A stretch of 64,000 nucleotides of DNA. Origin: Halolamina salifodinae. Lineage in GTDB: Archaea > Halobacteriota > Halobacteria > Halobacteriales > Haloferacaceae. Position 1 is the first letter of the stretch. Every line of letters starts with the position of its first letter. Position numbers and translations under genes: made by a program. Below, piece after piece: positions 1 to 64,000 of the stretch. The stretch spans positions 682,001-746,000 of the forward strand of contig NZ_JAGGLC010000001.1 of NCBI RefSeq assembly GCF_017874235.1, read 5' to 3'. The notes under the pieces were generated by a model. It had not been told where the DNA came from and did no database searches. It was given only the letters and a program-made list of their open reading frames with translations.

Positions 1-489
1 GGGCCGACGGCCATCGACGCCGCCGCGGAGATCCACGAGGGCGCCCGCGCGGTCGCCCGAGATCTCGACGTGGCGCCGGACGCGATCACGGACGCCGTCG
101 GTCGATTGACTGACGAGCGCGACGACCTCCGTGCAGAAGTGGCCGATCTGAAGTCCGAACTGCTGGGCTACCGCCTCGCGGATCTCGACCGGGTCGGGCG
201 CGACGGCGGCACCTGGCTGGTCGGCGCCGTCGAGGGCGCGACACCGAACGAACTGCAGGGCGAACTCGAGGAGTACATCGACGACGGCATCGACGGCGTC
301 GCCGTCGCCGGCACCTCGGGCGAGACGTTCGTCGTCGTCGCGACCGACGGCGACGCCGACGCCAACGCGGTCGTTCAGGCGGTGACCGGCGAGTTCGGCG
401 GCGGGGGCGGCGGCGGCCCGACGTTCGCACAGGGCGGCGGCATCCCGGTCTCGCCACCGGAGGTCGTGGGCTACCTGCGCTCGGAGTAG
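1..489 (+). CDS. alaS: Alanyl-tRNA synthetase, C-terminal part (5' end outside window)
   Basis: The reading frame is open from base 1 and ends at a TAG, giving the last 162 residues of a longer protein. The C-terminus has a Gly-rich stretch followed by the PTFAQGGG segment, which is typical of the DHHA1/C-Ala tail of archaeal alanyl-tRNA synthetase. Upstream of it is an Ala/Glu/Arg-rich helical part (about residues 10-60) that fits the coiled linker of this family. The full enzyme attaches alanine to tRNA-Ala in the cytoplasm; the catalytic and editing domains lie before the window. The next gene is convergent and its stop follows directly, with no spacer. The family call is confident even though only the tail is visible. 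Confidence 0.9.
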   Translation, partial: GPTAIDAAAEIHEGARAVARDLDVAPDAITDAVGRLTDERDDLRAEVADLKSELLGYRLADLDRVGRDGGTWLVGAVEGATPNELQGELEEYIDDGIDGVAVAGTSGETFVVVATDGDADANAVVQAVTGEFGGGGGGGPTFAQGGGIPVSPPEVVGYLRSE

Positions 490-918
490 TCAGCCGAGCA
501 GCGGGCCCGGCGGCGGGCCGAGCCACCGCCGGACCGCGTACTCGACGCCCCCGACGAGCAGCAGGAGCGCGAACGGCACGACCCAGACGACGAACTGGAA
601 GGCGACGGCGCCGTCGGGGCTCGCAGCCAGTTCACCGCGGACGAGGAGCGCGAGGTTCAGCGCGAACACCGCGGCCGGCAGGACCAGCGAGTACTCGATC
701 AGGAGGTACGCGGGGACCGCCGCCAGTAACACCATCCCGGAAACCGTGTAGACGAGGGCGGCGGCCGCCGCGGGGCCGTCGAGAGTGACCTGTACCCGCC
801 CGAGGACGAACGCGTAGACGAGGAGCACCACCGCGTGGGCGACGCCGATCGCGGCCGCGAGCACGTGGCTCCGCCGGATGGCGAACGGCAGTCGAACGGT
901 TAGCGATAGTTCATCCAT
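490..918 (-). CDS. Small haloarchaeal membrane protein
   Basis: This 142-residue protein has about four hydrophobic helices (roughly residues 17-37, 48-72, 75-95 and 105-127). It has an arginine-containing cytoplasmic-looking tail rich in Gly and Pro. No catalytic motif or known domain was recognised. It is convergent with alaS and its ATG at 918 is the first in the frame. A role in the cytoplasmic membrane is all that can be said. Confidence 0.65.
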   Translation of the reverse strand: MDELSLTVRLPFAIRRSHVLAAAIGVAHAVVLLVYAFVLGRVQVTLDGPAAAAALVYTVSGMVLLAAVPAYLLIEYSLVLPAAVFALNLALLVRGELAASPDGAVAFQFVVWVVPFALLLLVGGVEYAVRRWLGPPPGPLLG

Positions 919-935
919 TGAATTCAGTACCTCCT

Positions 936-1937
936 CTACTCGGCGTCCGAAATGACAGCTATTCTACCGTCGTGGGTGTCCCACTCCCACTCGGTCTCGC
1001 TCTCAGTATGGTAGGAAGTATTGTATCCCCACCCATCCCAGTCAGCCTTCGCTACGTCCCGTGAGAAGTTGAAATCCCATGGTTTGTCACCGATTTGATT
1101 GTGGTCATATGGATCCCTGTGGATCTGACCGACAATTTCGGTGTTAAGCGAATCAGAAGCACCCACGTCATAGAGGCGGATGTGACGTTGTTCTGTCTTG
1201 TCGATCTCTTTGTATATGTTCGTGTCTTGAACCCGTGAGCTGTCGCCGTCAAGGACGTAGCGAGTCTGGGAGTAGAACGCACAACATGAGGTCCAGCCAC
1301 GGTCCTTCATGTAGCTCTTAATCTGACTCACGCTTTTTCCGACATCGTAAGTCCAGTTCAAATTTATCGGAGCGGTCCGCTTCGATACGTTCTCGTTTTC
1401 GGCGGCACTACCACTCTTGTATTGATACAGCGGGCCGTCATAAGTAACAGTTTGGGTGCTAACAGTGCTGCTGGAGACGGAGTCCGTTTTCGTGCTCCCT
1501 CCGCTCCGTGCTGATTTGATCGTTGATTCACTTTGGAGGTGCTGTTCATCGGTTCCGATCACAGCGCTTTCGGGATAGCTCACCGTAAACGGTCGCTCCG
1601 GATCGCGGTATTCTTCTGGAACACGGGACGCCGGCAGTTGAACCGGATCGAAATTAACGACGTTCGTGCCATAACGTTGGCTAAGCCCTTGTGCAATGAA
1701 TTTCTCTGTAACCTCGAAGCCATCGTCGTTGGGGCGATACTTTCGGATCGTTTTCCCACTCGCCTGGATCGGAAGACCGTCTTCGTTCCCTTCGGCTGAG
1801 ACCCCACGGATATCTGCCCCTTCCTCATTTCCAGAGGTACTCTTCCTCCCAGCGGCGATGGTAGAACCGATCACCCCGGCTGTGACCAAAGATCCGGCCC
1901 CTGAGATAAACGTCCGCCTGCTATTATGTTTGTCCAC
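936..1937 (-). CDS. Tat-exported protein of unknown function
   Basis: The 333-residue product starts with MDKHNSRRTFISGAGSLVTAG. This contains a twin-arginine pattern (RRTFIS) followed by a hydrophobic stretch, so export by the Tat pathway is likely. The mature part is polar and rich in Ser, Thr and Tyr, with one paired cysteine (SCC, near residue 220) in the second half. No enzyme family was recognised. The gene is clearly lower in GC than its neighbours and its codon use is less GC-biased, which suggests recent acquisition. No partner gene is adjacent on the same strand. Function remains unknown. Confidence 0.6.
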   Translation of the reverse strand: MDKHNSRRTFISGAGSLVTAGVIGSTIAAGRKSTSGNEEGADIRGVSAEGNEDGLPIQASGKTIRKYRPNDDGFEVTEKFIAQGLSQRYGTNVVNFDPVQLPASRVPEEYRDPERPFTVSYPESAVIGTDEQHLQSESTIKSARSGGSTKTDSVSSSTVSTQTVTYDGPLYQYKSGSAAENENVSKRTAPINLNWTYDVGKSVSQIKSYMKDRGWTSCCAFYSQTRYVLDGDSSRVQDTNIYKEIDKTEQRHIRLYDVGASDSLNTEIVGQIHRDPYDHNQIGDKPWDFNFSRDVAKADWDGWGYNTSYHTESETEWEWDTHDGRIAVISDAE

Positions 1938-2086
1938 AGGTGTAAGATTACATACTCTATAATAAGTGTTTACATTTCTTTGTGAATCTATTTAATCTGT
2001 TTGTAGGTACGATCTGAAACGGGTATGCCGATTACAGAACGTCAAAATAGCTTGGTGCTGATCCCCAGCAGCCCCCCGCAATCCAC

Positions 2087-3263
2087 TCAGAGGTCGTCCT
2101 CCCGCAGGACCGAGAGCACCAGCCCCACCGCGCCGATCCCCGCGAGCACGAGGACGATCCGGGCCGACCCCTGAATCGGCGGCAGCACGCTAAACGGCCC
2201 CTCAGTGTCGCCGAGGTCCGGGAGTTCGGGCACCGAGAACGGCAGCGCCGCGAACGGCGAGTCGCCGGACTCGTTGGTCGGCGTCGCGGTCGGGAGCGGC
2301 GTGGCGGTTCCTGCCTCGTTGTCCGCGGTGGCAGTCCCCGCGGGAGTCGCCGTCCCACTTACCGTCTCGTTCTCCACGCCGCTTGCCGTCTCGGTCGGCG
2401 TCGCCGTCGACGAAGTTCCCTCAGCAGTGACCGTCTGCGGATCACTCACGTGCCGCCCGCGCGAGCGCGGACGGTGTGCTCTCCGCCGCTCTCCACCGGA
2501 ACCGACGCCGTGCCGTCGGCGTCCGTCTCGGCGACAGCCTCGCCGTCGAGCAGCAGCGTCGCACCCGCGACCGGGTCGCCATAGGCATCGGTCACCATCG
2601 CCGTGACGCTGTCGCCGGCGTCGACCGAGTCCTCGGCGAGCGAGAGCGAGATCTGGGTTTCACGAGCGATCTCCAGATCGACCGACTGGGCCGACTCGCC
2701 GACGGCGACCGAGAGCGCGGCGCGCTCGTAGCCGTCCTTGGTCACCGTGAGGCCGACCTCGCTGTTGACCGGGCGCGGACGGTCTGGGTGCCGTCGGCGC
2801 CCGTTCGGACCGTGCCCGCGGCATCCACGTCGACGGTGGCGTCCGCCAGCGCGTCGCCGGTCCGAGCGTCGGTCACGTCGACGGTGAGTGCGACGCTGCC
2901 GGGGTCGAGCGCGACCGAGCGGGCCGTCTCGCCGTCGACAGTGACCGAGACCGAGCGCTCGTAGTAGCCGGGTTCGCGGATCTCGACCCGGTAGGCGCCG
3001 TTCTCGATCGGGCCGGTGTCGAGCTGGCCGTCGTCGCCGGTCTCGCCCGAGAGTACGCGCTCGCCGTCGCGGTAGAGCGTCACGTCGGCGCCGGCGACGG
3101 GGTCGTCGCCGTCGGTGACCAAGAGGGAGAGCGAGCCACCCTGCTGGAGGGCAGGTGCGGCGTCAACCGTCGGTGACGGGGCGTCGGCGCCGGCCGCCGC
3201 GACTGGCGCGGCGCCGGCGAACACGAGGAGGAGACAGGCGAGCGCCGACGCTAGCCGAAACAT
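2087..3263 (-). pseudogene. Cell-surface protein with carboxypeptidase-like repeats, interrupted by two frameshifts
   Basis: Three consecutive minus-strand frames read as one protein. Part A (3263 to about 2775) starts MFRLASALACLLLVFAG, a Sec-type signal peptide, followed by beta-sandwich repeats of the carboxypeptidase-regulatory (CNA-B-like) type. Part B (about 2770-2450) continues the second repeat and begins a third. Part C (about 2450-2087) is a Thr/Ser/Pro/Ala-rich stalk ending in a transmembrane helix and a short charged tail. Each junction needs one extra base, in the GGG run at 2771-2773 and in the C-rich run at 2453-2458. Restored, the product would be about 390 residues of a wall-anchored surface protein. 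The homopolymer context means sequencing error is possible. Three separate small genes is the less likely reading. Confidence 0.7.
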
Positions 3264-3367
3264 ACCGGGATCGACGCAACAGACCGACGTAAAACTGTGC
3301 GGGAGGGTGTGGCAGGGGCGGGCCCAGAGTCGGACCGCTTTTGCGCCGGCCGGCCCAGTGCAGGGGT

Positions 3368-4513
3368 ATGCACACGCAGAGCGAGTCGGCGCTGACCGAC
3401 GAGCAGCGCGCCATCCGGGACGCAGTCGAGGAGTTCGCCCTCGAGGAACTCCGGCCCGCCGCACAGGAACTCGACGCCGAGGAAGCGTTCCCCGAGGACG
3501 CCTGGGACGACCTCGCGGAATTGGACCTGACTGGGCTCACCGTCCCGGCGGAGTACGGCGGCTTCGACGCCGACAAGACCACCTACTCGGTCGTGAACGA
3601 GGCCGTGGCCTATGGCCACCTCGCGGTGGCGACGGCGCTCTCGGTCCACTGTCTCGCCACCTCCTGCATCGCGGAGTCCGGCAGCGAGGACGTGAAGGCG
3701 GAGTGGCTGCCGGAGATGGTCGACGGCCGCCCCGTCGGCGCGTTCTGTCTCTCGGAGCCGAATGCGGGCTCTAACCCCGCGCAGATGACCACCACCGCCG
3801 AGAAAACCGAGGACGGCTACCGCATCTCCGGCGAGAAGCAGTGGATCACCAACGGCCAGCGCGCCGGGGTGTATATCGTCTTCGCCAAGACCGATCCGGA
3901 GGACCGCGGGTCGATCACGCAGTTCCTCGTGCCCGCGGACTACGACGGCGTCGAGGTCGGGAAGAGGGAGCACAAACTCGGCCTGCGGGCCAGCGACACC
4001 ACGGGGATGACGTTCGACGGCGTCGAAATCCCGGAGAAGTACCGGCTCACCCCGGAGGGCGAGGGGCTCTCGGCGGCGTTCAAGATCCTCAACGGCGGCC
4101 GACTCGGCATCGCGTCGCAGGCCGTCGGCGTCGCGCAGGCCGCGCTGGACGAGGCGGTCGCCTACGCCGGCGAGCGCGAGCAGTTCGGCAAATCCATCGG
4201 CGACATCGGTTCGATCCGGCAGAAGGTGGCGGATATGGCGACGCAGGTCGAGGCCTCGCGCCTGCTCTGTCGGGAGGCCGCGCGGCAGGCCGATGCGGGG
4301 GAGGATTCGCGCACCATCGCGTCGATGGCGAAGTACTTCGCGAGCGAGGCGGCGGTGGACGTGACCAACGAGGCGGTCCAGATCCACGGCGGCTACGGCT
4401 ATATGGCGGAGTTCGACGTGGAGCGGTTCTACCGCGACGCGAAGATTACGACGATCTACGAGGGGACCAGCGAGATTCAGAAGACGATCATCGCTCGTTC
4501 GTTGCTTGATTAG
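3368..4513 (+). CDS. Acyl-CoA dehydrogenase
   Basis: The 381-residue protein matches the acyl-CoA dehydrogenase family over its full length. The N-terminal helical domain covers about 1-115, the beta domain has the FCLSEPNAGSN and QWITNG segments (about 120-240), and the C-terminal helical domain carries IHGGYGY and the IYEGTSEIQ stretch. The Glu in YEGTSE is the usual catalytic base of short/medium-chain enzymes. The enzyme oxidises acyl-CoA to enoyl-CoA using FAD and passes electrons to an electron-transfer flavoprotein. The ATG at 3368 was chosen because family members start near the MHTQSESALTDEQ segment; an upstream ATG would add only nine Arg/Pro-rich residues. It stands alone. Chain-length preference cannot be read. 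Confidence 0.93.
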   Translation: MHTQSESALTDEQRAIRDAVEEFALEELRPAAQELDAEEAFPEDAWDDLAELDLTGLTVPAEYGGFDADKTTYSVVNEAVAYGHLAVATALSVHCLATSCIAESGSEDVKAEWLPEMVDGRPVGAFCLSEPNAGSNPAQMTTTAEKTEDGYRISGEKQWITNGQRAGVYIVFAKTDPEDRGSITQFLVPADYDGVEVGKREHKLGLRASDTTGMTFDGVEIPEKYRLTPEGEGLSAAFKILNGGRLGIASQAVGVAQAALDEAVAYAGEREQFGKSIGDIGSIRQKVADMATQVEASRLLCREAARQADAGEDSRTIASMAKYFASEAAVDVTNEAVQIHGGYGYMAEFDVERFYRDAKITTIYEGTSEIQKTIIARSLLD

Positions 4514-4569
4514 GCGGGTTCTGGGATTTGGCAGGTAGTTTGAGAGGTTTTCAACGGTGGGCTACCGCC

Positions 4570-4974
4570 AACAGGACCGCGGAGTTCCCATGACCTCTGA
4601 GACCGCCGAGCGCCGGGCCTGAAGCCCGGTCACCAGAAATCTGCGATTTCTGGTTGGCAGACGAGAATCTCCGATTCTCGTCAACGTCGCAGGAAGGCGC
4701 CGCCTTCCTGCTGGCAAACGGGAGCTTCGCTCCCGTTAACGGCACAGCCCCGAGTCCCCACCCCTCCCCCCGCGCTCGCCGACCGCTGGCGAGCGCGAGG
4801 CGTCCACCGCATCCACACCGCGGTCGCGGTGGCGCGCGAAGCGCCCGCACCTCCGGATGCGGCGCGAGCGTGCGAGGGACGAGTGAGCGACTACCGGGAG
4901 CGAACGAGTCGGCTGGGGAGGCTGTGGTTGCGGCGCTGTGCGGTCCTCCGTGGTCATGCTTCGAGATGCTGTTG
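4570..4974 (+). repeat. Modular palindromic repeat element, copy A (intergenic)
   Basis: This 405-bp stretch fills most of the 554-bp gap between the acyl-CoA dehydrogenase and acetyltransferase genes. It holds a row of near-perfect hairpins: CCAGAAATC with GATTTCTGG (4633-4653), ACGAGAATC with GATTCTCGT (4661-4681), CAGGAAGGCG with CGCCTTCCTG (4690-4710), and AACGGGAGC with GCTCCCGTT (4717-4737). A C-rich block CCCCACCCCTCCCCCC and an AGCGAACGAGTCGG block follow. The same order recurs near 49.2 kb. The ends (AACAG...CATGACC at 4570-4594, and the reverse complement of AACAG...CATGACC near 4950-4974) form imperfect inverted repeats. Open frames across it look spurious. No transposase is present. 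Confidence 0.8.
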
Positions 4975-5067
4975 CTGTATCAGGCGCTCAATATCGTCCT
5001 CGATGCTTGCAGGCAGCAAAACAGGCTCCGTGCGAAATTATTTCAGCTAAAAGAACAGTCGGTGTTT

Positions 5068-5544
5068 ATGGTGATATTACGGGCTGCGAGGGACGATGAC
5101 ACTCCCCAACTGACGGAGGTTCGCACGTCGACGTTGCGCGAGCGGGCCAGCGGTTCGTACTCGGAGTCGGAGTTGGCCGCAATAGCGCCGAAAAACCCCG
5201 ACCCGGATCGCGGTAGTGGAACGATCCAGAACGAATCGTTCGATGTGATCGTCGCTCAAGACGACGGCATCCTCGGGTTCGGAGTCGTTCACCCGTCAGA
5301 CTGCCAGATACATGGCCTCTATGTGAAACCGGAGGCGACCGGAGAGGGAGTCGGCACCGCACTTCTCGAAGAGCTGGAACAGCGCTGTCGGGAAACGGGC
5401 AGTGAGTCACTGTTCGCACTCGCGACGCTGAACGCCGCCCCGTTCTACCTGAAACGTGGATACGAGAAGATCAGCGAGAGAACGATCTCCGAAGAGCCGG
5501 AGATTCCGGTGATCCACGTGGAGAAATCGTTCGCCGAAGAGTAG
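5068..5544 (+). CDS. GNAT-family N-acetyltransferase
   Basis: The 158-residue product has the GNAT fold signature. An N-terminal strand-helix segment is followed by VHPSDCQIHGLYVKPEATG, then the acetyl-CoA binding loop TGEGVGT and the helix ALLEELEQRC (about residues 92-110). A C-terminal APFYLKRGY motif is typical of the family. It would transfer an acetyl group from acetyl-CoA to an amine; the substrate is unknown. The ATG at 5068 was chosen because the frame upstream runs through the palindromic repeat and codes no family sequence. It is somewhat lower in GC than core genes. Confidence 0.85.
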   Translation: MVILRAARDDDTPQLTEVRTSTLRERASGSYSESELAAIAPKNPDPDRGSGTIQNESFDVIVAQDDGILGFGVVHPSDCQIHGLYVKPEATGEGVGTALLEELEQRCRETGSESLFALATLNAAPFYLKRGYEKISERTISEEPEIPVIHVEKSFAEE

Positions 5545-5564
5545 TTCTCAAACAGTCGAAAACG

Positions 5565-5810
5565 CTACGTCTCGCCCTCTCTTTCCTGCCACCACGCGTA
5601 TAGATACACAGCCACCCCGGTAATCACCCACACGGGCGCACCAACACGAACCGCAAACGAGACCCGCGAGGCCCAGTCGGGCAGCGCTACCTGCGTCGAG
5701 AGCAGCGTCACCACGGGCGCGCCGATCAGGATCGTCAGCACGAACGTCATCTGCATCACCCAGCCGAAATCCACCCCCTCCGGATCCGTCGTCGCGACGC
5801 GTTCGGGCAT
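5565..5810 (-). CDS. Small two-helix membrane protein (DUF5822-like)
   Basis: The 81-residue protein begins MPERVATTDPEGVDFGWVMQ and has two predicted membrane helices (about residues 20-40 and 53-71), ending in a charged tail. From memory it resembles the haloarchaeal family annotated DUF5822. The start codon overlaps the stop of the upstream hydrolase gene by one base (5810), so the two are probably co-transcribed. Function is unknown. Confidence 0.7.
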   Translation of the reverse strand: MPERVATTDPEGVDFGWVMQMTFVLTILIGAPVVTLLSTQVALPDWASRVSFAVRVGAPVWVITGVAVYLYAWWQEREGET

Positions 5811-6580
5811 CAGCGTCGGTCGAGGAACGACTCGATGGCGCTGTTGAACGCCGCCGGCTGTTCCAGCATCGCCAGATGCGCGGCGTCGTCGACGACGGCC
5901 ATCTCGCAGTCGGGGATCGACTCACACAGCGACTCGTGGTAGTGGGGCGGCGTTAGCTGGTCGTGCTCGCCGACGACCGCCAGCGTGGGCGCCTCGATCT
6001 CGTCCAGCCGTTCGCGCACGTCGAACGCGTGGCAGGTCCGGAAATCCCGGCTGGTGACCGCCTGCCCCGTCTCGCGCATCGCCGCCTCGCTGACCTCGAT
6101 TAGCTCCTCGTCGGGGTCGTGGAACAGCCGATCCGGGCCGTGGAGGAACTCGATGGCCCGCTCGAACTCCGACTGGAGCCAGACCAGCAGGTCGTCGAGC
6201 ACGGGGAGCCGGGCGCCCGCCCCCGCGAGGATCAGCCCCTCGAGGTCGATCTCGCGGTCCAGCGCGACGATCATGGATACTGCGGCGCCCAGTGAGTTGC
6301 CACAGAGCACCCGGTCGCCGGTCGCCTCGGCGACGGCGACCACGTCGTCGGCGTACGCCGAGAGCGTCTCGTAGCCCGCCTGCGCGGTCAGCGACCCGCT
6401 GTCAGCGTGGTCGCTGAGGTTCATCGCCGTCACCGGCGTTCGGTCGGCGAGGCGCGCCTGGCCCTTCCAGACGCCCGCGTCGCCGCCGCTCCCGTGGACA
6501 CACAGGATCCCCGGCCCCTCGTCGGTGTGTGCCGAGCGACGGTACGTCGTCGCCCGACCGTGGTGCGTTACCCGCTGCAT
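5810..6580 (-). CDS. Alpha/beta-fold hydrolase
   Basis: The 256-residue protein has the ordered landmarks of an alpha/beta hydrolase: the oxyanion segment VHGSGGDAG (about 27-35), the nucleophile elbow GNSLGA (Ser near 96), the acid in VGEHDQLTP (near 207) and the His in DDAAHLAM (near 235). A cap region rich in charged residues lies between them. It is a soluble hydrolase of unknown substrate, perhaps an esterase. It leads a two-gene unit with the small membrane protein downstream. The ATG at 6580 follows from the family's normal N-terminus. Confidence 0.9.
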   Translation of the reverse strand: MQRVTHHGRATTYRRSAHTDEGPGILCVHGSGGDAGVWKGQARLADRTPVTAMNLSDHADSGSLTAQAGYETLSAYADDVVAVAEATGDRVLCGNSLGAAVSMIVALDREIDLEGLILAGAGARLPVLDDLLVWLQSEFERAIEFLHGPDRLFHDPDEELIEVSEAAMRETGQAVTSRDFRTCHAFDVRERLDEIEAPTLAVVGEHDQLTPPHYHESLCESIPDCEMAVVDDAAHLAMLEQPAAFNSAIESFLDRR

Positions 6581-6739
6581 ACCGGCGTGTCAATCGGCGC
6601 GAGCATAAAGGGCGGGGCGTTGCCCCGGAAGCGCCGAACGAGCGGCCAGCAGGGACCGCTCCACCCCACCCGGAGATCGCGAACCGCTACCCCACCCCTA
6701 ATTTAGAGTAGTACTCCCCTCATGCGGTTTCCCGCCAGA

Positions 6740-6750
6740 AGGGTTAAATA
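6740..6750 (+). promoter_or_regulatory. TATA-box candidate for the Hsp20-like/cdc48 operon
   Basis: The sequence AGGGTTAAATAG lies about 30 bases before the ATG at 6778. This is the usual spacing from an archaeal TATA box to a start site in a leaderless or short-leader transcript. No Shine-Dalgarno sequence is obvious before the start codon. Confidence 0.5.
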
Positions 6751-6777
6751 GCCTGGCCGGTTACTTGGGGTTAGCTA

Positions 6778-7029
6778 ATGACCACTCACCAACGCAGTAT
6801 CAGCGACGAGCAGTTCGGGCGCGTCTACGAGTACGACGACAGTCTCGTGGTCGTGCTCGATCTCGCCGACGCGGAGGGGGAGGTCGCCGTCGACACCGTC
6901 GGCGAGACCGCCATCGTCGTCGTCGAGGGGACGGACGGCACGTCCAGCGAGACCGAGTTCGCGCTTCCCGGTGAAGCCAAGGACAGCACCGTGAACAACG
7001 GCGTGCTCACCATCGAGGTGGCACAATGA
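6778..7029 (+). CDS. Hsp20/gas-vesicle-H-like small protein (DUF7127-like)
   Basis: The 83-residue acidic protein is nearly all beta strand, with a pattern ([31 protein letters not shown]) that resembles the alpha-crystallin/Hsp20 or GvpH fold. From memory it matches the haloarchaeal DUF7127 family. Its stop overlaps the cdc48 start in an ATGA, so translation is probably coupled. It could be an adaptor or small chaperone feeding CDC48, but that rests on context only. The TATA-like box before it would drive both genes. Confidence 0.75.
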
Positions 7030-9308
7030 AGCTCACCGTCAAGCCGCTGAAACAGAAGGACGCCGGCCGCCGCCTCGCGGCGGTCGACCGTGTCGCCGCC
7101 GACGAGATGGATCTCGCGGGCGGGGACTTCATCCGCATCGAGGGGTCCCAGGGCGCCGCCATCGCGCGGGTCTGGCCCGGCTACCCCGAGGACGACGGCA
7201 CGGGCGTCGTGCGAATCGACGGCCGCCTCCGGCAGGAGGCCAGCGTCGGCATCGACGACCGCGTCGCGGTCGAACCGGCCGACGTGAGCCCCGCCGACAG
7301 CGTCACCATCGCGCTCCCCCAGAACATGGGGATCCGCGGCGACATCGGCAGCCTCGTGCGCAAGGAGCTTTCGGGCCAGCCAGTCACCGCCGGCCAGGAC
7401 GTCCAGCTCCCGCTGGGCTTCGGCCTGATGGGCGGACAGGGGCAGGCAGTGCCGCTGAAGATCGCCGAGACCGACCCCAGCGGGACGGTCGTGATCACTG
7501 ATTCGACCGACGTGGAGATCAGCCAGCAGCCCGCCGAGCAGATCCGCGAGGAGCGCGGCGGTGCCGGCGGCGCCGGCGGCGCCGGCAACGAAGGCCCCGA
7601 CGTAGCCTACGAGGACATCGGTGGCCTCGACCAGGAACTCGAGCAGGTCCGCGAGATGATCGAACTGCCGATGCGCCACCCCGAGCTGTTCGGCCGACTG
7701 GGCATCGAACCGCCCAAGGGCGTGCTCCTGCACGGCCCACCCGGTACCGGGAAGACGCTGATCGCCAAGGCGGTGGCAAACGAGATCGACGCCTCGTTCC
7801 ACACCGTCTCGGGCCCGGAGATCATGAGCAAGTACTACGGCGAGTCCGAGGAACAGCTCCGCGAGATCTTCGAGGAGGCCCAAGAGGAGAGCCCGGCGAT
7901 CATCTTCATGGACGAGATCGACGCCATCGCGCCGGCCCGTGACGAGGCCGGCGGCGACGTGGAGCGCCGCGTCGTGGCACAGCTCCTCAGCCTGATGGAC
8001 GGGTTGGAGGAGCGCGGCGAACTGGTCGTGATCGGCGCGACCAACCGCGTCGACGCCATCGACCCCGCGCTCCGCCGTGGCGGCCGCTTCGACCGCGAGA
8101 TCGAGATCGGCGTCCCGGACACCAACGGCCGCGAGGAGATCCTCCAGGTTCACACGCGAAACATGCCGCTCGCGGACGACGTGGGCATCGAGGCGCTTGC
8201 GGAGAACACCCACGGGTTCGTCGGCGCGGACCTCGAGTCGCTGGCCAAGGAGTCGGCGATGATCGCGCTCCGGCGCTTCCGCCCCGAACTCGACCTCGAA
8301 GCCGACGAGATCGACGCCGAAACCCTCGAACGGCTGGACGTCACCGAGGACGACTTCCGCAAGGCGCTGCGCGGGATCGAACCCAGCGCGCTGCGCGAGG
8401 TGTTCGTCGAAGTCCCCGACATCACGTGGGAAGACGTCGGGGGCCTCGAGGACACGAAGGAGCGCCTGCGCGAGACGATCCAGTGGCCGCTCGACTACCC
8501 CGAGGTGTTCGAGCAGATGGACGTCGACAGCGCCAAAGGCGTCCTACTGTACGGCCCGCCCGGCACGGGGAAGACCCTGCTCGCGAAGGCCGTCGCCAAC
8601 GAGTCCGAGAGCAACTTCATCTCGGTGAAGGGGCCCGAACTGCTGGACAAGTACGTGGGCGAGTCCGAGAAGGGCATCCGCGAGATCTTCAGTAAGGCCC
8701 GCGAGAACGCCCCGACGGTGGTGTTTTTCGACGAGATCGACGCCATCGCGGCCGAACGTGGCCGTAACAGCAACGACTCGGGCGTGGGCGAACGCGTCGT
8801 CTCACAGCTCCTGACGGAGCTCGACGGCCTCGAGGAACTCGAGGACGTGGTGGTCGTCGCGACCACCAACCGGCCGGACCTGATCGACAGCGCGCTGATC
8901 CGGCCCGGCCGGCTGGACCGTCACGTCCACGTGCCCGTGCCCGACGAGGACGCGCGCCGCGCGATCCTCGCGGTCCACACGACGGACAAACCGCTGGCCG
9001 ACGACGTGGATCTCGACGACATCGCGGCCCGCACCGACGGCTTCGTCGGCGCCGACCTCGAGGCGCTGGCCCGCGAGGCGTCGATGAACGCCACCCGGGA
9101 GTTCATCAACAGCGTCTCGCCCGAGGAGGCCAGCGAGAGCATGGGCAACGTCCGCGTGACGATGGCGCACTTCGAGGACGCCCTCGAGGAGGTGGTCCCC
9201 TCGGTGACCGAGGAGACCAAAGAACAGTACGCCGAGGTCGAGAAGCGCTTCAAGCGCAGCGACGTGACCGAGGAAGAGGAGCGCCCCGCGGCGCCCACCT
9301 TCCAGTAA
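7026..9308 (+). CDS. cdc48: CDC48/VAT-type AAA+ ATPase
   Basis: The 760-residue protein has the full CDC48 layout. The N-domain (about 1-175) is followed by a Gly-rich linker (GGAGGAGGAG), then two AAA modules. D1 has a Walker A GPPGTGKT near 237 and a Walker [10 protein letters not shown]2 has a second GPPGTGKT near 509 and [11 protein letters not shown] arginines and the GATNR/TTNR sensor segments are visible in both. It forms a hexamer that unfolds proteins using ATP, feeding them to the proteasome or remodelling complexes. The tail is rich in Glu and ends APTFQ. It is translationally coupled to the Hsp20-like gene. A T-rich terminator follows. Confidence 0.97.
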
Positions 9309-9346
9309 GCGCGTCGCCTCGGCCCGCAGTTCGCTGCGACCTGCGG

Positions 9347-9360
9347 CTTTTCCCGTTTTT
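9347..9360 (+). terminator. T-rich terminator after cdc48
   Basis: Two T runs (TTTT and TTTTT) separated by CCCG follow the cdc48 stop within 52 bases and lie in the short gap before the convergent dehydrogenase gene. Oligo-T tracts are the usual archaeal termination signal. Confidence 0.5.
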
Positions 9361-9371
9361 CGACCCGCTAG

Positions 9372-10373
9372 CTACGCGTCCGGCAAGTCGTACTCGACGC
9401 CAGTCAACTCCTCCGAGACGGCCCAGAGCCGGTCGGCCACGTCGGGGTCGTAGGACTCCTCGTTGGACTCCTGTTCCTCGGGCGCGCCGCGGGCGTTCAT
9501 CAGCCCACCCGGGCCGATGTACTCCCCGCCGTCGATATCGTCGTCGGTCGCGGCGTAGAGCATCGGGAGCACGCCCTGCGAGGCCGGCTGGGCGAGCAGC
9601 GCGTTCGCGAGCTTCATCGCCCAGAGCCGCAGGGTCGACCCGGACTCCTCCGGGCCACGGCGCTGGAGGTTCGTGTTGGCGTAGCCAGGGTGACAGACGA
9701 CGCTGACGGTGTCGGCGCCGTCCTCGTCGCCTGCCCGCGCCGACGAGCCTTCGGCGGCGTTGAGCCGCCGGTCCAGTTCGTAGCCGAAGAGAACGTTCGC
9801 CAGCTTGCTCTGGGCGTAGGCGTCCCACTTGTCGTAGGACTGCTCGCGCTGGAGGTCCTGGAAGTCGATACTGCCGTTCTCGTGGACGCCGCTGCTCTGG
9901 GTGACGACGCGCGTCTCGCCGTCGGTGTCCCGGAGCGCCGGAAGCAAGTGACCCGTGAGCGCGAAGTGGCCCAGATGGTTGATGCCGAACTGGCGCTCGA
10001 AGCCGTCGGCGGTCTCGCCCCGCGGGACCGCCATCACGCCGGCGTTGTTACAGAGCACGTGGAGGTCGTCGAAGCGCTCGGTGAACGACTCCACGAACTC
10101 CGTGGCCGAGTCCAGATTCGCGAGATCGAGCTTCATCACGGTTAGCGACCCGGAATCGGGCGCCGACGCCCACGCGGGCGCGTCGCCGGTCAGCGTTTCT
10201 CGGATCTCTTCGGCGGCCTGCCGCCCCCGGCCGAGGCTGCGGCAGGCCATCACCACGTCGGCACCGTTGCCGGCGAACGCCGCCGTCGCCTCGTAGCCGA
10301 GGCCGCTGTTCGCGCCGGTGACGACGACGGTTCGGCCGGTCTGGTCGGGCATGGACGAACGGTCCCAGCTCAT
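9372..10373 (-). CDS. Short-chain dehydrogenase/reductase
   Basis: The 333-residue protein has the SDR core: the cofactor loop TGANSGLGYEA (about residues 21-31), the NNAGVM segment (near 104), a Ser in TQSSGVH and the catalytic pair in YAQSK. It resembles the retinol dehydrogenase/protochlorophyllide reductase-like SDR group, which acts on hydrophobic alcohols or ketones with NAD(P)H. Residues such as CRSLGRG after the second strand hint at NADP preference. The ATG at 10373 (MSWDRS) is preferred over one eight codons upstream; the ATG at 10352 (MPDQTG) is also possible. It is convergent with cdc48. Confidence 0.88.
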   Translation of the reverse strand: MSWDRSSMPDQTGRTVVVTGANSGLGYEATAAFAGNGADVVMACRSLGRGRQAAEEIRETLTGDAPAWASAPDSGSLTVMKLDLANLDSATEFVESFTERFDDLHVLCNNAGVMAVPRGETADGFERQFGINHLGHFALTGHLLPALRDTDGETRVVTQSSGVHENGSIDFQDLQREQSYDKWDAYAQSKLANVLFGYELDRRLNAAEGSSARAGDEDGADTVSVVCHPGYANTNLQRRGPEESGSTLRLWAMKLANALLAQPASQGVLPMLYAATDDDIDGGEYIGPGGLMNARGAPEEQESNEESYDPDVADRLWAVSEELTGVEYDLPDA

Positions 10374-10477
10374 GGCTGAACGTTTAGTCAACAGCACCCT
10401 AACCCTTTCGGCGCCCCGTTCTCAGTCCTGAGAGCGGCGCCACACGAACTATCCATGCCGGGGCTGAACGACTGTTC

Positions 10478-11215
10478 ATGACCGTCATCCGGACCGAGCG
10501 GCTGGCGAAAGCCTACGGCGACGTGGCCGCGCTCGATGGGCTCTCACTCTCGGTCGATTCGGGAGAACTGTACGGCTTGCTCGGCCCGAACGGCGCGGGC
10601 AAGACGACCGCGATGGAGGTGCTGACGGGCCAGACCGTCGCCGATTCGGGGGAAGCCGAGGTGCTCGGCGTCGACCCCGAAACCGACCCCATCGGCGTCC
10701 GCGAGCGAGTGGGGATCCTGCCCGAGAAGGAATCGCCGCCGAGTTTCTCGACGCCGCGGGAGTACTTCCAGTTCGTCGGGTCGGTGCGCGGGATGACCGA
10801 CGAGCGCGTCGACGAGCAGACCGAAACGTGGGCCCAGCGGCTCTCCTTCGCCGAAAAGCTCGACACGCTCTCGACAGATCTCTCGCGGGGCCAACAGCAG
10901 AAGACGATGATCGCCGGGGCGTTCCTCCACGAACCGGAGGTGGTGTTCATCGACGAACCGCTCGCTAACCTCGACCCCATCGTGCAGGAGCGGGTCAAGC
11001 GCTTCCTCACGAACTACCGCGAGGCGGGCAACACCGTCGTCGTCTCCACCCACAACGTCGAGGTGGCCGCAGAACTCTGCTCGCGGGTTGGCGTCGTCAA
11101 CGCCGGCGAACTGGTCGCGGAGGTCGTGCCAAGCGAACTGGCCACCGACGAGACGCTGCTGGACGTGTTCATCGAGCACGTCGACGACCGGGAGGAGTGG
11201 ACCGGCGATGAGTGA
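10478..11215 (+). CDS. ABC transporter ATP-binding protein
   Basis: The 245-residue ATPase shows Walker A GPNGAGKT (about 36-43), a signature-like LSRGQQQK, Walker B VVFIDEPLANLD and the H-loop in STHNVE. The signature is SRGQQ rather than SGGQQ, as in several ABC-2 type exporters. It powers transport through the membrane protein encoded next, whose start codon lies inside its 3' end (8-base overlap). The substrate is unknown. The pair is a simple exporter operon. Confidence 0.93.
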   Translation: MTVIRTERLAKAYGDVAALDGLSLSVDSGELYGLLGPNGAGKTTAMEVLTGQTVADSGEAEVLGVDPETDPIGVRERVGILPEKESPPSFSTPREYFQFVGSVRGMTDERVDEQTETWAQRLSFAEKLDTLSTDLSRGQQQKTMIAGAFLHEPEVVFIDEPLANLDPIVQERVKRFLTNYREAGNTVVVSTHNVEVAAELCSRVGVVNAGELVAEVVPSELATDETLLDVFIEHVDDREEWTGDE

Positions 11216-12653
11216 GGAGTCCCCCTCGCAGTGGGAGCGCGACAAAGTTGTGCTCCGGGAGATGTTCCGCGAGGAGTGGCGCCTCCACAGCGAACTGCTG
11301 GGCGGCGGCCGCTTCGGCGCGTTCCCGCTGCTCGTGGTCGCGCTCGTCGCGGGAGCGGTCTGGCTGCTCGACTACACCGGCACCGACCCCGGCGCCGTCG
11401 TCGCCGGCCTCCACGCGCTGGCGTTCGTGTTCGGCCTCCACACCGGCTCTATCGGCTTCGTGGGCCGCGACGCGATGGAGAACGTGCTCGGCGAGGTGAC
11501 GCTGGTGGTCTTCTCCGCGCGCACGCTCCCGCTCTCGCAGGGACGCCTGCTGGCCATCTTCGTCCTGAAGGACGTGGTCTACTACGCCGGCCTGTTCCTG
11601 CTCCCGATGGCCGTCGGCGTCGCCCCCGCGGCGCTGGCCGAGGGCGGTTTCGGCCTCGCGACCATCCCGCTGCTCTGGGTCACGCTCGTGACGACGTTCG
11701 TGCTCGGCATCGGCCTCACCATCGCGGGCGTGGGGCTCTCGGCGAAGGGGCTCCCGGGTCGCGCGCTCTTGCTCGGCCTCACCGTCGGCGCCGCCGTCGC
11801 GGCGTGGTACACGGGCGTTCCCGTAATCGCGTACACGCCCTACGGCCTCTATCAGGATCCGGGGCTCGTCAGCGCCGTCACCTCGGCTGTGCTGATTCTC
11901 GCCGCCTTCGCCGTCGGCGCGGCGACGTTCGACCCGGCCGTTGAGGCCGCGGATCGCTCCGTAGGTCCGGATTACCGGCGCTGGCTCGCCCGCGTCGACG
12001 ACCCCGTGGCCGCGAAAACCCTTCTCGACGTCCACCGCAGTTCCGGCGGCTTCGGGAAGGTGCTGTTCTCCGCCGCGGTACTGCTGGGCGTCACTGCGGG
12101 GCTCGTCGATCTCGCGGCCGACATTACCGGCGTCGCGCCCTCCGTCGGTGTCTCCTTCGGCGCGGTGCTGGGGCTGACGGGCTTTACGACGTACAACTGG
12201 CTCACCACGAACGACGACGTGGAGAGCTATCTCGCACACCCGCTGGACGCCGAATCCGTGTTCCACGGGAAGCTTCGGGCGTTCCTGCTGCTCGGGCCCG
12301 CCGTGGGACTGGCGTTCTACGCCGTCGGCGTCGCGTGGCGCGGGACGCCGCTGGGCGAGGCGATTGTGGGCGCCGTCGTGCTCGTCGGCGTCGCCTGCTA
12401 CGTGTTCGGGCTGACCATCTACCTCGCCGGGATGTCGCCCAACGAGTTCCTGTTCGACACGGGGCTCTACGCCGCGTTCGGCGCCGCCGTGGCGATTCCG
12501 CTGGTGCCGATTCTGGTGGTCGCGTTCGCGCTGGCGCCGGTGTCGACGGGGCTGCTGGCGCCGCTGGGCGTCGGCGGGGTAGTGCTCGGTGGGGCCGGTA
12601 TCGGGCTCTATCGGCGCTCGCTGCCGAAGTGGGGCGCGTACCACCGGGAGTAG
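11208..12653 (+). CDS. ABC transporter permease
   Basis: The 481-residue protein is highly hydrophobic, with about ten to twelve membrane helices after a charged N-terminus (MSEESPSQWERDKVVLREMF). It carries no ATPase motif. It overlaps the ATP-binding gene by eight bases, so it should be the membrane half of that transporter. A long cytoplasmic loop (around 255-285, with RRWLARVDDPVAAKTLLDVHR) may contact the ATPase. No substrate can be read. The ATG at 11208 was chosen because the longer frame only extends back across the ATPase gene. Confidence 0.85.
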   Translation: MSEESPSQWERDKVVLREMFREEWRLHSELLGGGRFGAFPLLVVALVAGAVWLLDYTGTDPGAVVAGLHALAFVFGLHTGSIGFVGRDAMENVLGEVTLVVFSARTLPLSQGRLLAIFVLKDVVYYAGLFLLPMAVGVAPAALAEGGFGLATIPLLWVTLVTTFVLGIGLTIAGVGLSAKGLPGRALLLGLTVGAAVAAWYTGVPVIAYTPYGLYQDPGLVSAVTSAVLILAAFAVGAATFDPAVEAADRSVGPDYRRWLARVDDPVAAKTLLDVHRSSGGFGKVLFSAAVLLGVTAGLVDLAADITGVAPSVGVSFGAVLGLTGFTTYNWLTTNDDVESYLAHPLDAESVFHGKLRAFLLLGPAVGLAFYAVGVAWRGTPLGEAIVGAVVLVGVACYVFGLTIYLAGMSPNEFLFDTGLYAAFGAAVAIPLVPILVVAFALAPVSTGLLAPLGVGGVVLGGAGIGLYRRSLPKWGAYHRE

Positions 12654-12690
12654 GGCGAACAGTCAAACCGCCGACCCGTGAAAGGGGGCT

Positions 12691-13248
12691 GTGAAGCGAA
12701 GAGCCCTCCTCGGCGCTGCCGGGTCGGCCGGCCTCGTCGGCGTCACCGCCGTCGACCTGTTCGCGCCGGAACTGATCGTCGGCTCCCCGCAGGCCGACGG
12801 GAAGCCGATAGCGACCGAGCGAACGGTCACGGACGCGGATATCGAGTTCCTCCCCGACCAGAACGCCGTGCGCTGGCCGGGGCTGGTCGGCACCGACGGC
12901 GCCGTCGAGAAGTACGAGGTGGAACCGTTCGAGCAGTGGGCCGGCCGCCGCGCGGCGACTGTCGCCCACGACACGGTCGAGTTCGTTCTCCCCGAGCGCA
13001 TCGACGGAGAGGCCGAGGGTGTCGGCGTGAGCGTGAGCGGCGAGTACCTCGGCCTCGCCGTGATGGTGTCGACGGTGATCCCCCGGGACGAAAACGGCGA
13101 ACCGGATGGTGAGCCCGCGGTTTCTCGGGCCACGCTCGTCAACGCCGCGCCACGGTACGCCGAGACGACTGTCCGACTCGACGGCCGGGAACACACCCGA
13201 CGAGTGCCGGTGTTCGTCGAGGAACGGCCGGAAGCCGTGCCGCTGTAG
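12691..13248 (+). CDS. Exported protein of unknown function
   Basis: The 185-residue product starts at a GTG and reads MKRRALLGAAGSAGLVGVT, a short twin-arginine-like signal with a hydrophobic core, so it is probably exported. The remainder is an acidic beta-rich domain with VEKYEVEPFEQWAGRRAA and a conserved-looking VSRATLVNAAPRY segment. No family was recognised. It sits between the ABC exporter and gltX on the same strand, with short gaps. Confidence 0.65.
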   Translation: MKRRALLGAAGSAGLVGVTAVDLFAPELIVGSPQADGKPIATERTVTDADIEFLPDQNAVRWPGLVGTDGAVEKYEVEPFEQWAGRRAATVAHDTVEFVLPERIDGEAEGVGVSVSGEYLGLAVMVSTVIPRDENGEPDGEPAVSRATLVNAAPRYAETTVRLDGREHTRRVPVFVEERPEAVPL

Positions 13249-13300
13249 CCGCCCGGCCGATTCACACCCTTTTTGCGAACCGCCCCGGTATTTACCGCTA

Positions 13301-15022
13301 ATGGACGAGGATCTCCGCGAGCGGGTCGAACGGGAGGCCGAGAAGCACGCCCTGTTCAACGCGCTCGAACACGGCAGCGACGCCGAGGTCGGCCCGATCA
13401 TGGGGCCGCTCATGGGCGAGAACCCCGAGTTCCGCCAGCACGGCGACCAGATCGCGGGCGTCGTCGCCCCGGTGGTCTCGCGAGTCAACGGGATGGACGC
13501 CGACGAGCAGGCGGCTCGCTTGCAGGAACTGGACGAGGAACTCTACGAGGAACTCATGGCCGAGGAGGAGAAGGACGACCAGATCCTGCCCGACCTCCCG
13601 AACGCCGAGGAGTACGACGAGATCCGCATGCGGGCGGCGCCGAACCCCAACGGCCCGTGGCACCTCGGCCACGCCCGGATGCCGTCGGTGATGGGCACCT
13701 ACACCGAGGACATCTACGACGGCCACTTCATCGTCCGGTTCGACGACACCGACCCCGAGACCAAGCGCCCGGACCTCGACGCCTACGACCGGATCCTCGA
13801 CGACATCGACTACCTCGGCTTCACCCCAGATCAGGTGATCAAGGCCTCCGACCGCGTCGAAACCTACTACGAGCACGCCCGGGACCTCATCGACGAGGGG
13901 GGCGCCTACACCTGCTCCTGTTCGGGCGAGACGTTCTCGAACCTCAAAAACGACGCCGAGGCCTGTCCGCACCGGGACAAGGACAAAGAAACCGTTCACG
14001 CGGAGTTCGACGACATGGTCGCCGGCGAGTACACCTCCGGCGAGATGGTGCTCCGGGTCAAAACCGACATCAAGCACAAGAACCCCGCGCTGCGTGACTG
14101 GGTCGCGTTCCGGATGGTCGACACCCCCCACCCGCGTGAGGAGGCAGAGCAGTACCGCTGCTGGCCGATGCTCGACTTCCAGAGCGGTATCGACGACCAC
14201 CTCACCGGCGTCACCCACATCATCCGCGGGATCGACCTGCAGGACTCCGCGAAGCGCCAGCGGTTCGTCTACGACTACTTCGGCTGGGAGTACCCCGAGG
14301 TGCTCCACTGGGGCCACGTCCAGATCGACGCCTACGACGTGAAGATGAGCACCTCGACCATCATCGAGAAGATCGAGAACGGCGAGCTATCGGGCTGGGA
14401 CGACCCGCGCGCGCCGACCATCGCCTCGGTCCGCCGCCGCGGCATCCGCGGGCAGGCGCTCGTCGACGCGATGCTCGAACTCGGCCTCTCGACCTCCGAC
14501 GTGGATCTGGCGATGTCGACGGTCTACGCCAACAACCGCGACCTGATCGACGACGACGCCGACCGGCGCTTTTTCGTCCGCGACGGCGTCGAGGTCCCGA
14601 TTTCGGGCGGCCCTGCGGTCGCCAATCCGCCGCTGCACCCGGACCACGAGGAGCGCGGCGACCGCGATATCCCCGTCAGCGACGCGGTGCTCGTCGAGGA
14701 GCAGGATCTGCCCGACGTAGGCGGGAAAGTCTGGCTCAAAGGGTTCGGCCCGGTCGAGCGGACGGGTAAGGGCTTCGCGCACACCGACGACGACCTCGCG
14801 GTCGTCAAGAGCGGCGACGTGGACGTGATCCACTGGGTGCCGGCCGCCGAGAGCGTCGCCCTGCGCCTGCGGACGATGGAGGGCGACGAAGTCGGGCGCG
14901 CAGAGCCGGGGTACGCCGACTACGAGGCCGACGAGATGCTGCAGTTCGAGCGCGTCGGCTTCGTGCGGGTGGACGAGCAGAACGAAGGCGGGGAGTCAGT
15001 GGCGTACTACGCGCACTCGTAG
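13301..15022 (+). CDS. gltX: Glutamyl-tRNA synthetase (archaeal type)
   Basis: The 573-residue enzyme has an archaeal N-terminal helical extension (1-105). Then comes the class I signature in PNPNGPWHLGHAR (HIGH equivalent, near 120), the catalytic domain with FDDTDPETKRP, a CSCSGETF...CPH zinc-like segment (near 205-227), and a KMSTS loop (KMSKS equivalent, near 349). The C-terminal part is the beta-barrel anticodon-binding type shared by archaeal GluRS and eukaryotic GlnRS. It charges tRNA-Glu, and in most archaea also tRNA-Gln for later amidation. The ATG at 13301 was chosen because the longer frame overlaps the previous gene. Confidence 0.95.
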   Translation: MDEDLRERVEREAEKHALFNALEHGSDAEVGPIMGPLMGENPEFRQHGDQIAGVVAPVVSRVNGMDADEQAARLQELDEELYEELMAEEEKDDQILPDLPNAEEYDEIRMRAAPNPNGPWHLGHARMPSVMGTYTEDIYDGHFIVRFDDTDPETKRPDLDAYDRILDDIDYLGFTPDQVIKASDRVETYYEHARDLIDEGGAYTCSCSGETFSNLKNDAEACPHRDKDKETVHAEFDDMVAGEYTSGEMVLRVKTDIKHKNPALRDWVAFRMVDTPHPREEAEQYRCWPMLDFQSGIDDHLTGVTHIIRGIDLQDSAKRQRFVYDYFGWEYPEVLHWGHVQIDAYDVKMSTSTIIEKIENGELSGWDDPRAPTIASVRRRGIRGQALVDAMLELGLSTSDVDLAMSTVYANNRDLIDDDADRRFFVRDGVEVPISGGPAVANPPLHPDHEERGDRDIPVSDAVLVEEQDLPDVGGKVWLKGFGPVERTGKGFAHTDDDLAVVKSGDVDVIHWVPAAESVALRLRTMEGDEVGRAEPGYADYEADEMLQFERVGFVRVDEQNEGGESVAYYAHS

Positions 15023-15033
15023 TTCGATCCGCG

Positions 15034-15047
15034 TTTTCAGCGTTTTT
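15034..15047 (+). terminator. T-rich terminator after gltX
   Basis: TTTT and TTTTT runs lie 12-25 bases after the gltX stop codon, in the usual position for an archaeal oligo-T terminator. Confidence 0.5.
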
Positions 15048-15099
15048 GCGGTGTGAGAGCGGTTCCGGGAGTCCGTCGACGGCCAGCGCCGCAGCCGTG

Positions 15100-15255
15100 A
15101 ACAGCACCGCGGAGTTCCCAGGGCCACTGGTGACCGCACGGCTCCACGACCACAGCCTCCCCAGCCGATTCAGTCGCTCCTCCGTCACTCCTTCCTCCCT
15201 CGCGCCGGGGGCGCCACGGAGGGCGCCCTCCGACTCGCGCCGACACGACGGGTCG
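15100..15255 (-). repeat. Partial inverted copy of the palindromic repeat family (copy B)
   Basis: Read on the minus strand, this stretch gives GAATCGGCTGGGGAGGCTGT followed by GTGCGGTCACC and a terminal GGAACTCCGCGGTGCTGTT. The first part matches the right part of copy A (4905-4945) and of copy C. The terminus matches the reverse complement of the left end of copy A (4570-4594). It lies in the 326-bp gap between gltX and the convergent zinc-ribbon gene and lacks the four-hairpin row of the full copies. The rest of the gap holds nothing recognised. Confidence 0.65.
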
Positions 15256-15348
15256 ATGATGGTCATGCGCCGCGGTTCACTCGTAGAAAGCCACGGGGTA
15301 GTCTCCGAGTCGACGGCACAAGGCCGTCGACCGGCCGTTCGCCATGAC

Positions 15349-15594
15349 TTACTCGTGGGCCGCGTCCCACTCGTCGGGCTTCTTCACGTTGCCACAGACG
15401 TTGCACTCGATGCGGCCCATCGCGTCCATCGCGTTGTCAGTTGTCTCGCAGTTCTCACAGAGATAACCCCAGCGGCGCTCCCCCTCCTCGCCGACGTACG
15501 CCGCGAAGAAGTGGCCCTTCGACCCCTTCTCCCCGTCGGTACGGTCGACGTACACCGTCTCGCCCTCGGCGGTCCGGATGGCGTCCAGTTGCAT
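15349..15594 (-). CDS. Small zinc-ribbon protein (DUF5816-like)
   Basis: The 81-residue protein has two CxxC pairs (YLCENCETTDN and IECNVCGNVK), which should bind one zinc ion, and ends KPDEWDAAHE. From memory this matches the haloarchaeal family DUF5816. The ATG at 15594 was chosen because family members begin shortly before GETVYVDRTDG; a TTG at 15621 would add nine residues. Its role is unknown. Confidence 0.75.
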   Translation of the reverse strand: MQLDAIRTAEGETVYVDRTDGEKGSKGHFFAAYVGEEGERRWGYLCENCETTDNAMDAMGRIECNVCGNVKKPDEWDAAHE

Positions 15595-15710
15595 ACGCGA
15601 CCGAACGTCGGGCACCGTCAAGAACGTACGGCTCCCCGGACCGGCGTCGACGCCGATAGCGTCGCATCCCCGAAATGTTTAACTGGGTCGTGTCACATTT
15701 CCTCATAGAC

Positions 15711-16100
15711 ATGTCTCGGACCCTACGTATATCGGGCTACGTCGCACTGACTATCCAGATGCTCTGGGGGCTCGTTCAGGCGCTGCTGATCGCGCCGGTC
15801 GGCCCCGAGGGGCTTCCCGCCGTCTCCATCGGCGCCCACGCCCACTTCGGCGTGCTGTCGATTCTCGCGGTCGTGACGAGTTTCGGCATCGAGCGAACCA
15901 CGCTCTCGGGTCGGCGCCGGCAAGTCGCCGTCTGGGGGTTCATCGCCGGCCAGTGGCTGCTGCCGGCGACGGTGCTGCTGGAAGGTGTCGCCCCGCCGCT
16001 GCTGATGCTGAACTTCGTCTGGGGGTTCCTGCTGCTGGTCTCGATGGCGCTGCTGGCATGGGGGACGATCACCGCCGACGAGGCGACTGCGAGCGCCTGA
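15711..16100 (+). CDS. Four-helix membrane protein
   Basis: The 129-residue product has four predicted membrane helices (about 9-27, 37-57, 70-90 and 96-116) and a short polar tail. No motif marks a function. The ATG at 15711 was preferred to an in-frame upstream start because it gives a compact N-terminus (MSRTLRISGYVAL). It lies just before the carotenoid operon on the same strand but with its own gap of 49 bases, so a link to pigment synthesis is only possible. Confidence 0.65.
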   Translation: MSRTLRISGYVALTIQMLWGLVQALLIAPVGPEGLPAVSIGAHAHFGVLSILAVVTSFGIERTTLSGRRRQVAVWGFIAGQWLLPATVLLEGVAPPLLMLNFVWGFLLLVSMALLAWGTITADEATASA

Positions 16101-16117
16101 ACGCTGCCACCGTCGGC

Positions 16118-16127
16118 CGTTTTAAGC
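16118..16127 (+). promoter_or_regulatory. TATA-box candidate for the carotenoid operon
   Basis: CGTTTTAAGC lies about 27 bases before the crtI ATG at 16150, the spacing expected for a leaderless haloarchaeal transcript. Confidence 0.45.
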
Positions 16128-16149
16128 CCTCCGCGCGCGAGGTGTGGGC

Positions 16150-17709
16150 ATGGACGTTGCTCCGGATCTCGCATCCCTCGACGGCCGCGACGCGGTCGTG
16201 ATCGGCGGCGGCGTCGGCGGCCTCTCGACGGCCTGCTATCTCGCCGACGCCGGCGCCGACGTGACTTTGCTCGAACGAAACGAGCAGTTGGGCGGCCGCG
16301 CGAGCGTGATGGAGCGCGACGGGTTCCGCTTCGACATGGGCCCGTCGTGGTACCTGATGCCCGACGTGTTCGAGCGCTTTTTCGACTACTTCGACCGCGA
16401 CGTGAGCGACTACTACGAACTGAATCGGCTGGACCCGCACTACCGCATCCAGTGGAAGGACGGCGACTCGATGGATCTCGCCCCGGATATCGAGACGAAC
16501 GTCGAACGGTTCGAGGAGTACGAAGACGGCGCCGGCGACGCGCTCCGCGAGTATCTCGACGAATCCGAGTACACCTACGAGGTCGGGATGGAGCAGTTCG
16601 TCTACGAGGACCGCCCCCGGCTGCGTGACTACCTCGACCCCGACGTGGGCAAGCAGGCTCGCGGCCTCGCCTTGCTGGGGTCGATGCAGGACCACGTCGA
16701 GGAGTACTTCGACCACCCCAAACTCCAGCAGGTGATGCAGTACACCCTCGTCTTCCTCGGAGGGTCGCCCAACAACACGCCGGCGCTGTACAACCTCATG
16801 AGCCACGTCGACTTCGATCTCGGCGTCTACTACCCGGAGGGCGGCCTCGCGGCCGTCATCGACGGCCTCGTCGACCTCGGCGAGGAACTGGGCGTCGAGT
16901 ACCGCGCCGGCGCCGACGTGACCCAGATCCACGGCCAGCGCGGGGGTTTCAAAGTCGACTACGACGCGGCCGACCCCGCGGATTTCGCCCCCAGCGACCG
17001 CCACGAGGATTGGCGCGTCGATTCGGGCGGCTACAAACTCGCGGATCTCGTGGTCAGCGACGCCGACTACGCCCACACCGAGCAGGAACTGCTGCCCGAG
17101 CAGAAACGCCAGTACAGCGAGGAGTACTGGGACTCCCGGACATACGCCCCCTCGGCGTTCCTGCTCTACATGGGCGTCGAGGGCGACCTCCCCGAACTGG
17201 CCCACCACACACTCGTGCTCCCCACCGAGTGGGACGACCACTTCGGCCAGATTTTCGACGAGCCAGCGTGGCCCGACGACCCGGCGTACTACCTCTGTGC
17301 GCCTTCGAAGACCGACGATTCCGTGGCTCCGGAAGGGCACTCAAACCTCTTTGCGCTCGTCCCCATCGCCCCCGGCCTCGACGACGACGACGTGACTCGC
17401 GAGGCGTACCGCCAGTCCGTCCTCGACGACATCGCCGAGAACACCGGAACCGACCTGCGGGACCGCATCGTCGTCGAGGAGACGTTCTCCGTCTCGGAGT
17501 TCGGCGAGCGCTACAACTCGGTGCAGGGCTCGGCGCTCGGCCTCGCCCACACGCTGAAACAGACCGCCCTCCTCCGGCCCTCCCACGCCTCCAGCGAGGT
17601 GCCGGGGCTCTACTTTACCGGCTCCTACACCACCCCGGGTATCGGCGTCCCGATGTGCCTGATCAGCGGCCAACTCACCGCGGAGGCGGTGGCCGACCGC
17701 GAAGCCTGA
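16150..17709 (+). CDS. crtI: Phytoene desaturase family FAD oxidoreductase
   Basis: The 519-residue enzyme starts with a dinucleotide-binding motif (VVIGGGVGGLSTACYLADAG, about 16-35) followed by ERNEQLGGRAS. It ends with a family C-terminal FAD segment (YFTGSYTTPGIGVPMCLISG). In haloarchaea such enzymes desaturate phytoene to lycopene and may carry out later desaturations in C50 carotenoid synthesis. It is first in an overlapping operon: its TGA shares a base with the ATG of the lycopene elongase gene. The ATG at 16150 is preferred over a GTG two codons upstream. Confidence 0.93.
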   Translation: MDVAPDLASLDGRDAVVIGGGVGGLSTACYLADAGADVTLLERNEQLGGRASVMERDGFRFDMGPSWYLMPDVFERFFDYFDRDVSDYYELNRLDPHYRIQWKDGDSMDLAPDIETNVERFEEYEDGAGDALREYLDESEYTYEVGMEQFVYEDRPRLRDYLDPDVGKQARGLALLGSMQDHVEEYFDHPKLQQVMQYTLVFLGGSPNNTPALYNLMSHVDFDLGVYYPEGGLAAVIDGLVDLGEELGVEYRAGADVTQIHGQRGGFKVDYDAADPADFAPSDRHEDWRVDSGGYKLADLVVSDADYAHTEQELLPEQKRQYSEEYWDSRTYAPSAFLLYMGVEGDLPELAHHTLVLPTEWDDHFGQIFDEPAWPDDPAYYLCAPSKTDDSVAPEGHSNLFALVPIAPGLDDDDVTREAYRQSVLDDIAENTGTDLRDRIVVEETFSVSEFGERYNSVQGSALGLAHTLKQTALLRPSHASSEVPGLYFTGSYTTPGIGVPMCLISGQLTAEAVADREA

Positions 17710-18545
17710 TGCTGCGCTACCTGCTGATGCTCTCGCGGCCGCGCTTCTGGCTCTACACCGCCGGCCCCGTGCTCGTCGGCGTCGCCTACGCCGCAAGCAG
17801 CGTCGCAGAACTGCTCACACCACTCCCGGCCCTCCTCTTCGTCTACTTCCTGCTCCCGGCGAACGTCTACCTCTACGGCGTCAACGACCGCTTCGACCGC
17901 GAGATCGACGCCGAGAACCCGAAGAAAGAGTCAGGCCCCGAGGCGCGCTGGCGCGACTCGTGGGGGGTCACGGCCGTCGTCGCCGCCGCGGGACTGCTGG
18001 GTCTGGCCCTGTTCCCCCTCACGCCCACTGTCACGTGGCCCTACCTCGCCGGCTTCTTCGCCCTCGCCACCGCCTACAGCGCGCCGCCGCTGCGGTTCAA
18101 AGCGCGCCCCTTCCTCGACTCGCTCTCGAACGGGCTCTACCTCCTCCCGGGTGCGGCCGCCTACGCCGCGCTGGCGGGCGCACACCCGCCCGCTGCGGCG
18201 CTCGTGGGTGGCTGGCTCTGGACGATGGGGATGCACACCTACTCCGCGATTCCGGACATCGAACCCGACCGCGCGGCCGGCATCGAGACGACGGCGACAC
18301 TGCTCGGCGAACGGCGAACCTACCGCTACTGCGGGCTCTGCTGGACCCTCGCGGCCGTCGCGTTCGGCCTGCTCGACCTGCGGCTGGGTGCGCTGCTGGG
18401 CGTCTACCCCCTCTTCCTGCTCGGCACCGTCGGCGCCGGCGTCGATGTGGATCGAGCATACTGGTGGTTCCCGGTCGTGAATGGGGTCGTCGGGATGCTG
18501 CTGACGTTCGGCGGCCTCCTCCGTCTCGTGGGGGTGCTCGGGTGA
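17709..18545 (+). CDS. lyeJ: Lycopene elongase (UbiA-type prenyltransferase)
   Basis: The 278-residue membrane protein has about eight helices and the two Asp-rich motifs of UbiA prenyltransferases: NDRFDREID (about 58-66) and DIEPDRAAGI (about 182-191). In haloarchaea this position in the operon is occupied by lycopene elongase, which adds C5 units to lycopene on the way to bacterioruberin. It overlaps crtI by one base and cruF by four. The operon context makes the specific role likely. Confidence 0.88.
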   Translation: MLRYLLMLSRPRFWLYTAGPVLVGVAYAASSVAELLTPLPALLFVYFLLPANVYLYGVNDRFDREIDAENPKKESGPEARWRDSWGVTAVVAAAGLLGLALFPLTPTVTWPYLAGFFALATAYSAPPLRFKARPFLDSLSNGLYLLPGAAAYAALAGAHPPAAALVGGWLWTMGMHTYSAIPDIEPDRAAGIETTATLLGERRTYRYCGLCWTLAAVAFGLLDLRLGALLGVYPLFLLGTVGAGVDVDRAYWWFPVVNGVVGMLLTFGGLLRLVGVLG

Positions 18546-19453
18546 GCGTCGCCGGGTGGCTCCCTGAGGATCCCTCTGACCGCCGGTCCTGGGAGACGGC
18601 GCTGGAGCGACTGGTCCGGGACAACCGATTCACCATCGCCGTCGTCTTCCCCGGGGTGGGTGCGCTCTCGCTGATCGCCAGCGCGGAGGGGTGGCTGCCC
18701 GACCCGCTGGCGTTCAACCCCCTGTTCGTGCTGACGGGCGTGCTGGTGATGCGCTCGCCGCTGGTCGTCGGGCTGCTGCCGGTCGTCGACCGCCGCGCCG
18801 CGCTGGGGGTCGTGGGGCTGGCGGCGTACTCCTACGCCATCGAGATCGTCGGCGTCACCACGGGCTGGCCGTACGGCTTCTTCGAGTACGGCGTCTCGCT
18901 CGGGCCGATGGTCGGCGGCGTGCCGCTGGCGCTCCCGATCTTCTTTCTCCCCCTCGTCGCGAACGCCTACTTGCTCTGCCTACTCTTACTCGGGGATCTG
19001 GCGGATCGGGCGCTCCCGCGCCTGCTCTCGGTCATCGCGCTGGTGCTCCTGATGGACGTGGTGCTCGACCCGGGTGCCGTCGCGCTGGGGTTCTGGCTGT
19101 ACGAGGGCGGCGGCGCGTTCTACGGGGTCCCGCTGTCGAACTACGCGGGGTGGATGCTCTCGGCGACTGTGGCGGTAGTCGTCCTCGACAGTACGTTCGA
19201 CCGGGTCGCGTTGGGCCCCCGGATCGAGGCCTGCGAGTTCGCGCTGGACGACGTGGTGAGCTTCGTGCTACTCTGGGGGGGCGTGAACGTCGTCTACGGC
19301 AACTGGGTTCCGGCGCTCGTCGCCGCCGGCATCGGCGTCGGCCTGTTCCGGACCGACCGGTTCGATGCGGGGATGGTGCCGTGGCGTGCGGATGGGGTCG
19401 GCGATGGCGCCGACGCGGACGACACCGACGCCGGCCCCGCCGGCCGTCGGTAG
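18542..19453 (+). CDS. cruF: Carotenoid 1,2-hydratase, bisanhydrobacterioruberin hydratase type
   Basis: The 303-residue product starts at a GTG that overlaps the lyeJ stop (GTGA). It is an integral membrane protein with about eight helices, carrying YAIEIVGVTTGWPYGFFEYG and LMDVVLDPGAVALGFW, both typical of the CruF hydratase family. It adds water to the C50 precursor to give bacterioruberin, the red membrane carotenoid. The last 30 residues are an Asp/Gly/Ala-rich tail. It completes the crtI-lyeJ-cruF unit. Confidence 0.88.
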   Translation: MSVAGWLPEDPSDRRSWETALERLVRDNRFTIAVVFPGVGALSLIASAEGWLPDPLAFNPLFVLTGVLVMRSPLVVGLLPVVDRRAALGVVGLAAYSYAIEIVGVTTGWPYGFFEYGVSLGPMVGGVPLALPIFFLPLVANAYLLCLLLLGDLADRALPRLLSVIALVLLMDVVLDPGAVALGFWLYEGGGAFYGVPLSNYAGWMLSATVAVVVLDSTFDRVALGPRIEACEFALDDVVSFVLLWGGVNVVYGNWVPALVAAGIGVGLFRTDRFDAGMVPWRADGVGDGADADDTDAGPAGRR

Positions 19454-19492
19454 CTTGAAAGGTCAGCCTCCCGACCGGACGGCCGAACGCCG

Positions 19493-20401
19493 ATGGAGCA
19501 CCCTCATCCGGAAATCGAACGCGGCGAGCGCTACGCCAAGGCGGATATCGAGTCGCTGTTCGATACCGGCTTCGGCTATCACGTCCGCGGGATCACGGTC
19601 CGGAACGACGACGAAGACGAGCGGTTCGTGCTCCTGTTCTCCCGGGAGGGCGGCCCCTACGACGACCAGATCGGCGGCGAGACGTTCACCTACGTCGGCG
19701 AAGGGCTTCCAGACAAGGGCGACCAGTCGCCCGACACGCTGGGCAACGCCGCGCTGATCGAGGCGGAGGCCGACCCCGTACCGATCTACTTCTTCTACCA
19801 AGCCGACGAGGAACCGGGCTGGGAGTACCGCGGCCAAGTCGCCGTCGAGGGCCACGAGATGGTCGCCGGGCCCGACGGCGAACGCGAGGTGCTGGAGTTC
19901 GAGATGCGGCACGTCGACACCGACGGCGCTGAGCCCGAGCCAGCGGACGTCGACGCCCCCGCGGCGCCGTTCGCGCCCGACGACACCGCCGGCCGGAAGG
20001 TGACCCAGACCCGCGCCGGCGTGCGCGTCTCGGAGTCGTTCAAGCAGTCCGTCTACGACCGCTTCGACGGGCGCTGTGCGGTCACCGACATTGACCACCG
20101 GAGTCTGCTGACGGTCTCACACGTGCGTCCCCGAAGCGAGCGCCCGGACATCGCCGAGGACCCCGGAAACGCGCTGCTGCTGAACTGGACCCACCACTTC
20201 GCGTTCGACGCCGCGCTCTGGACGTTCGACGAGGCCGGACGGCTGTGGGTGAACCCGGAGTACGCACCGAGGGACCAGTGGATGCAGGAGAGCCTGCGGG
20301 ACCGCCACGGCCAGCGACTCGACCGACTCCGCGAGGCCGGCGTCACCGACGAGTATCTGGCCGACAGAAACGAGTCGCTGCCGTGGTGGCCGCCGAACTA
20401 G
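19493..20401 (+). CDS. SRA-like domain fused to an HNH endonuclease
   Basis: The 302-residue protein has two parts. The N-terminal part (about 1-145) contains GYHVRGITVRNDD, GPYDDQIGGETFTYVGEG and WEYRGQVAV, which resemble the SRA/YDG-like modified-base reader found in McrA-type proteins. The C-terminal part (about 180-265) has FKQSVYDRFDGRCAVT, VSHVRPRSERPDIAEDPGNALLLNWTHH and FDEAGRLWV, an HNH nuclease of the HNH_2 type. A type IV, modification-dependent restriction enzyme is a reasonable inference. It lies between cruF and crtB but has no visible link to carotenoids. Its TAG shares a CTAG tetramer with the stop of convergent crtB. Confidence 0.8.
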   Translation: MEHPHPEIERGERYAKADIESLFDTGFGYHVRGITVRNDDEDERFVLLFSREGGPYDDQIGGETFTYVGEGLPDKGDQSPDTLGNAALIEAEADPVPIYFFYQADEEPGWEYRGQVAVEGHEMVAGPDGEREVLEFEMRHVDTDGAEPEPADVDAPAAPFAPDDTAGRKVTQTRAGVRVSESFKQSVYDRFDGRCAVTDIDHRSLLTVSHVRPRSERPDIAEDPGNALLLNWTHHFAFDAALWTFDEAGRLWVNPEYAPRDQWMQESLRDRHGQRLDRLREAGVTDEYLADRNESLPWWPPN

Positions 20402-21351
20402 GGCACCGGAATTCGGCCCATCGTGCGGTGGATCCGATGGTCGGCGTCGTCGGTCGGAATGGCGCTGACCGAGTGGAACACCGTCATCGGGTCGGGGGTG
20501 CGCCACCACGCCAGCCGGGCCCGGGCAGCGAGCCAGAGCTTTCGACTGGTCGATAGCGAGGGCGTCGTCGCCACCACGTCGTAGCCCAGATTCCGGATCA
20601 GCCGGTGGTGGTCGACGTAGAGAATCGCCGCGAGCAGCACCGGGAACTGGCAGTCCTTCGGGAGCAGTTCGATGCCGGCGACGCCGTCGCGGTAGAGCGC
20701 CTCCGCCCGGGAGAGTTCGGCCTGTACCGCACCGGCGACGTGCTCGTCGAACTCCAGTCGGGCGATCTGCTCGTGGCTAGAACCGTGCGCTTCCAGCGTC
20801 TCGCCGGGGAGGTAGATCCGGTTGCGCTCGATCACGTCCTCGCGTACGTCCCGGACGAAGTTGGTGAGCTGGAACGCCTCGCCCAGCGCCGTCGCCGCGG
20901 GGAGCGCCTGCTCGGGGTTCTCCGGCGCCATCACGGCAGTCATCATCCGGCCGACGGCGGCCGCCGAGCCGTCCATGTACGTCCGGAGGTCGTCGTACGT
21001 CTCGTAGCGGGCCGTCTCCACGTCGGTCGCCATCGCGTCGACGAACGTGTTCACGTCCGCGGCGGGGATGCCGTGCTCCTCGCGGATCTCGGAGAAGGCT
21101 GCGAGCACGGGGTCGTCCGTCTCTGCCTCGCCCAGCGCCGCCCGGCGGAACTCTTCGAGGCGCTCGGCGCGCTCGGCCGGCGAGAGGTCGTTGTCGCTGT
21201 CGACCACTTCGTCGGCGACCCGGAAGAACGCGTAGAGCACGTACGTCGGGTGTCGGACTCGCTCCGGGAGGAACCGGGTGGCGACGTAGAACGTCGTGCC
21301 CGTCTCGCGGTGGATCTGTTTGCTCCGGGCGAGCTGTCGTTGTTCGACCAT
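20398..21351 (-). CDS. crtB: Phytoene synthase
   Basis: The 317-residue enzyme contains YVLYAFFRVADEVVDSDND (first Asp-rich region, about 37-55) and LTNFVRDVREDVIERNRIYLP (second, about 164-184). These are the signature prenyl-diphosphate binding sites of phytoene/squalene synthases. It condenses two geranylgeranyl diphosphates to phytoene, the substrate of the desaturase encoded nearby on the other strand. The ATG at 21351 (MVEQRQLARSKQIH) was chosen because the long upstream frame extension is GC-rich filler that overlaps the next gene. It is transcribed towards the crtI operon. Confidence 0.94.
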   Translation of the reverse strand: MVEQRQLARSKQIHRETGTTFYVATRFLPERVRHPTYVLYAFFRVADEVVDSDNDLSPAERAERLEEFRRAALGEAETDDPVLAAFSEIREEHGIPAADVNTFVDAMATDVETARYETYDDLRTYMDGSAAAVGRMMTAVMAPENPEQALPAATALGEAFQLTNFVRDVREDVIERNRIYLPGETLEAHGSSHEQIARLEFDEHVAGAVQAELSRAEALYRDGVAGIELLPKDCQFPVLLAAILYVDHHRLIRNLGYDVVATTPSLSTSRKLWLAARARLAWWRTPDPMTVFHSVSAIPTDDADHRIHRTMGRIPVP

Positions 21352-21461
21352 AGTGGGGGTGACCCCCGGTGGAGGCGGCGTCCGGCGGTCAGGTACGGAC
21401 GCGAGGTTCTCGCGGCAGCGGCTTAACTGTGTGGTGCAGTGGCATATCCCCCCGTCGACGG

Positions 21462-21596
21462 TCAGTAGAACGTGTCCGCACAGTCGTAGACGACGCCGTG
21501 CTGCGGGCAGACGTACTCGCAGTGGCGGTGGACCATCGTCTCGCCGCAGGTGGGGCAGGGACGCCCCGGCGCCGTCGTCTCCTCGGCGTCGCTCAT
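21462..21596 (-). CDS. Zinc-finger micro-protein (HVO_2523-like)
   Basis: The 44-residue protein has CPTCGETMVHRHCEYVCPQHG, giving two cysteine pairs with histidines that should bind zinc, and ends VVYDCADTFY. From memory it matches the haloarchaeal family named after HVO_2523. It is shorter than most gene finders accept, but the motif is clear. It is upstream of crtB on the same strand, with a 110-base gap. Function is unknown. Confidence 0.75.
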   Translation of the reverse strand: MSDAEETTAPGRPCPTCGETMVHRHCEYVCPQHGVVYDCADTFY

Positions 21597-21675
21597 AGCC
21601 GAGGGTTGGGGCGAGCGGGCAAAACTGTTCGGTGCGCGTGCCACCGTGCGAACGTTTTCCCCGCCAGCGCCCCAC

Positions 21676-23193
21676 ATGAACCCCATGAACCGCCGCGTTC
21701 GGGATATCGTCGATCCGGCCAGTCTGGGGGTCGCGCTGCTCGCTGCGCTGGGCGCCGTCGGCGGATCGCTGCTGCTGATCGGGAACAGCCCAGGGTTCGT
21801 CGTCCCGAGCGCGGCCGCACTCGTTCGCGACACGCTGCCGGACCTGTTCGTCGCCGTCGGCATCGGGACGCTCCGGGACCTCGCCCAGCCACTGCTCTCG
21901 CTCGGCGCGGGCCTGCTACTGCTCGCCGTCTTCGCCGCGGCCGCGCTGGCCGCCGAGCGCGCCGTCGAGGGGATCGCTCGGCGGGCGCTCGTAACGTTCG
22001 TCCTCGTCGGCGCCGTCACGGCGCTGCTCACGGGCAACACCACCAGCACGCTCGGGGCGGCGCTCGGCGCCGCCGTCGTCGTCGCCGCCGCGAACGCCAC
22101 GCTGGCGGCGATGGACCCGACGACCGACCGCGCTGACCCGCCGCCGGGGCGTCGACGGCTGCTGCAAGCCGGGGCGGCCACGCTGGCGACGCTGGTGCTC
22201 GGTGCGGCGCGGACTCGGGATCCGGCCGAGCCAACAGAACCGCCGGATCCCGCCGCCGCGTCGCTGCTGGCGGCCGCGAACGACCGCGGGCTCTCACTAC
22301 CCGGGGCTGAACCGATGGTCTCCGAGGATTTCTACACCGTCGATATCGCGACGGTCGACCCGAAGATCGACCCGTCGGACTGGCAGTTGGCCGTCACCGG
22401 TGAGGTGGAGACCGAGCGCTCGTTCACGCTCTCGGAACTACAGGATCTCGGCGGCGAGCGCCGGTTCACCACGCTGCGCTGTGTGAGCGACCTGCTGAAC
22501 GGGAAGAAGATGGACACCGCGCTCTGGGACGGCGTCCCCGTCGAGTCGGTGCTTTCGGCCGTCGGCGCGCCCGAAAGCTGCTGTGTCACGCTCCACGCCG
22601 CCGACGACTACTTCGTCTCGTTCCCCCGCGAGGCGCTCGATCCCGGCCTGCTCGCGTGGGGGATGAACGGCCGGCCGCTCCCACGGAGCCACGGCGCCCC
22701 CCTCAGAACGCTCGTGCCGGGCCACTGGGGCGAGACGAACGCCAAGTGGCTCACGGAGATCGAGATCCGGGACGAACCGGAGGAGGGCTACTGGGAACAG
22801 CGCGGCTGGGAGGGCACCGGCGAGGTTCACACCATCGCCAAACTCCACAGCACGACCGTCGACGACGGGACGGTCCGCGTGGGTGGGCACGCCTACGCCG
22901 GTACGCGTGGCATCGACGCCGTCGAGGTGTCGACCGACGGCGGCGCCTCGTGGACCGAAGCCAGCCTGAGCGAGACGCTTCCCGAGCCGACACCCATCGG
23001 CGAGGAGGAGCCAGAGCCCACCGGCGAGGCCGCCGACGCATGGCGCATGTGGGAACACGAGTACGAGGCCGACGGGAAGCACGAGGTGGTAGTCCGCGCC
23101 ATCGACGGCACCGGCGAAGCTCAGCCTGAGCAGGAGCGCGAGGGCTACCCATCGGGCGCGACTGGGTGGGTTCGGGAGACGGTCGGGGGCTGA
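21676..23193 (+). CDS. Membrane-anchored molybdopterin oxidoreductase (sulfite oxidase family)
   Basis: The 505-residue protein begins with about four membrane helices (roughly 10-150). A second anchor or cleaved segment (RRRLLQAGAATLATLVLG) follows, then the oxidoreductase domain (about 215-380). In that domain SDWQLAVTGEVE, FTTLRCVSDLLNGKKMDTALWDGVPV and WLTEIEI are standard for sulfite oxidase-type molybdopterin enzymes; the Cys in LRCVS should ligate molybdenum. A C-terminal beta-sandwich dimerisation domain (GVDAVEVSTDGG-like segment) ends it. Orientation suggests an extracytoplasmic catalytic domain. The substrate may be sulfite or another oxo-acceptor. The ATG at 21676 was chosen; 21685 is an alternative. 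Confidence 0.87.
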   Translation: MNPMNRRVRDIVDPASLGVALLAALGAVGGSLLLIGNSPGFVVPSAAALVRDTLPDLFVAVGIGTLRDLAQPLLSLGAGLLLLAVFAAAALAAERAVEGIARRALVTFVLVGAVTALLTGNTTSTLGAALGAAVVVAAANATLAAMDPTTDRADPPPGRRRLLQAGAATLATLVLGAARTRDPAEPTEPPDPAAASLLAAANDRGLSLPGAEPMVSEDFYTVDIATVDPKIDPSDWQLAVTGEVETERSFTLSELQDLGGERRFTTLRCVSDLLNGKKMDTALWDGVPVESVLSAVGAPESCCVTLHAADDYFVSFPREALDPGLLAWGMNGRPLPRSHGAPLRTLVPGHWGETNAKWLTEIEIRDEPEEGYWEQRGWEGTGEVHTIAKLHSTTVDDGTVRVGGHAYAGTRGIDAVEVSTDGGASWTEASLSETLPEPTPIGEEEPEPTGEAADAWRMWEHEYEADGKHEVVVRAIDGTGEAQPEQEREGYPSGATGWVRETVGG

Positions 23194-23236
23194 AAGTTCG
23201 GAAGCGTTTTCTGGTCGTTCGCGTATTCGGTCCGTG

Positions 23237-23989
23237 ATGCAACACGACCGGATGCTACTGGCGGGAGCAGCCATCCTGCTCTCGACAGGCGTCGTCGCTG
23301 GAGTCCCGACGAACGCGACTGCCGCCGCAAGCGGAGCGATGTCCACCGCGGAGCAGCTTCGACTGGGGTTCACCGGGATATCTGTGATCGCATCGGGTCT
23401 TCTCGTCGTACTCTACTTTCAACAGAAAGAAATCGCTGAGACCGAACACGAGGCTGATGTGGAGCTGGAGGGGTACGCTGCGACCAAGAACGATCTCGAT
23501 CTATGTTTGACCAACGTCGGAAGAGGGCCCGCGACTAACCTATCCATCGATTTCAACGCGGAGGTGCCCGACGGCCCGAGCAGGTTCTGTCCACGGTCGA
23601 AAGAGCTCATCAAGAGCCTTCATGATGGGATCGAAAACGAGTGGATACGGCCGAACAGGAACTATCTCTCAGGCGGCGCCACGTATACGAGATTCCGGAC
23701 GTCGGTCCAGCTGTACGATAAGGTGGCCGAACGTAAGGTCACACCAGCGTATCTCTCGAATAACGACGGTCCAGAGAGACTTCGGCTGCGCGGTGTTCTC
23801 CACTACGAGGATCGACTCGGGAACGACAACGAAGAGAAAGTGGTTGACCTCGTTCTGCCCATCGGCGAAGAACGGACACTTGAGGAAATGCTTCCGGATG
23901 GGCTGAAGAATGACCGCTATCAACAGCGGGTGGTGGAGGGTGATTCCCCATTTGGACCGGGCGTTACACAGCGGGAGTACCTACGCTAG
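23237..23989 (+). CDS. Membrane-bound protein of unknown function
   Basis: The 250-residue product has an N-terminal signal-like helix (LLAGAAILLSTGVVAGV) and a second helix (about 43-63, LGFTGISVIASGLLVVLYF). A polar domain follows with LCLTNVGRGPATNLSIDF. That segment resembles the beta-rich domains seen next to membrane helices in several haloarchaeal orphans. No catalytic motif was found. The gene is lower in GC than its surroundings. Its TAG shares a CTAG tetramer with the stop of the convergent ribonucleotide reductase gene. Confidence 0.6.
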   Translation: MQHDRMLLAGAAILLSTGVVAGVPTNATAAASGAMSTAEQLRLGFTGISVIASGLLVVLYFQQKEIAETEHEADVELEGYAATKNDLDLCLTNVGRGPATNLSIDFNAEVPDGPSRFCPRSKELIKSLHDGIENEWIRPNRNYLSGGATYTRFRTSVQLYDKVAERKVTPAYLSNNDGPERLRLRGVLHYEDRLGNDNEEKVVDLVLPIGEERTLEEMLPDGLKNDRYQQRVVEGDSPFGPGVTQREYLR

Positions 23990-26900
23990 CACTCCGACCA
24001 ACCGCAGTTGCGGCAGGTCTTACAGCTCTCCGAGTAGTAGAGCGTCATCTTCCCGCAGTCGGGACACTCCGGGCTCTCGCCGGAGGCGATCAGGTCGCCC
24101 GTCGCGTCGTCCGCAGTCTCTGCGGCCTCGGCGTCCTCGGGGCTCTCGACGTCGATGTCGACGCCCGTCGGCTCGCTCGGCGGCTCGGTGGTCGCACCAC
24201 CGTCGGTCGACGCGCTCTCCTCGTCGAGTTCATCGATGGTCTGCTGCTGGGGAACGGCCTCGTCGATCTCGCCGTCGAGGTAGCGTCGCATCGCCGTGCC
24301 GATGGCGTCCGGGATCGACTGGATCTGCTCGCCCTTGTCCCAGGCGACCTTCGGGCTGCGGATGCCCTGTAGCTCGCTCGCGATCTCCGCGGGGTCGACG
24401 CCCGAGCGGAGCGCGGTGGAGATGGTCTTGGCCAGCGCCTCGGTGAAGGAGGCGGTGAACCCGCCGGAGTTGCCGATGTTGGCGAACAGTTCGAACGGCT
24501 CGCCGGTGTTCGGGTCCTCGTTGATGTTGACGTAGAGCTTCCCGTAGCCGGTGTCGATGCGCTGGGTCAGCCCGTGGAGCACGTCCGGCCGCGGGCGCTT
24601 GCGGCCCGGCGGCGTCTCGTCGCCGTCGGCGCTCGCCAGCAGGCTCTCGACCTGCGTGTCGAGGGCCGCCTGCACGTCCTCGTTGTCGAGGAAGCTCTCG
24701 AGACCGCCGAAGACCTCGGTGATCTGTTCGACGAGTGCCGCCGCGGCCTCGTCCTCGTCGGCGAACTCGGTGTTGTCCGCGCGAGTGGTGAGCACCTGCT
24801 TGCTGCGGGTGCCGTCGCGGTAGTAGGTCACACCCTTGCCGCCGTTGTCGTAGACGAACTCGAAGGCCTCCTTGGCGTCCTCGAGCGTGGAGTCGTTGGG
24901 CGCGTTGACCGTCTTCGAGATGGCGGAGTCGACGCCCTCCTGTGCCGCACACTGGATCGAAGCGTGCTGCTTCGCGTCCAGGTCGCCGGTGACCACGAAC
25001 AGTTCGCCCAGCGCGGTCGGGACCGTCTCCAGCCCTTCGACGCCGTCGAACTCGTTGTTGGCCATCTGCTCCTGGGCCTCCTTCTTGACTGCCTCGACGT
25101 CGATGTCGTTGTCCTCCAAGGCTCGGAGGAAGTAGTCGTCGAACTCGACGAGCATCTCGTCGCCCTGCACGTCGCCGCTGACGTTCTTGTAGTAGGCGAC
25201 GTTGTAGATGGGCTCACAGCCACCCGTCGTGTTGCCGATCATCGACGTGGTGTTGTGCGTGACGAACCCGTCCGCGACGTACGTGTTGTTCGAGGGGACG
25301 CTGATGTCCTTGGTGTAGGCTTTCTCCTCGGTGACGGTCTCGACCGTCGCGGCGTAGAACCCGGTCAGCCGGCGGCCGTCGAGTTCGACCGTCCCGCCCG
25401 TCTCGGACTCCACGTCCCGAACGAGCTTCCGCGAGACGGTGCCGTTGGTCGGCGACTGGTTCATCCGGTGTTTCACGGAGCTATCGACCGAGTCGTAGCC
25501 GTCGATGGAGCGGAGGAGGTCGACGACCGCCGGCGGGTACGTGTCGTTCTTGTACGACTGTGCGGTTAGCTCCAGTTCGGTGGACTTCGTCACGAAGCCG
25601 ACCTCGTCGAGGAAGCGCTGGTCCTCACGCCGGTTTACCCCGCGGAGGACGTGACGCGGGCGGTCGCCGTAGTGATCGTCCATCTCGGCGGTCTCCGACG
25701 TATCCCGAGCGAACACGCAGCCGAACGAAAGTAGGAGCGTCTGTACCTGGTCGGCGAGGCGGTCCGAGACGGTCGAGAGTTCGACTTTCCGGGAGGCGGT
25801 CCCGTCGGCCTCGAACAGCCCGCGCAGGAACGCCTTCGCCGTCGCCTCGTCACCCTGGAGGATGGCCTCCGGGACGAACGCGCTCGCGGCACCCTCCCCG
25901 TTGTTGCCCTCGGCTTTCACCCAGCCGTTGTCTTCGAAGTACCGCGGGAGGTGGCGGCCGCCGAACGAGAGCATGTGACGAGTGTCTCGATCCTCGACGG
26001 TTGGCGTGACGCCGAACAGCGACTCTCCGAGCTCCCGGAGGTGGGCGTCGAGTTCGGTCGCCTCGGCGTCGACCACCAGCTTCACGCCGACGTCCTCGTG
26101 GACGTAACCGTCGCCCATGAAGTAGCCGAGGAACTCGGCCAGTTCGGGGGACGTCTCCGCCGGGAAGCGGAGGTCGGGGTCGGTGTTATGGTGGTCGTTC
26201 TCGCGCTCACTCGTGTCGAGCTGGACGCTCGACCCACCCTCGAAGGTGTCTCGCTGTAGCAGGATGCGGTCGCCGGCCTCGAACTCGCCGGCCTCCTTCC
26301 AGGCGTACTCCCCGTCGGCGGTGAGCGTACGGAACCGATGGTTGGGCGTCGCCGCGACGTTGAACCCGTTCTCGGTTTCGATGCGGCGAACGTTGGCGAA
26401 CCCATTGTCGTAGACGGCCGTTGCTGCCCTCGTGCCGCCGTCCGTGGCGACGCCGACATCGATCTCGTCCCACTGCTCGAACTCCGCTGTCGTCTCGTCG
26501 AGGTCTTCGATCGGACGGAGCCCCTCGTCGGTCGAGACGAGGGAGCTCTCGTCGACACAGCCCGTCGGCGCGATAGTCGTCGTGTTGTGGTTGCGCAGCG
26601 GGTAGCCGTCCTCCCACTCCTGGGGGTCCTCGCCGGTGTGGTGCTCGAACCAGTCGGGGTAGGAGGTCGGGTCGGCGTACTTCGAGTCGCTCCAGTCCGC
26701 AAAGGAGCCACGCTCCTCGGCGAGTTCGTGGCTGGCGTCCTTCGACCCGTGGTTGATGTGGGTCATGAGCTGTCGCGCGATCTCGTCGGCGTCGTCGGTG
26801 CCGTAGCGCACGCCCAGCTGGATGTACAGCTGTGCCAGCCCCATGACGCCGAGGCCGATCTTGCGCATCTCCCGGACTTTCTTCTCGATCTCGGGGACCG

Positions 26901-29900
26901 GGAAATCAGACATCGTGACCACGTTCTCGAGGAAGCGCGTGCCGTACGCGATGCGGTGGTCGAAGTCGTCCCAGTTCATCGCCTCGTCGAGGAACGCCGA
27001 GACGGCCGCCTCGTGGCTGCCGTACTCGTCGGCGTGCTCGTCGGCCCAGACACGCCAGTCGGGGGCGTCCTGTGCCGCGAGGGTGGAGAGGTTGATGTGG
27101 CCGAGGTTGCAGGCCTCGTACTCCTCGAGGGGCTGCTCGCCGCAGTTGTGAACCACGAGCCCGTTGGCGACGAACGAGTTCGTGTCCGGTTCGGTCAGGT
27201 CGTAGACCGTTTCGTGACCGTCGTGCTCGACGGATTCGACAGTCGCCTCGAACCGTTCGGCGTACGGGCCACGGTCGTAGCTGTCGAGTCGGTCTGCGAG
27301 CGCCTCGTTCTTCGAGTTGAGGAGGAAGCCGATCTCTTCCTGGAACCGGACGAGGTTGTCCTTCGCGACGACGAGGTCGTGGTCGGCTTGTCGTTCGTAT
27401 GTCGCGGTTCCACCGTTGCCGTCCGGCATCTCCTGCTCGCCGGCTTCGTGACGCTCCTCGTAGATTTTGCTCGCGATGCCGAAGTTGAGGAGAAGCTGCT
27501 GGGCATCCTCCAGTAGTTCAGTGCTGACGCTGGTGAGGCGGACAGAGTTGCCTTTCTCGGTCTTCCCCTGCACGCCGCCATCCGCACTGAACAGCGCCTG
27601 CAGGAAGCCGCGAGCCATCTCCTCGCTGCCGCGCATTACCGCGTCGGGCACCTGTAGTTTCTCCTCGGCCAGCCCAGCCTGTTCAGCGTATTCGTAGAGG
27701 CGAGTCGAGCGAACGCGCTGCTCGACTGCGGCCGTACCGCGGTAGTCGTCGCCGCGATTGATCTCGTTCACGCCGACCTCGTAGTCCGCGTTTCCGGTCG
27801 GCTCGCGGACGACCTCGTTCACGTCGTCGGCAAGCGCCGCCGATATCTCGCTGTCCTCGTCGTAGAAGTTGAGAACCGCACGCTCTTCGCCGTGCTTGAG
27901 GTGGCCGTCGCCGACGAGCCAGCCCAGCGTTCGACCTTCCGTCGCGGAACCGTGCTGGCCGAACGAGCCTTTCCGGTTCTGGATGTGGACCGTATCGCCT
28001 GCGTCGAGTTCGCTCGCCTCGACCCAGCCGTCGTCGGTCATGACGCGGTGGTCGGCAGTCAGGCGGAGGCTGTACCCTTCCTCGGTCGTGAGTGCGTACA
28101 CGTCCTTCTCACCGGTCGCGTAGACGCTACTGGCCTCCTTGATCGACTCTTCGCTGAGTCGGCCGTCGACGACGACGTCCTGAGCGGTCCCCTGCTCGTA
28201 GAGTTCCTCCGCGGGCACGAGCCCGTTCTCCGTCGAGATGTGTGTCTCACCGGTAACACAGGGGTTCGTCGCGAGAATCCTGTGATCTGGATTTTCTTCA
28301 ACGTCGAACGAATGACGCTTGTTGACGCGCTCGAGGTAGATGACGCCCGGTTCGCCGTTCTCGTGGGCGCCCTCGATAAGCTGGTTCCAGAGCGCCGCCG
28401 CGGGCACGGAGAGCACTTCGCCGACCTCGACGTGCTCGCCGAGGCCGAACATGTCGTAGAGCTCCTTCGTCTCCGGCGTGGCGACGTGGGGCTCCTCGGT
28501 GCGGGGGTTGGTGAAGGTGAACTCCTCGCCCGCTTTCAGCGCCTCCATGAAGTCGTCGGTGATACCGACGGAGATGTTGAAGTTCGAGAGGTGGCCCTCG
28601 ACGGCGTTCCGGAGGTGCTCGGGGACGCGCCCCTCGTCGTCGATGAGTTCACGCGCCTCCTCCAGCGCGTCCGCGAAGGAGTTATGCGTGAAGTCGTCGG
28701 GGTCGTTGAGCCGCAGCGTGTTCGCGAGGCTCACGTCCTTGTTTTTGGCGTGGATGAACTGGATCACGTCCGGGTGCGAGACGCGCATGACGCCCATCTG
28801 GGCGCCACGGCGGGCGCCACCCTGGGCGATGGTCTCACACATCTGGTCGAACGTGCGCATGAACGTGATCGGCCCCGAGGCGATGCCGCCGGTCGAGCCC
28901 ACGGCGTCGCCGTACGGTCGGAGCTTCCAGAACGCGTAGCCCATGCCGCCGCCGCTGTTGTGGGAGACGACCGACTGGGCGACGTACTCGTGGTCGTCGG
29001 CGACCGTCAGGTCGTACACCGTCGCGGGTTCGGCCTCCTCGACCGATGCGACGGGCTGGGTCCACGTGGTGCCCTCGACGGTCCCGCACTGCGTCGGCTC
29101 CGGCGGCGTCTCCGAAAGCGACACCGTCATCTCGGCCGAACGGGCGTCGACGTAGCCTACGTCCTCGGCGAAGCGTTCCAGCCCCGTGGCGTCGGTCGGG
29201 GCGACGCTGAAGTAGTCGCGGTCCTCGTTCTCCCACTCCCACTTCGTCGCCGGGATGCCGACGCCGAGGAGGAGTTGGAGCGACTCGTCGACGAGCCGCT
29301 CCGACGCGCTGTACAGTCGCGGGTAGCGCCCGTCGGTGAGCGTCCCGTCCGTCGAGAACAGCCCGCGGAGGAACGCGCTGACGGCGTCGTGGTCGGCTTG
29401 CCAGAGCTGGTCGGGGACGCGCGCCGTCGACGAGTCGGGTTTCGCGTCGCCGAAGTTCTCCAGCCACCAGCGCTTCACCTCATGGCTGTGGATGACGGCC
29501 TCGTAACAGCCGTCGGACCACGTGTGGTCGATGCCGGTGTCGAACAGTTCGCGGGCGAGCGTGTCGACGTGGTTGAGCACGTCGTCACGGTTGAGATGGA
29601 ACCGGATGCCGTCCTCGTGGACGGAGCCGTCCCCGACCCATATCCCGAGGAGTTCGGCGAGGTCGTCGGTCAGCCGCTCAGGCTGAGAGACCGTCTTGAC
29701 TGCTTCGCCGTTGGCTTCGATCTCCCGGGCAGAGCGATGTTGCTGGACGGTGGTCTGGTGGACGCCGAGTTCGTCGGCGATCTCGGTATCGGACCGGCCG
29801 GTTTCGTGGAGGACGGCGAAGCGCTCCTCGTCGAAGCTGGCGCCGGGCTTCCGGCCGCCGTCGCCGTTGGGGTCGAGGCCGAGTTCGTTCGCCCGCCGGC

Positions 29901-30951
29901 GCTGGACCGTCGACGCCGAGCAGCCGAGTTCCTCGGCGATGTCGTAATCGCTCGCGCCCTCGGCGTGGAGCGCCGCGACGGCTTCATTGGAGACGGTCCG
30001 CTCTCTGTCCCACTGCGGGCCAGCGTCGACCGCCGTAAGGGAGTCGGTCTCGTCGGCGTCGGTGAGCCAGCCCAGCCGGAGTGACACAGTGTCGCCGGAC
30101 TCCACGTCGGCGAGTTCGGTCCACTCGCCGTTTACGAGCAGCCGGTGGTTCGGTGTCCCGCGGATCGGGACGCCGCCCGCAGTGGTCAGTTTCACCGTCG
30201 GTGCATCGTCGTAGGCATGGACTTCGTCGACGTTCTTCGTCCGGTAGCCGTCGCCATCTCGCTGGACGACGCTGTCGCCCGGTTCGACGTCCGCGACGGA
30301 AACCGACCCCTTGCCCGCAACGGCCACGCGGGCGTCGTCAGTCAGGCACTGGAACACCTCGGCGGCCTCCTTGGCCGTCTGGTGGATGTCGGTGATGTCG
30401 TCCGCAGGCGAGTCGACGAAACACGCAGAGAGCTGCTGGAGTTCGTCGCCGGCGTTCATCAGGGTCGGCGAGTTCGGCATAAAGGAGAGATCCGTCATCA
30501 GCGTCTCGAACTCCTGGCGGGCCTCGTGGACGGCGTCAGCGATCTCCGCGTCGAGTTCGGGGACGACGGTGTCGTAGGCGAACTTGTTGACGTTGTGCTC
30601 GGTCAGGGGCGTCTCGGTGTCGGCGGTAGCGTCGAACCCCTTGCCGAACACGTCCTCGGCGAGTTCGTCCCGTCGCGGGTGGTCGGGCTTGAGCTGGTCG
30701 GGCGTGACCGTGACCTCGACGTCCTGACGCTCGGCCTCGTAGACGGCCTCGGCCAGCGCGATGTTCTTGGCGACGCGGGCGAACAGCTCCTCCTGGCTCT
30801 CGATGACCTCGCCGTCGGCGTTCTTGCGGAGGTATCGCGCGGGCAGGATGTTCTCGTAGGCGTTGTCGGTGAGGCGGTCCTCGAGCGTCTCGCCGTCGGT
30901 GCGCTTGATCGGCAGGGTTAGCTCGTCGGCACCCAGGTCGGGACTGCTCAC
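23986..30951 (-). CDS. nrdJ: Class II (B12-dependent) ribonucleoside reductase with three inteins
   Basis: The precursor is 2321 residues from a GTG at 30951 (a TTG nine codons upstream is possible). Removing three inteins leaves about 1049 residues, the normal size. The exteins contain the reductase core: SACFV (redox Cys), SGGGMGYAFW, NPCGEQPLEEYEACNLG (active-site Cys and Glu), APTGTTSMIGNTTGGCEP (second redox Cys), and a C-terminal Cys-rich CPDCGKMTLYYSES tail, typical of adenosylcobalamin-dependent NrdJ. It makes deoxyribonucleotides for DNA synthesis. Inteins occupy 28957-30348, 27145-28260 and 25252-26559, each at a conserved active-site motif. Activity depends on splicing of all three. 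The 408-bp region upstream shows no clear riboswitch or promoter. Confidence 0.95.
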   Translation of the reverse strand: MSSPDLGADELTLPIKRTDGETLEDRLTDNAYENILPARYLRKNADGEVIESQEELFARVAKNIALAEAVYEAERQDVEVTVTPDQLKPDHPRRDELAEDVFGKGFDATADTETPLTEHNVNKFAYDTVVPELDAEIADAVHEARQEFETLMTDLSFMPNSPTLMNAGDELQQLSACFVDSPADDITDIHQTAKEAAEVFQCLTDDARVAVAGKGSVSVADVEPGDSVVQRDGDGYRTKNVDEVHAYDDAPTVKLTTAGGVPIRGTPNHRLLVNGEWTELADVESGDTVSLRLGWLTDADETDSLTAVDAGPQWDRERTVSNEAVAALHAEGASDYDIAEELGCSASTVQRRRANELGLDPNGDGGRKPGASFDEERFAVLHETGRSDTEIADELGVHQTTVQQHRSAREIEANGEAVKTVSQPERLTDDLAELLGIWVGDGSVHEDGIRFHLNRDDVLNHVDTLARELFDTGIDHTWSDGCYEAVIHSHEVKRWWLENFGDAKPDSSTARVPDQLWQADHDAVSAFLRGLFSTDGTLTDGRYPRLYSASERLVDESLQLLLGVGIPATKWEWENEDRDYFSVAPTDATGLERFAEDVGYVDARSAEMTVSLSETPPEPTQCGTVEGTTWTQPVASVEEAEPATVYDLTVADDHEYVAQSVVSHNSGGGMGYAFWKLRPYGDAVGSTGGIASGPITFMRTFDQMCETIAQGGARRGAQMGVMRVSHPDVIQFIHAKNKDVSLANTLRLNDPDDFTHNSFADALEEARELIDDEGRVPEHLRNAVEGHLSNFNISVGITDDFMEALKAGEEFTFTNPRTEEPHVATPETKELYDMFGLGEHVEVGEVLSVPAAALWNQLIEGAHENGEPGVIYLERVNKRHSFDVEENPDHRILATNPCVTGETHISTENGLVPAEELYEQGTAQDVVVDGRLSEESIKEASSVYATGEKDVYALTTEEGYSLRLTADHRVMTDDGWVEASELDAGDTVHIQNRKGSFGQHGSATEGRTLGWLVGDGHLKHGEERAVLNFYDEDSEISAALADDVNEVVREPTGNADYEVGVNEINRGDDYRGTAAVEQRVRSTRLYEYAEQAGLAEEKLQVPDAVMRGSEEMARGFLQALFSADGGVQGKTEKGNSVRLTSVSTELLEDAQQLLLNFGIASKIYEERHEAGEQEMPDGNGGTATYERQADHDLVVAKDNLVRFQEEIGFLLNSKNEALADRLDSYDRGPYAERFEATVESVEHDGHETVYDLTEPDTNSFVANGLVVHNCGEQPLEEYEACNLGHINLSTLAAQDAPDWRVWADEHADEYGSHEAAVSAFLDEAMNWDDFDHRIAYGTRFLENVVTMSDFPVPEIEKKVREMRKIGLGVMGLAQLYIQLGVRYGTDDADEIARQLMTHINHGSKDASHELAEERGSFADWSDSKYADPTSYPDWFEHHTGEDPQEWEDGYPLRNHNTTTIAPTGCVDESSLVSTDEGLRPIEDLDETTAEFEQWDEIDVGVATDGGTRAATAVYDNGFANVRRIETENGFNVAATPNHRFRTLTADGEYAWKEAGEFEAGDRILLQRDTFEGGSSVQLDTSERENDHHNTDPDLRFPAETSPELAEFLGYFMGDGYVHEDVGVKLVVDAEATELDAHLRELGESLFGVTPTVEDRDTRHMLSFGGRHLPRYFEDNGWVKAEGNNGEGAASAFVPEAILQGDEATAKAFLRGLFEADGTASRKVELSTVSDRLADQVQTLLLSFGCVFARDTSETAEMDDHYGDRPRHVLRGVNRREDQRFLDEVGFVTKSTELELTAQSYKNDTYPPAVVDLLRSIDGYDSVDSSVKHRMNQSPTNGTVSRKLVRDVESETGGTVELDGRRLTGFYAATVETVTEEKAYTKDISVPSNNTYVADGFVTHNTTSMIGNTTGGCEPIYNVAYYKNVSGDVQGDEMLVEFDDYFLRALEDNDIDVEAVKKEAQEQMANNEFDGVEGLETVPTALGELFVVTGDLDAKQHASIQCAAQEGVDSAISKTVNAPNDSTLEDAKEAFEFVYDNGGKGVTYYRDGTRSKQVLTTRADNTEFADEDEAAAALVEQITEVFGGLESFLDNEDVQAALDTQVESLLASADGDETPPGRKRPRPDVLHGLTQRIDTGYGKLYVNINEDPNTGEPFELFANIGNSGGFTASFTEALAKTISTALRSGVDPAEIASELQGIRSPKVAWDKGEQIQSIPDAIGTAMRRYLDGEIDEAVPQQQTIDELDEESASTDGGATTEPPSEPTGVDIDVESPEDAEAAETADDATGDLIASGESPECPDCGKMTLYYSESCKTCRNCGWSEC
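25252..26559 (-). other. Intein 3 of NrdJ (436 residues, with homing endonuclease)
   Basis: The intein starts CVDESSLVSTDEG and ends GFVTHN, followed by Thr (+1) of TTSMIGNTTGG, splitting the APTG|TTSMIG motif. Block B is AATPNHRF. The endonuclease motifs are LAEFLGYFMGDGYVH and AKAFLRGLFEADGTA, both intact. The splice residues Cys, His-Asn and Thr are all permitted, so splicing should work. Confidence 0.93.
27145..28260 (-). other. Intein 2 of NrdJ (372 residues, with homing endonuclease)
   Basis: The intein starts CVTGETHISTENG and ends LVVHN, followed by the Cys of CGEQPLE (+1). It therefore splits the reductase between NP and its active-site Cys-Gly-Glu. Block B is LTADHRVM. The LAGLIDADG motifs read TLGWLVGDGHLKHG and ARGFLQALFSADGGV, both with intact acidic residues, so the endonuclease may still be active. 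Confidence 0.93.
28957..30348 (-). other. Intein 1 of NrdJ (464 residues, with homing endonuclease and tandem HTH)
   Basis: The intein begins with Cys at CLTDDARVAV and ends with the His-Asn of VVSHN, followed by Ser (+1) of SGGGMGY. It splits EVFQ|SGGGMG of the reductase. The splicing block B is GTPNHRL. The LAGLIDADG motifs are LAELLGIWVGDGSVH and VSAFLRGLFSTDGTL, with both acidic residues kept. Between the N-terminal splicing part and the endonuclease lie two helix-turn-helix-like segments (about 335-362 and 386-415 of the precursor), an unusual addition. Confidence 0.93.
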
Positions 30952-31359
30952 TGCGCGCTCACCCCGCAGGCGGCGCAATCGGGCCGGATACGACTGTCTG
31001 TTGTAGTGGGTAGATCGGACATCTGTGACGGAGAAGTTCTATCCGTTGGAACCCCAATAACGGTTTGGATCCCGGCCCGGTTGGTGTAGTACAAACTCGC
31101 TTGTATTGTCGGATGGCGGTTGCTGGTCATAGTGTGGGCGACCCACGCCTCTCGGCGGTCATCTGTTGGTACGGAACGGCCGGGTATAACGTTGGCCGAA
31201 CCGGAGTGAAAGTGGTCGCGGTCCGACGTGATTGCGGTTACTGCGAGCGGTTTTCGACCCGAACAGAAGGGGTGTTCGGTGGTGCTCGCAGGCCCTGAAT
31301 CGGGGGCGTGGGCGCCCTCGGCCGGCACCGTTTTGCCGTCGCCGACCCGAGTTCGGAGC

Positions 31360-31785
31360 GTGTACGAGGACGTGTTACTCCCAGTCGCAACGGGCGAGGG
31401 TGAGGCGGAGGACGATCCCGCGCTCGAGCACGCGCTGGATCTGGCCGAGCGCTACGACGCGACGCTCCATGCACTGAGCGTCGTCGACCCGACGGTGATC
31501 GAACCGTTGGCCATCGACACCGAGGGGGTCCGCGAGGCGATGGAGAAGCGCGCCGAGGAGACCGTGGAAACCGTCGCCGACCACGCTCACGAGCGCGGCA
31601 TCGACGTTGAGACCCGGATCGGCCATGGGCCGCCGGCGGGTGTGATCACCGACTACGCCGAGAACGTCGACGCCGTGGTAATGGCGACCCACGGCCGCGA
31701 GGGGCTGAAACACGCGCTGCTGGGCAGTGTCACCGAACGTGTGGTCCGGACATCGCCAGCGCCGGTACTCACGGTGCCCCGCTAG
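31360..31785 (+). CDS. Universal stress protein (UspA family)
   Basis: The 141-residue protein follows the UspA fold: VYEDVLLPVATGEGE at the N-terminus, DLAERYDATLHALSVVD, a helix rich in Glu and Ala, and the nucleotide-binding C-terminal segment VVMATHGREGLKHALLGSVTERVV, which is close to the G-x2-G-x9-G(S/T) motif. Members bind ATP and help in stress survival. The GTG at 31360 was chosen because family members begin at this strand. The stop is followed directly by the truA ATG, so they are likely one transcript. Confidence 0.9.
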   Translation: MYEDVLLPVATGEGEAEDDPALEHALDLAERYDATLHALSVVDPTVIEPLAIDTEGVREAMEKRAEETVETVADHAHERGIDVETRIGHGPPAGVITDYAENVDAVVMATHGREGLKHALLGSVTERVVRTSPAPVLTVPR

Positions 31786-32586
31786 ATGCGCGCGTTCAGG
31801 CTGGCCTACGACGGCCGGCCGTTCTACGGCTTCCAGCGCCAGCCAGACGTCAGAACCGTCGAGGGGACGCTGTTCTCGACGCTCGAGACGGCCGAAATCG
31901 TCGACGAGGGCGAGACGCCGCCGGGCTACGCGGCCGCCGGCCGGACCGACGCCGGCGTCTCCGCCGTCGAACAGACCGTCGCGTTCGAGGCGCCCGACTG
32001 GTGTACGCCGGCGGCGCTCAACGGCCGGCTCCCGGGATCGATCCGAGCGTGGGCCGCCGCCGACGTGCCCGATGACTTTCATTCGACTCACGACGCCGCC
32101 AGCCGGCGCTACACTTACCACCTCCACGCCCCCGACGCCGACGATTCCGCCGCCCGCGAGGCCGCAACCCGGCTCTCAGGCGAACACGACTTCCATAACT
32201 TCACCAGCGACGAAACGGGGACGGTTCGGGACGTCTCTGCCGGCGTCGAACGAGACGGCGAGTTCCTCGTCGTGACGGTCAGCGCCGGCGGCTTCCCTCG
32301 TGGATTCGTCCGACGGCTGGTGGGCGTGCTCGCGGAGGTGGCCGTCGAAGGCTACTCACTCTCCCGGGTGGACGAGGTGCTCGGCGACGAGTCACTACAG
32401 GGCGGGAAGGGCGTCCCGCGGATGCCGCCCGAACCACTGGTACTGACGGGCGTCAACTACCCCGGCGTCGAGTTCGTCGTCGACGACGAGGCCGTCGAGA
32501 GCGCGCGAGCGGTGTTCGAGGAGCGCCGGATCGCCGCACTCGAGCGGCGCCGGATAGCTGAGACGGTGCTCTCGGGGCTCCGGTAG
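31786..32586 (+). CDS. truA: tRNA pseudouridine synthase TruA
   Basis: The 266-residue enzyme begins with MRAFRLAYDGRPFYGFQRQP and has the catalytic motif GRTDAGVSA with Asp at about residue 55. Further TruA markers are FHSTHDAASRRYTY, HDFHNFTS and GGFPRGFVRRLVGVL. It converts uridines 38-40 of the anticodon stem-loop to pseudouridine. It starts on the base after the upstream UspA stop. It is followed by a 348-bp gap with a tandem repeat. Confidence 0.94.
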   Translation: MRAFRLAYDGRPFYGFQRQPDVRTVEGTLFSTLETAEIVDEGETPPGYAAAGRTDAGVSAVEQTVAFEAPDWCTPAALNGRLPGSIRAWAAADVPDDFHSTHDAASRRYTYHLHAPDADDSAAREAATRLSGEHDFHNFTSDETGTVRDVSAGVERDGEFLVVTVSAGGFPRGFVRRLVGVLAEVAVEGYSLSRVDEVLGDESLQGGKGVPRMPPEPLVLTGVNYPGVEFVVDDEAVESARAVFEERRIAALERRRIAETVLSGLR

Positions 32587-32692
32587 GCCCTGTGTGCTTT
32601 TCCTCCCTTCATCGCCGCCGTGGCGATGGCCGAGAAGCGGCCCGTGAGGTCGTCGACGGCCGCCCTCGGAGCGACCCGCTAGCCGATCACGG

Positions 32693-32834
32693 CGAGTGAA
32701 CAGCGCCCGCCGTCGGGCGGGTGCTCGGAGCCGACGCCGTGATCGTGTTGACCGACAACATACCGAGTGAACAGCGCCCGCCGTCGGGCGGGTGCTCGGA
32801 GCCGATGCCGTGATCGTGTTGACCGACAACACGG
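32693..32834. repeat. 71-bp direct repeat, two copies, each with two hairpins
   Basis: Two units start at 32693 and 32764. The first 68 bases of each differ at a single position (GACGCC versus GATGCC). Each unit contains a 10-bp stem AGCGCCCGCC with GGCGGGTGCT around a GTCG loop (32702-32725 in the first) and a smaller stem TGTTG with CAACA. Copy 1 also has CGATCACGGC just upstream that can pair with GCCGTGATCG inside it. The repeat fills most of the 348-bp truA-pepF gap; the rest holds only the pepF upstream region. It could be a small RNA, a protein-binding array or a local duplication. Confidence 0.8.
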
Positions 32835-32934
32835 TACAGCGCGACGGACGGAAGCGGCAAAATCGACCGATACGGCCGCGCTCCGGGGCTGAAGTGAGAA
32901 GACTTACCACCGAATCCGACACTACGGCATCACG

Positions 32935-34734
32935 ATGAGCACTGTCCCCGAACGCGAGGATATCGACGAGGCGTACAAGTGGGACCTCGAGTCCATCTTC
33001 CCCGACGAGGCGGCGTGGCAGGAGGCCTACGACGACGTCGAGGATCGCATCGACGACCTGCGGGCGTACGAGGGTCGCGCGACCGAGAACGCCGAGACGC
33101 TCGCCGAACTGCTGACCGAGTACGAGGACGTGATGCGCGACGTCGCCAAGGTCGCGGCCTACGCCTCGCTCCGCTCGTCGGAGGACACCCGGAATCAGGA
33201 GTATCAGGCCATCAACGCCAAGGCCGAGTCGCTGCGCTCGGAGGCCTCCAGCGCCACCAGCTTCCTCGAACCGGAACTCCAGGAACTCGACTGGGACGAG
33301 GTCGAGGCGATGATGGAGGAGGAGCCGGATCTGAAGGAGTACGAGCACTTCTTCGACGACGCGCTGCGGATGAAGCCCCACACGCGCTCGGCGGAGGTCG
33401 AGGAGCTACTGGCCGACCTCTCCGAGATCACCAGTGCGCCCTCGGACATCTACGGGATGCTCTCGAACGCCGACCTCACCTTCCCCACCGTCGAGAAGCC
33501 CGACGGCGAGGAAGTGGAGATCACCCAGAGCAACTTCACGACGCTCCTGAAACACGAGGACCGGGAGTTCCGCCGCGAGGTGTACGAGCAGTACTACGAG
33601 ACCTGGGACGACTACCGCAACAGCGTCGGCACGTCGCTCCAGAACTCCGTCAAGAAGGACGTGAAGGTTGCCGAGGCGCGCAACTACGACACCGCCCGCG
33701 AGGCCGCCCTCGACGACACCAACGTCCCGACGGAAGTGTACGATAACCTCGTGGACACCGTCCACGACAACCTCGACTACCTCCAGCGCCACGCCGACCT
33801 GAAACGGCAGGCCTTGGACGTGGACGAACTCGGGATGGAGGACCTCTACATGTCGCTGACCGGCGAGGAGGGCCCCGACATCACCTACGAGCAGGCCAAG
33901 GAGTGGATCGTCGAGGCCGTCGAACCGCTGGGGCCGGAGTACCAGGCCCAGATGGAGCAGGGTCTCGAGAACCGCTGGGTCGACGTCTACGAGAACCGCG
34001 GGAAGCGCTCTGGCGCGTTCTCCTCGGGCACGTACGACACCCAGCCGTTCATCCTGATGAACTATCAGGACGACATCTCCTCGCTGTTCACGCTGGCCCA
34101 CGAACTCGGCCACTCGATGCACTCGGAACTGGCCGCCGAGAAGCAGCCGTGGCAGTACTCCAATTACGAAATCTTCGTGGCCGAGGTCGCCAGCACCGTC
34201 AACGAGACGCTGCTGACCCACTACCTGCTGGAGAACGTCGACGACGAGGAGATTCGCGTCCACGCGCTGGACCAGTATCTCGAACGGATCCGCTCGACGC
34301 TCTACCGCCAGACGATGTTCGCGGACTTCGAACAGCGCGTCCACACGCGTGCCGAGGAGGGCAAGCCGCTCACCCCCGACGCGTTCGACGAGGTGTACGG
34401 CGACCTGAAGGCGGAGTTCTACGCCAACGCCGACGTCGACGACCTGATCGCCAAGGAGTGGATGCGGATCCCCCACTTCTACTACAACTTCTACGTCTAC
34501 CAGTACTCGACGGGGATTTCGGCGGCCGTCGCCATCGTCGAACAGATCCGGGAGGAGGGCGAGCCAGCCGCGCAGGCGTACCGCGACGCGCTCGCCGCCG
34601 GCGGCGTCGAGTACCCCATCGACGTGCTCGAGATCGCGGGCATCGACATGACCAGCCCCGAACCCATCGAGTCCGCGCTCTCGGCGTACGGCGAGCGACT
34701 CGAGGACGCCGCTGACCTGCTGGATCTGGAGTAG
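32935..34734 (+). CDS. pepF: Oligoendopeptidase F (M3 metallopeptidase)
   Basis: The 599-residue protein has the M3 zinc motif in LAHELGHSMHSELA (HELGH, about 391-395) and the third ligand region NYEIFVAEVASTVNE. The N-terminal two thirds are helical and acidic. PepF cleaves short peptides, mainly in the cytoplasm, during peptide turnover. The C-terminal YQYSTGISAAVAIVEQI segment is usual in the family. It is monocistronic, with a T-rich terminator after the stop. Confidence 0.94.
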   Translation: MSTVPEREDIDEAYKWDLESIFPDEAAWQEAYDDVEDRIDDLRAYEGRATENAETLAELLTEYEDVMRDVAKVAAYASLRSSEDTRNQEYQAINAKAESLRSEASSATSFLEPELQELDWDEVEAMMEEEPDLKEYEHFFDDALRMKPHTRSAEVEELLADLSEITSAPSDIYGMLSNADLTFPTVEKPDGEEVEITQSNFTTLLKHEDREFRREVYEQYYETWDDYRNSVGTSLQNSVKKDVKVAEARNYDTAREAALDDTNVPTEVYDNLVDTVHDNLDYLQRHADLKRQALDVDELGMEDLYMSLTGEEGPDITYEQAKEWIVEAVEPLGPEYQAQMEQGLENRWVDVYENRGKRSGAFSSGTYDTQPFILMNYQDDISSLFTLAHELGHSMHSELAAEKQPWQYSNYEIFVAEVASTVNETLLTHYLLENVDDEEIRVHALDQYLERIRSTLYRQTMFADFEQRVHTRAEEGKPLTPDAFDEVYGDLKAEFYANADVDDLIAKEWMRIPHFYYNFYVYQYSTGISAAVAIVEQIREEGEPAAQAYRDALAAGGVEYPIDVLEIAGIDMTSPEPIESALSAYGERLEDAADLLDLE

Positions 34735-34751
34735 GGGACCGGTTCGTACGG

Positions 34752-34767
34752 TTTTCGGTCGGTTTTT
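34752..34767 (+). terminator. T-rich terminator after pepF
   Basis: TTTT and TTTTT runs lie 18-33 bases past the pepF stop codon, at the expected position for archaeal termination. Confidence 0.5.
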
Positions 34768-34811
34768 CGAGAACTCGGGGGCCACTGGAGGGACGGGCGG
34801 CGAGCTTCCGG

Positions 34812-35360
34812 CTACGCCTCGTGAATCTCGAGTTCGAACGTCCAGCTCGTGTTCTCTTCGGAGCGGCCGAACTTACTCTCGAACGTGTACGTACCCGGAG
34901 AGAGGCAACCGTCACCATGAGGGGCCGCGACTGAGTACAGACGGCTCTCCGGAACCCATGGCCGAATACGGTACACATCAAAAAGACTCCAGTTCGATTG
35001 AGGTTCAATTTGTCGCCAGCAGGGACTGCTGTCGTCGACAGCGGTTCGGATGACGTTATCTGGTTCCGCGAGGGCAGCCTCTCGGTCAACACTGTAGGGG
35101 GATCCGAATCGGTTCTGCTCCGACGGTTGTCGGAATCGAACCGATCGGAAGGACTGGTTTTGAAGGGATATCTCGACGGTTGCGGTGCTCTCGGCGCTTA
35201 TCGCACTGTCGGGAACGCCGATAGTCGGTTCCAACACACCCACGTCCCGGTTCACTACACGGGCGTCGACTGTGTAGTACGGATCCTCGCCGAACCCGCC
35301 GAGACAGCCACCCGTCGCGACCGCCAGCCCAGACGCGATGATCCCCCGTCTGGTTTTCAT
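34812..35360 (-). CDS. Tat-type lipoprotein of unknown function
   Basis: The 182-residue product starts MKTRRGIIASGLAVATGGCLGG. This has twin arginines, a short hydrophobic stretch and a lipobox-like TGGC, so it is probably a lipid-anchored exported protein. The mature part is beta-rich, with two further Cys residues and DGCLSPGTYTFESKFG. No family was recognised. The gene is lower in GC than pepF. Its stop faces the pepF terminator. Confidence 0.65.
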   Translation of the reverse strand: MKTRRGIIASGLAVATGGCLGGFGEDPYYTVDARVVNRDVGVLEPTIGVPDSAISAESTATVEISLQNQSFRSVRFRQPSEQNRFGSPYSVDREAALAEPDNVIRTAVDDSSPCWRQIEPQSNWSLFDVYRIRPWVPESRLYSVAAPHGDGCLSPGTYTFESKFGRSEENTSWTFELEIHEA

Positions 35361-35431
35361 GTGCTGGATATGTGTTGCAAGCTAAAAGAAGATGATGCTG
35401 GTACGGGGAACGCAGTCTGCGCCCGCTCCAG

Positions 35432-36126
35432 TCAGAGCCGATCGGCGTCTTCGTTCACCGCGCCGAACTGGAAGCCGCCGGTATCGTCGACGCCCGCCGA
35501 CACCGTGCTCCCGTCGGGCAACACCGCCGGGTCAGCGGCGCGCTCGAAGTACTCGACCAGATAGATCGACGTGATGGCGCCCGCGACCGTCGCGGCCTCG
35601 AGGTAGTCGATCACCAGAATCACCGCGGCGGCGATTTCGTTGCCGAACTACCAGACGGTGGCGGCCAGCGCGGCCCCGGGCAGCGACGCCGCGACGGCGA
35701 TGCCGACCGCGACCAGCGAGAAGCCGACGATGCCGAGCGGGTTCGCCAGCGAGAACCGGACCGCCGTCTTCAGCGACTCAGCCGCGTCGGCGTCGGCGAC
35801 GACCGCCGCCGGCGCCGCGAACTGCAGCACCATCCCGACGCCGACTGTGAGCAACACGACCAGCAGCGACGGGAGCGCGACGAGAATCGCCGTCCGGCCA
35901 GCGCGGATGCTTGGGGGTCCACGAGGCTCCCGAGGCCGACGGCACCAAGGAAGAGGACTGCGCCGAGCGTGCCGACGACGACGACCCATAGCACCGTCAC
36001 GGCGCCGTACGCGCCGACGAGGTCGATCCAGTGGTTCTCGACGGCCGACTGCGCGCCGGCCCACGCGCCCCGGTCGGTCCGGACGGCGTGGGCGCTCCCG
36101 ACCAGCGCCGCGAGCACCTGACTCAT
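35432..36126 (-). pseudogene. Decayed membrane-protein gene (one frameshift and one in-frame stop)
   Basis: Three parts read as one protein of about 230 residues. The first (from ATG 36126) reads MSQVLAALVGSAHAVRTDRG and runs through a membrane helix to GLGSLVDPQ. It continues one frame over after a G5 run (35913-35917), with helices TAILVALPSLLVVLLTVGVG and GIVGFSLVAVGIAVAASLPG. That frame then meets a TAG (35648-35650) after AATVW and reads on in the same frame as AAAVILVIDYLEAATVAGA to the true end at 35432. Together these are the helices of a haloarchaeal multi-pass protein. One error would be easy to dismiss; two lesions suggest decay. Confidence 0.7.
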
Positions 36127-36225
36127 GGTGGCATACGTAAGCCGAGAAAGAAATATCTGTGCGCGGCAAGGTCGTGTGCCGACCCAAAGGCACATTTACG
36201 CGTACCCCTAACCAAAAATAGAGAG

Positions 36226-37452
36226 ATGTCACGCAGTCCGTCCCTTCCCGACCGTCCCCGGCTCGACTTGGATCCCGAGATGTCCCAGGCCGAGCGACTG
36301 GAGGCGATCCGGGAACACTTCGAGCGGCTCGTTCAGGTCAACGGGGAGCTGGACGACCGCCTCCAGGACGCCGAAGGGCGCAAGGAGGAGCTCCGTGGGG
36401 AGGTCGACCAGCTCAAACGGCGCAACGAGACGCTGAAAACCTCCTCGCTCTATCTCGCGACCGTCGAGGAGATCACCGAGGACGGCGTCGTGATCAAGCA
36501 GCACGGCAACAACCAGGAAGTCCTCACTGAGCTCTCCCCCGCGCTGGAGGGCCGGGTCGAGGCCGGCGACCGCGTCGCCATCAACGACTCCTTCTCGGTG
36601 CAGGAGCTGCTCGACGACGAAACCGACGCCCGGGCACAGGCCATGGAGGTCGAGGAGTCCCCGGACGTGGTCTACGACGACATCGGCGGCATCGACGACC
36701 AGATTCGGGAGGTGCGCGAGGCCGTCGAGGACCCGCTGATCAACGCCGAGACGTTCCGCGAAGTCGGCGTCGAGCCCCCGAGCGGCGTGCTGCTCCACGG
36801 CCCGCCCGGGACGGGGAAGACGATGCTCGCCAAAGCCGTCGCCAACGAGACGGACGCGACGTTCATCAAGATGGCCGGCTCCGAACTCGTCCGGAAGTTC
36901 ATCGGGGAGGGCGCCCGCCTCGTGCGGGACCTGTTCGAACTCGCCTCCGAGCGCGAACCCGCCGTCATCTTCATCGACGAGATCGACGCCGTCGCGACCA
37001 CGCGGACCGACTCGAAGACCTCCGGCGACGCCGAGGTCCAGCGGACGATGATGCAGCTACTCTCGGAGATGGACGGCTTCGACGAGCGCGGCGAGATCCG
37101 CATCATGGCCGCCACGAACCGTTTCGACATGCTCGACGAGGCGATCCTCCGACCCGGCCGCTTCGACCGCCTGATCGAGGTGCCCAAGCCCGGCATCGAA
37201 GGGCGCAAGCGTATCCTCGAGATCCACGCCCAGGACCTCAACCTCGGCGAGGACGTCGACTTCGAGGAACTGGCCGAAGGGCTGGAGGGCTACTCCGGCG
37301 CCGACATCGCCGCGCTCACCACCGAGGCGGGGATGTTCGCCATCCGCGACGACCGCGAGGAGGTCCGGACCGAGGACTTCGAGGCCGCCCACGAGAAGAT
37401 CGAGCAGGCCGCCGAGGACGGCCCGACGACCGGCCTGACACACTACCAGTAA
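36226..37452 (+). CDS. pan: Proteasome-activating nucleotidase PAN
   Basis: The 408-residue AAA ATPase has an N-terminal coiled coil (about 20-75) and an OB-like domain (SLYLATVEEITEDGVVIKQHGNNQEVLTEL). The AAA core has Walker A GPPGTGKT (about 192-199), Walker B IFIDEID and the ATNRFD sensor. It unfolds proteins and threads them into the 20S proteasome. The C-terminus ends THYQ: a penultimate Tyr is present as in the HbYX docking motif, but the residue before it is His rather than clearly hydrophobic. The ATG at 36226 was chosen over a longer frame that covers the divergent gene. Confidence 0.95.
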   Translation: MSRSPSLPDRPRLDLDPEMSQAERLEAIREHFERLVQVNGELDDRLQDAEGRKEELRGEVDQLKRRNETLKTSSLYLATVEEITEDGVVIKQHGNNQEVLTELSPALEGRVEAGDRVAINDSFSVQELLDDETDARAQAMEVEESPDVVYDDIGGIDDQIREVREAVEDPLINAETFREVGVEPPSGVLLHGPPGTGKTMLAKAVANETDATFIKMAGSELVRKFIGEGARLVRDLFELASEREPAVIFIDEIDAVATTRTDSKTSGDAEVQRTMMQLLSEMDGFDERGEIRIMAATNRFDMLDEAILRPGRFDRLIEVPKPGIEGRKRILEIHAQDLNLGEDVDFEELAEGLEGYSGADIAALTTEAGMFAIRDDREEVRTEDFEAAHEKIEQAAEDGPTTGLTHYQ

Positions 37453-37453
37453 G

Positions 37454-37780
37454 GTGCAGACCACGGGCAGCCAGCCGGCACGGGGGATGACCCTCGCGGC
37501 GCTGCTCGTCTTTCTCGCGGTTCTTGCCTTCTACCTTACCCAACCCGGCTACACACAGCGGCGGCTGGTGCTGTTCGTCGCCCTCGGCACCGTGGCGACG
37601 CTGGGGACCATCGGCGCCTACACGGGCCGCGCACTCGTCGCCGCCGCGGGCGCCGTGCTGCTCGCACTCCTCGGCTTCCCGCAGGCGACGCTCTGGATCT
37701 TCGTGCTGCCGATGGCGGGCGTGCTCGCTGCCACCGCACTCCTGATCGCGCTGGACGAACGGACCGTCGAGCGCCGCTAG
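37454..37780 (+). CDS. Small membrane protein next to PAN
   Basis: The 108-residue product starts at a GTG two bases after the pan stop and has three to four hydrophobic helices (about 12-29, 39-57, 60-75 and 78-97). There is no known motif. Tight spacing suggests co-transcription with pan; a function in proteolysis is not shown by the sequence. An ATG at 37487 would remove eleven polar residues. A T-run at 37794-37798 could terminate the transcript. Confidence 0.65.
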   Translation: MQTTGSQPARGMTLAALLVFLAVLAFYLTQPGYTQRRLVLFVALGTVATLGTIGAYTGRALVAAAGAVLLALLGFPQATLWIFVLPMAGVLAATALLIALDERTVERR

Positions 37781-37940
37781 CCACCACAAAGCGTTTTTCG
37801 CGGCCGACACGAGCGCCGACTATGGTTCTCGACGACGTTCCCGACCTCCTCCTCGGCCCGCGATACCGTGGGTGTTGAGCGCCGTCGCCTTCGCGGGATG
37901 AGTCCGTAGCCCATTTCTCCGCGCGGCGCCGGTTTGGGGC

Positions 37941-38414
37941 ATGAGCAGCATCATCCACGTCGTCGCCGGCGCGGGCACCGCGCCCACCGAGAAGGCCGCC
38001 TACGACGCCGCGCTCGCGGACGCGAACCTCCACAACTACAACCTCGTCCCCGTCTCCTCGGTCGTTCCCGCCGACGCCGAGGTGGTCCGGGTCGATCAGG
38101 CGCCGGATCTCGGCCCGGCGGGCAACCGACTCAACGTCGTGCAGGCGAAAGCCGCCGCTGTGGGCCCCGAAACCGTCGCTGCCGGCATCGGCTGGACCAC
38201 GGGCCCGGGCCCGGGGCTGTTCTACGAGGCCGACGCCGAGGCCGAAGCCGACGTACAGGCCCGTCTCGAAGCCGGCCTCGATGCCGGCCGCGGGCTCCGG
38301 GACTGGACGTTCGGCCACGAGGAGACGCTGATCGAGGCCGCCGAGGCCGCGCCCGGCGAACATACCTGCGTGGTCGTGCTGGCGGCCTACGGCGAGAGCG
38401 AGCCGATCTGCTGA
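37941..38414 (+). CDS. pdaD: Pyruvoyl-dependent arginine decarboxylase
   Basis: The 157-residue proenzyme has the family's self-cleavage site in LVPVSSVVPADAEVV (Ser-Ser, about residues 39-40), which gives the beta subunit and an alpha subunit with an N-terminal pyruvoyl group. GIGWTTGPGPGLFYEADAE and the C-terminal HTCVVVLAAYG also match. It turns arginine into agmatine, used in archaea for agmatidine in tRNA-Ile2 and for polyamine-related routes. It stands alone between the PAN unit and the DUF2298 gene. Confidence 0.92.
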   Translation: MSSIIHVVAGAGTAPTEKAAYDAALADANLHNYNLVPVSSVVPADAEVVRVDQAPDLGPAGNRLNVVQAKAAAVGPETVAAGIGWTTGPGPGLFYEADAEAEADVQARLEAGLDAGRGLRDWTFGHEETLIEAAEAAPGEHTCVVVLAAYGESEPIC

Positions 38415-38463
38415 GCCGTCGCCGTCCCAGAAAGGTGAAAACGGTTCGACCGCACCCCTCCCT

Positions 38464-40848
38464 ATGGAGTGGATCCCCGTCCTCGCCTATCTCCTCGTCG
38501 TTGGGGCGTTCACGGCGCTCGGCGCGCCGCTTGCCGCCGCGCTGTTCGACCACCTCCCCCGACGGGGGGCCGCGTTCGCGCTCCCGACCGCGATGGTCCC
38601 CTTCGCCATCGCCGTGTTCTGGATCGGCCAGCTAACGTTCGGCCTCCACACGCTCCTGCTCGGCATCGCCGCCGTCCTCGCGCTCACGGCCGCCGCGTGG
38701 CGCCTCGACGCCCGCCCGGACTGGCGGGCTGTCGGCGTTGCCTACGGCGTGTTCGCCGTCGGCTTCCTGTTCATGCTCTCGTTCCGCGCGGCGAACCCCG
38801 CCATCACGCCACAGGGCGGTGAGCAGTTCCTCCACTTCGCACTGGTCAACACCCTCGAGCGCGCCAACTCGCTCCCGCCGGAGGACATGTGGTTCGCCGG
38901 GCGGCCGCTGAAGTACTACTACGGCACGCAGATGCAGGTCGCGAGCCTCTCGATGCTGACCGGGACGGCGCTGCGCTACGGCTTCAATCTCGGCATCGCG
39001 ACGTTCTACGGGATGCTGTTCGTTGTCGCCTACGGCGTCGGCGGCGCCGTCGTCTCCCGGCGCGGTGGCTCGTTCCGGATCGGCGGCGCGTTCGGCGCGT
39101 TCTTCGTCGCCCTCGGCGGCGCGTCGACGACGGCCATCCGCCTGCTCACGCCGTATCTCCCGGAGTTCCTCGCCGGCCCCGTCGAGCAGGCCGCATTCGG
39201 CTTCGTCGCCCGGCGCTTCGAGGGCGGCGATCTCGCGGCGACGGTCACGAACCTCTCGGACCCGTTCGACTGGGGCTGGTGGTACACCCGCTACGTCGTC
39301 CCCGGGACGATTCAGGAGGTGCCGCTCTACTCCTTCGTGAAGGCTGACCTCCACGGTCACACGTTCGCGAACCCCTACGTGCTCTTTGCCGGCGCGCTGG
39401 CGCTGGCGTACTACGTCACTCCGCCGGAGGAACAGAAGCGACGCCTCGCGCTGGTGTTCGGCGGCCTCGGCGCCGTCGCCGGCCTGTTCGGCTTCATGAA
39501 CACCTGGTCGCTGCCGACCGCCGCGGGGATGGCGATGCTCGCCGTCGGCGCCGCCGACGCCCACCCGTCGACACTGCTACCCGACGCGTGGGGCGAGCGC
39601 CTCCGCCCGGAAACGGCTCCCGAGGACCGAAAAGAGTGGCTCGGCCACGAACTCTGGCGGGTCGTGCTCGCGGCCGTGGTTGGCGTCGTGGTGCTCCTCA
39701 TCGGCGTCGTCGTCGCCTCGCCGTTCCTCGTGTTCGGCCACGTGCCGAGCAACGAGGGGATCGGCCTACTCCCGCCGCGGAGCCCGCTGCCCGCGTTCCT
39801 CGTGATGTACGGCGGCCTGCTGACCGCCTTCGGGGTCTACCTCACCGTGCAGGGCCGTGAGGCGGTCGAAGAGCTACCGGGCGAGTGGCTCGGCGCAGCC
39901 GGGGTGCTCCTCGTCGGCGCGCTCGGTTTCGCCGCGCTGGTCGAGAACGCCGCCGTGCTGGTGCTGCTCGGGACGTTCATCCTTGCTGGCTGGCTGCTCG
40001 TACGCTCCGGGAGGGCCGGCTTCGCGATGGTGCTGCTGGTCGCGGGTGCCGGACTCCTGCTCGCGCTGGAGTTGGCCCACGCCAAACTGCCGCTGATCGC
40101 CAACCCCCGGTGGAACACGTCGCTGAAGGTGGCCGTGCAGGCGTGGACGCTCGGCGCCGCCGGCGCGGGCGCGGCGTCGGCGCTCCTGCTTCGGGAGCAC
40201 GGGGGGCGGCTCAAGGAAATTGCGACGGCGCGGATGGCCCCCAGTGGTGGCGAGGACGGCAGCACCCCGGAGAACGTCGCTGTCCTCTCCTCGGCGCTCG
40301 TCGTCCTGCTGGTCGTCGCCGTCCTGCTGGTCAGCGCGACGTTCCCGGTGATGATGTTCGCCGCCGAGGTGGGCGGCCCCGTCGAGGGCGGTCACTACGA
40401 CCCCTCGCTGGACGGGTGGGAGGCCGTCGAAGGGTTCCACGCCAACGAGTACGACGCGCTGCGCTGGCTGAAAGAGCGCCCCGGCAAGCCCACCATCGTC
40501 GAGGCGCCGGGTGACTCCTACGGCTGGTCGAACCCGGCGTCGACGTTCTCGGGGCTGCCGACGATTGTCGGCTGGGACCACGAGGCCGAGTACCGGAGCC
40601 AGCAGGCCTACGAGCGCCGGGTGGGCTACGTCGAGACGGTCTACACCGGGGACTGGGACCGCGCGGCCGTCATCCTCGACTTCTACGACGTGCGCTACGT
40701 CTACGTCGGGCCGAACGAGCGCGAAGCCTACGACGGGATCCGCTCGTTCGAGCGGGAGCCGTTCTCAGTCGCGTTCGAGGGCGGCGCGGTCACCATCTAC
40801 GAGGTGGATCAGTCCACGCTCCCCTACGAGGGAGACGGCGATTCCTGA
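38464..40848 (+). CDS. Large DUF2298 multi-pass membrane protein
   Basis: The 794-residue protein has many membrane helices (about fourteen or more) and the KYYYG motif near residue 150 that names the archaeal/Chloroflexi YYY family (DUF2298). A soluble-looking segment after about 640 (HANEYDALRWLKERPGKPTIVEAPGDSYG) resembles the C-terminal domain of membrane glycosyltransferases, and the family is thought to act in glycan or lipid-linked sugar transfer. No sugar substrate can be read. It lies 49 bases after the arginine decarboxylase stop. Confidence 0.88.
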   Translation: MEWIPVLAYLLVVGAFTALGAPLAAALFDHLPRRGAAFALPTAMVPFAIAVFWIGQLTFGLHTLLLGIAAVLALTAAAWRLDARPDWRAVGVAYGVFAVGFLFMLSFRAANPAITPQGGEQFLHFALVNTLERANSLPPEDMWFAGRPLKYYYGTQMQVASLSMLTGTALRYGFNLGIATFYGMLFVVAYGVGGAVVSRRGGSFRIGGAFGAFFVALGGASTTAIRLLTPYLPEFLAGPVEQAAFGFVARRFEGGDLAATVTNLSDPFDWGWWYTRYVVPGTIQEVPLYSFVKADLHGHTFANPYVLFAGALALAYYVTPPEEQKRRLALVFGGLGAVAGLFGFMNTWSLPTAAGMAMLAVGAADAHPSTLLPDAWGERLRPETAPEDRKEWLGHELWRVVLAAVVGVVVLLIGVVVASPFLVFGHVPSNEGIGLLPPRSPLPAFLVMYGGLLTAFGVYLTVQGREAVEELPGEWLGAAGVLLVGALGFAALVENAAVLVLLGTFILAGWLLVRSGRAGFAMVLLVAGAGLLLALELAHAKLPLIANPRWNTSLKVAVQAWTLGAAGAGAASALLLREHGGRLKEIATARMAPSGGEDGSTPENVAVLSSALVVLLVVAVLLVSATFPVMMFAAEVGGPVEGGHYDPSLDGWEAVEGFHANEYDALRWLKERPGKPTIVEAPGDSYGWSNPASTFSGLPTIVGWDHEAEYRSQQAYERRVGYVETVYTGDWDRAAVILDFYDVRYVYVGPNEREAYDGIRSFEREPFSVAFEGGAVTIYEVDQSTLPYEGDGDS

Positions 40849-40918
40849 GCCGCGTCGCCGTGACGGAACGGGCCACCGCCGGTGGGTTTATCAATCGATA
40901 CCGCCAAGAACCGGCACT

Positions 40919-41290
40919 ATGAACGGGAACTACGCCGGCGGCTACGGGATCACGGGTGGGACCCCCGAGGAGATCGAACTCTCGCCCGACGAGAAGCGTG
41001 GCCTCCGACGCGCCGTCTCCGGGATCGTCTCCCGCACCGAGTCTTACCTCCCCGACGGCTACGTCGTCGGCTCGGAACTCACCTACGGCTCCGACGGGCC
41101 GGAGGCGACCGTCGCCGTCCGACCGCCCGCGGGCCACCCCGTCAGCGCGGGGTTCCAGCCAGACGCCGAGGATATCGAAGCCGGTCTCGACGACGCCGAC
41201 CGCGACGAAGTGGCGAAGGGTCTGGCCGCCAGCGCGGCCGCGCAGGTGATGTTCGCGATGGGCGACGATCCGGTGCCGGTCGCTCGGTAA
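40919..41290 (+). CDS. Small haloarchaeal protein (DUF5811-like)
   Basis: The 123-residue acidic protein has a Gly/Tyr-rich start (MNGNYAGGYGITGG), then a compact alpha/beta part with LSPDEKRGLRRAVSGIV and YGSDGPEATVAVRPPAGHPVSAGFQPD. From memory this resembles the DUF5811 family. The ATG at 40919 was chosen because the longer upstream frame lies in the 3' end of the preceding gene. Its role is unknown. Confidence 0.7.
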   Translation: MNGNYAGGYGITGGTPEEIELSPDEKRGLRRAVSGIVSRTESYLPDGYVVGSELTYGSDGPEATVAVRPPAGHPVSAGFQPDAEDIEAGLDDADRDEVAKGLAASAAAQVMFAMGDDPVPVAR

Positions 41291-41297
41291 GTAGCGG

Positions 41298-41322
41298 TTT
41301 TTGCGGTTTTGGAGGCGTTTTT
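41298..41322 (+). terminator. T-rich terminator
   Basis: Three T runs (five, four and five bases) within 25 bases follow the stop of the DUF5811-like gene. This is the strongest terminator-like tract seen in the window. Confidence 0.55.
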
Positions 41323-41481
41323 CGACGGGTGGCGAGCAGCCGCTCTGTGTGGAGACCAGCAGCGGTCGAAAAGCCAGAAGATTCCGAGCGTACGAGGGTG
41401 TGCTGTCTCTCTCGAGCACTATTCGTTCAATACGAGTATAGGAGAATCAGCCGGTAAGTGGGGCTGCGCAGTAACCACGAG

Positions 41482-41612
41482 CGTTCGCGCGAACGAGGGG
41501 TCCGAAGGACCCGGTAGTGAGCGCGATTCCCCGGTCGAGCGTAGCGAGACCGGCTTTTTGGCATGAACGGGTTTTCGTCGAGCGGTGCGCGAAGCGCACC
41601 CGAGGCGAAAAG
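41482..41612. repeat. Cluster of short palindromes (intergenic)
   Basis: The 448-bp gap between 41290 and 41739 contains a run of perfect or near-perfect hairpins: CGTTCGC with GCGAACG, GGGTCC with GGACCC around GAA, GGTCGAGC with GCGAGACC, and GGTGCGC with GCGCACC. A T-rich break (CTTTTTGGCATGAACGGG) splits the row. It is organised like copies A and C but shares no stem sequence with them, so it is probably a different family. No gene fits inside. Confidence 0.6.
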
Positions 41613-41738
41613 AGGTTCGTCTGCACTTATCTCTGAGTCTCCCCGAGTTTCCGATCAACGGAGTCCCGAAATGGCCGGTAATAGGGTTGCGTATCGAGCG
41701 CCAGAAGACACTTCCGTGACAGTACCGAGAGATTGGCC

Positions 41739-42338
41739 GTGTCTCCTCGTTCCGTACTCAGCGTTCTTGCGCTCGTCGTCGCAATATCGCTGATTGGTGC
41801 CCCGTTGACCATGCACGATTGGGGCGAGAAGGCCGCCATCCATGCCGAGCCAATCGAGAACACGTCGGGTGTCCCTGAGGAGACGCGAGTGCTACAGTAC
41901 GAATCGCTATCCCCGAACGCACAGCAGGCGATTCGCGTAGCGATTCAACGGGGTGGTGTCACGATATACGGCACCGAAGACTGGCCGAAGGAGTTCTCGT
42001 ACACCGACGTATTGGGGCGATGTGTGGTCGTCTACGAGGGACAATCCTACCGAGTAACAACTGCTGGAGGGCCCGGAGTGGGTACGAACCCGGTCGAACG
42101 TACGGCGCTGCAGTTGCCGTTTGTCGGCTACGGACTGTTCCTGCTGTACGTCGAGCGCCAAACCGACCGCGACGACCTCTCGCCTCGAACATCCGGCGCA
42201 TTCGTCGCCGTCGGGGCCTCCTTCCACCTACTCGGCCCCGAGTTCGACTTCTGGATGCTCGGCCCGGTAGGGTACTCCGCACTCGGGGTTGTCGGGTTCC
42301 TCGTCATCGGCTGGTGGTCAATTCGTGACGCCCTATAG
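41739..42338 (+). CDS. Membrane protein of unknown function
   Basis: The 199-residue product starts at a GTG and has an N-terminal hydrophobic signal-like helix (about 5-22). A polar domain with ALQYESLSPNAQQAIRVAIQRG follows, and two helices near the C-terminus (about 125-145 and 170-190). The LSPNAQQA-RVAI segment resembles haloarchaeal membrane proteins with a polar N-terminal domain, but no function is known. The gene is lower in GC than its surroundings and lies next to the palindrome cluster. Confidence 0.6.
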   Translation: MSPRSVLSVLALVVAISLIGAPLTMHDWGEKAAIHAEPIENTSGVPEETRVLQYESLSPNAQQAIRVAIQRGGVTIYGTEDWPKEFSYTDVLGRCVVVYEGQSYRVTTAGGPGVGTNPVERTALQLPFVGYGLFLLYVERQTDRDDLSPRTSGAFVAVGASFHLLGPEFDFWMLGPVGYSALGVVGFLVIGWWSIRDAL

Positions 42339-42435
42339 GTCGGCTCGTCATTGACGCCGAGTGATTTGTGCGTCTCCTGCACTAACCGACCCACACTGAC
42401 CACCACCCGAAAAGCCCGACAGAACCGGTATCCCT

Positions 42436-44250
42436 CTACTTCCCCCAAAACGGGTCGCGCTTCCGCATCTTCTCCAGATACGCGTTCAGCGCCTCACGCT
42501 CGTCGGCCGGAATCTCCTCTTTCAGTTCCTGCTCCAGAATCTTCGCGTGCTTCTCGGGCAGGTGGATCCAGAGTTCGTCGCCCTCCTCGATATCCCGGCC
42601 CACCGTCGGGCCGTCGATGGCGACACTCACGCGACTCCCCGCGCGGGCCTCGTCGACATCCTCACCCTGCTCCTGCATCCCGGAGAGTTCGCCGATGCGC
42701 TCGGCGTCGCCGTTCTCGAACTTCGCGACGCGGCGGTTGTTCTCGATAGTGCCGGCCAGGATCTCGACGCCGACGACCGCGGGGTTGTTCTGCCGGAACG
42801 TGTGGTCCTCCAGGATCCGGAAGCGGGCGGGGCGGTGAATCTTGTCCAGCACCGTCTCCTGCTGTTCGCGCTGGCGCTCCTCGACGAACTCCTCGTAGTC
42901 CTCGACGAGCTGATAGATCACGTCGTGGTTGAACAGCCGAACGTCCTGCCGGTCGAGTTCGCGCTCGGCGTCGGAAAGCACGTCGACGTTGAAGCCGAGG
43001 ATCACGCGGTTCTCGGCCTCGGTGGCGGTGCTGGCGACCGCGACGTCCCGCGGCGCCACGTCGCCGACCTCCGCGCGGAGGATCGGGATCTCGGCCTCCC
43101 GCAGCGCGTTGGCCATCGCCTCCAGACTGCCGAGCGTGTCGGCTTTGACGACGACGCCCTGCTCCTGCGTGTCGACCTCGATCTCGGAGAGCTCCGCCTC
43201 GACTTCGCCGATCACGTCCTCGAGATGCCGGCCGCGGACCACGCGGACCGGCGCGCCGGCCATCGCGTCGTCGAGGTCCGGCGCCGCGAGTTTCACACCC
43301 GAGGCCGCCTGCACGGAATCGAGGCGTTCGAACTCCGCCTCGGTCCGGATCTCCGAGAGCGCCCGCGGGCGCAGCAGTGCGCGGACCTCCGTGACGATGG
43401 GGCCCTCGACGCCGCCGACCACGATGCGGTCGCCCTCCGTGACGGTGCCGTCGTAGAGCACCACGTCCAGCGTGGCGCCGAACCCTTTCTCGTCTTTGAC
43501 CTCCAGCACGGTCCCCTTCCCGGGGCCGCCGAGGTCGATCTCCATCTCGGTCTTCATGTAGCGCTGGGAGAGCCCCATCAGCACCGCGAGCAGGTCCGGG
43601 ATCCCCTCGCCGGTCATCGCCGAGACGGGGACGACGCCGATGTTGCCCTGGAAGTTCTGGACGCGCCAGTAGAGGTCCGCCGAGAACCCCGCGTCCGAGA
43701 GCTGACCGATGATCTCGTAGAGGTTCTCGTCGAGCATCTGCCGGGCGCGGTCGGACTGGGAGTCGTAGGTCTCCTGGACCGGCGCGTCCGGCTGGGGGTT
43801 CCAGCCGGGAGTGGTGTCGATCTTGTTCGCGGCGACGACAAAGGGGGTCCCCGTGCGCTGGAGGATGTCCAGGGCCTCCTCGGTCTGGGGCTGGAAGCCG
43901 TCGTTCACGTCGACGACGAGGACGGCGATGTCCGCGAGCGCGCCCCCGCGGGCCCGCAGCGTCGAGAACGAGTGGTGCCCCGGCGTGTCGATAAAGAGCA
44001 GGCCGGGGAGGTCGAAGTCGTCGGCCATCACGAGGTCGCCGGCCATCGACGAGACGGTGTCGAGGGGGACGGCGGTCGCGCCGATGTGCTGGGTGATGGC
44101 GCCGGCCTCGCCCTCGCTGACCGCCGAGCCCCGGATCTTGTCCAACAGGCTCGTCTTGCCGTGGTCGACGTGACCGAGTACGGCGACGATGGGTGTCCGG
44201 AGCGATCCGGGGTCGGCGTCCGCGTCAGTGTCTGGGTTGGCGTCAGGCAT
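42436..44250 (-). CDS. infB: Translation initiation factor aIF5B (IF-2 family)
   Basis: The 604-residue GTPase shows G1 GHVDHGKT (about 26-33), G3 DTPGHHSF and G4 NKID. EF-Tu-like beta-barrel domains follow ([25 protein letters not shown]), with a helical C-terminal tail ending DPFWGK. It joins the ribosomal subunits and delivers initiator tRNA with GTP. Without a long N-terminal extension it is the compact archaeal form. It is divergent from the PRC-barrel and nob1 genes, and the shared upstream region (44251-44425) holds both promoters. Confidence 0.96.
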
Positions 44251-44425
44251 CGAAAATCACCGAGAGAACGTCTCTTGAATCAGGGAAGTCGGGCGCGCCA
44301 GTTACCTGTTTCGACTCTCCGCGGGCGGCGGGGCGTCGGCGGGCGTCGACGCCCACGCGCCGGCCACGCCGGGCCGCGAACGCCGCCCCGTGGCGTTTAT
44401 CACGCCACGGCCTGTTTAGCCGCGC

Positions 44426-44671
44426 ATGGCCGATATACTCGCCGAGAACCTCTCGGGGAAGGCAGTCATGGGCTCGGACGGCACCGAGCTGGGGATGCTG
44501 TACAACATCACGATGGACCTCAAGACGGGCGAACTCCACGACCTGCTGGTCTCGCCCAACGAGGACACCCCGCGGGGGAAAGTGAACTTCGAGCGCGACG
44601 AGGGCGGCCGGTTCCGGGTTCCCGTCTCCCGGGTGCAGGCCGTGAAAGACTACATCGTCGTTCAACGGTAA
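44426..44671 (+). CDS. PRC-barrel domain protein
   Basis: The 81-residue protein is almost a single PRC-barrel: LSGKAVMGSDGTELGMLYNITMDLKTGELHDLLV, then a segment ending in VPVSRVQAVKDYIVV. Such domains occur in RNA-processing factors (RimM-like) and in photosynthetic proteins. The two-base spacing to nob1 suggests a role linked to rRNA maturation, by context only. The start at 44426 follows the family. Confidence 0.88.
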   Translation: MADILAENLSGKAVMGSDGTELGMLYNITMDLKTGELHDLLVSPNEDTPRGKVNFERDEGGRFRVPVSRVQAVKDYIVVQR

Positions 44672-44673
44672 GG

Positions 44674-45132
44674 ATGGAGGTTCTCGACACGTCCGCGTTC
44701 ATCCACGAGTACCACACCGACGACGAGACGATCTCGATCCCCCTCGTGAAAGAGGAGCTACAGGACGAGACCGAGTACCGCTTCGACGCGATGGAGGGCG
44801 CCGGGATGGAGCTCCATCTGCCGGCCGACGAGACGGTCGACCGGGTCGGCCGGGCCGCGACCGAGACCGGCGACGCCGGCGAGATCTCCGACACCGACAC
44901 GCGCCTGCTCGCGACCGCGTTCGAACTCGATGCCACGCTCGTCACCGACGACTACGCGATGCAGAACGTCGCCGAGAAACTGGGTCTCGACGTGCAGGTG
45001 ATCGCCCGCGAGGGGATCGCCGAGAAGCGCGAGTGGACGTTCCAGTGTGCCGGCTGTGGCCGTGAGTTCGACGACAACCGCGAGCGCTGCCCGATCTGTG
45101 GCAGCGACCTCGCCCGCAAGAACCCCGCCTGA
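44674..45132 (+). CDS. nob1: rRNA maturation endonuclease Nob1
   Basis: The 152-residue protein has an N-terminal PIN domain with the metal-binding acids in LDTSAF (Asp 5), the Glu in VKEELQDE, and the DTDTRLLATA and VTDDYAMQN segments. A C-terminal zinc ribbon (CAGCGREFDDNRERCPICG) follows. Nob1 cleaves the 3' end of pre-16S rRNA during small-subunit maturation. The gene starts two bases after the PRC-barrel stop. The ATG at 44674 is at the family's usual start; a longer frame runs back through infB and is spurious. Confidence 0.95.
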   Translation: MEVLDTSAFIHEYHTDDETISIPLVKEELQDETEYRFDAMEGAGMELHLPADETVDRVGRAATETGDAGEISDTDTRLLATAFELDATLVTDDYAMQNVAEKLGLDVQVIAREGIAEKREWTFQCAGCGREFDDNRERCPICGSDLARKNPA

Positions 45133-45135
45133 TTC

Positions 45136-45861
45136 TCAGATCGTCGCGTACTGGATCGCGTATATCGCGGCGTTGTAGCCGCCGTGGGCCACCATCGGCA
45201 CGACGAGGTTCCCAGTGCGCTCGTAGAGATAGCCCAGCAGACAGCCCAGCAGGAACGAGAACGCCACGTACGCGAGCGCGCCGCTCCCACTCCCGATGTA
45301 GTGCAGCGACCCGAACAGCGCGCTGGCGCCGATGATGCCGGGCCACGGCCCCCACGCACGCTTCAGCAGCCCCTGAATCCCCCCGCGGACCAGTAGCTCC
45401 TCGGCCGGCCCGACCACCAGCACCGAGGCCGGGATCATGAGGAGGAAGTACGTGGCCTCGCGCCCGGTCGGATCGACCGCGGGGTTCTGGGACGGCGCCA
45501 CGTCAACCAGCGAGAACAGCGCCAGCAGGACGATCTGGAGGACGTAGAGCGCCACGGCCGCGCCGACGGCGATGGCCGCACCCCGCCGGTCCGGGATCTC
45601 GAACGAGAGCAGGTCGCGGTCGCCTGCGGCAGCGACGAACAGCGCTACCGGCGCCGCGATGCCGACGAACTGCGCGACCGTGTTGGCGATCTCGTAAGCC
45701 GTCGTTCCCTCGGCGACGCCCAGCGCCGGCGCGGCGCCGGCCCACAGCGAGACACCGACGCTGCCGCCGACGACGCCGGCGACGAACAGCACGAACGCCT
45801 GAACCGTCCGTAGGAGGCGCGGCCCGGAGATGGGCCGGGTGGGCCGGGAGGACTGACTCAT
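45136..45861 (-). CDS. CPBP-family intramembrane protease
   Basis: The 241-residue membrane protein has about seven helices and the CPBP/CAAX protease motifs in order: EELLVRGGIQGLL (motif with two Glu and Arg), FGSLHYIG and VPMVAHGGYNA (His). These residues should form the active site in the membrane. Substrate is unknown; eukaryotic relatives trim prenylated proteins. It is convergent with nob1, separated by three bases. The ATG at 45861 was chosen because upstream sequence is GC-filler. Confidence 0.88.
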   Translation of the reverse strand: MSQSSRPTRPISGPRLLRTVQAFVLFVAGVVGGSVGVSLWAGAAPALGVAEGTTAYEIANTVAQFVGIAAPVALFVAAAGDRDLLSFEIPDRRGAAIAVGAAVALYVLQIVLLALFSLVDVAPSQNPAVDPTGREATYFLLMIPASVLVVGPAEELLVRGGIQGLLKRAWGPWPGIIGASALFGSLHYIGSGSGALAYVAFSFLLGCLLGYLYERTGNLVVPMVAHGGYNAAIYAIQYATI

Positions 45862-45943
45862 TGTCCGGGAAAAGTGGCCGCCGGGGCAAAGCGATGACGG
45901 TCGCGGGCGTCGACGCACGGCATCGACGTCGTCCGGGGCAGCG

Positions 45944-47230
45944 CTACTCGACGACCAGCCGATCCTTCCCACGTACCGCCTGGGCCTCCGCGAACTCGCC
46001 GCCGCCGAGCAGGCCGCGAGCGGCCTTCTTCCCCCACTCAACCGCGGGCTGGGTGAACGTCGAGAGGTCGGCGAGTTCGCCGTAACAGATGCAGGCAGCC
46101 TCCATCCCGAACAGCAGTTCGCCGAGGCCGCGCTCGTCGACGCGGTCGATCTCGATCCGGACGTTCGGGCAGTTCGCGGCCGTCAGACTCGCCTCGGTCG
46201 CCTCGAACTCCGCGTCGAGCAGCGTCCCCAGTGACTGGCCGCCGAGGTAGGAGAGCCCCTCCAGATCGGTCTCGGGAATCCCGCGGTCCGCGCGCTCGGT
46301 CGGGCGCACGAGCGTCACGAGTTTGTCCCGCGGGCCGGCGCGATAGAGTTGGAGCTGTGAGTGCTGATCGGTCGCGCCGAGCGCTCTCGCGGGCGTCTGG
46401 CCCCGCCCGTCCTTCCCGAGGCTCTCGGCCCAGAGTTGGGCGAACCACTCCGCGAACGTCTCCAGCGATTCGGCGTAGGGCATGAACGCGTTCGTGACGG
46501 CGCCGCGCTCGGCCAGCGCGTAGCTTGTCGCGCCGTAGGCGTACGCCGGCGAGTCGTAGAGCGACCCAGCCAGCCGATCCCGCTCCTCGGCGGCACCGGC
46601 GAGCACAGCCTCGATGTCGTGGCCCTGAATCGCCGCCGCCGCGAGGCCGACCGTCGAGAGCACCGAGAACCGGCCCGGAACGCCCTCGGGCACGTCGAGG
46701 GCGGGCAGGTCGTGCTTGGTCGCGAGATTCCGGAGGTTCCCCTCGGGTCCGGTGGTCACGAACGTCTGCTCGGCCCAGTCGACGCCCGCATCCGCCATCG
46801 CCTCGCGGACGACGAGGAAGTTCGAGAGCGTCTCGGCGGTCGTGCCGGAGTTCGAGACGACGTTTACGGCCGTTCGGGAGAGGTCCAGCGAATCGAGCAG
46901 GCGCGAGGTGTGCTCCGGGTCGACGTTATCGAGGAAGTAGGCGTCAGTCTCGCTCTCGAGACCGTTACAGAGCGTCGCCGCGCCGAGCGCGCTGCCGCCG
47001 ATGCCGACGGTAAGGACTGCCTCGCTGTCGGCGAAGGGAGCGACCGCGTTCCGGATCCGGTCGGGGTCGGCGGTCTCGGGAAGGTTGAGCGCGGTGTAGC
47101 CGAACGCGTCGTCGGCCATGCCGTCGGCAATGCGTTCGTGGGCCGTGGCCACGTCGGCGTCCAGTTCGTCGAGGCCGTCGCGCGTGAGGGCGGGGTCGCC
47201 GCCCAGCGCGTTGCCGATGTCGGTGTGCAT
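45944..47230 (-). CDS. pgi: Glucose-6-phosphate isomerase
   Basis: The 428-residue enzyme has the PGI signature regions: VGIGGSALGAATL, VVSNSGTTAETLSNF (sugar phosphate site), QLWAESLGKDGRG and the C-terminal QPAVEWGKKAARGLL with the catalytic Lys segment. It interconverts glucose-6-phosphate and fructose-6-phosphate in sugar metabolism. The ATG at 47230 (MHTDIGNALGGD) was chosen because it gives the family's usual start. It is divergent from the UspA gene; the 98-bp region between them contains both promoters. Confidence 0.95.
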   Translation of the reverse strand: MHTDIGNALGGDPALTRDGLDELDADVATAHERIADGMADDAFGYTALNLPETADPDRIRNAVAPFADSEAVLTVGIGGSALGAATLCNGLESETDAYFLDNVDPEHTSRLLDSLDLSRTAVNVVSNSGTTAETLSNFLVVREAMADAGVDWAEQTFVTTGPEGNLRNLATKHDLPALDVPEGVPGRFSVLSTVGLAAAAIQGHDIEAVLAGAAEERDRLAGSLYDSPAYAYGATSYALAERGAVTNAFMPYAESLETFAEWFAQLWAESLGKDGRGQTPARALGATDQHSQLQLYRAGPRDKLVTLVRPTERADRGIPETDLEGLSYLGGQSLGTLLDAEFEATEASLTAANCPNVRIEIDRVDERGLGELLFGMEAACICYGELADLSTFTQPAVEWGKKAARGLLGGGEFAEAQAVRGKDRLVVE

Positions 47231-47328
47231 GGGTGGGGTGGCGGGTGGCTGGCGGAAGTAGCTTCGGAGAGCCAGCGCCGTCGACTCTGCCCCGTCGGAG
47301 TTATGCCGCAGCGGCCGAACCACAACCT

Positions 47329-47838
47329 ATGTTCGACACCATCGTCATCGCCACCGACGGCTCCGAGAGCGTCCAGCGGGCGGTCGACGTGGCGCTCGAC
47401 TTCGCCGACCGGTTCGACGGTCCCGAATCGCGTAGCGATTCGGTAGCCAACCAAAACGCTTCGCGTTCTGGTGACGCCGACGTCCACGCGCTGTTCGTCG
47501 TCGACGAGCGCGAGGTCGAGTCCTCGCCCGGGAGCGTCCGCGAGGAGCTCCGCGCCGCGCTGGAGAACGACGGCGAGGACGCCGTCGCCAGCGTCGCCGC
47601 GCGCGCCGAGAGCGCCGTCACGACCGCGGTCCGGGAGGGGCGCCCGGCCGCGACCATCTCCGACTACGCCCGCGAGGTCGACGCCGACGTGGTCGCCACC
47701 GGGACGCGCGGCCGTCACGGCGAGAACCGCTACCTGATCGGCGGCGTTGCCGAGAGCGTGGTGCGGCGCTGTCCGGTGCCGGTGCTGACAGTGCGACAGT
47801 TGGAGGGCGAGACGGACGGCGAAGAAGCGACGGCGTAG
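47329..47838 (+). CDS. Universal stress protein with an in-frame repeat insertion
   Basis: The 169-residue protein is a UspA-type fold (MFDTIVIATDGSESVQRAVDVALDFADRFD at the N-terminus; VVATGTRGRHGENRYLIGGVAESVVRR at the nucleotide-binding C-terminus). After FDG it carries a 19-residue insertion ending VANQNASRSGD, encoded by a 57-bp palindromic repeat (47419-47475). Removing it restores a normal RFDADVHALFVVD strand. The insertion lies in a surface loop between the first helix and the second strand, so the fold should tolerate it. The start at 47329 is the usual one. Confidence 0.92.
   Translation: MFDTIVIATDGSESVQRAVDVALDFADRFDGPESRSDSVANQNASRSGDADVHALFVVDEREVESSPGSVREELRAALENDGEDAVASVAARAESAVTTAVREGRPAATISDYAREVDADVVATGTRGRHGENRYLIGGVAESVVRRCPVPVLTVRQLEGETDGEEATA
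47419..47475 (-). repeat. 57-bp palindromic insertion inside the UspA gene
   Basis: Two hairpins make up this stretch: GAATCGC with GCGATTC around GTA (47425-47441), then a linker GGTAGCCAA, then CCAAAACGC with GCGTTCTGG around TTC (47451-47471). The hairpin-GCCAACC-hairpin arrangement and the following GGTGAC match, in reverse orientation, the repeat modules at 4633-4681, 49243-49291 and 50493-50541. GACG occurs on both sides at 57-bp spacing, a possible target duplication. Confidence 0.75.
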
Positions 47839-47882
47839 CGCCGTTCCACGGGCCTTATACCTCAGCTCGCCGACTTTCGGGT

Positions 47883-49085
47883 ATGGAAGACGACCTCATC
47901 GAGACGAGCGAGTTCTCGCTGCACCGACGCTCGCTGCTGCCCGGGAAGGGCTTTTTCTACCCCGATTCGCTGGACGAAGACCGCACCGAGGAGCGCATCG
48001 CCGAGGCCGTCGACGGCGCCGAGGCCGTCGTGATCACCGACTCCGACGCCGACGGCCTCGGCTGTGTGGCGCTGATCCGCGAGGCCCGCGACGCCACGCT
48101 CGACGTGGCGCCATTCGAGGAGGCGATGGCCGAGGAGATGGCCGACGACGAGGCGGAGGAGGACGAGGCGGACGACGAGACGGGCGAAGACGAGGACGAG
48201 GAGGGTGAGGAACCTCACGAGCGCTCGACGGTCGCACTCGTCGCCTCCGGCCCCGGACGGCTCGAGGACTCGCTCGAACTGGTCGCGAAACACGTCGAGG
48301 AGGGCACGGACGCCTACATCTGCGACATCTGTCCGGACAGCTACAAGTACGTCGCCGACGACCTCGAGGCGCTGGTCGAGCGCTGCGGCGAGGTCCGGTG
48401 GTTCGACCACCACCAGTGGGGCGAGGAGCTCGAACAGCGCGTCCGCGATGCGGGCGTCGACCTCGTCATCGGCGACAGCGAGGAGGAGTGTACGACCGAC
48501 GTGGCGCTGCGCTCGCTGGACTACGAGTTCGACGAGCGCTACCAGGAGCTCGCGGAGGTCACCCGGGACCACGACCTCTGGCTCAAGCGCGACGAGCGCA
48601 GCGACGACCTCGCGGACTACGCCTACTGGAGCGGCCCGGAGGAGTACGCCACCGTCGTCGGCGAGTACGGCGCCGCGCTGCCCGAGACCGTTCTGGACTA
48701 CCTCTCACACCGCCGCGTCGAGAAGGAACAGCGCATCGAGGCCGCGATTTCGCGAGCCAACCGCCGACAGATCGGCGAGTGGACCGTCGGCTTCACCTAC
48801 GGTCGCTGCTCGCAGAACGAGGTCGCCGAGGCGCTCCGGGAGGACGGCTGTGACGCCGCGGTGATCGTCAAACCCTCCGGCAGCGCGTCGATCCGCGGCT
48901 CCGAGGGCTTCGAGCGCTGCCACGAGGTCGCCGGACAGGTCAACGGCGGCGGTCACCCGAAGGCCGCGGGCTGTAAGCCCGATATCTACGACGACATGCT
49001 GGACATGGCCCAGCACTGGACGAGCGAAGGGCGGGCCGCGCGGACCGTTATTCGGCGTGCTTTTGAGGAGTTAGTGGCGGAGTAG
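47883..49085 (+). CDS. DHH/DHHA1 phosphoesterase, RecJ-like
   Basis: The 400-residue protein has the DHH superfamily motifs ITDSDADGLG (about 51-60) and WFDHHQW (DHH) and a C-terminal DHHA1 domain with NGGGHPKAAG. The acids and histidines should bind two metal ions. Haloarchaeal relatives are RecJ-like exonucleases or nano-RNA/cyclic-dinucleotide phosphodiesterases. An unusual run of Glu and Asp (about residues 83-118) separates the first two motifs and may be a flexible loop. It starts 44 bases after the UspA stop. Confidence 0.9.
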   Translation: MEDDLIETSEFSLHRRSLLPGKGFFYPDSLDEDRTEERIAEAVDGAEAVVITDSDADGLGCVALIREARDATLDVAPFEEAMAEEMADDEAEEDEADDETGEDEDEEGEEPHERSTVALVASGPGRLEDSLELVAKHVEEGTDAYICDICPDSYKYVADDLEALVERCGEVRWFDHHQWGEELEQRVRDAGVDLVIGDSEEECTTDVALRSLDYEFDERYQELAEVTRDHDLWLKRDERSDDLADYAYWSGPEEYATVVGEYGAALPETVLDYLSHRRVEKEQRIEAAISRANRRQIGEWTVGFTYGRCSQNEVAEALREDGCDAAVIVKPSGSASIRGSEGFERCHEVAGQVNGGGHPKAAGCKPDIYDDMLDMAQHWTSEGRAARTVIRRAFEELVAE

Positions 49086-49090
49086 GTCGG

Positions 49091-49131
49091 TTTTCGAAGG
49101 TCGAAGCGGCGTTCTTCGAGGCGGTATTTTT
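49091..49131 (+). terminator. T-rich termination region after the DHH gene
   Basis: TTTT at 49091-49094 and TTTTT at 49127-49131 follow the DHH gene stop. They precede the left end of repeat copy C. Confidence 0.4.
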
Positions 49132-49181
49132 CTTTCCGGCGTCAACGGCTGCGCTCAGGACGGTTACCGCGACAGCGACGG

Positions 49182-49742
49182 CGACAGCATCTCGAAGCAT
49201 GACAACTGATACCCGCGATGTGCCGGGCACGAGAGCCGGTCATCAGAAATCTCCGATTTCTGATTGGCAGACGAGAGCCTGCGGCTCTCGTCAACGTCGC
49301 CGGACTACGTCCGGCTGGCGAACGGGAGCTTCGCTCCCGTTAACGGCACAGCACCGAGTCCCCACCCCTCCCCCCGCGCTCGCGACGTTCGCGAGCGCGA
49401 GGCGTCCACCGCTCCGCAACTTCGGTGGCGCGCAAGCGTCCGCGCCTCCGTGCGCGGACTGAGCGCGCGAGGATCCCGCGAGCGAAGCGAGTTGGACCAC
49501 GTGGGGGTGATACGAGAGGCGCGAAGCGCCTCTCGGCGACATGACGAGAGAGCTTCGCTCTCTCGAACCACTTGCTCCCACGGAGGACGAGTGAGCGAAC
49601 GAGTCGGCCGGGGAGGAAGCGAGGCGGGAAAAACGCGACCAGCGGGAGCGGCAAACCGCCTCGGTAGCGAGCGGCGACGCCGCGAGCGCTGTGGCAGCGG
49701 TACGAGGCTGTGCGGTCACAAGTGGTCATGCATCGAGACAGT
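49182..49742 (+). repeat. Modular palindromic repeat element, copy C (intergenic)
   Basis: About 560 bp of the 802-bp gap between the DHH gene and the small membrane-protein gene repeats the layout of copy A: TCAGAAATC with GATTTCTGA (49243-49263), ACGAGAGCC with GGCTCTCGT (49271-49291), GCCGGAC with GTCCGGC (49299-49315), AACGGGAGC with GCTCCCGTT (49321-49341), then the CCCCACCCCTCCCCCC block. Several stem bases differ from copy A in a pair-preserving way. Extra palindromes (GCGAGCGAAGCGAG, GGCGCGAAGCGCC, AGAGAGCTTCGCTCTC) follow. The ends at about 49189-49205 and 49722-49738 are imperfect inverted repeats of TCTCGAAGCATGACAAC. Open frames inside look spurious. Confidence 0.8.
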
Positions 49743-49887
49743 CTGTAGTCGAAAACCACACAACAGCACCTGCTCCGCTCCAAAAAGATACGAATTGTCT
49801 CTATTGAAACCCGGTTTGTTTACCACGCTCTGTTCTGAAACATCCGTTCATTAGGGCTGCGTATTTGTCAAATACGATTGCTCCCAC

Positions 49888-50178
49888 TCAGCCCAATATT
49901 GGTTCTGGAACCAATATGAGGAGTGCAAGGAAGACAGCGAGGATACCAACGGCTAGTATCCGAAGTCTTCCTGCGGAGCGTCGTCGGTTGAGAGGCAGAG
50001 ATTCGGCGAACCCAAGAAGAGCGAGCGATATACCGGTGAAGTGTAAGGTGTAGAGACCGTCGAGTAAGGCTCCAAAATACACCAAACCAAGAAGGCAAAT
50101 GAACGATAAGAGGAAGAAGACGAGACCCGTCCGTCGTCCATCTGGCTCACGAAACAACATCCGTTGAACTGCCTTCAC
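49888..50178 (-). CDS. Small membrane protein of unknown function
   Basis: The 96-residue product has three predicted helices (about 17-37, 43-60 and 73-94) with charged turns. It starts MKAVQRMLFREPDGRRTG. No known motif. It is the lowest-GC gene in its area and sits beside repeat copy C, which hints at a horizontally acquired or fast-evolving stretch. Gene status is likely but not certain. Confidence 0.5.
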   Translation of the reverse strand: MKAVQRMLFREPDGRRTGLVFFLLSFICLLGLVYFGALLDGLYTLHFTGISLALLGFAESLPLNRRRSAGRLRILAVGILAVFLALLILVPEPILG

Positions 50179-50281
50179 ACGTACTAACGGAAGCTTGACC
50201 CGATAAAGCGTTCGGCTGTACTTACCGATTCACTGCAAATCAATTAGCAGTCAAAGGGTCAGCAAAGTCTACGGACTGAAC

Positions 50282-50773
50282 CTACTCCTCGGACCGACTC
50301 CCGACGACCCACTTCTCGGAGTACGACTCCCCGCAGGCACACTTCGCGTAGGCGTGAATCACGTCGCCGTCGGCGTACATGCCGCCCACTTCGGGGTTCT
50401 CGGCCTCCGCGAACGCGAAAATGTACTGGACTTCGTGGTCGTCGCCGTCGCCCGCGGGACACGACCCGCCAGCGAGGTCGGCGTCGACGCCACCAGAACG
50501 TTCCGCGTTCTGGTTGGCAGACGAGGGCCTTTGGCTCTCGTCGACGCTGCCGCCCTCGCCCATCGCCTCCTTGGCGAACTCCATCGCGTCCTGCCCGGTG
50601 CCGGCACTGAACAGTTTGCGTCCCTGCTCGCCCGGGCGCACCAGCACGATGCCGCCGTCGACTTCCTCGCCGGCGTCGGCCAGTTTCCCGCTCTCGTCCA
50701 ACTGATCCGCGGCGAGGAACAGCGCCACGTCCTCCAGGCGCTCACCCGCGAGGAACTCCGAACGTTTGCTCAT
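50282..50773 (-). CDS. Small haloarchaeal protein (DUF5807-like) with an in-frame repeat insertion
   Basis: The 163-residue protein begins MSKRSEFLAGERLEDVALFLAAD and contains VEGGIVLV-type and AMEFAKEAMG segments. A C-terminal part reads FAFAEAENPEVGGMYADGDVIHAYAKCACGESYSEKW. From memory this matches the haloarchaeal DUF5807 family. A 19-residue insertion (ESQRPSSANQNAERSGGVD) splits what would be GGSVDADLAGG. It is encoded by a 57-bp palindromic repeat flanked by an 8-bp direct repeat. Two Cys in KCACGESY may bind metal. Function is unknown. Confidence 0.8.
   Translation of the reverse strand: MSKRSEFLAGERLEDVALFLAADQLDESGKLADAGEEVDGGIVLVRPGEQGRKLFSAGTGQDAMEFAKEAMGEGGSVDESQRPSSANQNAERSGGVDADLAGGSCPAGDGDDHEVQYIFAFAEAENPEVGGMYADGDVIHAYAKCACGESYSEKWVVGSRSEE
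50483..50547 (+). repeat. 57-bp palindromic insertion with 8-bp flanking repeat, inside the DUF5807-like gene
   Basis: The core is CCAGAACG with CGTTCTGG (50493-50513), the linker TTGGCAG, and ACGAGGGCC with GGCTCTCGT (50521-50541, one G-T pair). GTCGACGC flanks it at 50483-50490 and 50540-50547, giving a 57-bp period and a likely target duplication. The module matches those in copies A and C and in the UspA gene. Confidence 0.8.
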
Positions 50774-50827
50774 ACGGGGTGGAGGCGCTTCTACGGGAAA
50801 AACCGACCGCGTTGGCACGGCCCCGAG

Positions 50828-51316
50828 TCAGTCGAAATCGACGCCGGAGTCGTCGCCGCCGAGATCCCCGCCCTCGCCGGCTTGACCGTTGCCGGCAAGA
50901 TCTTCAGCGATCCCCTGCAGCGACCCACCCGGCCCGCTGGTGTCGCGGTAGACCGTCCGCTCGCCGGGGAGGCGGAGACCGTACCGCTCGCCGGCCTCGA
51001 TCTCGTCGATCTCGACGGGATCGCCCGGTTCGCGACCCTCACCGCGCAGCCACTCGACGAGGCGGTTCTCGGCGCGACCCGGATCCCGGGCCTCGCTCTT
51101 GAGGTCGTAGGCGCCACGCAGCAGCAGTCCCGTGCTGTCGCGTTCGATCTCGGCGTGACACTCCTTGCCGTCGATCACGACCCCGACGAACTCGCCGGCC
51201 TCGAGATCCAACGCCGCAGGAAGGCGCAGGCAGGGCCGGCGGGTGCCGCCGCTGCGGGCGACTTCGGCGCGGGCGGTGTGAACGCTGGCGTGGTCGCTGG
51301 GGATGCGGTCGGCCAT
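50828..51316 (-). CDS. Small haloarchaeal protein (DUF7112-like)
   Basis: The 162-residue protein has a beta-rich N-terminal domain (TARAEVARSGGTRRPCLRLPAALDLEAGEFVGVVIDGKECHAE) and a Gly/Asp-rich tail. It resembles, from memory, the haloarchaeal family DUF7112 and may be a small DNA- or RNA-binding barrel. It ends 54 bases before the start of the DUF5807-like gene and begins 18 bases after rps6e, on the same strand. A shared transcript is likely. Confidence 0.65.
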   Translation of the reverse strand: MADRIPSDHASVHTARAEVARSGGTRRPCLRLPAALDLEAGEFVGVVIDGKECHAEIERDSTGLLLRGAYDLKSEARDPGRAENRLVEWLRGEGREPGDPVEIDEIEAGERYGLRLPGERTVYRDTSGPGGSLQGIAEDLAGNGQAGEGGDLGGDDSGVDFD

Positions 51317-51334
51317 CGAAAAACGGCTTCGGGC

Positions 51335-51721
51335 TTACTCCTCGTCGTCGCCGCCGAACGCCGCGGCGACGTCCTCGTCGCCGATGACTTTGGCGTTGAC
51401 CTGCGCGCTCTCCTCGCTGAACTCGGCGCCACGCACCGTGATCCGGCATCGCTCGCCGTCCTTCTCGGGGTTGAAGCCGACGCCGCCCTCGAGCAGGAGC
51501 TGCTTGAGGTCCGAGCCGGAGACGTCCGCGCGCATCGGTCGGCCGGCGGCGTCGGAGCCACCGGTGAGTTCGAGCGTGGACGCCGAGAGCCCGACCACGT
51601 CGCCCTCGACCTCGTCGCCAAGCGAGCGCCCGAGGAATCGGTTGGCGTCCTGTCCGTCGACGTCCGTCTGGTACGTGTTGCCCGTGTCGGGGTCCGACAC
51701 GACGAGCTTCAGTTCGGCCAT
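51335..51721 (-). CDS. rps6e: Ribosomal protein S6e
   Basis: The 128-residue protein begins [38 protein letters not shown], which is the conserved start of S6e. It continues with [13 protein letters not shown] and the [16 protein letters not shown] segment. It is part of the small ribosomal subunit in archaea and eukaryotes and is not found in bacteria. The tail is Asp/Glu-rich. It heads the small-gene set running down to 50282. Confidence 0.95.
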
Positions 51722-51785
51722 ACCTGAAAACTCTCGGTCGCGGCTGAAAAACACGTCGAAACCACCCGTTCCGGTGGGGAGGGGC

Positions 51786-52280
51786 CTACTCCTCGCCGGG
51801 CAGCAGCGCCTCGGGGGCCTGCTGGGTGAACAGCACGCGGTCGCTGTCGTCCAGCGGCCGGACGTAGAGGCGGCTCTCGCCGGCGGCCTCGATCCGTTCG
51901 ACCGTCTCCTCGGCGTCCTCGATCTTGTAGTAGACGGGGATCAGCACCACCCGGCCGGCCGCCTCGGCCTTCATCACGACCACGGCGAACACGACGCCGT
52001 TGGCCTGCGCGTTGTACGCCTCGTACTCGTCGTACTCGGCCCCCTCGACGGCCGCCTGCACGGCCTCGAACTCGTTGCCCGGCACGAGCACATCGAACCC
52101 CATGCGGTCGTCCTCGTAGCCGTCGTCGGCCTCCAGTCGCGGCAGCGGCGTCACCGCGCCGGGGTGGAGTTCGACGGTCTCCCAGCCGGCCTCCCGGAGT
52201 TCGGCCGCGGTGGCCGCCATGTCGTCGACGGTGTCCTCCCAGAGGTCGGTCATGCCCTGCAGCGGGTGTCCCGGATCCAT
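51786..52280 (-). CDS. Small haloarchaeal protein of unknown function
   Basis: The 164-residue protein begins [33 protein letters not shown] and contains a compact alpha/beta part with [28 protein letters not shown]. It resembles, from memory, a haloarchaeal family (DUF7529). A role in metabolism cannot be read. The ATG at 52280 was chosen; a longer upstream frame has no supporting sequence. Confidence 0.7.
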
Positions 52281-52364
52281 GCCCGACTGTGGACCCGTCA
52301 GGGGTGAAAAGCGTTCGCTTCCGGCGGACGCCAACGCTAAGCCCCCGCCGACCCCACTCGACCC

Positions 52365-52598
52365 ATGAGCGACGACGCCAGCCTGACGGAGTTCGCGGGT
52401 GGCGACGATGGCGAGAGTGATCAGAAAGAGCCCGCCGAGATGCCGACGTACACCTACACGTCGACGCCCGACGGCGCCGAGTGCGACGCGTGCGGCGAGG
52501 CCGTCGAGGAGCGCTGGCACGCCGGCGAGGGCGGCGCCGTCGATGATCCCGAACTCGACCCCGACGCGCTGGTCTGTGCGGACTGCAAGGAGTGGTGA
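52365..52598 (+). CDS. Small zinc-finger-like protein
   Basis: The 77-residue acidic protein has ECDACGEAVEERWH and LVCADCKEW, four cysteines in two pairs that could bind one zinc ion. The rest is a disordered-looking acidic start. It is divergent from the DUF7529-like gene and convergent with mutL, with 24 bases to the mutL stop. Function is unknown. Confidence 0.65.
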   Translation: MSDDASLTEFAGGDDGESDQKEPAEMPTYTYTSTPDGAECDACGEAVEERWHAGEGGAVDDPELDPDALVCADCKEW

Positions 52599-52622
52599 CA
52601 CGCGACCGCGGCGAGCGGCCTG

Positions 52623-54296
52623 CTACTTCCGTTCAAACCCGGCGGCCAACGTCTCCTCACTCACGCTGAGCACCGTCGGCCGCCCGTGCGGGCACGCAAA
52701 CGGCTGCTCGCACTGCCCCAGTCGGTCCACGAGCGCCTGCGCTTCCTCACTCTCCAGCGCGTCGCCGGCTTTCAGCGACGGGTGACAGGCGAGATCCGCG
52801 AGCGCCGCCTCCCGGGCGTCCTCGGGGTCGTCGCCGCGGGCGAGCGCCGCGAGGGTCTCCCGAAACGCCCCCGAATCGGCGGGCCGACCCAGCGGTGCCG
52901 GCACGGCCGAGAGCTTCACCGTCGTCCCGCCGAACGGCTGGGCATCGAACCCCATCGCGGCCAGTTCCTCGGCGTACTCCTCGACTACCGCCGCCTCCGC
53001 CGGCGACAGCGAGAGCGTCTCCGGCGGCGAGAGGGCGACCTGATCGATCCCGGCACCCGAAACAGCGGCCTGCAGGCGCTCGTAGTTCACGCGCTCGTGG
53101 GCGGCGTGCTGGTCGATCACCAGTAGGTCGTCACCCTCGGCACAGAGGAGGTAGGTGTTGCGGAACTGCCCGAGCACCGTCGCCGCCGCGAGCGCCGACT
53201 CGCCATCTTTCGGTTCGAGCGACTCCTCCAACCCCATCGCCACCCCGCCGGAGCGCCGGAGATCCGCGGTCGTGAGCGCGTCGTTCACGCCAGTCTCGAC
53301 CGCCGCCTCGACGGCCTCGCGGGCTGAGACCGCGACCTCCGCCTTCGCGGGGTGGACGTTGGCGTCGACGCTCGCCGGGGGGAGCGACACAGAGACCACC
53401 GCGACAGGGTGCCGGCCGTCGGGGAGGAGCGTGCCGTAGCCCCGTTCGACGGCCCGGCGGACGCCCTCGTCGACAACCGGCCGGTCGTTGATGGCGGTCC
53501 GGATGTGCGACCGGTCCGAGCGCGTCGTGGAGGGGTAGACGAGCACCCCCTCGACGCGGATTGCGGCCTGCTCCGCGCTCTCGTCGCCCGAAAGCGTCGT
53601 CTCGTGGGTGAACGTCGTCGATCTGGCGGCCACGTGGCGGTCGTAGACGGCCGCCAGCGTGTCGGCGTAGGCACCGCTTCCGGGCGTTTCGAACACCTCG
53701 CGGCCGTCGTGGGCGAGCGAGAACGACACGCCCGGGCGGGTGAGCGCGTAGCGCGCGACCAGCGAGGAGATCCGGGCGAACTCCGCGCCGGCGCCGCCTA
53801 GCGCCTCCAGTCTGGCCGGGCGGTCGGCGAACAGGTCCCGGACGACGACGGTGGTTCCACATGCTCGGCCGGCGTCAGAGATCTGGATGTCCCCTTCCGA
53901 ATCGACCGAGAGCCGGGTTCCCGGCTCCGTGCCGTCGCTGGCGACCAGTTCGAGGCGGCCCGCGTCGGCGATGCTGGGCAGCGCTTCGCCGCGGAAGCCG
54001 AGGCTGGTGGTCGCCGGGAGCTCCGCGGCGTCCCGGAGTTTGCTGGTCGCGTGGCGCTCGATAGCCCGCGCGGCGTCGCCGCGGCTCATCCCGTGGCCGT
54101 CGTCGGCGACCCGGATGCGCTCGGTGCCGTCGCCGTCGATTTCGACCCGGATCGAGTCGGCCGCGGCGTCGAGCGCGTTGTCCAGCAGTTCGCCCACGAC
54201 CCGTGCGGGACGGGTGATCACCTCGCCGGCGGCGATGCGGTCGACCGTCGCCTCGTCGAGGCGTTCGACCGTCGGCGGGTCGGTGGTGTCGCTCAT
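52623..54296 (-). CDS. mutL: DNA mismatch repair protein MutL
   Basis: The 557-residue protein has an N-terminal GHKL ATPase with ELLDNALDAAA, VADDGHGM and TTSLGFRGEAL (about 30-105). The C-terminal dimerisation domain has the endonuclease motif DQHAAHERVNYE (DQHA-x2-E-x4-E) and ACPHGRPT near the end, so it should nick DNA like other MutH-independent MutL proteins. It acts with MutS to correct replication errors. Its start overlaps the mutS stop in an ATGA, so the two genes form one operon. Confidence 0.95.
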   Translation of the reverse strand: MSDTTDPPTVERLDEATVDRIAAGEVITRPARVVGELLDNALDAAADSIRVEIDGDGTERIRVADDGHGMSRGDAARAIERHATSKLRDAAELPATTSLGFRGEALPSIADAGRLELVASDGTEPGTRLSVDSEGDIQISDAGRACGTTVVVRDLFADRPARLEALGGAGAEFARISSLVARYALTRPGVSFSLAHDGREVFETPGSGAYADTLAAVYDRHVAARSTTFTHETTLSGDESAEQAAIRVEGVLVYPSTTRSDRSHIRTAINDRPVVDEGVRRAVERGYGTLLPDGRHPVAVVSVSLPPASVDANVHPAKAEVAVSAREAVEAAVETGVNDALTTADLRRSGGVAMGLEESLEPKDGESALAAATVLGQFRNTYLLCAEGDDLLVIDQHAAHERVNYERLQAAVSGAGIDQVALSPPETLSLSPAEAAVVEEYAEELAAMGFDAQPFGGTTVKLSAVPAPLGRPADSGAFRETLAALARGDDPEDAREAALADLACHPSLKAGDALESEEAQALVDRLGQCEQPFACPHGRPTVLSVSEETLAAGFERK

Positions 54297-56980
54297 CGCG
54301 AAACGCGGTCCTGTAGCTCCTGCAGGCGGTTCAGCGCCTCCAGCGGCGTGGTTCGCGCGAGGTCGAGTTCGCGGAGTTCGGCGGTGATTTCGTCGGATAC
54401 GTCGGCGTCGGTGTCGTCGTTCGGATCGATATCCGGAAGCGTCTGCTGGCCCGGCGGCGTCTGGGGTTCGGAGCCCGCCCCGGCCTCTTCAGCCTCGACG
54501 CCTGCGCCGTCGGTCGCCGCCTTCGTCGGCGTCGGTACCGAGTCGGTCGCAGGATCGCTGTTGGCCTCCGTCTCACCCTCCTCGACCAGCGCTCGCGAGC
54601 GCTCGACGACGGAATCTGGAACGCCAGCCATCCGCGCGACTTCGACGCCGTATGACGACGAGGAGGGGCCTTCATCCACGCGGTGGAGGAAGGTCACGTC
54701 CTCGCCGTCCCGGATCGCCGTGAAGTGGAGGTTGAACACGCGCTCGCGCTCCCCGGCCAGCGCGGTCAGGTCGTGGTAGTGTGTCGCGAACATCGTCCGG
54801 GCGCCGATCTCGTCGTGGAGGAACTCCGTGGCCGCGCGGGCGATGGCGAGACCGTCGGCGGTGGAGGTGCCGCGCCCGACCTCGTCCAGCAGCACGAGGG
54901 AGTCCTCAGTCGCGTCGTGGAGGATGCCCGTGAGTTCGCTCATCTCGCGCATGAACGTCGACTGGCCGCCCGCGATGTCGTCGCTGGCGCCGACGCGGGT
55001 GAACACCCGGTCCAGCACGGTGAGACTCGCGGATTTCGCGGGCACGAACCCGCCGGCCTGTGCGAGCACGCAGATCAGGCCGACCTGCCGCATGTACGTC
55101 GATTTCCCGCTCATGTTCGGCCCGGTGATGAGGCCGACGCTGCCGGCCGGCAAATCGGCGTCGTTGGGGACGAACTCCGCTTGGGTGCGGGCGACGACGG
55201 GGTGGCGCCCGGCCTCGATTTCGAGCGAGTCGTCGCCGTCGTGGAACGCCGGCCGGCAGAAATCCGGGCCGACGGCGACCGTCGACAGCGAGAGGAGGGC
55301 GTCGAGATCCGCGAGGTCGTCGGCCAGTCCCTGCAGGCGGTCGGTCGCCTCGGCCACCTCGGCGCGGACCTCGCGGAACACGTCGTACTCCAGTGCGTCG
55401 GCGCGCTCGGCGGCGCCGAGGATCTCGTCCTCGCGCCGGCGGAGTTCGGGGGTGACGAACCGCTCTGAGTTCTTCAGGGTCTGGCGCCGGCGGTACTCCT
55501 CGGGCACCGAATCGAGGTGGCTGTCGGTCACCTCGATGTAGTAGCCGTGGACCTGATTGTGGCCGACTTCGAGGTTGTCGATCCCGGTGCGTTCCCGTTC
55601 CTGCTGTTCGAGGTCGGCGACCCACTCCCGACCCTCGCGCTCGGTGCCCCGGACCTCGTCGAGTTCGTCGTGGAAGCCGTCGCGGATCACTCCGCCCTCG
55701 GTGATCTCCTGGGGCGGGTCCTCGGCGATGGCGGTTTCGATCAGGCTCCGGACCTTCCGGAGTTCGTCGAGGTCCTCGCGGAGGGCCTGCAGGCGGTCGG
55801 CGTCGGCGTCCGCGAGCGCGTCCTTCAGGTCCGGGACGATGGCGAGCGTCTGGGCGACCGAGCGGAGGTCCCGCGCGTTCGCTCGCTCGCGGGAGACCCG
55901 CGAGACGAGTCGTTCGAGGTCGTACGCGGCGCTCAGGCGATCCCGTAGCTCCTCCCGGAGCAGCGTCCGGGCCGAGAGGTCCGCGACGGCGTCGAGGCGG
56001 CGCTCGATGGCTCGACGGTCCACCAGCGGGCGACGGAGCCACGACGCCAGCCGTCGACGCCCCAGCGCACAGACCGTCTCGTTGATGGTCTCGAACAGCG
56101 TGTCGCCGTCGCGGTCGCCGCCGGCGCGGTTCTCGAACAGTTCGAGGCTCCGGAGCGCGGCGGCATCGAGACGCAGGCAGTCCGCGGGGTCGTAGCGCTG
56201 GATCCGCGAGACGTAGTCGAGCGACCCGTCGTCGCCCTGCGTGTACTCGGCGTAGGCCAGCAAGCCACCGACAGCCCGGGTCTCGACAGCTGTGAAGCGG
56301 TCCGAGTCGGCGTAGGAAGCGAGCGTCTCGCGGGTCGCGTCGGCCGCGAAGGCGTCGTCGTCCCAGTCGGTCGTGGGACAGGGGGCATCGATATTGGGTG
56401 CGCCCGGGCCAGCGAGCAGTTCCGCGGGGCCGACGCGGGCGACTTCCTCCTGCGCGCTTGCGCGGTCGGCGGCGGGTGCGACCCGGCACTCGCCCGTGGA
56501 GACGTCGACGCTGGCGACGGCGAATTCGGGACCCTCCGCGTCGTCGGCGCCGATGACGGCGGCGACGTACGTCGAATCGGGCGAGAGCAGTTCGTCGTCG
56601 ACGACGGTGCCGGGAGTGATGATCTGTGTGACCGCGCGCTCCACGATTCCGGCGGTCTCGCTGGGGTCCTCGACCTGATCGGCGACGGCGACGCGGTGGC
56701 CGGCCTTGAGCAGGCGCTCGATGTACTCGGCGGCGTTGTCGACCGGGATGCCGGCCGCGGCGTAGGTGCCGGTGGAGTCCTCGCGCTCGATCAGGGTGAG
56801 TTCACAGCGCCGCGCCACCGCCTCGGCGATACCGCAGAACGTCTTGTAGAAGTCCCCCACCCGGAACAGCACGAGCGCGTCGTCGTGCGCCTCACAGCGG
56901 TCGACGTACTGCTGGAGCATCGGCGTGAGCTCGTCGCGGCGCTCGGCCAGCTCCGCCGGGGGACCCGTGACCGCAGACAT
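54293..56980 (-). CDS. mutS: DNA mismatch repair protein MutS
   Basis: The 895-residue protein has an N-terminal mismatch-recognition domain (about 1-115), a connector, the lever/clamp domain, and an ATPase with GLITGPNMSGKSTYMRQVG (near 615), LLDEVGRGTSTADG and the MFATHYHDL signature. An acidic C-terminal tail (about 780-860) is followed by a short helical end. The recognition loop reads VGDFYKTFCG, whereas bacterial MutS has FYE; the Glu that contacts the mismatch is Lys here. The ATG at 56980 (MSAVTGPPAELAERR) was chosen because the frame upstream shows no family sequence. Confidence 0.94.
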   Translation of the reverse strand: MSAVTGPPAELAERRDELTPMLQQYVDRCEAHDDALVLFRVGDFYKTFCGIAEAVARRCELTLIEREDSTGTYAAAGIPVDNAAEYIERLLKAGHRVAVADQVEDPSETAGIVERAVTQIITPGTVVDDELLSPDSTYVAAVIGADDAEGPEFAVASVDVSTGECRVAPAADRASAQEEVARVGPAELLAGPGAPNIDAPCPTTDWDDDAFAADATRETLASYADSDRFTAVETRAVGGLLAYAEYTQGDDGSLDYVSRIQRYDPADCLRLDAAALRSLELFENRAGGDRDGDTLFETINETVCALGRRRLASWLRRPLVDRRAIERRLDAVADLSARTLLREELRDRLSAAYDLERLVSRVSRERANARDLRSVAQTLAIVPDLKDALADADADRLQALREDLDELRKVRSLIETAIAEDPPQEITEGGVIRDGFHDELDEVRGTEREGREWVADLEQQERERTGIDNLEVGHNQVHGYYIEVTDSHLDSVPEEYRRRQTLKNSERFVTPELRRREDEILGAAERADALEYDVFREVRAEVAEATDRLQGLADDLADLDALLSLSTVAVGPDFCRPAFHDGDDSLEIEAGRHPVVARTQAEFVPNDADLPAGSVGLITGPNMSGKSTYMRQVGLICVLAQAGGFVPAKSASLTVLDRVFTRVGASDDIAGGQSTFMREMSELTGILHDATEDSLVLLDEVGRGTSTADGLAIARAATEFLHDEIGARTMFATHYHDLTALAGERERVFNLHFTAIRDGEDVTFLHRVDEGPSSSSYGVEVARMAGVPDSVVERSRALVEEGETEANSDPATDSVPTPTKAATDGAGVEAEEAGAGSEPQTPPGQQTLPDIDPNDDTDADVSDEITAELRELDLARTTPLEALNRLQELQDRVSR

Positions 56981-57071
56981 AGCCGAAAGAGGGTGGGCGA
57001 GGCGGAAGAGCGTTACGCGACTGCGCCCGGAACACCGGGCACTGATCGTCGAGGAAGTCGGGTGATCGGCG

Positions 57072-57695
57072 TTAGCTGACGAACTGGAGTAGTTCGTCGC
57101 GTTTGGCCTCGTGGAACCGATCGGCCAGCGCCTCCTCGAGGGTGTCGATGGAGCCGGTTTTCGCGGTGATCGGACAGATGGTCTCCTGCCACTGCTGCCA
57201 CGGCGGGTAGAGCCCCAGTCGGTCACAAAGGTCGTTCAGTCGCTCGTCTTTGTCGTCGACCTTGTCCATCTTGTTGACCGCGACGATGGGGTCGATGCCC
57301 ACCTCCTGCAGGAAGTGGAACATCTCCACGTCGTGGGGGATATCGCCCTTCGCCTGGTGGCGGTCGATGATGTCGATCACCGACTTGCCGTCGACGACCA
57401 GCACGCCCGCGAGGATGTCCTCGGCGTTCTCCTCGACGTAGCGCACCACGTCGGTCTTGATCTGCTCGCGATGTCCCTCTTCGACGCCGGACATGAAGCC
57501 GAATCCCGGCAGGTCGGTGAACATGAAGTCCGGCCCCGCCCAGTCGTAGTGGTTGGGCTGGCGGGTCACACCCGGCTTCCCACCGGTGTCGAAACTGTGG
57601 CCCGTCAGCTCCCGCATCAGCGTCGACTTCCCGACGTTCGACCGACCGACGAGTACGACCTCGTCGCCCCGGTTCGGTCGGTTCTGGAAAGGCAT
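57072..57695 (-). CDS. engB: GTP-binding protein EngB (YihA family)
   Basis: The 207-residue GTPase has G1 [11 protein letters not shown] (about 18-28), G2 in [12 protein letters not shown]3 DLPGFGFM, and G4 NKMDK. EngB proteins act in ribosome assembly and cell division. The start at 57695 ([20 protein letters not shown]) is close to the usual family start; longer in-frame extension upstream is not supported. It lies 91 bases after mutS on the same strand. Confidence 0.93.
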
Positions 57696-57968
57696 GGAGA
57701 TCGGTAGTCGGCTGACGGGGTTAACGCTCACGGGTCCGAGGTGAGCTTCGATAAACCAAATAGCGCGATAGAGATTGGCGGAGTAGTGATGATCGACACC
57801 CTTGGCCCGGCGCCTCGACGCCACCCCGACGCAGCCACTCGGTTCTACCGAATTATGGGTTTCTGATAAAATAGTATGAGAAATACGTTCCCAGAGACAG
57901 TTAAAACAGGCGGAGGTTATCCCGTGCAAAACAACTATCATCATAGCCTCGGTAGTTTTTGGAGACGC

Positions 57969-58901
57969 ATGACCAACTACGAGAGACACACCGCGGTCAC
58001 CGACGAGGAGCGTCGGGAGTTCCTCAAGGTGATCGGCGTCGCGGGTGCCGTCGGGGCGAGCGGCGTGACGCTCGGCGAACTGAACAGTACGGTCGAACCC
58101 TCGAACGTCGAAGCGCTGAGCGCGGTCGGTGCGGCCGTCTCCGAGGAGATGGCCGGGGGCGTCAACCCCGACCTGCTCGCGACACAGCAGGCCGAGTTGG
58201 CGACGGCGCTGTCGGCGGCGCCCGCCGCCGTCGAGAGCGGGGCGGCGTTCCGGGAGCCCGGCTCCGCGTTCGACGATATCGCGGAGGCCGGCTGGCTCAC
58301 CCACGACCACCTCGCGGAGACCGGCTTCTTCGAGACCCTGAGCGAGGAGATGCCGGCGTTCAACCCCGAGCGCCTGACGACGAGCACGCAGGCGTTCCTC
58401 GGATCCAGCGCGGCGACAGCACCACTGACGGATCTGGATCTGGGCGGGACCGAAGGCGTCGACCTCGTTGCGCCGATCATCAACCAGGCCGAGAAGCTGA
58501 GCCACTTCCACTGGATCGCCTCCGGCGACATCCCGGCCGAGCACCAGCTCGCCGACGTGCTGCCGCCGATCAGCCAGCGCGCCGCCGGCGGGGTACTACT
58601 CTGGCTCCAGAACCTCGACGACCATCTCTACCAGGACCAGGTGCTCCTGAACGAGCAGATCCTGGCCGACGGGATCTGGGAGGTTCGCGGGATGACCGCG
58701 GGCTTCTACCTCATGGCCGAGGGTGCGAAGGCGGTCAGCGCCGACTCGGACCGGTTCACCGACGCCGAACTCGGCGCGCTGTTCGCGACGAGCATCGCGC
58801 TCCAAGAGGTCGCCCAGCGGATGCTGCCGGTCCACATGCACTGGCTCGACGAAGCGGCCCGCGACCCGGGCAACGTGAAGATCGACTCCATCTCCATCTA
58901 A
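57969..58901 (+). CDS. Tat-signal protein paired with a quinoprotein dehydrogenase
   Basis: The 310-residue product begins [31 protein letters not shown]. It has twin arginines and a short hydrophobic core, a Tat signal. The mature protein is mostly helical, with [26 protein letters not shown] and [16 protein letters not shown], which contain repeated histidines. No known family was recognised. It starts upstream of the quinoprotein gene by four bases and is likely its partner, perhaps carrying it out of the cell. An upstream TATA-like GATAAAATAG at 57865-57874 may drive both. Confidence 0.75.
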
Positions 58902-58905
58902 CACT

Positions 58906-60900
58906 ATGGCAACCGACAACAACGACGACGAGCGGCTGTCGGCGGCGATCGACCGTGACCTCCTCGGCGACGAAGTCGACGACCCCGAGGAGCGCATGAA
59001 CTTCATCGACACCGGGGAGAACGCGTTCGGCGAGAACGTCCGGCAGGTCACCAACGAGGTCCCCGGCGAGGACGTGACCGACGAGATGCTCCAGGAGGAC
59101 GTGAACCGGACGGACTCTTGGCTCCACTTCAACAAGGGTCACGAGCAGACCGGCTTCTCGCCCAGCGAGGCGCTCACCCCGGAGAACATCGACCAACTGG
59201 AGGAGGCCTACCGGGTCGATACCGGCAGCGGCGGCCTGCAGACGACGACGACCATCGTCCCCGGCGACGGCGACACGCCGCCGGTCATGTACTTCATCGG
59301 CTCGGACACGAAAGTCTGGGCGGTCAACGCCCGCACGGGCGAGGAGTACTGGACGTTCCAGTGGGCCTACCCGGAGGACGCCGACTACGAGATCCAGCCG
59401 CGGTTCCGTGGCGTCTCGGTGTACGAGGACAAGGTGATCTTCGGCACGGCCAACCTCCATATGGTGGCGCTGAACCGCTACACCGGCGAGAAGGAGTGGG
59501 AGACCGACTCCATGGGGTCGCTCCCGTCGCTCCAGAACCTCCCGTTCCCGTTCATCGGCTACTCTCACTCGGGCTCCTCGCACGTCTACGACGGCACCAT
59601 CTACGTCGGGCAGGTCGGCGGGGACAACTCCCTGATGGGCCACACCCACGCGATGGCGCTCAACGCCGACACCGGCGAGGTCGAGTGGACCACCAAGTTC
59701 GCGCCGGAAGACGAGTGGCTCGGCGACCTCTGGAAGCACGCCAACAGCTCGCCGTGGAACGCCGCGGCCATCGACCCCGAGTCCGACACCGTCATCTGGA
59801 ACGCCGGGAACCCCCGGCCGATGCTGAACCCGATGGTCCGGCCGGGGCCGAACCAGATGAGCGCCGGCGTCGTCGCGCTCGACGCCAAGACCGGCGAGGT
59901 CAAGTGGAACGACCAGAACTCCCCGCAGGACCACTGGGACTACGACGGCCAGTTCTGCGCGTCGATCGTCGACGTGGAGATCGAGGGCGAGGAGCGCCGC
60001 GCGGTCGTCTACGAGCACAAGAACGGCTGGGTGTACGTCTACGACATCGAGGACGGCCAGCTACTCTCGCGCTCGGAGCCCTACGCCAAGCAGAAGAACA
60101 TTCACAGCTTCATCGGCAAGGGCGAGGAGAACTCCACGGAAGTGTGGCCGGCGGCCGCCGGCGCCTCGAACTACCCGGCCGACGGTGTCAGCCCGAGGAC
60201 CGGCTACCGCTACTCCGGGTCGCAGGACGCCGGGAACATCCTCTGGATGGAGGAGTTCAACTACCCGGAGGAAGGCGTCGGGACGCCGGGGATGGGGACC
60301 GGCCCAGACGGCGAGGACGAGATCTCCGGTGGCGGCCAGCAGCACACCATCGAGGGCGAGAACTATCAGGCCTACGTGACCGCGACGGACCTCAGCACCG
60401 GGGATCAGGCGTGGCGCACGAAGCTCCCCGACAGCGAGGACCTGTTCAACAACTCCTTCGTGGTCTACCCCGGCGGTACCACGCCAACCGCGGGTGGGCT
60501 GGTGTTCAGTGGCTCCTCGGGCGGCCATCTGTATGCGCTCGACGACGAGAACGGCGATATCCTCTGGGAGGCCGACACCGGCCAGCGCATCACCGCGACG
60601 CCGTCCGTCTGGGAGGACCAGGCCGAGGGCGCCGTGTTCGTCACCGTCGCGGCGGGGAACCAGATCGTCGGCTACCGCGCCGACGTGGACCTCAGCGCGA
60701 CGACCGAGACACAGACCGCCACCGAGACGGAGACCGACACGCCGACCGAGACTGACACCGCTACCGAAGCCACGGACACCACGTCCACCAGCGGCCCCGG
60801 CTTCGGCGCCGCTGCGGGTGCCGCCGGCGCGGCCGGCGCCGGCTACGCGGCCAAGAAGCGCGCTGACGACGAAGACGACGAAGAAACCGACGAGGAGTAA
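58906..60900 (+). CDS. PQQ-type quinoprotein dehydrogenase-like beta-propeller
   Basis: The 664-residue protein follows the quinoprotein alcohol dehydrogenase fold: an initial W-containing segment (SWLHFNKGHEQTGFSPSEALTPENIDQLEEAY), the VWAVNARTGEEYW repeat, GNPRP, VVALDAKTGEVKW and SPQDHWDYDG. These line up with the methanol dehydrogenase calcium/PQQ site and its Asp-Trp-Asp segment. It would oxidise an alcohol or sugar using PQQ. It has no N-terminal signal. The C-terminus (Thr-rich stalk, [22 protein letters not shown]) resembles a PGF-CTERM anchor. It follows its Tat-bearing partner by four bases. Confidence 0.85.
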   Translation: MATDNNDDERLSAAIDRDLLGDEVDDPEERMNFIDTGENAFGENVRQVTNEVPGEDVTDEMLQEDVNRTDSWLHFNKGHEQTGFSPSEALTPENIDQLEEAYRVDTGSGGLQTTTTIVPGDGDTPPVMYFIGSDTKVWAVNARTGEEYWTFQWAYPEDADYEIQPRFRGVSVYEDKVIFGTANLHMVALNRYTGEKEWETDSMGSLPSLQNLPFPFIGYSHSGSSHVYDGTIYVGQVGGDNSLMGHTHAMALNADTGEVEWTTKFAPEDEWLGDLWKHANSSPWNAAAIDPESDTVIWNAGNPRPMLNPMVRPGPNQMSAGVVALDAKTGEVKWNDQNSPQDHWDYDGQFCASIVDVEIEGEERRAVVYEHKNGWVYVYDIEDGQLLSRSEPYAKQKNIHSFIGKGEENSTEVWPAAAGASNYPADGVSPRTGYRYSGSQDAGNILWMEEFNYPEEGVGTPGMGTGPDGEDEISGGGQQHTIEGENYQAYVTATDLSTGDQAWRTKLPDSEDLFNNSFVVYPGGTTPTAGGLVFSGSSGGHLYALDDENGDILWEADTGQRITATPSVWEDQAEGAVFVTVAAGNQIVGYRADVDLSATTETQTATETETDTPTETDTATEATDTTSTSGPGFGAAAGAAGAAGAGYAAKKRADDEDDEETDEE

Positions 60901-60967
60901 GCGGCCTCGTTCGCGGTTCCCTTTTCACGACCGCCGCCTATTTGCCCGGTCCCCGAGAGACCCAGCC

Positions 60968-62401
60968 GTGCGACTCGTACAGGTGATGATCCCCGCCGGG
61001 AAGCGCGACGCCGTGCTCTCGGTGTTGGACGAGAACGGGATCGACTACGCGCTGTCGGACGAGACCAGCGGCCGGCGCTACACCGGCGTCGTCTCGTTCC
61101 CGCTGCCGACCAACGCGGTCGAGCCGATACTCGATCAACTACGGGAGGAGACCGGCATCGACCGCGAGGCCTACACGGTGGTGCTCGACGCCGAGACGGT
61201 CATCTCCGAGCGCTACGAACAGTTGGCGGAGGAGTGGACCTCCGGCGAGGAGGGGGACCGGATCGCCCGCGACGAGCTAACCGCCCGGGCCGCCGATCTG
61301 GCGCCCGACTGGGTGCCGTTCCTCATGATGACCGCCATCAGCGCCGTCGTCGCCACCGCGGGACTGCTGCTCGACTCGCCGGCGGTCGTCGTCGGGTCGA
61401 TGGTGATCGCCCCCCTGATCGGGCCGGCGATGGCCACCAGCGTCGGGAGCGTCGTCGACGACCACGAGATGTTCGTCCGCGGGATCAAACTCCAGACGAT
61501 GGGCGCGCTGCTCGCGGTGATGAGCGCCGCGGCGTTCGCGGGGCTGTTACGCTACGGCAACATCATCCCGCTGGGCACGAACGAGGTGCTCGCGGTCGGC
61601 GAAGTTCGGGAACGGCTCTCGCCGGGCGTCCCCTCGCTGGTGGTCGCGCTCGCGGCCGGGATCGCGGGCGCGCTGTCGCTCTCCTCGGGGGTCTCCTCGG
61701 CGCTGGTCGGCGTGATGATCGCCGCGGCGCTGGTGCCGCCGACCGCCGTGGTCGGGATCGGCATCGCGTGGGGCCGGCCCGGCGCCGTACTGGGGTCGGC
61801 GGTGCTCGTGGCGGTGAACTTCCTCTCGATCAACCTCGTGGCGCTGGTGGTGTTCTGGTACCAGGGCTACCAGCCCGAGGAGTGGTTCAAAGCCGACGAG
61901 GCCCGCAAGGAGACCGCCCAGCGCGCCGGCGCGCTGATTCTCGCGGTACTGATCTTTTCCTCGGTGCTCGTGGGCGCGACGTACGCCGCGACCCAGCGCG
62001 CCGCGTTCGCCGACGACACCCGGGCCGAGACCGAGGCGCTGCTGGAAGAACAGCCGTCGCTGTCGCTGGTCTCGTTTCAGGTCGAACACGGCGCGGCGTT
62101 CCCGTTCCGGACGCCCGAGCGCGTGGTCGTGACCGTCGGCCATCCGCCGGGGACTGATCCGCCGGCGGTAGCGGCGACGTTGGCCGACCGCATCGAAGCT
62201 ATCGAGAGTGGGCGATTCGGCCTCGGCGGCGGCGCTGACGTGCAGGTAGAAGTCCACTACACCGCAGTAGAGACGAGCGGCTCGGTGGATCCGGCGCCTC
62301 AGGCGTTGCGTGACGGCGGGATGTCCGGCTCCCAGTCGACGGCCTCGACGACGGTGTCGAGCACGTCGTCGACGTTCTCGCCCTCGGCGACGCTCATGTA
62401 G
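60968..62401 (+). CDS. DUF389 membrane protein
   Basis: The 477-residue protein starts at a GTG and has an N-terminal soluble domain (RLVQVMIPAGKRDAVLSVLDENGIDYAL). About six membrane helices follow, with MTAISAVVATAGLLLDSPAVVVGSMVIAPLIGPAMA and SSALVGVMIAAALVPPTAVVG, characteristic of DUF389 (YqhA-like). It may be a small-molecule transporter or sensor. Its 3' end overlaps the convergent GTPase gene by 103 bases; the last about 25 residues are encoded in the shared region and look low-complexity. Confidence 0.85.
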   Translation: MRLVQVMIPAGKRDAVLSVLDENGIDYALSDETSGRRYTGVVSFPLPTNAVEPILDQLREETGIDREAYTVVLDAETVISERYEQLAEEWTSGEEGDRIARDELTARAADLAPDWVPFLMMTAISAVVATAGLLLDSPAVVVGSMVIAPLIGPAMATSVGSVVDDHEMFVRGIKLQTMGALLAVMSAAAFAGLLRYGNIIPLGTNEVLAVGEVRERLSPGVPSLVVALAAGIAGALSLSSGVSSALVGVMIAAALVPPTAVVGIGIAWGRPGAVLGSAVLVAVNFLSINLVALVVFWYQGYQPEEWFKADEARKETAQRAGALILAVLIFSSVLVGATYAATQRAAFADDTRAETEALLEEQPSLSLVSFQVEHGAAFPFRTPERVVVTVGHPPGTDPPAVAATLADRIEAIESGRFGLGGGADVQVEVHYTAVETSGSVDPAPQALRDGGMSGSQSTASTTVSSTSSTFSPSATLM

Positions 62402-63264
62402 GCGTCGGCCTCGACGTCGGTCGAGACGTCGGACTTGTTGCAGACGGTGACCATCGGCGCGTCGAACTGCCGGGATAGCTCCTCGCGGAGCTCCAGCTGG
62501 GCCGCGAGCGGGTAGCCACACTCCTCGGAGGCGTCGACGACGAACAGCACGGCGTCGGCGAGGTGGTGCAGCGCCGAGACGGCCTGGGCCTCGATGTCGT
62601 TGCGCTCGTCCTCCGGGCGGTCGAGGAGCCCCGGCGTGTCGACGATCTGGTAGCGGATGCGGTCGTGGTCGAAGTGGCCGACGTGGACCGCCGTCGTCGT
62701 GAACGGGTAGGACTCGATGGCGTTGCGTGCGTTGGTGACCGTGTTGACGAACGAGGACTTCCCCACGTTGGGGTAGCCCGCGACGACGATAGCCGGTTCG
62801 TCGGGCCGGATGTCCGGCAGCGTCTTGAGTTCGTCACGCGCCTCGCCGATGGCGAGCAGGTCGTCCTCGACCTCCTCGACGATGTCGGCCATCCGGGCGA
62901 ACGCCTGCTTGCGGTGCTTGCGCGCGGTGTCGGTGTCGGAGTTCCGGATCTTGCCGGTGTACTCGTCGCGGATCGACTCGATCTGGCGGCCGGCCCACGT
63001 CACCTCGCTGAGCGCCTGCCGCAGGCGGTCGACGTCGACGATGGCGTCGGCGAGTTCGTAGTAGAACGGGTCGACGTAGTCGAAATCCGGCCAGGCGGTC
63101 ACGACGTTCTGGAGGTTGTCCGAGAGGATGTTGCCGGCGGTCCGCAGCATCGCCTCCTGGGCCTCGTAGGGGGACTTGGCGCGCCCCGTCCGCGCCGCCC
63201 GGGAGAACGCCTTGTCCAGGAGTTCCTCCGCCCGGGGGGTGGTCGGAAGATCTTCGAAAGTCAT
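62299..63264 (-). CDS. NOG1-type GTP-binding protein
   Basis: The 321-residue protein has an N-terminal helical domain (MTFEDLPTTPRAEELLDKAFSRA) followed by a GTPase domain with GYPNVGKSSFVN (about 169-180), DTPGLLDRPEDER and CNKSD. The layout matches NOG1/Obg-family proteins that act in large-subunit ribosome maturation. The start at 63264 is the family's usual one. It overlaps the convergent DUF389 gene. A 139-bp gap upstream separates it from the regulator on the same strand. Confidence 0.92.
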   Translation of the reverse strand: MTFEDLPTTPRAEELLDKAFSRAARTGRAKSPYEAQEAMLRTAGNILSDNLQNVVTAWPDFDYVDPFYYELADAIVDVDRLRQALSEVTWAGRQIESIRDEYTGKIRNSDTDTARKHRKQAFARMADIVEEVEDDLLAIGEARDELKTLPDIRPDEPAIVVAGYPNVGKSSFVNTVTNARNAIESYPFTTTAVHVGHFDHDRIRYQIVDTPGLLDRPEDERNDIEAQAVSALHHLADAVLFVVDASEECGYPLAAQLELREELSRQFDAPMVTVCNKSDVSTDVEADAYMSVAEGENVDDVLDTVVEAVDWEPDIPPSRNA

Positions 63265-63403
63265 CGATTACGGGAGTGTAGCCGCCCAGCGCGTAAAAGC
63301 GCGTCCGTTGGGGGACCGCGGGCGCCGGCGCGGTGTCGCTACGTCCGCGGCGGCGGCTCCCCCGGTTGGAGCGCATCGAGCGCGCCGGTCGGCGATGTCG
63401 CCG

Positions 63404-64000
63404 TCAGTCGTCGGCGACCAGCACGGTCTCGACGTACTCGTCGGCGGTCTGCCGGGCGGTTTCGAGCGCCTCGCCGTCGTCGAGCACCACCGCGCGGGTG
63501 CGGGCGCCGTCGACGATCGTCATCAGCGCCCGCGCGGCGTGGTCGGCGTCGACGTCCCGAAACACGCCCTCGTCGATGCCGTGGTTGATCACCGCCTTCA
63601 GCATGTATCGGAGATACTCGTCGTTCTGGCGGAAGCGCTCGCGGAACGCTTCCTTGTAGGGCGCCTGACTCCGCATCTCCAGCATCGCGACCAGCAGCTC
63701 GCGGTACTCCGCCACGTCGACCAACAGCTTATCGAGTAGTAAGTCCATCCGTTCGGCCGGGTCGGTGGTCTCCACCTCCCGGACCGACGAGGCGAACTGG
63801 TCGATCAGGTGGTCCAGATACGCCGCGAGCAGGTCGTCCTTGGTGTCGTAGTGGTAGTGGATCGCCGCGGTGGATTTGCCGTACTCCTCGGCTATCCGCT
63901 TGATCGTGAGGTCCGCGTAGCCGTGATCACGCAGCGCTCTGGAGGTCGCGCGCATGATCCCCTCGTTCGGGTCCGCGGATCGGCGATCCGGCGCATCAGG
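63404..64000 (-). CDS. TetR-family transcriptional regulator (5' end outside window)
   Basis: The frame is open to the last base. The coding sequence includes ADPNEGIMRATSRALRDHGYADLTIKRIAEEYGKSTAAIHYHYDTKDDLLAAYLDHL, a TetR N-terminal helix-turn-helix (ITIKRIAEEYGKSTAAIHYHY-like) followed by a helical ligand-binding domain rich in Glu and Arg. An internal ATG (63955) lies inside the DNA-binding domain, so the true start is probably just past the window edge. Such proteins repress a neighbouring transporter or metabolic gene; the target is not visible here. Confidence 0.9.
   Translation of the reverse strand, partial: PDAPDRRSADPNEGIMRATSRALRDHGYADLTIKRIAEEYGKSTAAIHYHYDTKDDLLAAYLDHLIDQFASSVREVETTDPAERMDLLLDKLLVDVAEYRELLVAMLEMRSQAPYKEAFRERFRQNDEYLRYMLKAVINHGIDEGVFRDVDADHAARALMTIVDGARTRAVVLDDGEALETARQTADEYVETVLVADD

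Follow-up and report, generated by a model that had tools for sequence, protein, structure and literature searches.

Rickettsia is the best-known case of in-frame palindromic inserts, and their persistence there is often ascribed to reductive evolution. Among described elements the nearest to the one reported here are the head-to-head dimers of CGTC-tagged REPs and the Rickettsia palindromic elements (RPE), and the nearest that we found in haloarchaea are the PATEs of Haloquadratum walsbyi. RPE are described as lying in frame in unrelated genes, each with a conserved peptide (PMC10969869, PMC3733652), and as bacterial elements of about 150 bp in ten families (PMC10969869). Compared by description, the element studied here also has many in-frame copies in unrelated genes and a predicted conserved peptide, but its inserts measure 45-114 bp and it is archaeal.

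Di Nocera et al. (2013, PMC3733652) describe CGTC-tagged REPs as small stem-loops that bear a CGTC-like outer tag (CGTC or TGTC/CCTC) and are arranged mainly as head-to-head dimers with the tags outside. They are given as mostly intergenic and as present also in ORFs, where dimers or groups that encode 20-30 residues make up more than half; the same account knows of no dedicated transposase, lists CGTC repeats from 5 bacterial phyla, and "halo" is absent from its text. For families 1-4 it gives stems of 8-9 bp, loops of 4-5 nt and A-T as first and second pairs. Our element resembles these repeats in consisting of two opposed hairpins with the tags, where present, outside, while one must keep in mind that the model was seeded on such pairs. 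In contrast to families 1-4 as described, its stems are mostly 10 bp long, its loops are 3-nt GNA/TNC loops and the second pair of hairpin 1 is mostly C-G. As it fails this description of stem, loop and second pair, the element was not filed in the four CGTC families. It further differs from the CGTC-tagged REPs as described in that a single genome has about thirty genes with copies read in one common frame.

PATEs are portrayed as haloarchaeal and transposase-free, with near-terminal palindromes, no target duplication and terminal-only forms of 52 bp, and as relatives of IS605-type transposons with which they share ends (PMC3119063). The present element is likewise haloarchaeal and without target-site duplication (junction repeats of 1-9 bp in 29 genes). 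Unlike PATEs, it is absent from the ends of the Y1 loci that were searched, and in-frame genic insertion, as seen here, is not among the features given for PATEs in that description. A search of the open-access literature found no archaeal report of this element or of in-frame palindromic elements.

The window, i.e. the whole stretch of 64,000 nucleotides analysed from Halolamina salifodinae, carries one copy in the gene of a DUF5807 family protein, with the following features:

50282 to 50773, minus strand: host gene, DUF5807 family protein (PF19123), profile match with E 2.9e-44.
50489 to 50545, minus strand: in-frame insert of 57 bp = 19 codons, VDESQRPSSANQNAERSGG, in the DUF5807 gene, from the alignment with six congeners without the insert.
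50492 to 50514, plus strand: hairpin 1 of the DUF5807 copy, ACCAGAACG-ttccg-CGTTCTGGT, a perfect 9-bp inverted repeat with covariation over 29 copies.
50520 to 50542, plus strand: hairpin 2 of the DUF5807 copy, GACGAGGGCC-ttt-GGCTCTCGTC, with one G-T pair, from covariation over 29 copies and a pattern match.
50482 to 50490, plus strand: left copy of the junction repeat CGTCGACGC (9 bp), which contains GTCGACGC of the original prediction at 50483-50490.
50539 to 50547, plus strand: right copy of the junction repeat (9 bp), whose first bases also form the outer arm of hairpin 2.

The original prediction, made from the letters of the DNA, had described two copies of GTCGACGC flanking a module at a spacing of 57 bp. 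Both were located on the plus strand, at 50483-50490 and 50540-50547, with this spacing, and the full direct repeat extends to 9 bp. The module was also said to be an in-frame insertion, and this holds: reading is not interrupted anywhere across the insert, and exactly the same 19 codons are absent from the DUF5807 gene in 6 out of 6 other Halolamina genomes compared (86-94% identity). The insert boundaries were set by codon phase and element ends and are ambiguous over the 9-bp repeat. Chance can be ruled out as the origin of the module. A pattern anchored on hairpin 2 occurs at 3 places in the window, the diverged UspA copy not included, versus a mean of 0.00 in 100 shuffles, and DNA folding of the insert segment gives a z of -4.36, with 0 out of 200 shuffles equally good. 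In 29 copies, which are related and not independent rows, 98.8% of the stem cells are paired and 44 two-sided changes occur versus 12.0 in shuffles; if the partner was slid, at most 6 were counted.

The DUF5807 module is one copy of a dispersed small palindromic repeat found at many unrelated sites. Its layout is GTC, a stem-loop, a TGGCN linker, a second stem-loop and GAC, with stems mostly of 10 bp and loops of 3 nt. The first stem pair is A-T in all 29 copies for hairpin 1 and G-C in 27 out of 29 for hairpin 2. A covariance model built from the 29 copies listed 132 matches in the H. salifodinae genome at a cut-off of E up to 1e-3, which were reduced to 100 places by dropping opposite-strand and partial hits by hand, some of these places adjoining or overlapping; 150 candidates were scored, and the value of 100 may be a lower bound. 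The double-hairpin repeat is present at about 100 places. The commonest geometry, 10 bp with a 3-nt loop, was found for hairpin 1 in 68 and for hairpin 2 in 44 of the 100 places, with 22 and 29 unparsed. The left tag reads CGTC in 56, GGTC in 17, CATC in 13, TGTC in 5 and CCTC in 2 places, and the right tag CGTT in 39, CGTC in 33 and TGTC in 14; CGTC stands on both sides in 18 out of 100. Matches to the model occur in 104 out of 119 genomes of the family (1e-6) and in 160 out of 194 sampled genomes of the class (1e-8), with a score of 91.8 bits both in the congener G050 and in Halolamina pelagica CGMCC 1.10329.

A second genic copy of the window lies in a universal stress protein gene:

47329 to 47838, plus strand: host gene, universal stress protein (PF00582), start set at the first ATG of the ORF.
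47419 to 47475, plus strand: in-frame insert of 57 bp in the universal stress protein gene (g14), with an empty site in three congeners.

This insert had been taken to be of the same kind as that of DUF5807, with shared orientation and frame, and the model agrees: it matches 47413-47481 on the minus strand, the canonical strand of the element, with 70.4 bits.

To classify the 100 places as genic, edge or intergenic, a codon-usage score trained on the 64-kb window was used, resulting in 40 intergenic, 29 gene-edge and 30 in-frame genic places and 1 frame change. If only the in-frame genic places are regarded, 27 out of 30 lie antisense to the gene in one frame (24 loci, as three tandem pairs are included) and 3 in sense. 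The bias in orientation alone has p 8e-6; for orientation and frame, measured against what stop-free frames would give, p is 2e-17, the places being treated as independent. The genome-wide tabulation thus extends the common orientation and frame, which the original prediction had noted for two genes. Both flanks are coding on one strand in 31 places, and only 1 of these has its flanks in different frames. Four inserts (g09, g14 (UspA), g15 and g28) count as edge by the codon score and as in-frame antisense by comparison with relatives. The sense in-frame copies include g29, g31 and, with a weak model score, g32. The insert g30 fits the model on either strand to about the same degree. In the used antisense frame the predicted peptide is ..ESxxxSSANQNAxRSGD..

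Altogether 32 host ORFs were counted, 27 of them with a Pfam family. The families comprise DHDPS, an Mrp-type antiporter subunit, an FtsJ-like methyltransferase, shikimate dehydrogenase, FAA hydrolase, phosphoglucomutase, two universal stress proteins, aldo/keto reductase, a DSBA-like protein, cupin, NIF3, M32 peptidase, a chorismate-binding enzyme, S9 peptidase, uracil-DNA glycosylase, GNAT, class V aminotransferase, QRPTase, an ABC transporter and DUF2797. One further host is an amino-acid-kinase family protein, whose best solved relatives are isopentenyl phosphate kinases.

The same bias is found in other genomes. Among the 70 best-scoring listed loci (12 from G002, 18 from G030 with L281 and L282 left out, and 40 from other genera; codon score trained on the H. 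salifodinae window) 12 are in-frame genic, and 12 out of 12 are antisense in the same frame. Random use of all frames and orientations, named beforehand as evidence against the original prediction, was therefore seen neither here (27/30) nor elsewhere (12/12). In 3 of the 70 loci both flanks are coding on one strand in different frames, with stop codons in all 3. A set of eight named-genome loci holds 11 places, among them 2 in-frame antisense (both Halolamina), 1 in-frame sense and 1 frame change. The in-frame sense copy outside Halolamina is that of Halarchaeum (L036), with low scores.

For the comparison with relatives a chimeric query of the joined flanks was used and then the corresponding stretches of one to three congeners per gene. 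Empty sites with a single copy of the flanking motif, as anticipated by the original prediction, were found, and they are clean in at least one congener for 28 out of 30 host genes compared (g20 and g25 lay outside this comparison; g03, g20 and g25 were left out of the junction and length measurement, leaving 29 genes). The remaining two, g03 (MnhD) and g23 (GNAT), were not counted as clean because unlike sequence stands at the same place. At the g03 site the MnhD-type orthologue of G002 (L154) contains tandem SEEPRSSER repeats in 27-bp units, hairpin-like in look, so that this site takes different short inserts in different genomes. In the GNAT orthologue of G086 (L206) a different short insert (SERSAAGSQQSATD) sits about where the g23 insert does. 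Two inserts are common to a congener, namely that of g02 (DHDPS) with G002 and that of g04 (FtsJ) with G050. The shared DHDPS insert has one loop that reads TTC in one genome and its reverse complement GAA in the other, and the FtsJ insert of G050 is 57 bp shorter. In the best alignment of DHDPS to a solved structure (2yxg), 19-residue gaps fall over the insert region.

Insert lengths in the 29 genes are 57 bp (17 genes), 108 (4), 51 (3), 54 (2), 114, 45 and 60, and those of g01, g04, g24, g28 and g29 consist of multiple units. A single tolerated size, which the original prediction had considered, does not agree with this range of 45 to 114 bp. As the lengths were measured in codon units they are multiples of three by construction, and the keeping of the frame rests on the ortholog comparison and the codon scoring.

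The typical junction, read in gene sense, is GNC/GTC ... GAC/GNC. The ends of the element coincide here with codon boundaries and agree with a GNC^GNC target. Since codon alignments gap only at codon boundaries and the ambiguity is 1-9 bp, the placement between codons is based on the ends that the copies have in common. In the flanks of the host genes GNC^GNC occurs 522 times between codons versus 82 and 25 times in the other phases, so that the target alone would put approximately 83% of insertions between codons. The junction repeats in the 29 genes measure 1 bp (6 genes), 2 (3), 3 (3), 4 (5), 5 (3), 6 (2), 7 (1), 8 (3) and 9 (3). The repeat of 8-9 bp at DUF5807 arises because the element end GTC with the stem GACGAG resembles the target GTCGAC; given the spread of lengths, the element end and its target overlap by chance in the 8-bp repeat, which is not a duplication of fixed length.

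A further hint towards the role of the frame arises from the properties of the six possible translations. Of the element's six reading frames, five are open in 79-83 of the 100 places and the sixth in 28, and stop avoidance alone therefore does not yield the bias (p 2e-17). The used frame has a mean GRAVY of -0.87 and a charge of -0.96, compared to -0.21 and +2.75 in the sense frame that shares its phase. Greater hydrophilicity is found in one other frame, which however is basic (GRAVY -1.37, charge +2.59), and greater acidity in another, which is less hydrophilic (charge -1.57, GRAVY -0.38); the used frame stands out only on hydrophilicity and acidity together, not on either alone. An avoidance of lysine-giving loops in genes was not significant (2:5 vs 6:5, p 0.37). 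Model lengths, which are noisy, are not multiples of three in 21 out of 69 edge or intergenic places and also in 2 out of 30 in-frame places, the latter being parts of one four-hairpin insert. In an already broken IS-like transposase gene of Haladaptatus DYF46 (Pfam match to DDE_Tnp_IS240 below the cut-off) two copies are present, one of which shifts the frame while the other lies in sense with a stop; this single locus supports selection. The element-bearing copies of this IS-like transposase lie at L033 1628-1938 (frame change and stop) and L037 5192-5504.

Frame and orientation are best explained by target preference together with purifying selection, where most likely the GNC^GNC target favors codon phase and selection sets the orientation and the absence of stops. 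The choice posed by the original prediction, a tolerated frame or targeted insertion, hence does not fall to one side, and both seem to contribute. Taking the observations as a whole, the element is probably a REP-dimer-like, non-autonomous mobile hairpin pair with a GNC^GNC target, whose genic copies are filtered by selection. It may spread as a single strand folded into hairpins with an enzyme supplied in trans, and could insert in either orientation, after which most genic copies would be removed by selection. The survivors would be those that keep the frame, are free of stops and are read mostly in the one clearly hydrophilic and net acidic frame, as a halophilic protein can presumably carry such a peptide in a putative loop; the target would by itself already put about five of six potential coding sites between codons. 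Unlikely in our opinion, while deserving the closest attention among the rivals, is that insertion itself is directional, the machinery reading the transcribed or replicating strand and the frame following from GNC^GNC. The strength of the orientation bias (27/30 here and 12/12 in other genomes) would fit this, as would the ends on codon boundaries also in the sense copies g29 and g31. The very existence of these sense copies and that of Halarchaeum speaks against it, as does the broken transposase with one sense copy containing a stop and a frame-shifting neighbour. Moreover, GNC^GNC alone leaves approximately 17% out of codon phase and 21 out of 69 edge or intergenic lengths are not divisible by three, whereas the inserts in host genes keep the frame.

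The hydrophilic and net acidic predicted peptide could also suggest that the inserts benefit the host proteins at high salt, as short loops rich in Ser, Asn and Asp that were retained or recruited for this reason, and the multi-unit inserts and the two shared ones point in the same direction. We regard this as improbable, since except for g02 and g04 no examined congener (1-3 per gene, with unlike sequence at g03 and g23) has the insert, the stems change on both sides together, and 40 out of 100 places lie between genes. An intron-like element excised from the mRNA, by an archaeal bulge-helix-bulge or by self-splicing, would make the coding frame irrelevant and would agree with a small structured unit in many genes; it is, however, hardly credible for inserts that keep the frame, lack stops and lie mostly in one orientation, none of which a removed intron would need. 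About as implausible is a transposable module that duplicates 8 bp of its target site. It would account for the 8-9 bp direct repeat flanking the DUF5807 copy, of which the original prediction had pointed out 8 bp, and is contradicted by the spread of 1-9 bp over the 29 genes. A MITE with terminal inverted repeats and a fixed target duplication was considered as well and rejected, the outer complementarity amounting only to GTC/GAC and a fixed duplication being missing.

The mobile hairpin pair acting as DNA agrees with the composition of the loops. GNA or TNC loops are found in 91 out of 137 perfect hairpins compared to 11 out of 72 control hairpins away from elements (p 6.6e-13, the copies not being independent), and the loop-closing pair is C-G in 134 out of 137. 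In hairpin 1 a loop triplet and its complement are about equally frequent (GGA 13, TCC 12; GAA 10, TTC 8), while the loops of hairpin 2 are asymmetric (GAA 12, TTC 3; GCA 8, TGC 3). A GNA or TNC loop closed by C-G forms C-GNA-G on one strand, which is an unusually stable DNA mini-hairpin. With loops that are mostly GNA or its complement, single-stranded DNA hairpins are pointed to.

Regarding a possible source of mobility, 2 out of 7 genomes of the genus gave no match to a Y1 transposase. The element was not found at the ends of Y1_Tnp loci (17 of the 19 fetched loci searched, the search being confined to loci with Y1_Tnp), and an IS200/IS605 parent sharing its ends was rejected on this ground. 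Four matches to the model lie in these 17 loci, three of them weak (12-14 bits). The strong one, with 33.5 bits, is a diverged element at L302 1725-1786, within a broken Y1 gene of G030.

More broadly, one may tentatively think of mobile DNA-hairpin pairs throughout haloarchaea that enter genes at GNC^GNC, a selfish repeat shaped for carriage inside proteins and a recurrent source of loops, although we hold this wider picture to be possible rather than probable. In such a selfish-repeat reading the target and the coding strand would make the element nearly harmless, as GNC^GNC falls mostly between codons in high-GC genes. With inserts in about thirty genes, a free-living archaeon whose close relatives lack nearly all of those examined provides a clean system for following mobile DNA into protein, the insertions falling in well-known enzyme families and nearly all having been compared with an empty counterpart. 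These insertions offer a testable case of target choice and codon structure lowering the harm of a mobile element, and the element points to an activity in archaea that acts on hairpins of single-stranded DNA. In the annotation of haloarchaeal proteins, some "insertions" may be this element.

Outside of genes, the window contains two further copies embedded in longer hairpin arrays:

4623 to 4691, plus strand: intergenic double hairpin (match with 9-nt flanks) within a longer hairpin array, 87.4 bits, flanks non-coding by codon score.
49233 to 49301, plus strand: intergenic double hairpin (match with 9-nt flanks) within a longer hairpin array, 84.9 bits, flanks non-coding by codon score.

The surrounding regions, 4560-4830 and 49169-49430, are longer intergenic composites of multiple tandem hairpins with the stems CCGGGC, ACCAGAAATC, GACGAG, GCAGGAAGGC, AACGGGAGC and CGCGCTCGC. 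Arrays resembling these composite repeats are present elsewhere in the genome, at L003, L004, L008, L019, L020 and L023. We further report a 68-bp repeat at 32693-32831 of the window, whose two copies are 99% identical and start 71 bp apart.
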